A stretch of 39,849 bases of DNA from Rickettsiales bacterium (GTDB lineage: Bacteria; Pseudomonadota; Alphaproteobacteria; Rickettsiales; SXRF01): NCBI GenBank assembly GCA_005792635.1, contig SXRF01000123.1, forward strand, positions 1 to 39,849, in the 5' to 3' direction. Positions 1-39,849 of the stretch are shown one piece after another. Made by a program: the position numbers and the translations under genes. Numbering within the stretch: the stretch's first letter is position 1; each line of letters starts with the position of its first letter. The notes below the pieces were generated by a model. It saw only the letters and a list, made by a program, of their open reading frames with translations, searched no databases and was not told the origin of the DNA.

Positions 1-54
1 GCCAGCAGCAACAAAATCAACAACTCTTTTCCTTAAGTCAACACTGTAAGTCAT
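1..54 (-). mobile_element. IS630-family transposase, N-terminal fragment (continues beyond window start)
   Basis: Reverse strand from ATG at 54 reads MTYSVDLRKRVVDFVAAG, the typical N-terminus of IS630-type transposases (xxYSxDLRxRVVxxVxxG). Confidence 0.75.
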
Positions 55-116
55 TTTTGCCCCCATAGGTTGTGAAAACAAAAATTGCTTACATTATAAT
101 GATTAAAAATGTGTAA

Positions 117-266
117 ATATTAAGCCAATTGACTATATATGGCAACAGTGCGAACAACTGTGATGTTAATAGCTTTCCGACACCAAGTAATACAACATAT
201 AATATTTCTGGTAGCGATGCTAACACACCATCGTGTTTTTTGAATATAGAGTTTGGAACGCAGTAG
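117..266 (+). pseudogene. truncated C-terminal remnant of a pilin-like secreted protein
   Basis: Open frame without a start: ..QLTIYGNSANNCDVNSFPTPSNTTYNISGSDANTPSCFLNIEFGTQ*. It resembles the Cys-containing tail of the pseudopilin at 22672-23535 ([33 protein letters not shown]). Confidence 0.4.
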
Positions 267-268
267 TT

Positions 269-319
269 GGAAAAATCATGACCATTCATTTCATCGACGC
301 GGGCGCGGATTATCAATGA
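269..319 (+). pseudogene. decayed duplicate of the cobM 5' end
   Basis: ggaaaaatcatgaccattcatttcatcgacgcgggcgcgg closely matches 857-898 (RBS plus start of cobM); encodes MTIHFIDAGADYQ* versus [15 protein letters not shown] in cobM. Confidence 0.6.
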
Positions 320-579
320 TAAACTTCTTTTCTATGCCCGATTTTTATTACTAAAACCAGCAATTCACCATCAATAATCTCGCAAATAACCCGATAATCT
401 TCTACACGATAACGCCAAAATCCTGACATATCACCGCTCAATGGCTTTCCAAGCTGCCTTGGATTTTCCATGTTTTGCACTTTTTTGTATAAATACCGCA
501 AGATCCTCTCCCGCGTTTGCGAGGAAAGTTTGTCTAATTGTTTTTGGGATTTTGGAGAGAAACTAACCCGCCACGCCAT
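313..579 (-). CDS. relE: RelE/ParE-family toxin
   Basis: 88 aa, MAWRVSFSPKSQKQLDKLSSQTRERILRYL...GFWRYRVEDYRVICEIIDGELLVLVIKIGHRKEVY, classic RelE motifs; overlaps the upstream antitoxin ORF. Confidence 0.85.
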   Translation of the reverse strand: MAWRVSFSPKSQKQLDKLSSQTRERILRYLYKKVQNMENPRQLGKPLSGDMSGFWRYRVEDYRVICEIIDGELLVLVIKIGHRKEVYH

Positions 580-781
580 ATTTTTTCATCGCATCTTCAA
601 GGCTTAAATTTTCTCCAACCTCATCACGCGCTCGCACAGCATCCATATAATCTTCTATATCTTCAAGGTGTTGAGCAAGCAGCTGTTTTATCAGCTCTTC
701 TTTCACAATATCGCTGTTTCCACAAACATTATTAAGCATCATTGCCATTGGGTCTGGCATATTAACAGTTATGGTCTGCAT
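563..781 (-). CDS. relB: RelB-like antitoxin
   Basis: 72 aa ORF immediately upstream of and overlapping relE (17 nt); acidic C-terminal part typical of RelB/DUF6290-type antitoxins. Confidence 0.7.
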   Translation of the reverse strand: MQTITVNMPDPMAMMLNNVCGNSDIVKEELIKQLLAQHLEDIEDYMDAVRARDEVGENLSLEDAMKKYGVAG

Positions 782-865
782 ATAGGCGAACCTTATTTAG
801 TTTTTGACTTATAGTTAATTATTAGCATTTATAAGCTAATAAAACAAGTTTATTATGGAAAAATT

Positions 866-1624
866 ATGACAATTCATTTCATTGGCGCAGGCGCGGGAGC
901 TGCGGATTTAATCACTGTTCGCGGGCAGAGGCTTATTTCTGCCTCGCCAGTTTGTATGTATGCTGGATCACTAATCCCAATGGAAATGCTGAGCTGGTGT
1001 CCGAAAGATGCGCGGATTATCAACACCGCACCGCTGGACTTAGACGCTATTGAGGCGGAGTTTGTAAAAGCGCACGCGGAGGGAAAAGATGTAGTGCGAC
1101 TGCATTCTGGCGATCTTTCTATTTATTCGGCGATGGGCGAGCAACTTCGCAGATTGGATAGGCTAGGAATACCATACACAACAACCGCTGGCGTTCCCGC
1201 TTTTGCAGCAGCGGCGGCGGCAATGGCGCAAGAGCTAACCCTGCCCGAAGTGGCGCAATCATTGGTAATAACGCGTACCAGCGGGCGGGCTTCGGCAATG
1301 CCAAAAAGCGAGAATCTAGCGGCATTTGCCCACACGGGGGCGACGCTTGCCATCCATCTTTCCATTCACGCTTTAGGCAGTGTGGTGGCAGAATTATCGC
1401 CAATTCTAGGCGTGAATTGCCCAGTTGCGGTAGTATATCGCGCCAGTTGGGCGGATGAAAAAATCATCCGCGCAACACTCGGCACAATTGAAAGCTTAGT
1501 AGATAAAGAAATAGAGCGCAGCGCGCTGATTTTCGTTGGCAAAGTGCTTGCCGAAAAAGATTTTCGTGAATCAGCACTATATAATGCAGATTACCATCGG
1601 CGGTTTCGCAGCAAGACTGATTAA
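866..1624 (+). CDS. cobM: precorrin-4 C11-methyltransferase
   Basis: [38 protein letters not shown]...; tetrapyrrole methylase motifs. Confidence 0.93.
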
Positions 1625-2379
1625 ATAGATTTATAAAATCTAGGTGTATAGACTATAGGTTCTTTGCCTGCACGCCGTATAATTCGTGTGTGGCTTGATC
1701 CAATGATGAGCAGGCTTAACATAGTCACTTGCTCGGGTTTGATTTCCGATAGGGTGGTGATTACCACCTCCTCGCCTTCGCGCCCAATTTTGGTGGCAAT
1801 TATGGCGATGGTTTCGCCGCTGCGTGCCGCCCGCAGAATTTTCAGAGCGTTTTCTAAATCCTGTCCGCGATGTTTAGAAGTTGGGTTATAAATCACCAGC
1901 ACAAAATCACCGTCGCTCGCGGCGCGCAGCCGCGCTTCAATAATCGCCCAAGGTTTTAGGTAAGTTGACAGCGAAATAACGCAGAAATCATGCCCCAGCG
2001 GCGCACCCACCCTTGCCGCCGCCGCCAGCATCGCGCTCACCGCTGGCACAACCTTAATATCAATATTTTTCCATTCTGGTGTGCCATTCTCAACCGCCTC
2101 AAAAACCGCGGCTGCCATGCCAAAAACGCCAGCATCGCCGCCAGAAACCACCGCTACCTTTGCGCCAGCCGCTGCCAAAGTCAGGGCAAATTCTGCCCGC
2201 TCCACCTCCACGCCATTGTCACTCGCATGTCGCTTGCCAAGCGCAGTTTCGGGAACTGCGGCAACATATGGCATATAACCAACAATATCGCTCGCCGCGT
2301 GTAAAACCTCGCTCGCCTCAGGCGTAAGCCATTTCTCCGCCCCTGCCCCTAAACCCACAATCCGCAGCCAACCGCTCAT
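1621..2379 (-). CDS. cobJ: precorrin-3B C17-methyltransferase
   Basis: [39 protein letters not shown]..., [29 protein letters not shown]. Confidence 0.93.
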
Positions 2380-3116
2380 ATCCTCCGCCCCTGCCCTGCA
2401 ATGATAATCATCGAAAAATAGGGTGCTTTTCCGTCAGTCTTTTCCGCTAGCGGAATGATTTTTTCATTTTCCATCGTGCCATATTCTATATATATCGCTC
2501 GTTCTAAAAGCCCCGCCACCTCTATTGCCAGCCGCGCTTTGGCAAAACCCTTGCCCAGCTTCATAATCACCGCCGCATCTGTGTTTTTTAAGCGACGCAC
2601 CAGCTCATCTTCTGGTAAAGTTGCGGGCAGAACGGTTAGAATATCATCACCCCAAGTTATCGGCGTGTGCGCCGCCGTCCAGCAACCAGACATCGCCGTC
2701 ACCCCTGCCACCACTTCGCAAGGAAACCACGGCGCAAGGCGGCGATAAAGATGCATAAACGAGCCATAAAAAAACGGGTCACCCACGCACAGAACCGCGA
2801 CATCCTCGCCGCTTGCAAGCTTCCCTGCGATTTCTTCGCTCGCGGCAGCATAAAACTCCCCAATCATCAGCGGGTAGCGCGGGTCGGAAACAGGGAACTC
2901 AGTGGTCACAGGATATACCAACGGCATTTCGTTATGCGCTGGCGTTAAATGCGCCGCCATGATAGCTCGGGCATGCCCCGTCTTCCCGCCCTTGGAAAAA
3001 TAGGCTATATTGCGCGTCGACTGCAAAATACGCAGGGCTTTAAGCGTCATAAGTTCAGGATCACCCGAGCCAAGCCCAACGCCATATAGTTTTCCGTAAG
3101 GAACAATATTTTTCAT
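2376..3116 (-). CDS. cobI: precorrin-2 C20-methyltransferase
   Basis: GKLYGVGLGSGDPELMTLKALRIL..., VLCVGDPFFYGSFMHLYRRL. Confidence 0.93.
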   Translation of the reverse strand: MKNIVPYGKLYGVGLGSGDPELMTLKALRILQSTRNIAYFSKGGKTGHARAIMAAHLTPAHNEMPLVYPVTTEFPVSDPRYPLMIGEFYAAASEEIAGKLASGEDVAVLCVGDPFFYGSFMHLYRRLAPWFPCEVVAGVTAMSGCWTAAHTPITWGDDILTVLPATLPEDELVRRLKNTDAAVIMKLGKGFAKARLAIEVAGLLERAIYIEYGTMENEKIIPLAEKTDGKAPYFSMIIIAGQGRRI

Positions 3117-3772
3117 ATCTCTTTTTCCTGCGCGATAGCATTTATGGCGGCGACAGTCATCGCGCTGCCGCCTTTGCGTCCGCGAACGATGGCATAAGGA
3201 ATTTTTCCGTATTCCATCAAAGCTTCTTTGGATTCCGCCGCTCCGACAAAACCAACTGGCATCCCAATCACCGCCGCGGGCATCGGCGCACCCGACTCAA
3301 GCATTTCCAGCAGGTAAAATAGCGAAGTCGGAGCATTACCAATGGCAACCACCGCCCCCGCCATTTTCTCGCGCCATAGTTCCATCGCCGCCGCGCTGCG
3401 CGTATTGCCAATTTGTTTGGCAAGCTCGGGAACGCGAGGGTCGGAAAGTGTGCAAATAATTTCGTTATTCGCAGGCAACCTTGCTTTAGTAATTCCACTT
3501 GCCACCATCTTGGCATCACAGAGTATGGGCGCACCAGCATTAAGCGCGGAGCGGGCTATGTTCACCATATCGGGCGAGAAGAAAATATCGCCTGCCGCCT
3601 CCACCATGCCGCAAGCATGGATGACGCGCACGGCGACTTTTTCTTCCTCTGGGCTAAACCTCGCCAAATCCGCCTCCGCACGGATGATAGCAAAGGATTT
3701 TTCGTAAATCGCCGCGCCGTCGTGAATATATTTATAATTGGTTTTCATGTTCAATATCATACCCATGTTCAT
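3113..3772 (-). CDS. cobH: precorrin-8X methylmutase
   Basis: MKTNYKYIHDGAAIYEKSFAIIRAEADLARFSPEEEKVAVRVIHACGMVE...; likely start at an internal Met (MKTNYKY). Confidence 0.92.
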   Translation of the reverse strand: MNMGMILNMKTNYKYIHDGAAIYEKSFAIIRAEADLARFSPEEEKVAVRVIHACGMVEAAGDIFFSPDMVNIARSALNAGAPILCDAKMVASGITKARLPANNEIICTLSDPRVPELAKQIGNTRSAAAMELWREKMAGAVVAIGNAPTSLFYLLEMLESGAPMPAAVIGMPVGFVGAAESKEALMEYGKIPYAIVRGRKGGSAMTVAAINAIAQEKEI

Positions 3773-4874
3773 TCGCAGTTATGGTTATATCCGCTTTTCC
3801 TTTATAAGCGCAACCCTTGGGGCAACCAGTAATATGGACAATTTTGTTAAGGTTCGGGTGGTTTTTTGCATATTCTTTCGCATAATTCCTTGTATCGCCG
3901 AATGCAGAGCTGCACGCGGGCGCACCAACGCAGGCATGGATTTTGAGACGCGAGTCATTCGCATCAGTTATAAAGCCGATTTTTTCCAGTTCCTGCACAG
4001 CGACGATTGCATCTTGCCGCAACACTTTGGGAAGCAAAAAAATCCGCTTGGGCGCGAGTATGATTTTTCCGCCACTGTATTGTTCGACAATATCTGCGAG
4101 TTTTTTAAGCTCTACCGCCTCAACTCTACCAAATTCCGCTGAACAACCAACCACTCCAGAATGCTGCGCAAGCGGGATATAGCCAAGCATTAGTGGCATG
4201 ATATTTTTCGAAAATGTTTTTTTATTGCATTGTGGCGACTGATAAAGAATTTCTATTATCTGCGAAACTCTACTTGGCAATGTCATCCCCGCCTTGAGCG
4301 GTGATCTAGTGACACAAATTGTATCTGTGTTTTTATCCATAGAACCCGCATCTAGTGCGGGATGACGGTCACTAGAGATATACAAATCACAAGGAATATC
4401 CGTTAATGGAAATACACCGCCACCATCAATGACTATAAGGAATTTTTCGGGCAGTTTTATTTTGCTCGCGACACTCCGCGCTATTATTTCCTCCGCCAAC
4501 TCCAAAACTGAAGCATCGCAAGCCCCGTCAATCCCCGCCAGCGGATTAACTATAATTGCAAGTGGCACATCATGCACAAAGCCAAGACCTGCCAGTTCCT
4601 CGCGTAAATGTGGATAGTTTTCTTTAATTACTCCGCGGATTTGCAGATTACCACGCGCCGATAAATCCAAATGCCCATTGCCATATTTTTCTGCTAATTC
4701 GGCAATTTTTCGCAGCACACTCGCTTGCAACCGCCCAAATTTAATTGGTACGCGCACGAGCAACCCATCGCCCGTTTCCATCGGTTTTTCTAGGCTCGGA
4801 CACCAACCTTTTACGAGAACATCGCTCATGCCACCCTCAATAATTCCGCCGTTGAGTTCCTGCGTGGTATCCAC
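3732..4874 (-). CDS. cobG: precorrin-3B synthase (contains an in-frame palindromic-element insertion)
   Basis: Nitrite/sulfite reductase-like: VKGWCPSLEKPMETGDGLLVRVPIKFGRL, HACVGAPACSSAF..., GCPKGCAYKGKADITI. Confidence 0.88.
   Translation of the reverse strand: MDTTQELNGGIIEGGMSDVLVKGWCPSLEKPMETGDGLLVRVPIKFGRLQASVLRKIAELAEKYGNGHLDLSARGNLQIRGVIKENYPHLREELAGLGFVHDVPLAIIVNPLAGIDGACDASVLELAEEIIARSVASKIKLPEKFLIVIDGGGVFPLTDIPCDLYISSDRHPALDAGSMDKNTDTICVTRSPLKAGMTLPSRVSQIIEILYQSPQCNKKTFSKNIMPLMLGYIPLAQHSGVVGCSAEFGRVEAVELKKLADIVEQYSGGKIILAPKRIFLLPKVLRQDAIVAVQELEKIGFITDANDSRLKIHACVGAPACSSAFGDTRNYAKEYAKNHPNLNKIVHITGCPKGCAYKGKADITITANEHGYDIEHENQL
4280..4380. repeat. palindromic repeat element inside cobG
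   Basis: gtcatccc...gggatgac outer arms plus ctagtgac/gtcactag; encodes SSDRHPALDAGSMDKNTDTICVTRSPLKAGMTLPS in frame. Peptides like RHPALDAGS / SPLKAGMT are hallmarks of alphaproteobacterial interspersed palindromic repeats. Confidence 0.75.
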
Positions 4875-7800
4875 AGCCCACGCTCCACCGCTTCGCGCAG
4901 CCTTGCTTGCATAGCGCGTAGTGCTTCTGGGTTTTCGCGCTCTAAAAATTCATGCACTTTTTCGTTATGCAAATAAGCATCCGCCACTGCTTCAAACTGT
5001 GCGGATGTCACTGTGTCGCTAGTTGCAGCGAAAGCGAAAAGATTATCCACGACATTTGCCATTTCCGCCGCTCCTGCATAGCCGTGGCGCATCTGCCCTG
5101 CTATCCAATCTGGGTTTAAGGCGCGGGCGTGGAGGGTGAGCGAAATTTCCTCGGCGAGTGTGCGGGCTTTTATGTTGTTGGTGCGCGAGCTGTCAATATG
5201 ATATAAGCTCGGATTCGCGCCTAGCATCTGCGCCGCTGCGGCAAAACCGCCCTCACTATCGGCAAAATCCGCGCCGCTTAATGCGTCCACCTCGCGGATG
5301 TCCTGCGTGTGGATTAGCGCGTCAGAATTCGCTACCAGCCGCTTAAATTCCTCTGGTTGTGCAACACCATCCACCCCGCGACCATAGGCGAATTTGGAGG
5401 CTTCAATATATGCCGCGCCTAAATCTGCGCGTGTTTTCCAGTTGCCGCTATCAATTAAATCCGTCGTTCCTGCGCCATACGCGCCCCAGCTACTCCCAAA
5501 TATTTGGCTTTTGGCAAGCTTGCCCGTGAGCTTTGCAATCGCTAACGCCGCATCGTCAAACAGCAAAATCAAATTCGGAAACATATCGCGGAACAAGCCA
5601 GAAATCCGCAAACTCACCTCCATGCGTGGAAATTCTAGTTCCGCATCAGAAATAATCTCAAAACCCGAAACACGCGCGGAATTTTCGTCCCAAATTATAT
5701 TCACGCCCATGAGATATAGTGCCTGCGCGATTTCGTCACCGCCATTTCGCAGCGTCTGCGAACCCCAAACATCCATCACAATATTCTTCGGATAATCGCC
5801 ATTGTCCTGCATATATCTTCGCACAAATTCCTGCGCTGCTCGCTTGCCGATTATCGCCGCCGTTGGCGTTGGTATCATGCGCGGATCAACCCCCACCAAA
5901 TTGCGTCCTGTCGGAAAAATATCCAGATTTCCACGCGCTGGCGAGCCACCAACTGTCGGCGGAATGAATTTTCCCGATAGTGCGGCGAGGAGGTTTTGTA
6001 ATTCGTAATTCGTAGTTTGTAGTCCGTAGTCCGTATTGCCGAATATATGCAAGCCATCGCCAATTCGCTGTTCTTTTATATCGCACAGATGCGCTTCCAG
6101 AGCGGTCATCAGTGCCGCTTCGTCGCCGTCTTTTTCCGCCCCTGCCAGCCCTGCTTTTTTAGCGCGAAAAATTATTTCCGAGCGTAAGTGTTTCATCCGC
6201 CGAGCGTCCAAACCGTCCGCGCTGCTATATTCATCCACCAGCGTTTCCAGCGCGGCAAGCTCGGGCGAAAGTTTTGCGTCCTGCATTGGTGGCGGTGCAT
6301 GGCTGATAGTGACTGCACTTATGCGCCTTTTTGCCTGCGCCGCCTCGCCAGCATCAGTCACGATATACGGATAAATCACAGGCGTTGCGCCAAGTGCGAT
6401 TTCTGGGAAACAATGCTCGGAAAGTGCCACCGTTTTGGCAGGTAGCCACTCCAGATTTCCGTGTGTGCCGAGGTGGATATAAGCGTCCATTTGAAACTCG
6501 TGCGCGAGCCACCAATAAAACGCCAGATATTCATGGCGCGGCGGCATTTCCGCGTCGTGATAACCAGTTTTTTTGTCACTTTCCGAGCCGCGATCAGGCT
6601 GGAACGCCAGCGCAATATTTCCCAATTGCTGCACTGAAATAGAAAAATCTTTCTCTGGCACTTCCCCCCATGCGGCAATCATCAATTGCTGGTTATCTGG
6701 CGAGAGTTTTGCGAATTTTTCTGCGTATTTTTCCGCACTATATTTTTCTTTTTTTTCACTGACAACTGACAACTGACAACTGACAACTGCGTAGCCATCC
6801 TCCGCCAGCTCATCTAATATCACCTCTGCACTCGCCATCGCATCCAGCCCCACAGCGTAGCCCTTGCGCCCCGCCCGCTGCGGATAGTCGGAAAGCACCA
6901 GCGCGATTTTTTTCTCGGCGTTTTTTTTGCGGGCGAGTGCCGCCCAATTTGCCGCGAGTTCCGCCACAAATTCTATTCGGCTTGGCTCTGGTTGGTGAAT
7001 AATCCGCGCAAATTCTAGCTGTTTATTTTCCTCGGTTTTTTCCTTAAAAGAAATCGCCCGCGTGAACACTCGCCCGTCAGATTCAGGCAGCACAATGCTC
7101 ATCGCCATATCGGTGGTTGAAAGCCCGCGCCGCGCATTCTCCCAAGTTTCACGCTCCATATTCGCCAGAGACACTTGCAAAATTGCCGAGTTACAACAAG
7201 CGAGTGGGTGCGAACCGCCACCAGCAGAAAATGCTGTTGCATCTATGATAACATCGGGTGGAAATTGTTTGGTGTCAGCAAGTAATAAATTTAGTGCATC
7301 CGCATCTTTCAGGCTACTCACCATAAAGGCACGCGCTGCAACACCACGCTGCTCAAGCGACGCGAGTAACGCGTCAATCGGCGCAGTATCCGCCGCCAGA
7401 TAATGCGCTCGGTAAAAAATTATGGTGGCGTTCTTGTCACCCCGCACTTGTTGCGGAGGCTGGGCTTTATACAACTTCCCAGCGTCAACAGTCTCCGCCA
7501 CAGGAATTATATCATCATACAAAGCCCGCAAGACCCTCCGTGCATTTTCCGCGCCGCCTTGGGTAAGGCACCCCTCCACTGCATTCACCATTTCCTTTGG
7601 CGCAGTGGAAAGTTCGTGCAATCGCTCGTCGGCATGACAACCCGAAACCATGATGAGTTTTATGCCCTTCGCAACCGCTAGCTTGTGCAGTTCATCAACG
7701 CCATATTGCCACCAGTCATAACCACCAAGCAACCGCACTAATATAACTTTGGCGTGCGCCGCCACCTGCTCAATATAAAGGTCAATGGACAATGGATGTT

Positions 7801-7981
7801 TAAGCGGCGCGAGGCTGGTCAGGCGCAAATTTCTCGCATCATTATCCACCACCGCCGCCGCCATACAGGCTAGGTCGGAATCGGTGAATGACAAAAACAA
7901 AATATCGGCTGGCGACTGCGTCGGGTTCACCGCCACCGCCTCACCATCCAGCGCAACGCTATGTTTTATGGAAAGATGCAA
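4826..7981 (-). CDS. cobN: cobaltochelatase subunit CobN
   Basis: 1051 aa: LGTHGNLEWLPAKTVALSEHCFPEIALG, IYPYIVTDAGEAAQAKRRISAVTISHAPPPM, FRDMFPNLILLFDDA; C-terminal MRHGYAGAAEMANVVDNLFAFAATS. Confidence 0.93.
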   Translation of the reverse strand: MHLSIKHSVALDGEAVAVNPTQSPADILFLSFTDSDLACMAAAVVDNDARNLRLTSLAPLKHPLSIDLYIEQVAAHAKVILVRLLGGYDWWQYGVDELHKLAVAKGIKLIMVSGCHADERLHELSTAPKEMVNAVEGCLTQGGAENARRVLRALYDDIIPVAETVDAGKLYKAQPPQQVRGDKNATIIFYRAHYLAADTAPIDALLASLEQRGVAARAFMVSSLKDADALNLLLADTKQFPPDVIIDATAFSAGGGSHPLACCNSAILQVSLANMERETWENARRGLSTTDMAMSIVLPESDGRVFTRAISFKEKTEENKQLEFARIIHQPEPSRIEFVAELAANWAALARKKNAEKKIALVLSDYPQRAGRKGYAVGLDAMASAEVILDELAEDGYAVVSCQLSVVSEKKEKYSAEKYAEKFAKLSPDNQQLMIAAWGEVPEKDFSISVQQLGNIALAFQPDRGSESDKKTGYHDAEMPPRHEYLAFYWWLAHEFQMDAYIHLGTHGNLEWLPAKTVALSEHCFPEIALGATPVIYPYIVTDAGEAAQAKRRISAVTISHAPPPMQDAKLSPELAALETLVDEYSSADGLDARRMKHLRSEIIFRAKKAGLAGAEKDGDEAALMTALEAHLCDIKEQRIGDGLHIFGNTDYGLQTTNYELQNLLAALSGKFIPPTVGGSPARGNLDIFPTGRNLVGVDPRMIPTPTAAIIGKRAAQEFVRRYMQDNGDYPKNIVMDVWGSQTLRNGGDEIAQALYLMGVNIIWDENSARVSGFEIISDAELEFPRMEVSLRISGLFRDMFPNLILLFDDAALAIAKLTGKLAKSQIFGSSWGAYGAGTTDLIDSGNWKTRADLGAAYIEASKFAYGRGVDGVAQPEEFKRLVANSDALIHTQDIREVDALSGADFADSEGGFAAAAQMLGANPSLYHIDSSRTNNIKARTLAEEISLTLHARALNPDWIAGQMRHGYAGAAEMANVVDNLFAFAATSDTVTSAQFEAVADAYLHNEKVHEFLERENPEALRAMQARLREAVERGLWIPRRNSTAELLRVA
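5998..6035. repeat. heptanucleotide tandem repeat (gtaattc/gtagtcc) inside cobN
   Basis: gtaattc gtaattc gtagttt gtagtcc gtagtcc gta; ~5 units of 7 bp. Confidence 0.9.
6759..6789. repeat. heptanucleotide tandem repeat (ctgacaa)n inside cobN
   Basis: ctgacaa x4 plus ctg, uninterrupted; encodes VVSCQLSVVS on the minus strand. Confidence 0.95.
7433..7463. repeat. half-copy of palindromic repeat element inside cobN
   Basis: cttgtcaccccgcacttgttgcggaggctgg is highly similar to cttgtcaccccgcatttattgcggggtctgg at 31778. Confidence 0.65.
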
Positions 7982-8988
7982 TTTTTTATACTTTCTAAAT
8001 CCAGCCCCTTTTTACCAATAACCACCACTCGTCCAGAATTTCCGCCATGCTCTCCTGCAAAATGCCCTGAAACTCGCCTACCCACTGCCTGCACGAGATA
8101 ATAAAGCGGCTTGCCAGTAATCCGCACAAAGCCTTTCACTCGCAGAATATTATGCGCTTCGGCGGCGGCAATAATTTTTTGTTCCAGCTGCGCAACATTT
8201 ACAAATTCTGGCAGTTCCAGCACAAAACTCTCAAAATCGTCATGGTCGTGGTCAGCCTCGTTTTCATGGTGAGAAATGCGGTTATCGGCGTCATCTTCGG
8301 CGGCAGCACCTATGCCAAGCAAAATATCAGCTGCCACCTTGCCATGCGCGGCTTCAATTATTGGCACACCACGATTTATCTCGCGCTCAATATCTGCTTT
8401 TACTTTCTCAACTTCTGCTACGCTTGCTTGATCTGTTTTGTTGAGGATAATCATATCCGCGCAGAGCAATTGATCCTCATACACTTCCGCGAGTGGATTA
8501 TCATGCTCCAGCAAGCCAATATCTGCCTTTTGTTGATCAATCGCGGCTAAATCCTCCGCGAAATCGCCAGCAAAAACCGCAGGTGTATCAACCACTGCAA
8601 TCACACCATCAATGGTCAGGCGCGAGCGAATTTCTGGCCAGTCAAATGCTTTTACCAGTGGCTTGGGCAGTGCCAGCCCAGAAGTTTCAATGATGATATG
8701 TTCAAAGCCACCCATCGCCATAATTTTTTCCATCGCGGGCAAAAAATCATCCGCCACGGTGCAGCAAATACAACCATTTGGCAGCTCAATAATCGCGGCT
8801 TCTTCGCAGTTTTCATTCGCGCAGGATTTTAGAATATCGCCGTCCACCCCAACATCACCAAATTCATTAATGAGCAATGCAATCCGCCTGCCGCCTGAAT
8901 TCTCCATAACATGCTTAATCAGCGAAGTTTTTCCCGCGCCGAGAAAACCTGTTATAATAGTAGTGGGTATTTTATTTATTTTTTTCAT
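7966..8988 (-). CDS. cobW: CobW-family GTP-binding metallochaperone
   Basis: PTTIITGFLGAGKTSLIKHVMEN (Walker A), ELPNGCICCTVADDF (CxCC), NKTDQAS; His/Asp-rich stretch HHENEADHDHDD. Confidence 0.93.
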   Translation of the reverse strand: MKKINKIPTTIITGFLGAGKTSLIKHVMENSGGRRIALLINEFGDVGVDGDILKSCANENCEEAAIIELPNGCICCTVADDFLPAMEKIMAMGGFEHIIIETSGLALPKPLVKAFDWPEIRSRLTIDGVIAVVDTPAVFAGDFAEDLAAIDQQKADIGLLEHDNPLAEVYEDQLLCADMIILNKTDQASVAEVEKVKADIEREINRGVPIIEAAHGKVAADILLGIGAAAEDDADNRISHHENEADHDHDDFESFVLELPEFVNVAQLEQKIIAAAEAHNILRVKGFVRITGKPLYYLVQAVGRRVSGHFAGEHGGNSGRVVVIGKKGLDLESIKNCIFP

Positions 8989-8991
8989 TTT

Positions 8992-9357
8992 TTATCCATT
9001 TATATTTGGTGGAATTCTGGCAACCACGCCTTTTTGCACCACTTCTGGTCGCTCACTGATAGGCGGTCTGCCGTTTGGCGAGTTATTATAGGCTTTTATA
9101 TAGTCAAACAGGGCGGGAATGTCTTTTTCCAGCTTAAAATCGCCAACGATATATGTCCATTTGTCAGGCTCGCTAACCGCCACTGTGCAAGGGCGATTGC
9201 ACACACCAAGGCATTCCACCATCATCAAGTTTATCTTGCTTTTATCCACCTGTTTTTCCACTTCGGCGTAAAATTCCGCGCCTAATTTTTCCTTATTGTC
9301 GCCAAGGCAGGTTACGCAGATGCGGAGGTTAGTTTTGCCACTCATTTTTTTCCCCAA
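8992..9357 (-). CDS. DUF1636 thioredoxin-like ferredoxin associated with cobalamin clusters
   Basis: CVTCLGDNKEKLG...MMVECLGVCNRPCTVAVSEPDKWTYIVGDF; CxxC...CxxxCxxxC pattern, located between cobW and bluB. Confidence 0.8.
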   Translation of the reverse strand: MGKKMSGKTNLRICVTCLGDNKEKLGAEFYAEVEKQVDKSKINLMMVECLGVCNRPCTVAVSEPDKWTYIVGDFKLEKDIPALFDYIKAYNNSPNGRPPISERPEVVQKGVVARIPPNING

Positions 9358-9998
9358 TAATCATTAAACACTAATTCCGCAAACGCAATTTCAGGCAACC
9401 AACCGCTAGTTTTAAGCTCTGGCTCGCTCGCAAAATTTTCCGTGTAACCAACACACAGATAGGCAATTGGTACTATATTTTCTGGAATTTGCAAAATATC
9501 GTGTAAATCCTGCGGTTTTATGATGCTCACCCAGCCAACACCAACGCCCTCCGCCCTTGCCGCCAGCCATAAATTCTGCACGGCGCAAACACTGCTATAT
9601 AAATCCATATCAGGCTGGCAGGTGCGCCCAAGAACTACATCGCCAAAGCGGCTGCGGTCGCAGGTGATGCAGATATTGAGTGCGGATTCCAAAATCCCTT
9701 CCAGCTTCAGTTTGCTATATTCCTCAGCTCGCTCGTCCTTAAACATTTCCTTTGCTTCGCTATTCGCCACTAAAAACGCATCATGAATTTTTTTGCGGAT
9801 TTTAGCCTCACGAATAACCAAAAAATTCCACGGCTGCATATAACCAACCGACGGCGCGTGCGCGGCAGCTAGCAAAATTCGCTGCAAAATTTCATCGGCT
9901 ATAGGCTCACTATTAAATTTTCGCACATCGCGCCTTTGCTCTATTGCGCGGTAGACGGCGGCGCGTTCAACTTCTGAAAATGCGTGATTGCTAGTCAT
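9342..9998 (-). CDS. bluB: 5,6-dimethylbenzimidazole synthase
   Basis: AVYRAIEQRRDVRKFNSEPIADEILQRILLAAAHAPSVGYMQPWNFLVI..., nitroreductase fold, BluB-type. Confidence 0.92.
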   Translation of the reverse strand: MTSNHAFSEVERAAVYRAIEQRRDVRKFNSEPIADEILQRILLAAAHAPSVGYMQPWNFLVIREAKIRKKIHDAFLVANSEAKEMFKDERAEEYSKLKLEGILESALNICITCDRSRFGDVVLGRTCQPDMDLYSSVCAVQNLWLAARAEGVGVGWVSIIKPQDLHDILQIPENIVPIAYLCVGYTENFASEPELKTSGWLPEIAFAELVFNDYWGKK

Positions 9999-10981
9999 TG
10001 CTTGTTTTTACCAGCAACCATTGCTTCGGCAAAAGTTGCCATGTTGTTGAATGTTGCCAGCGCGGCGCGAACCACTGCAAGCGCAACTTGTGCGCCGCTG
10101 CCTTCGCCAAGGCGCATACCCAAATCCAGCAGAGGTTTTTTGCCAAGAAAATCCAGCAGTATTCTATGCCCGCCCTCCACTGACAAATGCCCAGCAAGGC
10201 AGTGCGCCAAAGCATCTTTGTCAGTTAGAGTTAGAGTTGCTGCGGCAGAAGTGACGACAAACCCATCAAGAATTACAGGGATTCGTAGCTCGCGTGCGCG
10301 GTAAATCGCTCCTGCCATTGCCGCCTGTTCCCTTCCGCCAATATGTGCGAGCATAGACATGGTATCGCCAAGTTTTGCGCGGTGGAGAGCTACGGCTCGT
10401 TCTATTACTTGGCTTTTGCGCGAAACGCCCGCGCTATCCACGCCCGTCCCTGCCCCGACGAAATCCACCGCCTTACCACCAACCAGCGCGTAAGCCAGAG
10501 CCGCCGCCACTGTCGTATTACCAATTCCCATTTCACCAATCACCAAAACTTCCGCATCACTTGGCACGCAGTCCACGCCAATCTGAAAAGCCTCCGCGCA
10601 TTCCTCCACACTCATGGCAGGCGCAATCGTAAAATCCTGCGTTGGTTTTTCGAGCGATAGCGGAATAACGCGCAGTGCAGACGGAATGGCTTTGCAAAGC
10701 TGATTAATCGCCGCACCGCCCGCCTCAAAATTCTCCACCATCTGCGCGGTTACTTCAGGTGGAAATGCCGAAACTCCTTGCGCGGTAACGCCGTGATTGC
10801 CCGCAAAAATCAGCGTATAGGCTTTGTCTGCGCGTGGCGCAAGCGTTTCCTGCCAGCCACAAAAAAACGCGGCAATATCCTCCAACCGTCCGAGCGCACC
10901 AAGTGGCTTGGTGAGGCTATCCAGCCTTGCGCGTGCTTTTGCTTCCCATTCCTGCGAAAAACTGGTAAGTGTTTTTTTCAT
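9995..10981 (-). CDS. cobT: nicotinate-nucleotide--dimethylbenzimidazole phosphoribosyltransferase
   Basis: LDSLTKPLGALGRLEDIAAFFCGWQ, IFAGNHGVTAQGVSAFPPEVTAQMV, GEMGIGNTTVAAAL. Confidence 0.95.
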   Translation of the reverse strand: MKKTLTSFSQEWEAKARARLDSLTKPLGALGRLEDIAAFFCGWQETLAPRADKAYTLIFAGNHGVTAQGVSAFPPEVTAQMVENFEAGGAAINQLCKAIPSALRVIPLSLEKPTQDFTIAPAMSVEECAEAFQIGVDCVPSDAEVLVIGEMGIGNTTVAAALAYALVGGKAVDFVGAGTGVDSAGVSRKSQVIERAVALHRAKLGDTMSMLAHIGGREQAAMAGAIYRARELRIPVILDGFVVTSAAATLTLTDKDALAHCLAGHLSVEGGHRILLDFLGKKPLLDLGMRLGEGSGAQVALAVVRAALATFNNMATFAEAMVAGKNKQ

Positions 10982-10986
10982 ATTTC

Positions 10987-11024
10987 TAATCCCTATTCCC
11001 AGTCCCTAGTTCCCAGTCCCTAAC
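10987..11024. repeat. heptanucleotide tandem repeat between cobT and cobS
   Basis: taatccc tattccc agtccct agttccc agtccct aac. Confidence 0.85.
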
Positions 11025-11036
11025 ACCTACAATAAC

Positions 11037-11774
11037 ATGCGCCCTTTACAAGAGTTTTTACTATCATTAAGCTTTTTTACGCGTCTGCCTCTGCCAAAAA
11101 TGGATTTGAGCAAGGCGAGTTTGGCGAGTGCAGCTTGGGCATTTCCGCTAGTTGGTGCGATTATTGGCGCGTTTGGTGCGGTTTGCTATATGTCCGCTAT
11201 ATGGCTTGGCACTTCACATATAATCGCCGCGTGGCTGGCGGTTTTTTCGCAAATATTGCTCACTGGCGGCTTGCATGAGGATGGGCTGGCTGATACCGCC
11301 GACGCTCTGGCGAGTGGTCGCGGTCTTGAAAAACGCTTGGAAATTATGCGTGATAGCCGCATTGGCAGCTACGGCGCAATCGCGCTGATTGTCGCGCTTT
11401 CCCTCCGCGCCAATGCCATTTCTGAACTTACGACAATTTTTGCAGGCTTTTTAATCGCTGGTGCGTGCAGCCGCGCAGCAATTGTTGTTCTCATACGGGC
11501 ATTGCCACCCGCCAGAAAAGACGGCTTGGCAAAAACAGCAGGCAGACCAAGCCTAGAGCGCACGCTCGCCGCAGTTTTATTTGCAATTCTATTTATTATT
11601 ATTTTTTGCGATTTATTCGCCGCCATAAAATTTTCCATCGCGCTGACCGCCACCTGCTTCATAGCCTACACACTCACCAAGAAAAATTTTAGTGGCATAA
11701 CAGGCGACACACTCGGCGCATTTCAGCAACTAATTGAAATTGGGATTTTTATCGCGCTAACGATGGAGATCTAA
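11037..11774 (+). CDS. cobS: adenosylcobinamide-GDP ribazoletransferase
   Basis: FLLSLSFFTRLPLP..., GGLHEDGLADTADALASGRGLEKRLEIMRDSRIGSYG. Confidence 0.95.
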   Translation: MRPLQEFLLSLSFFTRLPLPKMDLSKASLASAAWAFPLVGAIIGAFGAVCYMSAIWLGTSHIIAAWLAVFSQILLTGGLHEDGLADTADALASGRGLEKRLEIMRDSRIGSYGAIALIVALSLRANAISELTTIFAGFLIAGACSRAAIVVLIRALPPARKDGLAKTAGRPSLERTLAAVLFAILFIIIFCDLFAAIKFSIALTATCFIAYTLTKKNFSGITGDTLGAFQQLIEIGIFIALTMEI

Positions 11775-12112
11775 GCTTCTTCGTTTTCAGATGATGCTTC
11801 AGAATTATCATCTTCCATATCATCTTCTTTTTTACCTTTTTTGGCATCTGGCTTCACTTTTACTAGCTTGCCTTTAGCATCGTCCCAAGCATATTGATAA
11901 ACGATGGTTTTAGTGCCAGTGGTCACAATGTCGCCGCTTGCTAATTGCAAAACATCAAAGCCTTTTTGCAACGCGTCTTGAATCAGAGTAGAAGACTGAC
12001 GCAAATAGCGCGGGTCAAGCATCATATTCACCATACCAGCATCATCACTAGTTTTGCGCGGTGCGCTGATAGTTGCAGCAAGTTTTTTAGCAGTCAGATT
12101 AAATTTTCTCAT
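11771..12112 (-). CDS. hypothetical protein with acidic C-terminal tail
   Basis: ORF 11771-12157; likely start MRKFNLTAKKLAATISAP at 12112; ends KKGKKEDDMEDDNSEASSENEEA. Confidence 0.55.
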   Translation of the reverse strand: MRKFNLTAKKLAATISAPRKTSDDAGMVNMMLDPRYLRQSSTLIQDALQKGFDVLQLASGDIVTTGTKTIVYQYAWDDAKGKLVKVKPDAKKGKKEDDMEDDNSEASSENEEA

Positions 12113-12267
12113 TTTATAACATCCACAAGTCAGTTTTTCAAAAACATGGGCAAGCACAGCATATATAGCGTAGATACCCAGTAAATATTCTTACCACGAT
12201 AGATAGGCAATAATACTCCAGATGTCAAGGCAAATAAGCAAAAAATTTACACTTTTTACTCATATTA

Positions 12268-12282
12268 TTAACTATTTATTAA
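12268..12282. promoter_or_regulatory. candidate CtrA-type site TTAA-N7-TTAA
   Basis: ttaactatttattaa; a second TTAACCAT half-site at 12299-12306. Confidence 0.3.
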
Positions 12283-12305
12283 ACTCATCAGGCGACCATT
12301 AACCA

Positions 12306-15300
12306 TTAGCGCAGGATATCATTCAATTGGCTGAGTAATTGGTCAGTTGTTGAAATAACTTTGGTATTTGCCTGATACGCCCTTTGTGCCACGATCATAT
12401 CAGTTAGCTGGTCAGCAAGCTCCACATTGGATTGCTCAAGCGAAGACGCTGCCACTTTGCCAACTCCGCTGCTCCCCGGCTCACGCAAATTCACCTCGCC
12501 AGAATTCGCCGACTGCGCGAACACATTGCCCGAACTGGTAGAAAGCTCATTCGGGTTAGCAAAATCCGCTAGTGGAATTTTATACAGTTTTTGCGTTTGT
12601 CCGTTGCTATAGCTGGCAACAATATAGCCCTCGCCTGTGATAGAAACCCCAGTTAAGTCACCAACTGGCGCACCATTTTGGTTAGCAAAATTCACACGAT
12701 ACGCGCTGTTGAATTGGCTAAGCCCATCAGTTTTACCAATTTGCGTAGCGTTTGGTGTGCCAAATGGCGAACCCGCCGTCCCCCAGTTAAAGGCAAGCGA
12801 ACTAGACGATGCACCATTTGTCCAAGTCACATCGGAGCTAAGCAAACTACTGCTCACGCTTTGCAAGCTACCATCGCCGTTAAAAGTGAGCGAGCCAGTG
12901 GCGATTTGCCCGTTTGGTTTTGAGGTAGTAACTTCGCTAGGCGTTGCCGCATATACCTCCACCTGCCAAGTATTGGCGGCGGATTTGATAAACGCCATGG
13001 TCAAATCATGCCCTGTGCCTAGTGAATCATAGACACGAATTGGGCGGCTGAATTGCGAAACGATACTGCCCGACGCCATGTTCTTGGTAGAGCTGGTCGG
13101 GTCGTAAGCTGGGCCGATAGCCCCTGTTGTCTGTGCGCTATAGGTTGCATTATTGAGCGAATCAACCAAACCAAGCTCGGCAACGATACTACCATAATTG
13201 GTTTGCGGCGTCATGGAAATACCTGTTGGCCCTACGCTTGCCGTGCTGGTTGCCTGCACGCCACTTTTTGCCGTAATGGAGAATGATGTCGCACTAATAA
13301 CTGTAATTTCAAACTTTCCCGACAAATCAGCTGCGTCAATACCAGCATAAGTACCCGCTGCAACCGTTCCCATATCTACGACATCACCAGTAGTAAAAGC
13401 AGGGCTTGGCGAAGAAGGCAGCGTAACCACTATTGTTCCACTCCCGCTTGTTGTAGCAAAAGGCGTTGCACCAAGAGTAATCGCTGAAATGGCTGCATTA
13501 TCAGAAAAAGTAATCGTTCCGAGAGGATCATCAACATTGATTTTAAGCGAAGCAGCGGACAGAGCGTTAGAAACAGTCCCCGTAAGCCCAGAAGAATTAT
13601 TCACCAAATCGGAAAGTCCTGAAAGATTGGAAAAATTATTCGTGCCGACTAGTATATTGGAAAAACCAAGCTCGCGCACCCAATCCAGACCCCATTGTAT
13701 CGGCGTTCCTGCTGTTCCCACCAATGAGCCATTGGCAAAAGTAACCGCCGCATTGGCATCCGTCGCGCCAACATATAAACGATCGCCAGAAATTCTTGCT
13801 GACAAGCCAGTTTTTGCATTAATCGCATCGGCAAGGTTAGTCAGGTTGTTAAACTGCCCGAGCTGTGCATTTGGCGAAGCTGAAGTATAGCTGAAAGTGT
13901 GCGTAACACCGCCAGTGGTAATGGTAAATTGTAACGCCGCCGCACTGAATGAACTCGTTCCCGTGCTGGATAAAAACGGTGTGGTGACATTGCTCGCATC
14001 CATGATATTGCCAGTGGTGGAGAGCCTTGTTGTTGAAAGAACAGTGCCGCCACTACCGCCAGTGGTAGAGCTTGCCGTGCTACTTGTCGTAATACTATAG
14101 TGATCATCGTCAATAACATTAACGATAAATGTGTCATTCAGAACACTAGCAGAAATGCCACCGACTGCCGCCGTATTGCCAGATAAAGTAACCACTTGCC
14201 CATCTACCAACCCATGTGAGGCGTGCCGCACATTAACAACTGCGCTGCCTGAAGTGGTCTTGAACACTCTATCAGTTTGCGTGCCGCTAGCACCACCACC
14301 AGTCACCCCGCCAACAGATGCGCCCGTGGTTGTAGTGATAGTATAGGTATTCGCATCAACCACCGTAACCACATGGGTTGCATTAAGCTCTGACGCGGGA
14401 ATACCATCTGTTAAAGCAAGCCCAGCAAGCGTCACCACATCGCCCGTCGTAAGACCATGCGCGGTTGCCGTAATAGTCACCGTAGTGCTAGACGCTGCAC
14501 CAGTGGTAACAGGGTTAGTAGCCATTGACGCCGCTGATGAAGTAAGCGTTGTCGGCGAGGAAAGAACCGCAAGCCCATTATCACCAATCGCCGTTCCAGA
14601 AATATCAATACTATCAGAAGTGCCAAGAATATTGCGACCATAGGTAAAGCCACCATATTTGAATTCAAAGCTAGAACCCGCGCCAGTAAGTACCGTAAAT
14701 TTATCGCCACGAGTAAGGCTGTTCACGCCACCGGGAACCAAAATATCTTTGCCCTTCACCCCAACATTCGCTGTATGCAAAACATCAGGCGACAAAGTCC
14801 CCGACGCACCAGGGTAAATAACTTCTGATGAGTTCAAATTCGCACCAATAGACACCGCACTGGTGGAAGCCGCCTGCCCTGTTAGATTTTTCACATTCAC
14901 CGTTTTAAGGCTGGTTAAGTTCGCGCTAGAAGTTGTGTTCAAATTCCCCACTTCACCCGGCAGACGACCCTCCCTATCCAGAGGCCAAGCTTGCAAGAAG
15001 AACCCCGCCGAATTTTTGAAATTCCCCGTTGAATCCTGCGTGAATGAGCCAGCACGCGTATAAAACACCTGCCCCAAGCCGTCATTTTGGGCATTGACCA
15101 CAAAAAAGCCATTGCCAGAAATCGCAATATCTGTCGCCGAATCGGTTGACTGCAACAAGCCCTGCTTGCTGACTAGCTGCTGCGTGCCACCAAGAACACC
15201 ACCCGGCGAGAATGAAGAAGTGTTGCCAGACGATGTCACCAAGCTTTCAAACAAGGCGCGGTTGCCCTTATAACCAACAGTATTCACATTGGAAATATTG

Positions 15301-15377
15301 TCGGAAATTTGCCCGATCTTGTTACTCTGCGCCGCAAGCCCTGCCACACCAGAATATAACGCACCGTATAAACTCAT
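12306..15377 (-). CDS. flgE: flagellar hook protein FlgE (greatly enlarged)
   Basis: MSLYGALYSGVAGLAAQSNKIGQISDNISNVNTVGYKG N-terminus and VELADQLTDMIVAQRAYQANTKVISTTDQLLSQLNDILR C-terminus. The ORF track start (15419) runs into a tandem repeat; the better start is Met at 15377. Confidence 0.93.
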   Translation of the reverse strand: MSLYGALYSGVAGLAAQSNKIGQISDNISNVNTVGYKGNRALFESLVTSSGNTSSFSPGGVLGGTQQLVSKQGLLQSTDSATDIAISGNGFFVVNAQNDGLGQVFYTRAGSFTQDSTGNFKNSAGFFLQAWPLDREGRLPGEVGNLNTTSSANLTSLKTVNVKNLTGQAASTSAVSIGANLNSSEVIYPGASGTLSPDVLHTANVGVKGKDILVPGGVNSLTRGDKFTVLTGAGSSFEFKYGGFTYGRNILGTSDSIDISGTAIGDNGLAVLSSPTTLTSSAASMATNPVTTGAASSTTVTITATAHGLTTGDVVTLAGLALTDGIPASELNATHVVTVVDANTYTITTTTGASVGGVTGGGASGTQTDRVFKTTSGSAVVNVRHASHGLVDGQVVTLSGNTAAVGGISASVLNDTFIVNVIDDDHYSITTSSTASSTTGGSGGTVLSTTRLSTTGNIMDASNVTTPFLSSTGTSSFSAAALQFTITTGGVTHTFSYTSASPNAQLGQFNNLTNLADAINAKTGLSARISGDRLYVGATDANAAVTFANGSLVGTAGTPIQWGLDWVRELGFSNILVGTNNFSNLSGLSDLVNNSSGLTGTVSNALSAASLKINVDDPLGTITFSDNAAISAITLGATPFATTSGSGTIVVTLPSSPSPAFTTGDVVDMGTVAAGTYAGIDAADLSGKFEITVISATSFSITAKSGVQATSTASVGPTGISMTPQTNYGSIVAELGLVDSLNNATYSAQTTGAIGPAYDPTSSTKNMASGSIVSQFSRPIRVYDSLGTGHDLTMAFIKSAANTWQVEVYAATPSEVTTSKPNGQIATGSLTFNGDGSLQSVSSSLLSSDVTWTNGASSSSLAFNWGTAGSPFGTPNATQIGKTDGLSQFNSAYRVNFANQNGAPVGDLTGVSITGEGYIVASYSNGQTQKLYKIPLADFANPNELSTSSGNVFAQSANSGEVNLREPGSSGVGKVAASSLEQSNVELADQLTDMIVAQRAYQANTKVISTTDQLLSQLNDILR

Positions 15378-15387
15378 AAATTTCTCC

Positions 15388-15452
15388 GTAGTTCGTAGTT
15401 TGTAGTTCGTAAATCGCAATTCATTTTCTAGTCCTCTAGTCCTCTAGTCCTC
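15388..15452. repeat. heptanucleotide and octanucleotide tandem repeats between flgE and flgD
   Basis: gtagttc gtagttt gtagttc gtaaatc (7 bp), then ctagtcct x3 (8 bp, 15428-15452). Confidence 0.85.
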
Positions 15453-15459
15453 GCTCTTT

Positions 15460-16134
15460 CTATAACGCCGCCCGCACCGAAGTCACCTTGTCCAACGCCA
15501 CTGGAACATCGCCCAGCGAAAGTGTTATCGCGCCGCCGCTGGAATCCACCGAACTCACCACGCCAACCGTTGAAGTTGTCGCTTTTATCGCCGTTCCACC
15601 TGCATCTTTCGCCGTCACTGTCACTTTATATGTCCCGTCCGCTAATTGGTTTCCGTCTTTGTCTTTTCCGTCCCATATTATCTCATTTCTACCAGCAAGT
15701 TTTGTGCCAGCCCCTTGCATTACCAAATTACCCGCCGCATCAGTAATTTTGACCTCAACGCTGTTTGCTTCTTTTTCCAAGTTATAAACCACCGCCGCTT
15801 TGCCATCGGTAAGCACCGCCTTGTCGCCCGCCGTTTCCACCTGTTTTCCAATATAACCAACCACGCTGTTTAGGGTTGTCGTGTTGAACAACCCGATAAG
15901 TTTCTGCAAATTGGTGTTGGTGTTTATCTGTTGCTCAACTTGGCTGAGCGTGGCGATTTGCTGCGTGAGCTGGTTAGTGTCCGTTGGCGCAGACGGATCT
16001 TGATTTTGCAATTGCGTGGTTAGCAGTTTCAAAAAATCCTGATAGTTGGTCTGCGCCTTAGCCGCAGCCGTGTTGCCTTTGTTGGTTATGCTATTGATAT
16101 TATCAGTAGTGCTTGCTGTGCTAGTTATTGCCAT
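15460..16134 (-). CDS. flgD: flagellar hook assembly protein FlgD
   Basis: NYQDFLKLLTTQLQNQDPSAPTDTNQLTQQIATLSQVEQQI..., EIIWDGKDKDGNQLADGTYKVTVTAKD. Confidence 0.92.
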   Translation of the reverse strand: MAITSTASTTDNINSITNKGNTAAAKAQTNYQDFLKLLTTQLQNQDPSAPTDTNQLTQQIATLSQVEQQINTNTNLQKLIGLFNTTTLNSVVGYIGKQVETAGDKAVLTDGKAAVVYNLEKEANSVEVKITDAAGNLVMQGAGTKLAGRNEIIWDGKDKDGNQLADGTYKVTVTAKDAGGTAIKATTSTVGVVSSVDSSGGAITLSLGDVPVALDKVTSVRAAL

Positions 16135-16151
16135 GTTTTTTCTCCTACTAA

Positions 16152-17939
16152 TTAAATACTAATATCCAGACCATCTGGAACGCTAACGCTATAGCTGCGA
16201 ACCACCGCTGCTATCGGCATAATTTCTTCTTCGGGTTGCGACTTGCGATAACTGCTCGCCATTTGTGAATTATTATGCCCCTGCCCGCCATTTTGTTGTT
16301 CTCCGCGCAGATTAAAGCTCAAGCTTCCCGCATCGGTTTTAAGCCCCGCATCCGACAAAGCTTTTTCCAAACCGCGGCTATCGCGCTGCAATAAATCCAG
16401 CGTTTGTTTGTTATCGGCAGTAATGGTAATTCCCGCCTTGCCCTTGCTGTCCACACTCAACTCAATATCCAATTTTCCAAGCTCTTCTGGGTCAAGATGG
16501 ATGGTGATTTTGCTATTGCCATTACCCGCCGCGTTTTTAATATGAAAGCTCACCTGCTCAGCAATCGGCGTATGCGCGGCTTTTGCCACCATGCTGGAAA
16601 AATCCGCCGCCGCTTTGCTGCTTGCTGATTGTGCAGAATTTGCCGATACGCTGCTAATATTAAATTGCGGTTGTTGTTGGTTGCCGCCCTGCCCTGCATT
16701 GCCGCCCGCATTATTTTCCAAACCTGCGCCAGCCTGCACAAAATTTGCCGCGACAATCGCTTGCTGTGTATTATTATTTTGCTGATTAGCCTGCAAAACA
16801 TTAGGAGAAATCAGCGAGCTATTCGCCGCGCCATCAGCAGAAAACACAAAATTTTCTACTGGTTTTTTTTCTGCGTTATTCAGTTGGTTGCCTTGCTGAT
16901 TAGCAGTGATTGCGGCAAGATTTGCCGAGCTGGAAATACTCGCAGTAAAAATCGGCGCGTCTTGCTTTGCTGGCGCATTATCTCCGCCAGAAAGTTTTTC
17001 GCGGAATTTCTGCAAAGCCTCCTTAACCATCGCCACATCACTTTGCAATAGCGGCGCGATTTCGGCAATTTGCGGCAATGCGTTTTGAGCGGGCGCGGTG
17101 GCATCACCAGTCGCTTGCGGCAGTAAATTTTTTAGTGCCGAAAGCTCATCCGCTAGCTGGGTATTAATTGCCGATAGCTGCTGATTTTGCGCCTCGGTAA
17201 GCGGTGCATCGCCAGAACCCGCAGCTTGTAAAAATTTCTGTAATTCCGAAAGCGTATTTTTCAAATCAGCAAAAGTTGCTGGCAAGTCGCCCGCCACCGC
17301 CGCAGGATTTTGCGCTGCATTTGCGCCCGTCACCACAGGATTTTCCGACGGTATATTCTGTGGCAAATTCTGCGCGTTCAACTGGGCAAGAAATGCCGCC
17401 ATAATCGCCAGCAACCCGCTTAAATTATCAGTTTTATCCACAAGCTTTCCCGCAATCTCCTCGGCTGGCGGCGCATCCGCCCCTGCAACATCCGCCACAT
17501 CAGCTTGTTTATTGTCATTTTGCGCGGGTTTCTGCGCCACATTTCTAGCGTCTGGTTTTTTATCATCCGCTGCGTCTTGCTGGCGCGAATTTTCCGTTTG
17601 CGCCTTCTCAACTGGCTTATCACCGCGCGTATTCACCGCAGCACCGCTGGTTTTTTCGTCTGATGGTTTTTTGGATTTTTCAACTGGGTGCGGCGCATCA
17701 CGAAATGCAACAGGCGGCGGAGCATTGCCCGCAACTGGGTCTTGCCCGTCATCTTTTTTATTATTATTTACCGTCTGCGCGCCAGCATTCAACTCGGCAA
17801 TGCCGCCCACCACATCAAGCAACGCCAAAAATTGCCCACCAACTGCAACCTTACCAGCCGCCTGTGCGTCCACCGTTTGCCCCCCAATACCGCCCAGTAA
17901 TGCGCTAATATTCGCCGCCGATAATTGTAAATTCGCCAT
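16152..17939 (-). CDS. fliK: flagellar hook-length control protein FliK
   Basis: C-terminal domain ITIHLDPEELGKLDIELSVDSKGKAGITITADNKQTLDLLQRDSRGLEKALSDAGL; likely start MANLQLSAANISALL at 17939, because the ORF track start overlaps the promoter. Confidence 0.85.
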   Translation of the reverse strand: MANLQLSAANISALLGGIGGQTVDAQAAGKVAVGGQFLALLDVVGGIAELNAGAQTVNNNKKDDGQDPVAGNAPPPVAFRDAPHPVEKSKKPSDEKTSGAAVNTRGDKPVEKAQTENSRQQDAADDKKPDARNVAQKPAQNDNKQADVADVAGADAPPAEEIAGKLVDKTDNLSGLLAIMAAFLAQLNAQNLPQNIPSENPVVTGANAAQNPAAVAGDLPATFADLKNTLSELQKFLQAAGSGDAPLTEAQNQQLSAINTQLADELSALKNLLPQATGDATAPAQNALPQIAEIAPLLQSDVAMVKEALQKFREKLSGGDNAPAKQDAPIFTASISSSANLAAITANQQGNQLNNAEKKPVENFVFSADGAANSSLISPNVLQANQQNNNTQQAIVAANFVQAGAGLENNAGGNAGQGGNQQQPQFNISSVSANSAQSASSKAAADFSSMVAKAAHTPIAEQVSFHIKNAAGNGNSKITIHLDPEELGKLDIELSVDSKGKAGITITADNKQTLDLLQRDSRGLEKALSDAGLKTDAGSLSFNLRGEQQNGGQGHNNSQMASSYRKSQPEEEIMPIAAVVRSYSVSVPDGLDISI

Positions 17940-17975
17940 AAACGCTTCCTTGAAATAGGTTCTCAAGAAATGGTT

Positions 17976-17993
17976 AAGCAAGCCTCGTGCCAA
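17976..17993 (-). promoter_or_regulatory. sigma54 (-24/-12) promoter of fliK-flgD-flgE
   Basis: Minus strand TTGGCACGAGGCTTGCTT matches YTGGCACG-N4-TTGCW; SD-like aagga and ATG (17939) follow. Confidence 0.85.
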
Positions 17994-18060
17994 ATTAAAT
18001 CTTTAGTGGGTTTTTCCAACTACTGGTGCGGACTGGTTTGGCGTTTTATTTGACAAAATG

Positions 18061-18097
18061 GTGCGATATATGCACTAAATTTGTGCTAATTTTGCAC
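18061..18097. promoter_or_regulatory. phased palindromic operator/enhancer candidate
   Basis: GTGC-N7-GCAC-N7-GTGC-N7-GCAC; half-sites start at 18061, 18072, 18083 and 18094 (11 bp each), about 95-131 bp upstream of the inferred sigma54 start site. Confidence 0.55.
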
Positions 18098-18214
18098 TTT
18101 TATAAGCCATTATCCCCGCATAAAATATTGAAAATAATCTATATTTAATCAAATTGTACAATTCATACATGCAAAATATATTGTTTTTTTAGCGAGTTAT
18201 GATAAATTAGCGGC

Positions 18215-18964
18215 ATGGAGCAAAATGAACTAACACCTGAAGAATATCTGGAAATTTCCGAAAAAGTCCGCAGCGGCGAGTATTTCCGCGAGGCGCGGGC
18301 GATGGTGGATCTAGAAATTCACGAACCGATGACCGATCGCTATTGGTTTGTGATGCTCACCGTAATTTCGCTAATCATTGTTTTTTCTGCATTTTTCGCC
18401 CTACAATCGCTATATCCGCTAAAACCGCGTATTCCCTTTATTTATGGCGCGAATGATATTGTTGATGATTTGCCGCGCATCAAAACATTGCAAAGCTTTG
18501 CTGGTGAAAATGCAGATGTGGCTTTGCGCCGCTTTCTGGTAAGCAATTATGTAAAAGAACGCGAGGAATATAATGTCGACACATTTGACCGCAATGTCGG
18601 CGCATTGCAGACGATGAGTGCGCCTAGCGTATTTAAGGATTATTACGCCTCTATCTCAGCGTCCAACCCGAACAGCCCCGTTTTACTTTACGGGCGACAA
18701 GCACAGCGCGACATCAAGATTTTATCAATTCAACCAATTGAACAAGCAGAAGAAAAAGATAAAAAAACCCAAGATGCAGCCAAAGATTTTGTGACACGAG
18801 TGCTGTTCGCGGCGACGCTTCAGTCTAACACTGGAAAAAATTCAACCACGCGCTGGCAAGTAGATGTTGCTTTTAAGTATGAACCAATTAAGCTAGACAG
18901 CGAAAATAATAAAATAAAGCCTTATGGTTTTATTGTTACGGATTATAAGGCGAAACCTTTGTAG
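18215..18964 (+). CDS. virB8: type IV secretion system protein VirB8
   Basis: Single N-terminal TM, FVMLTVISLIIVFSAFFALQSLYPLKPRIPF..., VSNYVKEREEYN, FAATLQSNTGKNSTTRWQVDVAFKYEP. Confidence 0.85.
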   Translation: MEQNELTPEEYLEISEKVRSGEYFREARAMVDLEIHEPMTDRYWFVMLTVISLIIVFSAFFALQSLYPLKPRIPFIYGANDIVDDLPRIKTLQSFAGENADVALRRFLVSNYVKEREEYNVDTFDRNVGALQTMSAPSVFKDYYASISASNPNSPVLLYGRQAQRDIKILSIQPIEQAEEKDKKTQDAAKDFVTRVLFAATLQSNTGKNSTTRWQVDVAFKYEPIKLDSENNKIKPYGFIVTDYKAKPL

Positions 18965-18979
18965 GGCATAAATTATTCT

Positions 18980-19747
18980 ATGAAATATTCTGTGAAATAT
19001 TTTTTTCTAGCGATTTTTTCTTTGTTTGTGCTGGCTAGCGCGGCACATGCTACTAGTGATGCGCGGTCGCTACCTGTTGACCACCGCGTTCGCACTATGA
19101 CTTATAAACCAGATGAAGTTTATAAAATGATTGGACATTATCGCTATCAATCCGCAATTGAATTTGGCACAGATGAAGAAATAAAAACCATCTCAATGGG
19201 CGATTCCACGGCGTGGATGCTCAATCCGTCTGGAAATCGTCTGTTTCTCAAGCCAGTGGCGCAGGACGCAACCACCAACATGACGCTGATTACCAATAAG
19301 CGCACCTATTTATTTGAGCTACATGCACACGAAACTGACGATATTTCTGACCCGAACATGGTGTTTGTACTGCGGTTTGTCTATCCTGATAGCGGTGATA
19401 ACCAATCGTCTATCGGAAAATATCTGGACTCTGTTCCTGAAAATGATTTGCTGGAACACCCTGAAAAATACAACACTAGCTATACTATTTCGGGCAGTGA
19501 CGAGATTGCGCCAATCCGTATTTTTGATGATGGGGAATTCACCTATTTTGAATTCCGCGATAAAAATGCTGAAGTTCCCGCCTTTTACTGGGTTGACAAG
19601 GACAACAGCGAAGAGCTGATTAATTATCGGACTCGCGGTGATTATATTGTGGTTGAACGGGTTAATGCTCGCTTCACTCTGCGCCATGGCAAAAATATCG
19701 TTTGCGTATTCAACGAAAAAAAGCTCGCTGGTCTTAAGCAAAAATAA
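18980..19747 (+). CDS. virB9: type IV secretion system protein VirB9/TrbG
   Basis: Signal peptide; DHRVRTMTYKPDEVYKMIGHYRYQSAIEFGTDEEIKTISMGDSTAWMLNPSGNRLFLKPVAQDATTNMTLITNKRTYLFEL. Confidence 0.88.
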   Translation: MKYSVKYFFLAIFSLFVLASAAHATSDARSLPVDHRVRTMTYKPDEVYKMIGHYRYQSAIEFGTDEEIKTISMGDSTAWMLNPSGNRLFLKPVAQDATTNMTLITNKRTYLFELHAHETDDISDPNMVFVLRFVYPDSGDNQSSIGKYLDSVPENDLLEHPEKYNTSYTISGSDEIAPIRIFDDGEFTYFEFRDKNAEVPAFYWVDKDNSEELINYRTRGDYIVVERVNARFTLRHGKNIVCVFNEKKLAGLKQK

Positions 19748-19748
19748 T

Positions 19749-20795
19749 ATGAGAAGCGATTCTGGACAAAACTCTGGGCAAAAAACCTCTGGACAAAATG
19801 GCTATAAGGTCGGAGTTATTGGTGCTGGTGCGTGGGGGACGGCTCTTAGCGTCATCGCCAACCGCGCAGGTAGCAAAGTAACGCTGGGAACGCGCAACAG
19901 CAGCGTCATCTCTGCAGTACGCGACAGGCGGATTAATGATATTTATCTACCATCAATTTTTATCGACCCCAGCGTTGCATTCACCGATGAGCTTTCCGAT
20001 GTCTGTCATAACGATGTCCTAATTCTTGCTACACCGTCGCACTGCCTGCGAGCGGTGTGTATTTCAATTTCCGACAGCTTGCCACCAACTGTTCCCATCG
20101 TAATCGCCAGCAAGGGTATTGAGCGTGGCAGCCTGATGATGATGAGCGAGGTGGTAAAAGCTATTTTGCCAAACAATCCGATTGCTATTCTTTCAGGCCC
20201 GAATTTTGCCGATGAAGCGGCTCGCGGGCTGCCAACCGCGACAACTATTGCCTGCGCCGACACCAGCCTGTGGGATATGCTAATGTATTCAATCGGTGGC
20301 AGGTTGTTCCGCCCCTATATGACCGAGGATGTTATCGGCACGCAAATTGGCGGCATTGTGAAGAATGTTATCGCTATTGCTTGCGGCATTGCCGTTGGAA
20401 AAAACATGGGAGAAAATGCCCGCGCCGCGCTGGTAACACGGGGCTTTGCGGAGATGAGCCGCCTCGCCCTTGCCAAAGGTGGTAAATACGAAACACTGAT
20501 GGGGCTTTCAGGCTTGGGTGATTTAATTCTCACCTGCGGCAGCCAAAAATCACGAAATATGTCGTTTGGCGTTGCCCTTGGACAGGGGAAAAGCAAGGAT
20601 GAACTACTAGCCATTAGCGGACGCGGCGCACTAGAAGGCGTGGTTTCCGCTGAATCCATTGATAAACTCGCAGGCAAATACAGCATATCCATGCCTATTT
20701 GCGAAGCTGTGCATCATATATTATATGATAATGCGCCGATAGATAGAGTAATAAGCGGATTGCTCGAGCGACCATTTGTCAGCGAGGCAATTTGA
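19749..20795 (+). CDS. gpsA: NAD(P)-dependent glycerol-3-phosphate dehydrogenase
   Basis: KVGVIGAGAWGTALSVIANRAGSKVTLGTRN..., GPNFADEAARGLPTATTIA, GLSGLGDLILTCGSQKSRN; start at MRSDSGQ (19749). Confidence 0.95.
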   Translation: MRSDSGQNSGQKTSGQNGYKVGVIGAGAWGTALSVIANRAGSKVTLGTRNSSVISAVRDRRINDIYLPSIFIDPSVAFTDELSDVCHNDVLILATPSHCLRAVCISISDSLPPTVPIVIASKGIERGSLMMMSEVVKAILPNNPIAILSGPNFADEAARGLPTATTIACADTSLWDMLMYSIGGRLFRPYMTEDVIGTQIGGIVKNVIAIACGIAVGKNMGENARAALVTRGFAEMSRLALAKGGKYETLMGLSGLGDLILTCGSQKSRNMSFGVALGQGKSKDELLAISGRGALEGVVSAESIDKLAGKYSISMPICEAVHHILYDNAPIDRVISGLLERPFVSEAI

Positions 20796-20804
20796 GATTG
20801 TTAT

Positions 20805-21761
20805 ATGTCAATTACCGCAAAACCCAAAACAGATTTTGAACAAGAAATTCACCGCCTGAAGCGCGAGATGAATGCGGTTATCCTCGCCCATTATTATCAG
20901 GATGACGAGATACAGGACATTGCCGATTTTGTTGGCGATTCGCTGGATCTTGCGCGAAAAGCGGCAGCAACCAACGCTGCCGTTATTGTGTTTTGCGGCG
21001 TGCGATTCATGGCGGAAGGTGCGAAAATCCTAAACCCGAACAAGCTGGTTTTGATCCCTGATATGGCGGCGGGTTGCTCGCTAGAGGATTCCTGCCCGCC
21101 CAAGGAATTTGCGGCTTTTAAGGCGGCAAACCCTGAACATTTGGTGGTGACATATATTAACTGCTCGGCGGAAGTAAAGGCTCTTTCGGATATTATCGTG
21201 ACTTCCAGCAACGCCGAAAAAATCTTGAACCAACTGCCAAAAGAGCAAAAAATCATCTTCGCGCCTGACAAATATTTAGGGGCTTATCTTAATAAAAAAA
21301 CTGGGCGCGATATGTTGCTGTGGAACGGCACATGTATGGTTCACGAACGCTTTTCCGAACAAGAGCTTATCAAGCTCAAAACCCGCCACGCTGACGCGCT
21401 GGTTATTGCTCATCCTGAATGCCCCGAACATTTGCTGCGCCACGCCGATCATATTGGTTCTACTTCTTCACTACTTGGCTATACCGCCGAAAATGCAGGC
21501 AAAACCTTCATCGTCCTCACGGAAATGGGTATTTTGCACCAAATGAAAAAGCTTTCGCCAAACAGCGTTTTTTATGATGTGCCAAGCGTTAATGATGCGG
21601 CGTGCGCCACCTGCAACCAGTGTCCATATATGAAGCTTAATACGCTGGAAAAAATTTATAATTGCATGAAAAACCGTACTCCAGCACTGGAGCTTGCGCC
21701 CGACCTCATCGCCAAAGCTAAAAAACCGCTGGAAAGAATGCTGGAGATGAGCAAACCATAA
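20805..21761 (+). CDS. nadA: quinolinate synthase
   Basis: [29 protein letters not shown]..., [51 protein letters not shown]. Confidence 0.96.
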
Positions 21762-21766
21762 ATTCG

Positions 21767-22609
21767 CTACCACTTAACCTCTGGTGGGAGCGACATCAAG
21801 ATTGCTTCGGTATTGCCGCCCGTCATCAGCCCAAAGCGCGTGCCGCGGTCATAAAGCAAATTAAACTCCACATAGCGACCGCGTTTTGTTAGCTGCCACT
21901 GCCGCTGTTCTGCCGTCCATTTTTCGTGCATGTGGCGGCGGGCGATTTCTGGATAGATGCTGGCGAAGGCTTTGCCCACTTCCTGTGTGAAGGCAAAGTC
22001 ATTTTCAAAATTTCCCGTATCCACATAATCATAAAAAATTCCGCCCACGCCACGCGGTTCATTTCTATGTTTCAGGAAAAAATACTCGTCACACCATTTT
22101 TTGAATTTTGGATAATATTCTGGATCAAATTTATCGCACGCGCCCTTGAAAGCCGCGTGAAAATCCTGCGTATCGGCATCAACGGGATACATCGGCGTTA
22201 AATCACCACCACCGCCAAACCAATGCTTGCTGCCATCACCCAGCACAATCATCCGCGTGTTAAAATGCACGGCGGGAACTAGCGGCGAACACAGATGCGC
22301 CACCAGCGAAATTCCACTCGCCCAAAAGCGCGGGTCAGACGCAGCGTTTGGTATTTCCTTCCGCATAGTTTCATTGAATTCGCCGTGAACTGTGGAAATA
22401 TTCACCCCAACTTTTTCAAAAAATTTCCCGCGCATCACCGACATTTCACCACCGCCACCTTCCGCCCTTTCCCACGCAGTGCGCACAAAACGCGAGCCGG
22501 CAGCAGCGTCAAATTCATCCTCCAGCTTTTCAAATTCCGCGCATATTTGATTGCGCAGCTCGCGAAACCAATCCGCCGCCAGTTGTTTTTTCTCACATAT
22601 TGTCATCAT
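21767..22609 (-). CDS. hemF: coproporphyrinogen III oxidase, aerobic
   Basis: [25 protein letters not shown]..., [59 protein letters not shown]; start at Met 22609 or 22606. Confidence 0.96.
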
Positions 22610-22671
22610 TTTTGTTACCCAATCAAATTTTGCACTGATTTTTAATTCATTATTGCCACTACAAATAAAAC

Positions 22672-23535
22672 TTAAAAAGCCGCTTTTACCATAACAGAAC
22701 AAGCTAGGCTGGTGTCTGTTAAATTATATTCAGAAGCAATAGTTACACACTCTGGATTATTACTATTATCACCCAAGGTTAGAATATCATCTGATTGCGG
22801 TATAAACATGGATACCACATTTCCAGACATTGGCTTCCCATCATCAATTTTTACATCTATATTGTAAGCATCGGAAGTGGACATACTAATGCTAGTGGCA
22901 TTTATATATCTGAATGTATTTACTATCGAGGAAATATCAGAAATTATATAACGGTTAGCCCCCATATAATGGGTGACAGTAATAAATTGTCCATTGCCCA
23001 GCTTTGCCTCTGGCAATCTGGTGTTCGGTGTACCATTAGATATAGCTTGATTATCTAGATCTGCACCATACGAACCTTCAATAATATTTGCATCCGACAG
23101 ATGACGAAAAAACATCGCCATCTCACCTTGGTACTTATAAACGACCTGATTAGTACCAACCAATTTTTCTCCTATTAAACCATCCCCATTATCGTCAGTA
23201 ATCAATCTTGAATAATCTAAATCCTGAGCAATGGAACTTGCAGTGTATAAATCCAAACTTATAGCATCATCCCTTAATATATCTCCCGGAAGCGCATTAT
23301 ATTTTAAGCGAAAAGCTGTTGCCGCTGAATTCAATTTTTCAAGCTGCGTAACCTGCGAACGAAGCTGTGCTGAATGTATTAAGTCCTGCCCAACCAGAAC
23401 TCCTCCAACCACTAAGCCTATAATTACCAGAACTATGGAGAGTTCAATAAGAGTAAAGCCAGCTATTTTTATAAAAATATTAGCGTTTACAGAAGGTTTA
23501 TGTCTCATATTTTGTATATCCTTTGCCTTCTTCAA
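22672..23535 (-). CDS. type II/IV prepilin-like protein (pseudopilin)
   Basis: [29 protein letters not shown]-terminal methylation/cleavage motif; YNALPGDI. Confidence 0.88.
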
Positions 23536-23991
23536 TTATTGCAAAATTTGCCTAATCGCCTCACCAATCACCATACTCGACGCCATCGCCACATTAAGCG
23601 ACCTTGCGCCAGATTGCATCGGCACTTTTACCAGCGCGTCGACCATATTTACAACGCTATCAGGAACACCAGAAGATTCGCGCCCTAGCAGCAAACAATC
23701 GCCGTCCATAAAGGCAAAATCGGTATATCCAGAAACCGCTTTGGTACTGAGCAAAACCAGTCGAGCAATTCCTTGTTCACCGCGGGTATTCAAAAATTTC
23801 TCCCAAGAACTATGCCGCTGTAAATCAGTAATCACCCCATAATCCATGGCGACGCGCTTTATTTGCTTATCATCCAGCACAAAACCGCAGGGTTCAATAA
23901 TATGCATACGCACACCAAGACAAGCAGCAAGGCGCATGATGCTGCCTGTATTTTGCGGTATATCAGGTTGGTAAAGGGCGAGATGTATCAT
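23536..23991 (-). CDS. trmL: tRNA (cytidine(34)-2'-O)-methyltransferase
   Basis: LALYQPDIPQNTGSIMRLAACLGVRMHIIEPCGF..., LLGRESSGVPDSVV, SLNVAMASSMVIGEAIRQ. Confidence 0.93.
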   Translation of the reverse strand: MIHLALYQPDIPQNTGSIMRLAACLGVRMHIIEPCGFVLDDKQIKRVAMDYGVITDLQRHSSWEKFLNTRGEQGIARLVLLSTKAVSGYTDFAFMDGDCLLLGRESSGVPDSVVNMVDALVKVPMQSGARSLNVAMASSMVIGEAIRQILQ

Positions 23992-24048
23992 TCTATTTCA
24001 CTTAATTTTCAACTTGTATCCTAGCATTTGCCTGATAGACTACGCAAC

Positions 24049-24873
24049 ATGCAACATTCAAAATTTATTTATATAATCCCTCTGCTTCTTGCTCTTGCCT
24101 CTTGTGGCAGCAAGGACGATGAAGGCGCGGTAAAACCGTCCGAAAGCCCTGAAAAGCTATATAGTGAGGCGCGAGCGAAGTTTAGTGAGGGCGAACTGAA
24201 AGAATCGGTCAAAGATTTTGAGGAAGTGGAAAGGCAACATCCCTATTCTCCGCTTGCCATCGATGCACAGATTATGTCGGGCTATGCCAGCTATAAAGCC
24301 GAGGAGTACGACACAGCCGTTTCCACGCTGGAACGCTTCACCAAACTTTACCCAAATAATGAATCCGCACCTTATGCTTATTATTTGATTTCCTTATGTT
24401 ATTATGAGCAAATCTCCGATGTCGGGCGCGACCAAAAAATAACCGAGCAGGCTCTAGCGGCTCTGCGCGAGGTGGTTCGTCGCTTCCCTGATTCGGATTA
24501 TGCCCGCGACGCAAAAATCAAGCTAGACCTTACTCTTGACCATTTGGCTGGTAAGGAAATGCAGGTGGGCAGGTATTATCTAAAGCGCGATGACACTCTG
24601 GCGGCGATTAACCGCTTCCGCTTTGTGGTGGATAATTATCAAACCACTAGCCATGTTCCCGAAGCCCTGCACCGCCTTGTGGAAGCCTATTTGAAGCTGG
24701 GAATAACCGACGAAGCAAACCGCTACGCCGCTGTTCTTGGGCATAATTTCCCAAATAGCAGCTGGTATCGCGACAGCTATAAGCTGATGACGGGCGCGAG
24801 CGTTGCGCCTTCCGAAAATACATCACCAGAAACCACACATGAAACTTCTTGGTGGAACAGTATTATTCCGTAA
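24049..24873 (+). CDS. bamD: outer membrane protein assembly factor BamD
   Basis: Lipoprotein signal (LLALASCGS), KLYSEARAKFSEGELKESVKDFEEVERQHPYSPLAIDAQIMSGYASYKAEEYDTAV, TPR-like. Confidence 0.9.
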   Translation: MQHSKFIYIIPLLLALASCGSKDDEGAVKPSESPEKLYSEARAKFSEGELKESVKDFEEVERQHPYSPLAIDAQIMSGYASYKAEEYDTAVSTLERFTKLYPNNESAPYAYYLISLCYYEQISDVGRDQKITEQALAALREVVRRFPDSDYARDAKIKLDLTLDHLAGKEMQVGRYYLKRDDTLAAINRFRFVVDNYQTTSHVPEALHRLVEAYLKLGITDEANRYAAVLGHNFPNSSWYRDSYKLMTGASVAPSENTSPETTHETSWWNSIIP

Positions 24874-24887
24874 TTTAATCGACTAAG

Positions 24888-24904
24888 TTGCGAATGATTA
24901 TCAA
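24888..24904. promoter_or_regulatory. Fur-box-like sequence in a convergent intergenic region
   Basis: Reverse strand ttgataatcattcgcaa resembles the Fur core (tGATAATnATTatca). Confidence 0.25.
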
Positions 24905-25081
24905 CTGCAACAGAAAAACCACTTTCTTGCTTTCATATTTTCTCATTTTCGTCCGCTATAACTTACTTTTCTCATATTCGAACTATAAGCTTGTCCCTCC
25001 ATAGCACCCAATACCACCGTCATCAGGGATGACAGCCGATTGGTTTATGATAATCTTAAAAACTTGGGACTGGGAGTGGTT

Positions 25082-25801
25082 TTATTCCTTATAACCCACA
25101 GGATCAGAAATTCCATTCTCGCGGAAACCTTTTAGGCGGAGCTGGCAGGCATCGCAGTGTCCGCAGGCTTTGCCGTCTTCGCTTGGGTCATAGCAGCTGG
25201 TAGTTAGGCTGTAATCAACGCCTAGTTTTCTGCCTTTTTCGATGATTTGCGCCTTGCTCATGGCGATTAGTGGCGTATGGACAGTGATATGCTTGCTCTG
25301 TCCGTAAGCAGTGGCGAGGTTGGCAGTTTGCTCAAAAGATTTGATGAATTCTGGACGGCAATCAGGATAGCCGCTATAATCCAGCGCGTTCACACCGATA
25401 AAAATATCATAAGCCTTCAACACCTCCGCCCATGCAAGAGCAAAGGACAGGAAAATCGTGTTGCGGGCAGGAACATAAGTGATGGGGATACCGCTTGCGA
25501 GCGCGACCGCATCGCGGTCTTTTGGCACAACCAGCCCATCCTCCGTCAGGGCAGAGCCGCCAAACCCGCCAAGGTCAATAGTTATCACCCGATGCTCGGC
25601 AACGCCCATCGCCGCCGCAATCCGCGCCGCCGCGTCCAGCTCATGCTTATGTTTCTGCCCATAAGAAAATGACAGCGCATAGACAGCAAAGCCTTGCGCC
25701 TTAGCAATAGCAAGGGTAGTTGTAGAGTCTAGCCCACCTGATAATAATAATACTGCCTTCTTATTCATTTCCGCATTTTGCACTATGTACAGAATATTCA
25801 C
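25082..25801 (-). CDS. queC: 7-cyano-7-deazaguanine synthase
   Basis: [37 protein letters not shown]..., [24 protein letters not shown]; likely start MNKKAVLLL. Confidence 0.96.
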
Positions 25802-25814
25802 AAATAAATTCTTA

Positions 25815-25957
25815 GAGCCTACTCATAATCCCTACTCCAGCTTGCTGCAAACGGCGTTTTCTGCGCTTCCGCTGCTCATGTACTTGGTGTACACTGCGCT
25901 GCGGTTCTCGAAAATCGCCTTTTTCGCTCGCGCTGGAGCGAGATTATGAGCAGGCTC
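25815..25957. repeat. ~143 bp palindromic element spanning the EamA start codon
   Basis: Terminal arms gagcctactcataatccctactccagc (25815-25841) and gctggagcgagattatgagcaggctc (25932-25957) are near-perfect inverted repeats; inner part also partly palindromic (gtacttggtgtac). Confidence 0.8.
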
Positions 25958-26848
25958 TCAAAAAAAATCTCTAAAAATCAGCGAGCGATTGCCTATATGC
26001 TCGTTGCTATGTTCTGCTTGTCGGCGATGAATGTCGTATTACGGATGATGGCTGGTGGTTTGCATTCCTCGCAAATTGTGGTTATGCGCCATGTGTGGAG
26101 CATCGTTATTATTCTCGCTTGGTCGGGTTGGCTGATGCGCGGAGTGCCTCGCTTTCCCAGCCAGCGCATGTCGGGGCATTTCTGGCGTGCAACTTTCGGA
26201 ATTGTCGCCATGGAATTATGGTTTTATTCCATAACCATTATGCCGATTACGCTGGTTACCGCGCTGTCCTTCACCACGCCGATTTTTGCCACTGTTTTCG
26301 CCATGATTTTTCTTGGTGAAAAGGCTGGTATCCGTCGTTGGAGCGCGATATTTATGGGTTTTGTGGGGATGCTGATTATTCTGCGCCCTGATATTTCTGG
26401 CATCAGCAATGCGGGGTGGATTGTGATTGCCGCCTCGGTGATGATGGCGGGATCAGGGACGATGGTAAAAAGCCTGACCAGCAGCGAACCCGCCGAAACC
26501 ATCGTGTTCTACATGGCGGTATTTATGTTTTTCTGGTCGCTGCCTCTGGCGATACCGTTCTGGCAGGCGTTCACCATGGAGCAAATGGCGATGTCGTTTG
26601 TAATCGCCCTGTTTTCCACCGCCGCCCATTTGCTGATGGCTCGGGCATTCACGGGTACAGAAATGGTGGTGCTAATACCATTTGACTTTACACGGCTGAT
26701 TTTTACCGCCGTTCTTGCCTATATTTTCTTTGCGGAAACCATGGATGCGCACACCATAATCGGCACGCTAGTAATCGCCGCCAGCACAATTTACATCGCG
26801 CATCGGGAAGCAAGAAAGAAGGTTGTGGCTAGCGTTCCAGAATTGTAA
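25946..26848 (+). CDS. EamA/DMT-family transporter
   Basis: 300 aa, ~10 TM; AIAYMLVAMFCLSAMNVVLRMM..., TVFAMIFLGEKAGIRRWSAIFMGFVGMLIILRP. Confidence 0.88.
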   Translation: MSRLSKKISKNQRAIAYMLVAMFCLSAMNVVLRMMAGGLHSSQIVVMRHVWSIVIILAWSGWLMRGVPRFPSQRMSGHFWRATFGIVAMELWFYSITIMPITLVTALSFTTPIFATVFAMIFLGEKAGIRRWSAIFMGFVGMLIILRPDISGISNAGWIVIAASVMMAGSGTMVKSLTSSEPAETIVFYMAVFMFFWSLPLAIPFWQAFTMEQMAMSFVIALFSTAAHLLMARAFTGTEMVVLIPFDFTRLIFTAVLAYIFFAETMDAHTIIGTLVIAASTIYIAHREARKKVVASVPEL

Positions 26849-28190
26849 GGTCGGCTTCAACTTCGCCACTTAGCACAGCTTTTGCCAGCTTATGGTCAAG
26901 CTCACCTTCAAATTTAGAAATCACCACTGTCGCAACCGCATTGCCAATAATATTGATAATCGCACGACCAGTGGACATAAAACGATCAATCGCAAACAGC
27001 AAGGCAAGACCAACGCTAAGTTTTTCTGGTGGGACGATGTCCATAGAAGCCATAGTTGCCGCCAGCACCAAAAACGCGCTGCCTGTTACCCCAGCTGCGC
27101 CCTTGGAAGTAATTAGCAATACACCAAGCAAGGTTAATTCTTGCATAAAAGTAAGTGGTGTATCAGTTGCATAGGCAATAAACATCGCGCCCATGGTGAA
27201 ATATAACGACGAACCATCAAGATTGAACGAATAGCCCGCAGGAATGGTAAGTCCAACGATTTTCTTCGCACAGCCAAGAGCCGCCAGTTTTTCCATTAAG
27301 CGTGGAAGCACGGTTTCCGACGAAGAAGTACCAAGCACGATAAACAACTCTTCGCGAATATATTTGATAAGTTGCCAAATGCTGAGCTTGCAATAAAACC
27401 GTACAATCGGCGCAAGAATAAGCGCAACAAAGCCAACACAAGTCGCATAGAATAAAAACAATAATTCGCCCAAATTCGCAAGAGAGCCAAGCCCAAACTT
27501 GCCAATAGTGTAAGACATCGCCCCGAAAGCACCAATCGGCGCAAAAAGAGTAACAATATCAACCATTTTGAACAATACATGCGAAAAGCTATCTATCATG
27601 TCATGAATTGGTTTTACCTTATCGCCAATTTTTGTGAGGGCGATTGAAAACAAAATCGCAACAAACAATACCTGTAACAATTCCCCTTCAGCAAACGCGC
27701 TTACAAAGGTAGAGGGTATGATGTGCATTAAAAAATCTTTTGTCGTGGAAAGATGGGTTGCCGCCACTTTTGACTCAACGGTTTTGGTGTCTAGTGTGGT
27801 AACATCAATTCCCATGCCCATTCCAGGCTTTGCTAAATCAGCAACCACCCAACCAATAATCAAAGCTAGCGTGGTCATGGCAACAAACCAAGTGATGGCT
27901 TTAACACCAACACGCCCAACTTGCTTCACATCGCCCATACCAGAAATACCGCTAACTATGGTGCAAAAAATAAGCGGCGCGATTAACATTTTGATAAGAT
28001 TAATAAAAGCATCGCCAAGCGGCTTCATATCCTGCGCTTTTTCAGGCGAAAAATGACCAAAAAGCACACCAAGGAATATCGCAAAAAGAACTTGAAAGAA
28101 CAACCCCTTATAAAATGGCTTGTTTGTTGATTTTTTATTTGTGGATACCGAAGCTCCATTCCCAGTTTTTGGTGCGACTTTTGCATTCAT
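26829..28190 (-). CDS. dctA: dicarboxylate/amino acid:cation symporter (DAACS)
   Basis: LIKMLIAPLIFCTIVSGISGMGD, GTSSSETVLPRLMEKLAALGC, GYSFNLDGSSLYFTMGAMFIAYAT. Confidence 0.9.
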   Translation of the reverse strand: MNAKVAPKTGNGASVSTNKKSTNKPFYKGLFFQVLFAIFLGVLFGHFSPEKAQDMKPLGDAFINLIKMLIAPLIFCTIVSGISGMGDVKQVGRVGVKAITWFVAMTTLALIIGWVVADLAKPGMGMGIDVTTLDTKTVESKVAATHLSTTKDFLMHIIPSTFVSAFAEGELLQVLFVAILFSIALTKIGDKVKPIHDMIDSFSHVLFKMVDIVTLFAPIGAFGAMSYTIGKFGLGSLANLGELLFLFYATCVGFVALILAPIVRFYCKLSIWQLIKYIREELFIVLGTSSSETVLPRLMEKLAALGCAKKIVGLTIPAGYSFNLDGSSLYFTMGAMFIAYATDTPLTFMQELTLLGVLLITSKGAAGVTGSAFLVLAATMASMDIVPPEKLSVGLALLFAIDRFMSTGRAIINIIGNAVATVVISKFEGELDHKLAKAVLSGEVEADLTILER

Positions 28191-28399
28191 GACTTCAAAT
28201 TCTCCCTGCGGTTATTTTTTATTTTTTTAGCATTATCTGCTTTAGAAACAATAAAGACAAAAATTCCCATTCGTGACTTGTTCTATGTCAATTTTCTTAG
28301 TGATTTTTCTTATAGGGAAAGAGGATTTAATCCTAAATATAACAAAAGACCAGCAAAAAACACAAAATTGCCCAGCCTTTATGTTGTGCAGCGCAGCAA

Positions 28400-28434
28400 A
28401 AACCCTGCGGAAAGAAAAACTCTCCGCAGGGTTT
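28400..28434 (-). terminator. Rho-independent terminator of the rpsB-tsf operon
   Basis: Perfect 12-bp arms aaaccctgcgga / tccgcagggttt just after the tsf stop, with a T-rich tail on the minus strand. Confidence 0.85.
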
Positions 28435-28440
28435 ATCAAA

Positions 28441-29631
28441 TTAAGCAGCAGCAACCCCAGAAGCAGCGGCAACTTCCGCCGCGAAATCGCTGGTGTTTTT
28501 CTCAATACCTTCGCCAAGGCGGAACGAGATAAATTCGCTGATTTTTATGCTTGCGCCAACATCTTTGCTCGCAGCTTCCACAGCTTGTGCCACTTTGCTC
28601 TTTCCGTCAATAACAAAAATTTGCTCTTCAAGAACGCTTTCTTCAAAAAACCGCTCAACTTTAAGGCTCGCCAATTTTTGCTTAATCGCCGCATCATCGC
28701 CATAAGAGCGCATTTTTTTCAGCATATAAGCAGCTTCTTGGAAGAATACATCCAGAAGTTTTTTGGTTTTTTCAGCATTTTGCTTTTCTTTGCGGTCTTC
28801 ACTCACGCTACCTTTGGCGTAGTCAGCGAGCAACTCGTCAACATTTGGCAGAGTTTGCGAAAGCTCGGTTAGTTTTGCTTCAAAAACTTTTTCCGAAAAC
28901 GCGCGGTCGCTGGTCATTTTTTCTTTGTATTTAGCAACGGCATTTTCAAACACCACAAAAGCGTCAAAGAATTTAGCCGATTGCGCAGCAGCCGCCGCTT
29001 GCTCATTTGCAATATCTTTTTCGGTTATGTCGGATTTGCGGAGATATTTCGGGTTAGACGCCGCAATATGCATCGCCAGTTGCTTGCCAAAACCTTCCAG
29101 CTTTGCCGTGTCCCCTTCGGATTCCAAGCCAACGAGAACCGCGATTTTGCCCATGCCCGCCGCCACCGCGCCGTGAACATAAGCCGCAACCACACCTTTG
29201 CTAACTGAAAGTGTCGCACTACGACGCAGAGAGATTTTTTCGCCAATGGTGGCAATCGCGCTGGTTACTTCCGCTTCAGTGCTGGTTTTTAGCGCATCAA
29301 AATCATGCCCGTTATCAAGAGCCATAACCGAGATTTTGTTGGTAAGAGCTTGGAATTGTTCGTTACGCGCCACAAAATCAGTTTCCGAATTCAGCTCAAT
29401 CACCGCCGCTTTGCCAGCCTTGGAAGCAACCGCCACCAAACCTTCAGCCGCCACGCGGTCAGATTTTTTAGCCGCAGCAGACAAGCCTTTTTTCTTCAGC
29501 CACTGGGTAGCTTCTTCCATATTGCCAGCATTTTCAACTAACGCTTTGCGGCAATCAAGCATCCCCGCACCTGTTGCTTCGCGGAGGGTTTTAATCATTT
29601 CAGCGGTTATAGTTGTTTTTTCTGTGGTCAT
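28441..29631 (-). CDS. tsf: elongation factor Ts (with extra internal segment)
   Basis: ITAEMIKTLREATGAGMLDCRKALVENAGNMEEATQWLKKKGL, NSETDFVARNEQF, SEFISFRLGEGIEKNTSDFAAEVAA; 396 aa versus ~280-310 aa typical. Confidence 0.96.
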   Translation of the reverse strand: MTTEKTTITAEMIKTLREATGAGMLDCRKALVENAGNMEEATQWLKKKGLSAAAKKSDRVAAEGLVAVASKAGKAAVIELNSETDFVARNEQFQALTNKISVMALDNGHDFDALKTSTEAEVTSAIATIGEKISLRRSATLSVSKGVVAAYVHGAVAAGMGKIAVLVGLESEGDTAKLEGFGKQLAMHIAASNPKYLRKSDITEKDIANEQAAAAAQSAKFFDAFVVFENAVAKYKEKMTSDRAFSEKVFEAKLTELSQTLPNVDELLADYAKGSVSEDRKEKQNAEKTKKLLDVFFQEAAYMLKKMRSYGDDAAIKQKLASLKVERFFEESVLEEQIFVIDGKSKVAQAVEAASKDVGASIKISEFISFRLGEGIEKNTSDFAAEVAAASGVAAA

Positions 29632-29669
29632 GTTTTTTGTTCCTTTTTTCTTAACATTTCAAAATATCA

Positions 29670-30539
29670 TTAGTTTCGTGCTGCTCCAACAAACATAACA
29701 GCACGATTATACTCGCCATCCCCAACAATAATTTCTTTCTTCCCTTCTCGTGCACGGTGGTACATAGTGTCCCATAATACCAATGTTCCAGGCTGCAAAT
29801 CAACAGATATCATATGATCTGATACTGCATTTTCAAATATTTGTTTATCGCCATCAGATGGATTTTCTAAAGCAAATCCATGAGCTGCCACTGTATTGTC
29901 ATATCTAAGTGCATTTATTCTACTCTCCAATTCACTAAGCGTTATAGAATTAAACACCCCAAAAGCTGGCATAGGTTTTATTTTTAGTCTGTTCTTTAAG
30001 TCACTTGATAAACTTGCCAACATAGCTTCCATATTAACAAATTGTGTTTCTGCATGAATCGGATTATGCATAGCGGATAATATGGAAACTGGATTTCTAT
30101 CACGATGCACCAAATGCTCCCTATGGGGGTCGTTTTGTTTTCGCAAAAGAAATTTTCCTCGTGCAAACTCACATCCAGTTGCTTCTAATATCCCACGCGA
30201 CACCCAAAACTCCATAGAATGATTTAACGAGCTAACAGGTTCTTTCTGCACTTGCTTTGCAAAACCATTCTCCCAGACCGTTTCTGGCAGATTATGAATT
30301 ATAACAGGAGCATCAATTTTTCGATCCAAAACATCTTTTATTTTCTCCAAGATCTCCGATGGTATAGCTTCCACTATCAAACTAGCCAATTCTCTAATAT
30401 CCACATTTGCAATATCTCGGTCAATATACGGAAGCAATCCTTTCCTAAGAAGTTCCTTTTGCTCGTTGCTCAGGGAGAACTCACATAACTCATACGCTGG
30501 AGATCCTCGTGTCGGTTCATCTTTCTCAATCATTTTCAC
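29670..30539 (-). CDS. putative Fe(II)/2-oxoglutarate-dependent oxygenase (TauD/clavaminate synthase-like)
   Basis: 289 aa: DAPVIIHNLP; EHLVHRDRNPVSILSAMHNPIHAETQFVNM (HxD at 145-147 plus AET); LQPGTLVLWDTMYHRAREGKKE...YNRAVMFV (distal H261, downstream R279). Confidence 0.6.
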   Translation of the reverse strand: MKMIEKDEPTRGSPAYELCEFSLSNEQKELLRKGLLPYIDRDIANVDIRELASLIVEAIPSEILEKIKDVLDRKIDAPVIIHNLPETVWENGFAKQVQKEPVSSLNHSMEFWVSRGILEATGCEFARGKFLLRKQNDPHREHLVHRDRNPVSILSAMHNPIHAETQFVNMEAMLASLSSDLKNRLKIKPMPAFGVFNSITLSELESRINALRYDNTVAAHGFALENPSDGDKQIFENAVSDHMISVDLQPGTLVLWDTMYHRAREGKKEIIVGDGEYNRAVMFVGAARN

Positions 30540-30550
30540 TCTAAAAACAA

Positions 30551-31438
30551 CTATTTCTTGCTTTTCTTAACAGTAACAGTTGGTGCTTTTTTTGCTGGAG
30601 CAGCTTCTGCTTCGCCGCCTTTGCGAGCGCGAGATTTTTTATTGTTCGCTGCGTCCGCTTCGTCCTTGCCTTCGGTGGCAAGTGCGCTTAAATCGGTGAT
30701 TTTTTCACCAGCATTTTCCAACGCCCCCATGTCACGGCCAGACTTGCTCATGCTTTGACCGATACCAGCAACCACAGCATCAGAAACAAGCTTGCAATAC
30801 ATGCGGATAGCGCGGGTTGAATCGTCATTCCCCGGAATTGGATAAGTAATCCCCTCTGGGTTGCAATTGCTGTCGATAATAGCAACGATAGGTATGCCCA
30901 ATTTCTGCGCTTCTTTAATCGCCAAATCTTCTTTATTGGTGTCAATAATGAAGATTAAATCAGGGCGACCGCCCATATCCTTAATCCCGCCCAGCGAGCT
31001 TTCCAGCTTGTCGCGCTGGCGGCTCATCGCTAGCAATTCTTTTTTGGTAAAACCAAGATTTTCGCCTGTAAGTTGCTCATCAAGCTTACGCAAAGTGCGG
31101 ATAGAAACCTGAATCGTTGTCCAGTTGGTAAGCAACCCACCGAGCCAGCGTTCATTGATGTAATACTGACCGCAGGTTTTAGCCGCTTCGGCAACCAAAT
31201 CAGTAGCTTGGCGTTTCGTGCCAACAAACAAAATACGCCCATTTTGCGCCACAACATCGCGCACTGCCGCGAGTGCCGCGTGCAGCATAGGAACAGTTTT
31301 GCCAAGATTGATAATGTGAATATCGTTGCGAGTGCCGTAGATATACGGAGCCATGCGCGGATTCCAGCGTTTGGTTTTGTGACCGAAATGAACGCCAGCT
31401 TCGATAAGCTCGCGCATGTTAAATGCGGGTAGAGACAT
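30551..31438 (-). CDS. rpsB: 30S ribosomal protein S2
   Basis: [43 protein letters not shown]..., [31 protein letters not shown]; start MSLPAFNM at 31438. Confidence 0.97.
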
Positions 31439-31777
31439 AGTATAAAATCCTTTTTTCCAGTTAAACCTCGGTTGTGCTTGTGAATTTGCTGCCAATATAA
31501 TCAATATATACAACAGCTAAACACTGGATGGCATCCCCCGCACCGCAGGGAAAACCGCGTCACACAACCTGTGAATTTCCCCTCATTATTGAGAGGAACT
31601 GGCTATCTACAACAATTTTATGCGTATTTCAAGCGGTTTTTTCTCGATGTTTTTCCTAGGCGGTTTTTATACATTGTTTGCGCTAGACAAAAAACTTGGC
31701 TACAAGCATTATTCTATGATGCGATATGCTATACTTACCACCCGACAATTTCTAAGAAGCATAGAAAAATCCTATGG

Positions 31778-31872
31778 CTTGTCACCCCGCATTTATTGCG
31801 GGGTCTGGATTAAAAACAAGAGAAAAGCTATGCTTTTCTTCCCAGATGCCGCAACGAGTGCGGCATGACAAG
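31778..31872. repeat. intergenic palindromic repeat element
   Basis: cttgtcaccccgca...tgcggcatgacaag outer arms, inner hairpin agaaaagctatgcttttct; same family as the elements in cobG and cobN. Confidence 0.8.
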
Positions 31873-31925
31873 AATATGTCTGGCGGTTAGATATAATCTT
31901 ATAAAACTAGCTCAACAGGTTATGT

Positions 31926-32585
31926 ATGGACAATGCCACTAAATTCTCTGGTTTATCGGTTCGGGTTGTGTCGGGCGTGGTTCTGGCGACTATGGTTCTT
32001 GGTGTGTTGTGGGTTGGCGGGTTTTTATTTGCGTTGCTCATTGTCCTTGCCGCGCTGCAAATGCTGCGCGAGTGGGATTTTCTGACTGAAACCGAGGATG
32101 CAATTTGGGGCTTGCTCGGGCTGTTTTATGTGGCGATTCCCTGCGCTTGCCTGCTGTGGTTGCGCGAAACAGATATTGCCTTGGTTGCGTATATATTGCC
32201 CGTGGTGTGGGCGACGGATATTGGCGCGTATTTTTCAGGGCGCATCATCGGCGGCGCGAAACTTGCGCCCGCCATCAGCCCGAATAAAACTTGGGCAGGG
32301 CTGGGCGGCGGCATGACGGCGGCGGCAATTATTGGCGGCATAGCACATCTATATTCCCCATATCCAACAACTCTGCTTGGGGCGATGGCACTTGGCGCAT
32401 TTATGGCAATTTTAGCACAAATTGGAGATTTATTTGAATCATGGCTGAAACGCCGCGCTGGCGTTAAGGATAGCAGCTCGCTAATTCCCGGACATGGCGG
32501 ATTACTTGATCGCGTGGATGGTTTAATGTTCACTGTTCCACTATTTGCTTTGCTTTTGTCTCTTTTTGGCGCAGCCGCAAAATAA
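31926..32585 (+). CDS. cdsA: phosphatidate cytidylyltransferase
   Basis: WATDIGAYFSGRIIGGAKLAPAISPNKTWAGLGGGM..., DSSSLIPGHGGLLDRVDGLMFTVPLF. Confidence 0.95.
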   Translation: MDNATKFSGLSVRVVSGVVLATMVLGVLWVGGFLFALLIVLAALQMLREWDFLTETEDAIWGLLGLFYVAIPCACLLWLRETDIALVAYILPVVWATDIGAYFSGRIIGGAKLAPAISPNKTWAGLGGGMTAAAIIGGIAHLYSPYPTTLLGAMALGAFMAILAQIGDLFESWLKRRAGVKDSSSLIPGHGGLLDRVDGLMFTVPLFALLLSLFGAAAK

Positions 32586-32778
32586 AAAATCTTTCTGTAT
32601 CTTTTATCTTGAATTTTCGGTCAAGTAGTTTATATAATAAAAGACGGCAGATGCTATTTCATTTGCTACCTGCGACAGAAAAGCAACAGTCCTTGTTTTT
32701 TCGGACTATTATGCTCTCCTCGCCACAGGGTTGGTATTCAAGTTTTTGTCCAATCAAATAGAAAGGAACTAACCTGTT

Positions 32779-32973
32779 ATGTCTATTCAAGCTCATATCG
32801 ATTCTCTTGCGGAAAAACGCCAACATATTAAAGAGCAAATTGCCCGCGAGGTGAGCCATCCATCCCCGAATTTCGAGGTGATTACCGAATTAAAAAAACA
32901 AAATCTTATCCTGAAAGAAGAAATGCAGCGATATTTGATTATACTGAATGAGAAAAAATCAGCTTCTTCTTGA
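32779..32973 (+). CDS. DUF465/YdcH-family small protein
   Basis: 64 aa, AHIDSLAEKRQHIKEQIAREVSHPSPNFEVITELKKQNLILKEEMQRY. Confidence 0.8.
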   Translation: MSIQAHIDSLAEKRQHIKEQIAREVSHPSPNFEVITELKKQNLILKEEMQRYLIILNEKKSASS

Positions 32974-32992
32974 TAGTTTTGCTATAAAGAAT

Positions 32993-33031
32993 TAAAAAAC
33001 CACGGGAACATAAAATGGTTCTCGTGGTTTT
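32993..33031 (+). terminator. Rho-independent terminator
   Basis: aaaaaccacgggaac-ataaaatg-gttctcgtggttttttt after the DUF465 ORF. Confidence 0.9.
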
Positions 33032-33046
33032 TTTAATGGAAATTTT

Positions 33047-33805
33047 ATGGCTCAGGAAATTCGTTTATACACAACGCAACCACTAAAGGAAAATGCCGAT
33101 ATTTTTTTTGACGGTGGGCAAGCGCATTATTTGAGCATCGTTATGCGCTGCAAGGCTGGTGACAAACTGAGCCTGTTTAACGGCATCGATGGGCAGTGGC
33201 AGGCGGAAATAACACATGTCGGCAAAAAAACTGTAACCGCCGCCGCCATTTCGCAAACCCGTCCACAAATTTCATCACCAGATTTATGGCTGATATTCGC
33301 GCCGATTAAAAATAAAACAGAAATCGTGGTGGAGAAAGCAACCGAGCTTGGGGTTTGCAAAATAATCCCGATTGTCACTCGTCACTGCGTTGTGCGCTCG
33401 GTGAATATAGAAAAACTATCGACGCACGCGGTGGAAGCGGCTGAACAGTGCGAACGCTTAGATATTCCCACCATTGAAACTTACAAAGATCTTTCCTATT
33501 TATTGGGTGATTGGAAAACAGATAGGATATTGCTCTATGGCGACGAAACAGGAGGCGGGGTTTCATTACAGAAAATTTTGCAGAACGCCGATAAAAATGC
33601 GAAATATGCGGTGTTAATTGGCCCAGAAGGTGGCTTTACCGCTGATGAGCTGGAGATGCTTGGCGTTTGTGAATTCGCCAAACCGTTTGGCATGGGTGCG
33701 CGGATTTTGCGAGCCGACACCGCCGCCATCGCCGCCCTTGCCTGCGTTCAGGCAAATAGCGATGATTGGGAGGCAAAACCACATTTTTTGACGCCCATTT
33801 CTTGA
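33047..33805 (+). CDS. rsmE: 16S rRNA (uracil(1498)-N(3))-methyltransferase
   Basis: HYLSIVMRCKAGDKLSLFNGIDGQW..., EKATELGVCKIIPIVTRH, LIGPEGGFTADELEML, LRADTAAIAAL. Confidence 0.93.
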   Translation: MAQEIRLYTTQPLKENADIFFDGGQAHYLSIVMRCKAGDKLSLFNGIDGQWQAEITHVGKKTVTAAAISQTRPQISSPDLWLIFAPIKNKTEIVVEKATELGVCKIIPIVTRHCVVRSVNIEKLSTHAVEAAEQCERLDIPTIETYKDLSYLLGDWKTDRILLYGDETGGGVSLQKILQNADKNAKYAVLIGPEGGFTADELEMLGVCEFAKPFGMGARILRADTAAIAALACVQANSDDWEAKPHFLTPIS

Positions 33806-33830
33806 CGAATATTATAACGAAAGATTTTTA

Positions 33831-35054
33831 ATGACATTGATACTAGCCACCCTAAAAAACCTATATGATACTCGCGGCGATGAGGTGGAGGATTGGCTGG
33901 CGCAGCAGCGCGAGATTGCCGAGCCATTTTTCTATACCTCGGTTGATTTACGCCATTCTGGTCTGCGCCTCGCGCCTGTGGATACGAATTTATTTCCTGC
34001 GGGATTTAACAATCTTTCGCCCGCTGCTCGCGTTCGTGCCACTCGCCAAATCACCAGCTATATGGCGGAGCATTTCCCGACAGCAAAAAACATATTGATT
34101 GTGCCTGAAAATCACACGCGCAATCTCGCTTATTTCGATAATCTAGCCACCTTACAGGAATTATTTTTAGCGTCTGGTCTGAGCGTAAAAATCGGCAATT
34201 TGACGCTCGCTAATGAGGAAAAATTCACCTCGGCAACGGGCGCGGGAATAACCCAATACCCACTAGTTAAAACGGCTGATAAATTGACAATAGGTGATGG
34301 TTTCACGCCTGATATTATCATTATGAATAATGATATGACGGCGGGAATTCCTGATATTCTGCTTGGCGTTGCCCAGCCAATAATTCCGCCCACCAAGATG
34401 GGCTGGTTTCAGCGGCGCAAAAGCACACATTTCGCCGAATACGCAAAGTTAATCGCTGATTTTTCTAGCAAATTCGCTATTGACCCGTGGCTGCTCTGCG
34501 CCCAGTCGCATCAATGCGGACGAGTGGATTTTAAGGATAAAAATTCCCTAACTTGCCTTGCTAAATCGGTGGATACAATAATTGCCAATGCACAAAAAAA
34601 ACACGAGGAATACGGCATCACCGAGCCGCCATATGTTTATATCAAGGCGGATTCAGGCACTTATGGCATGGGGATTATGACGGTGACTTCTGGCGACGAA
34701 GTGCTGGAGCTGAACAAAAAAGAGCGCAATAAAATGCAGGTGATAAAAGAGGGGGCGCGGGTTAGCGAGGTTATAATTCAGGAAGGCATCGCAACCATTG
34801 ACAAGGTGGAAAACGCGCCCGCCGAACCAATGGTTTATTTGATTGATGGCGTGGCTGTGGGCGGTATGTATCGCATCAACGACCAACGCGACACGATGGG
34901 CAACCTGAACGCGGCGGGAATGCGCTTTACTGGGATGTGTGATGAAACCGAGGACGATTGCGGTAAATGGAAAAAAATGCCGAATTGCCATTTTCGCGCC
35001 CATGGCATAATAGCAAGCATCGCAGCACTAGCGGCTGGACGGGAGAATTATTAG
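33831..35054 (+). CDS. gshA: glutamate--cysteine ligase (proteobacterial type)
   Basis: YTSVDLRHSGLRLAPVDTNLFPAGFNNL..., YVYIKADSGTYGMGIMTV. Confidence 0.9.
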   Translation: MTLILATLKNLYDTRGDEVEDWLAQQREIAEPFFYTSVDLRHSGLRLAPVDTNLFPAGFNNLSPAARVRATRQITSYMAEHFPTAKNILIVPENHTRNLAYFDNLATLQELFLASGLSVKIGNLTLANEEKFTSATGAGITQYPLVKTADKLTIGDGFTPDIIIMNNDMTAGIPDILLGVAQPIIPPTKMGWFQRRKSTHFAEYAKLIADFSSKFAIDPWLLCAQSHQCGRVDFKDKNSLTCLAKSVDTIIANAQKKHEEYGITEPPYVYIKADSGTYGMGIMTVTSGDEVLELNKKERNKMQVIKEGARVSEVIIQEGIATIDKVENAPAEPMVYLIDGVAVGGMYRINDQRDTMGNLNAAGMRFTGMCDETEDDCGKWKKMPNCHFRAHGIIASIAALAAGRENY

Positions 35055-35055
35055 C

Positions 35056-35334
35056 GTGAACATAAAAAACCAAATGGCGGATAAAATTCGCACTGCTTTT
35101 ACGCCGCATCACATTGAAATATTTGATGAAAGCCATAAGCACGCGGGGCATTCGGGAAATCCTGATGGTAAGTCCGAAACCCATATCGGAATAGTTATCG
35201 TTTCTGATTGTTTTGCTGGTAAATCGCGCATCGACCGCGCTCGCAGTGTGCATAGCTTGCTTGCCGAGGAAATAAAACAAATCCACGCGCTAACGCTGCT
35301 TAAAACGATGACAGTTGCAGAATTCAATAAATAA
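35056..35334 (+). CDS. BolA-family protein
   Basis: MADKIRTAFTPHHIEIFDESHKHAGHSGNPDGKSETHIGIVIVSDCFAGKSRIDRARSVHSLLAEEI. Confidence 0.92.
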   Translation: MNIKNQMADKIRTAFTPHHIEIFDESHKHAGHSGNPDGKSETHIGIVIVSDCFAGKSRIDRARSVHSLLAEEIKQIHALTLLKTMTVAEFNK

Positions 35335-35349
35335 TGTCATACTGCGAAA

Positions 35350-35496
35350 ATGAATAGAGAAAATAACGCGAAAGGCGAAAAGCCGAGTAAAAAATCGCAA
35401 GCGCAGGCAAAACAGGAAAAGCTAGCGGCGGCTTTGCGGGCGAATTTGCGTCGCAGGAAGGTTGCGCTTGCTGCGGATAGTGAGGTGGAAAAATGA
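35350..35496 (+). CDS. small basic conserved-type protein (48 aa)
   Basis: MNRENNAKGEKPSKKSQAQAKQEKLAAALRANLRRRKVALAADSEVEK*; KLAAALRxNLRRRK pattern seen in short alphaproteobacterial proteins; below the ORF-track length cutoff; ATGA overlap with the next ORF. Confidence 0.55.
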   Translation: MNRENNAKGEKPSKKSQAQAKQEKLAAALRANLRRRKVALAADSEVEK

Positions 35497-35789
35497 TTTT
35501 TGGACACCGCCCAGCTTCTAAGCAAGATAAGAAAAAAGCCCAGCTTAAAAAAAATCGCTTTAATCAGGAGTTTTTTAACTTTGTGCGGATGCGCTCGCTA
35601 GATGCGGAGCGCGTTGAGTTGCTTGAAGAATCCCGCGAGAAGCCAAAACGCGAGGAAAAAGAGGATAAAGAAATCTGGAGCGCGAAAGTCGAGCAAATCC
35701 GCAACCGCTTGACGGGCAAAAAACGAGAAAGCACCGACCGCTGGAATCGCTTCGCAGGGACAGAAGGCGGCGGCGGGCGAGGTCGCTAG
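35493..35789 (+). CDS. hypothetical protein, charged
   Basis: 98 aa ORF with ATGA start/stop overlap with the preceding small ORF. Confidence 0.5.
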   Translation: MIFGHRPASKQDKKKAQLKKNRFNQEFFNFVRMRSLDAERVELLEESREKPKREEKEDKEIWSAKVEQIRNRLTGKKRESTDRWNRFAGTEGGGGRGR

Positions 35790-35808
35790 CAAATTTCTGA
35801 ACAGAACC

Positions 35809-37236
35809 CTATTTATCCGCCGCCGATGCTTGACTATAGACATTGAGGGCGCGGATGAGGTCGATAGCTCGTTGCAACTGGAAGTCTTCCGCTGATTCAG
35901 CATCCGTCTTTTTCGCCAACGCATCTTTATCTTTCGCTCCGTTCTTATCCTTACTGTCTTTATCCTTATCAGAAACAGGCTTTTCTGGCGCAGATTTATC
36001 TGTCACTGGTTTCTCTGGCGCAGCAGCATCCTTCTTGTCTTTTTTCTTGTCCTGAAGATTATCCAGCCTTCCGCGAAGCTCAGCTTCTTTACGCATTTTG
36101 TCAGCACCCTTCAGCAGCTCAATCTTCGCTGGTTGCACTTCAATATCAGGCGTGATCCCTTTGTTTTGGATAGAATTACCCGATGGAGTATAATACCGCG
36201 CGGTGGTCAGGCGGATTGCACCATGCTCAGGAATTGGAATAACTGTCTGCACCGAGCCTTTGCCAAAGCTTTTTACACCGAGTATCACCGCTCGTTTATG
36301 GTCTTGCAAAGCACCTGCGACAATTTCAGAAGCTGAAGCCGAGCCATTATTAATAAGCACCACCACAGGGATATTATCAGCAACCAGCTCATTGCCTGCT
36401 TTCGCGCTGTAGCGTTTAGTCTTTTGTGGGTCGCGTTCACGGGTGGAAACCACCTCACCTTGCTTAAGGAAAGCGTCAGAAACAGAAACTGCTTGCTCGA
36501 GAAGCCCACCCGGATTATTGCGTAAATCGAGCACTACGCCGCGCAGCTTTGGCAAATCTTTTTGAATGCGTTTGAATTCCTCGCGCATTAAATCCGTGGT
36601 TTTTTCAGTGAATTGGGTAACGCGCAAATAAGCAATGTCGTCACCTTCTGACCGTGCTTTTGAAGATTTTACCTCAATAACCGCGCGGGTAATGGTAACC
36701 TCAAGCGGCTCGAGAGCGTCCTCCCGTATGATGGTTAGCTTCACCTTGGAATCCACCGCGCCGCGCATTTTCTCAACCGCTTCGGAAAGGCTAAGCCCAA
36801 AAACATCCGTGTCATCGATGCGGGCGATATAATCCCCAGATTTAACCCCTGCCTTGAAGGCTGGCGTATCATCAATCGGCGTCACCACTTTCACCAAACC
36901 ATTTTCCATGGTCACTTCAATGCCAAGTCCGCCAAATTCGCCCTTGGTTTGCACTTGCATTTCCTTGAAGGCTTTTTCGTTCATATATGCCGAGTGCGGG
37001 TCAAGCGAGGAAAGCATCCCGTTCATCGCTGCTTCCACGAGGTCGCTATCTTTTACTTCCTCAACATAATCGCTGCGGATACGGTCAAACACATCGCCAA
37101 ACAGCCCGAGCAATTGCAAAGTATCGTTTTTTTCCGCATAAGAAACCACAGGCGCGAGCAACAGCGGTGTAGCGATTGCGAGGCTGGAAACTAGGCAGAT
37201 CTTGGTGATGCGACGCATAAAATTGATAAACTCCAA
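35809..37236 (-). CDS. ctpA: S41-family C-terminal processing peptidase
   Basis: PDZ (GGLGIEVTMENGLVKVVTPIDDTPAFKAGVKSGDYIARID) and protease core (VVLIDNGSASASEIVAGAL-type, SFGKGSVQTVIPI). Confidence 0.94.
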   Translation of the reverse strand: MEFINFMRRITKICLVSSLAIATPLLLAPVVSYAEKNDTLQLLGLFGDVFDRIRSDYVEEVKDSDLVEAAMNGMLSSLDPHSAYMNEKAFKEMQVQTKGEFGGLGIEVTMENGLVKVVTPIDDTPAFKAGVKSGDYIARIDDTDVFGLSLSEAVEKMRGAVDSKVKLTIIREDALEPLEVTITRAVIEVKSSKARSEGDDIAYLRVTQFTEKTTDLMREEFKRIQKDLPKLRGVVLDLRNNPGGLLEQAVSVSDAFLKQGEVVSTRERDPQKTKRYSAKAGNELVADNIPVVVLINNGSASASEIVAGALQDHKRAVILGVKSFGKGSVQTVIPIPEHGAIRLTTARYYTPSGNSIQNKGITPDIEVQPAKIELLKGADKMRKEAELRGRLDNLQDKKKDKKDAAAPEKPVTDKSAPEKPVSDKDKDSKDKNGAKDKDALAKKTDAESAEDFQLQRAIDLIRALNVYSQASAADK

Positions 37237-37246
37237 TTTGGTTTAT

Positions 37247-38008
37247 TTATAAGAGTGGATTATTGGATGATTCGCCGTTCAATTTCAAGCACTCAATTTC
37301 AAATAATGCAATTAGGCGTGTCCTGACGGCGGGAAGTTTTTTCCCGTGTGGTGCGAGCAGTGAATGCTCCAAGAAATAGCCTGTAAGCGCAAGCCCTGCG
37401 AGTATTTGTTTATGGCTGGCAGCATTATTTCCTAACAAAAACTCTGGCAATGCTAGTAGTTTCGCCTTGTACGGCTCGCCAGCCTGCGCGCAAACCGCAC
37501 GACCTGACTTTGGTGAAACGAAGATAAGCTCATCTGTGCGCCCAGTCGCCGCACACTCGCTCAAATCCAGCCCGAAGCCACATTCCGAAAGGATTTCCAG
37601 CTCCAATTTAACATAATCCTCCCACCAATCGTCTTTGGCAATTAGTGTGTGCAAAAACTCATGAAATACCGCAAAAAGCTTGGGGTATGGGTGGCGTTCA
37701 GGTAGCACAAGTTCCAGAATCGAGCAAGCCGAGGAAAGAGCAGATAGCTTGCCAGCATCGCTCATCAAATGTGCGGCGTGTGCCTCTAAAAGTTCCAGTT
37801 TGAACGCGCCAAGTTGCTCCGAAAGCCGAGCATTCCAAGCCGCACCAACAACATTCCCCGCCTGCACCACACCACGATTATTCTTGGAATTCGCACCGCG
37901 CATCACGCCCGCATATAAACCATGCTCCCGCGCTAAAACGCGCAGCACCGCGCCGCTCTCGCCATATTTGCGAGCGGAAAGTATAATTGCGGCATCTGAC
38001 CAATGCAT
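37247..38008 (-). CDS. recO: DNA repair protein RecO
   Basis: DAAIILSARKYGESGAVLRVLAREHGLYAGVMRGANSKNNRGVVQAGNVV..., LELEILSECGFGLDLSECAATG. Confidence 0.93.
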   Translation of the reverse strand: MHWSDAAIILSARKYGESGAVLRVLAREHGLYAGVMRGANSKNNRGVVQAGNVVGAAWNARLSEQLGAFKLELLEAHAAHLMSDAGKLSALSSACSILELVLPERHPYPKLFAVFHEFLHTLIAKDDWWEDYVKLELEILSECGFGLDLSECAATGRTDELIFVSPKSGRAVCAQAGEPYKAKLLALPEFLLGNNAASHKQILAGLALTGYFLEHSLLAPHGKKLPAVRTRLIALFEIECLKLNGESSNNPLL

Positions 38009-38011
38009 TTT

Positions 38012-38359
38012 TTATGCGCTAAACCCTGCGTTCATAGCAGAAATAATAAATGGTTTGATATGGCTTATTTCATTATGCAGCCGCTTCTCCGTGTGCCACA
38101 AATCATAGCCTCGTTGTTTGTTTAGCCATAAATCAGCCGTTGTCCCAAATGCTTTACCAAGACGCACTGCCATCTCTGGGCTGATACTAGTATGCTCATT
38201 TAACAATCGCGAAATTGCCTTGCGCTCCACACCCAAACGCTCAGCCACTTCTTTTATGGTTAGCCCAAGCGGTTCAATATATAGCATTTTTAGAGCTTCC
38301 GCTGGATGAGGGGGATTATACATATCGCCGTCACATTCTATTTCTGTTTTTTTGCCCAT
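38012..38359 (-). CDS. higA: HigA-family antitoxin (XRE HTH)
   Basis: [74 protein letters not shown]. Confidence 0.92.
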
Positions 38360-38370
38360 TCTATACCTCT

Positions 38371-38649
38371 TTAGTGGTAGTCCACATAATCAACAATACT
38401 TACATTTTCATTTTCAAAAACAAAGGTTATGCGCCAATTTCCATTCACCTTCATTGCCCATAATCCCCTTTTATCACCCTTGAGCGGATGCAGACCAGAA
38501 TTTGGGAAATTTATATCATTAATTGTTTTTGCTGTATTCAAATGCTGCAATACCACTCGTAATTTCGGAGCGTGCTTTGCCTGAATGCCAGCGGTTGAAC
38601 CAGTTTTGAAAAACCGCTCCAGCCCTTTATGTATGAATGATACAATCAT
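38371..38649 (-). CDS. higB: HigB-family toxin
   Basis: [92 protein letters not shown]. Confidence 0.92.
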
Positions 38650-38693
38650 CTTATTGTATGTACCACGATAAGGGACAAAAAGCAAGTTAAATT

Positions 38694-39849
38694 TTACCGA
38701 ACATCCACCAGCTTCGCGCCTCTAAACTGCGAAAGTGCGCTGGCGATTAACGGGTGAGTGGAAAGTTCGCTCATGGTTCGTTCTTTTTGCTCTTTTTCTT
38801 GCGCGGCGAGTGGTTTTTCACCCTCGGCGGTTGAGGCAATTATTTTCCAAGATGCCCCCGTCCATTTGGTTAACAAATCGCCAATTTTTCCTGCAAAATC
38901 GCGTGGTAATTCCTTAGCGATATTAAGCTCTATTTTTCCCGCCTCAAACGCAACCAAACAAACATGATTTTTTAGCTGATCATAGAGCAAATATTCGTTG
39001 TTTTTTTTGAATAGCTCTACGGCTTGCGGGAAGCTGGTTATCGGTTGTCGGTTATCGGTTATCTGTTCTTTTTCCGACAACTGATAACTGACAACTGACA
39101 ACTGCTCCCCTAATTCAAGAGTTTTTTTTTCTGTCGTTTCCGCAGCAAGGTTTTTAATCGCCTCGGCGGGTGTCGGCAGGTTGGCGGCATACGCCACGCG
39201 CACCAGCAACATTTCCAGCGCGGATAGCGGCGATGGCGCAAGTTTCACCTCGGAAACGCCTTTTAGCAGCATTTGCCACAGCCGCGTAAGCACAGGCATA
39301 GACAGCGCGTCCGCCAGTTTTTTTGCCGCTGTGCGGTCATATTCCGAAAGCGTGACATCATTCAGCGCGGCGGGAGAAATCTTCGCCCGCGTCACCAGAT
39401 GGACAATCGCCAGCGCGTCATTAACCAACATCAGCGGGTCAGAACCTGCCGCATACTGCGCTTCCGCCTCTGCCAGAGCCTCCGCCATCTCGCCTTTGAG
39501 GAGCAATTCCAGCAGGCGGAAAGTTGCCGAGTGATCCGCCGCCCCTATCATCTGGCGCACAGCGGCGGTGGTCACGCGCATCTGCCCGCTTTCCTCCACG
39601 CCCCTTGCAATCGCTTGGTCAAGCAGCGACAAGGAATCGCGCACCGAGCCTTCAGCGGCAAGGGCAATCAGCGTGAGCGCCTCTTCCTCCGCCTCAACGC
39701 TTTCTTTCCTTGCGATATTGGATAGATGGTTCGCCAGCATTTCGCTGTCAATGCGCTTCAAATCGAAGCGTTGGCAGCGCGATAAAATGGTCACGGGGAT
39801 TTTGCGGGCTTCGGTGGTGGCAAAAATAAATTTCACATGCGGCGGCGGC
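38694..39849 (-). CDS. dnaX: DNA polymerase III subunit gamma/tau (5' part beyond window)
   Basis: PPHVKFIFATTEARKIPVTILSRCQRFDLKRID...; GSVRDSLSLLDQAIARG; frame is open to the window end. Confidence 0.94.
   Translation of the reverse strand, partial: PPPHVKFIFATTEARKIPVTILSRCQRFDLKRIDSEMLANHLSNIARKESVEAEEEALTLIALAAEGSVRDSLSLLDQAIARGVEESGQMRVTTAAVRQMIGAADHSATFRLLELLLKGEMAEALAEAEAQYAAGSDPLMLVNDALAIVHLVTRAKISPAALNDVTLSEYDRTAAKKLADALSMPVLTRLWQMLLKGVSEVKLAPSPLSALEMLLVRVAYAANLPTPAEAIKNLAAETTEKKTLELGEQLSVVSYQLSEKEQITDNRQPITSFPQAVELFKKNNEYLLYDQLKNHVCLVAFEAGKIELNIAKELPRDFAGKIGDLLTKWTGASWKIIASTAEGEKPLAAQEKEQKERTMSELSTHPLIASALSQFRGAKLVDVR
39036..39104. repeat. heptad-repeat hairpin inside dnaX
   Basis: ggttatcggttgtcggttatcggttatctg ... 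cgacaactgataactgacaactgacaactg; arms of 7-bp repeats that are imperfectly complementary. Confidence 0.85.

Follow-up and report, generated by a model that had tools for sequence, protein, structure and literature searches.

The genes for ribosomal protein S2 (rpsB) and elongation factor Ts (tsf) form a nearly universal pair, and the presence of a further gene between them in a Rickettsiales bacterium (assembly GCA_005792635.1) raises the question of what this gene encodes and whether its position bears on its function. The window analyzed here, a stretch of 39,849 nucleotides from contig SXRF01000123.1, carries an intact open reading frame (ORF) on the same strand as both neighbors (Table 1). 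A search of the literature on insertions between rpsB and tsf found nothing. On the basis of the comparisons described below, we consider it quite probable that the ORF encodes a standalone TauD/TfdA-fold Fe(II)/2-oxoglutarate (2OG) oxygenase that was acquired recently into the rpsB-tsf spacer and acts on a small molecule.

Table 1. Features of the rpsB-tsf region in window coordinates; residues of the ORF protein are numbered from the GTG start.
Feature	Position	Strand	Evidence and remarks
Intrinsic terminator 3' of tsf	28400..28434	-	Hairpin with dG -28.6 kcal/mol (z -5.4) and a T run behind it
tsf (EF-Ts)	28441..29631	-	Pfam PF00889 EF_TS, E=1.3e-45; 396 aa; downstream gene
ORF-tsf spacer, 38 nt	29632..29669	-	AAGGA leader kept; strong rpsB-tsf hairpin of relatives missing
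Divergent TauD/TfdA-like Fe(II)/2OG oxygenase ORF (predicted)	29670..30539	-	Family profile, hhalign to canonical TauD, ScoE
Arg279, presumed 2OG carboxylate-binding Arg	29703..29705	-	Invariant in 9/9
His261, putative distal metal ligand	29757..29759	-	Invariant in 9/9; aligns with the His of TauD MHRA
Thr165, equivalent of the 2OG-contacting Thr (predicted)	30045..30047	-	Invariant in 9/9; aligns with TauD TxF; known TauD structure
HxD motif, His145-Arg146-Asp147	30099..30107	-	His in 9/9, Asp in 7/9 homologues; aligns with TauD WHxD
rpsB (ribosomal protein S2)	30551..31438	-	Pfam PF00318 Ribosomal_S2, E=1.4e-93; upstream gene in operon

Read from the GTG codon at 30539, the predicted protein has 289 amino acids; the ATG at 30533, which is preceded a few nucleotides upstream by GAG and yields 287 amino acids, is the more likely start. 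The rpsB stop codon occupies 30551-30553, leaving on that side a spacer of 11 nt if translation starts at the GTG and of 17 nt if it starts at the ATG. ORF, Pfam and spacer coordinates thus agree with an earlier note on this DNA, which had placed the ORF 11 nt after rpsB and 38 nt before tsf, and the terminator that it had proposed after tsf is a real hairpin with a T run. Neither of the spacers flanking the ORF contains a terminator-like structure, and promoter-like matches over the rpsB-ORF-tsf region are at chance level. Together with the common strand and the short spacers, these features make co-transcription of the ORF with rpsB and tsf plausible and, given the strong terminator that follows tsf, transcription starting at the rpsB promoter is expected to read through and express the ORF. 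The assembly is fragmented (128 contigs), so that the ORF might have been joined artificially into the operon, but the tsf leader and the two gene boundaries are intact, the flanking genes match those of the genus at ~80%, and the ORF is present only once in the genome; such a chimera appears very improbable.

No gene-sized insert between rpsB and tsf was found in any of the 16 nearest relatives, in 127 other genomes of the order or in 75 named alphaproteobacterial loci, three comparison sets that overlap. In the 16 nearest relatives having rpsB, tsf lies within 127 nt and the gap contains no ORF; 127 nt is also the largest gap among the 75 alphaproteobacterial loci. Among the 128 genomes of the order with adjacent rpsB and tsf, the gap of 922 nt in the window is the largest, followed by one of 536 nt, a value that is overstated, as the rpsB C-termini were not aligned throughout. 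Gaps of 271-536 nt were compared by length alone. The synteny comparison that the earlier note had proposed therefore reveals no relative, among those examined, that shares the insertion, and this includes sister species with S2 and EF-Ts proteins ~80% identical to those of the window.

Several further features of this locus and its relatives can be recorded. The rpsB-tsf spacers of 13 relatives from the same family (L007-L019), 71-127 nt in length, contain a strong hairpin (z from -2 to -8) of unrelated sequence that differs in almost every genome and possibly represents dispersed palindromic elements or attenuators; in the window genome the ORF stands at the place of this hairpin, and the spacer has no such structure. 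The palindrome CCCCGCAATAAATGCGGGG, located at 31785-31803 of the window, is dispersed in the genome, with 25 sites at up to 2 mismatches compared to 1 for the reversed control pattern, and L017 also has a copy in its rpsB-tsf spacer. In G162, G163 and G164, three genomes that belong to one genus (g71), rpsB and tsf occur in swapped order, ~8-9 kb apart. The EF-Ts of the window contains an insertion of ~89 residues (roughly positions 220-308) that is common to three genomes of the same genus and missing in other relatives, with full-length matches of ~60% identity in G324, G325 and G327, which belong to one genus of another family.

The composition of the ORF sets it apart from its surroundings. 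Its GC content is 39.0% and its GC3 30%, compared to means of 48.3% and 47.9% for the 30 other genes of the window and to a GC content of 47.5% for tsf and 48.6% for rpsB. The range of 33-38% given for the ORF in the earlier note is about right for parts of it, but the flanking genes are close to 48% rather than reaching 60%. With z about -2.6 to -3.1, the ORF ranks second lowest of the 31 genes in both GC and GC3 and lowest in codon-usage score. A gene at 22672-23535, whose N-terminal sequence reads as prepilin-like, has values below those of the ORF (GC 36.8%, GC3 28.8%). The atypical composition, combined with the absence from all relatives examined, makes horizontal acquisition likely, as the earlier note had suggested; the ORF would be a recent gain of one gene between rpsB and tsf, postdating the split from those sister species that have been sequenced.

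A search of 348 genomes of the order identified eight full-length homologues of the ORF protein in four other genomes (one each in G052 and G007, two in G014 and four in G022), ~290-340 amino acids long and 19-23% identical to the protein of the window. Of the four copies in G022, two divergent ones form a tandem pair at the end of a contig (L071, 8570-10360). Close homologues were absent from a pattern scan of genome and viral contigs, tblastn against phages and plasmids detected no homologue, and a profile search across the phylum (299 genomes, E<=1e-5) recovered the genome's own copy only. The matches from a class-wide search were all canonical TauD proteins and covered the catalytic half; within the order such proteins are rare, the Pfam cut-off being passed in 4 of 107 relatives. 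A partial match in G141 (L028) was rejected as a family member, since this sensor-kinase-like frame matches at the N-terminus only. The enzyme would belong to a subfamily that is sparse, extremely divergent and known from a few genomes of the order.

TauD binds its metal through His99, Asp101 and His255 and contacts 2OG through Thr126 and Arg266. Alignment of the nine members of the family, at ~20% identity, leaves only five invariant columns (His145, Thr165, Gly251, His261 and Arg279), four of which map to these catalytic positions. All of the elements noticed earlier are present in the ORF protein, namely His145-Arg-Asp147, A163-E-T165, His261 in PGTLVLWDTMYHRA and the downstream Arg279; His145, Asp147 and His261 most likely hold Fe(II), and Thr165 and Arg279 2OG. 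The metal triad, the loss of which in homologues would according to the earlier note have counted against an oxygenase, is retained throughout the family in its two histidines but not in its aspartate: in two members (L004 and L027) HxD is replaced by HxH (HKH and HQH), with the other invariant residues kept, and not every member of the family need be a normal oxygenase. This variation among relatives, the strain-specific occurrence and atypical composition of the ORF, and the lack, in the collections searched, of a close homologue that could show conservation would all be compatible with a degenerate, inactive TauD-like passenger that has no selected function and was caught soon after insertion. 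We regard such a passenger as improbable, because long neutral drift would not preserve an open frame of 289 codons with all of the family invariants and the Asp ligand. Overall, the evidence favors an Fe(II)/2OG oxygenase that works or did so until recently.

The assignment to the TauD fold group emerges primarily from profile comparisons. By itself, the ORF protein has no match in PDB, NCBIfam or PHROGs and is only a subthreshold hit for the Pfam TauD family (PF02668; E=0.0012, 19.2 bits, below the gathering cut-off of 27 bits), which a single homologue (L005) passes with 32.3 bits. When the nine-member alignment was compared by hhalign to 17 canonical alphaproteobacterial TauD proteins, the two were matched with 98.3% probability (E=2e-14, 135 columns), a score that is somewhat favorable, as the 17 proteins were chosen because the alignment matched them, although all are unmistakable TauD; a seven-member version of the family likewise gave 98.3%. 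In this register the HxD, TxFxNM, GxLxxWD and distal His elements are aligned. Among solved structures, a profile search of PDB gave ScoE as the best relative (E=1.1e-4), along with a TfdA-like protein (1.6e-4). The N-terminal ~120 residues of the ORF protein have no match and are unlike the TauD N-terminus, and an AlphaFold2 model generated from the single sequence had a pLDDT of 35. Taken together, the family invariants and the profile-profile comparison bear out the TauD/clavaminate-synthase-like enzyme postulated in the earlier note: membership of the TauD/TfdA Fe(II)/2OG oxygenase superfamily (clavaminate-synthase-like) appears fairly secure, and the sequence profiles predict a double-stranded beta-helix fold.

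The location of the ORF, with its probable co-transcription with rpsB and tsf, led the earlier note to raise the possibility that the enzyme hydroxylates a component of translation. A dedicated oxygenase of S2, EF-Ts or EF-Tu, retained in the operon for that reason, would have a precedent in YcfD, a bacterial 2OG oxygenase that acts on Arg81 of ribosomal protein L16 (PMC4295552), but enzymes of the YcfD type form another subfamily, which has dimerization and winged-helix domains (PMC4295552). Furthermore, all sister species lack the ORF despite their similar S2 and EF-Ts, and its composition indicates recent acquisition. None of the eight other homologues is located at rpsB-tsf; their neighbors are unrelated genes and include purK/pheT, an SDR gene with a class-III aminotransferase gene, carbonic anhydrase, exo/endonuclease, ppa and hppA on either side, and the gene for a BKACE enzyme, among others. 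The proposal thus does not hold up well, and we judge a translation-directed role highly improbable; were translation its target after all, the enzyme would represent a new ribosomal-oxygenase subfamily, but the evidence just described speaks against this.

The very low identity among the copies, and the presence of several divergent ones in a single genome, could alternatively reflect an arms race in which the enzyme is exported or injected, for example as a type IV secretion substrate, and acts on other cells. Deep-branching flagellated Rickettsiales do encode the rvh type IV secretion system (PMC9352585). However, neither a secretion signal nor an effector domain came to light, the neighboring genes are housekeeping genes, and PADLOC returned no defence-family or other meaningful match, so that this explanation appears very improbable. 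A broader proposal, which we consider unlikely, is that the nine standalone TauD-fold proteins constitute a family not described before that diverges fast and has an N-terminal half of its own and an HxH branch. Its genes would move singly between Rickettsiales-related bacteria and settle within housekeeping operons or next to them, and the enzymes might be exported or serve in competition.

Most TauD-fold enzymes have small-molecule substrates, and a substrate of this kind is the best guess for the ORF enzyme as well. The ORF most likely encodes a strain-specific oxygenase whose gene came to lie in an operon with strong transcription and which would carry out hydroxylation or a related C-H oxidation of a small molecule; the insertion site is probably explained by tolerance and strong expression rather than by a role in translation. 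The surprise is in the address of the gene, the enzyme class being already known and unsurprising. Even the rpsB-tsf pair, it appears, can accept a foreign metabolic gene, and a divergent branch of 2OG oxygenases, missed by Pfam, NCBIfam and PHROGs, is added for Rickettsiales-related bacteria.

With the ribosomal oxygenases YcfD/RoxA the ORF protein shares only the Fe(II)/2OG oxygenase class, with no sequence match, and searches of Pfam, NCBIfam and PDB gave no JmjC or prolyl-hydroxylase match of the YcfD or EF-Tu prolyl hydroxylase types. Clavaminate synthase and the L-arginine and L-asparagine oxygenases would belong to the same superfamily, but the profile search provided no evidence of membership at the subfamily level, the clavaminate synthase-like matches being non-significant and limited to the C-terminal part (1drt, E=0.85; 4m23, E=1); clavaminate synthase has HxE, whereas the ORF protein has HxD. 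ScoE, an isonitrile-forming Fe(II)/2OG enzyme (PDB 6dch), shows profile similarity across the catalytic half, at the superfamily level only, and the ORF is not surrounded by a biosynthetic gene cluster. Compared to TauD, the N-terminal region of the ORF protein lacks the GAExxGxDL and HxVLVxRxQ segments, the distance between HxD and Thr is shorter and the overall score is under the Pfam cut-off, but the HxD, the Thr, the FxNM segment, GxLxxWD and the distal His follow each other in the same order as in the TauD/TfdA family.
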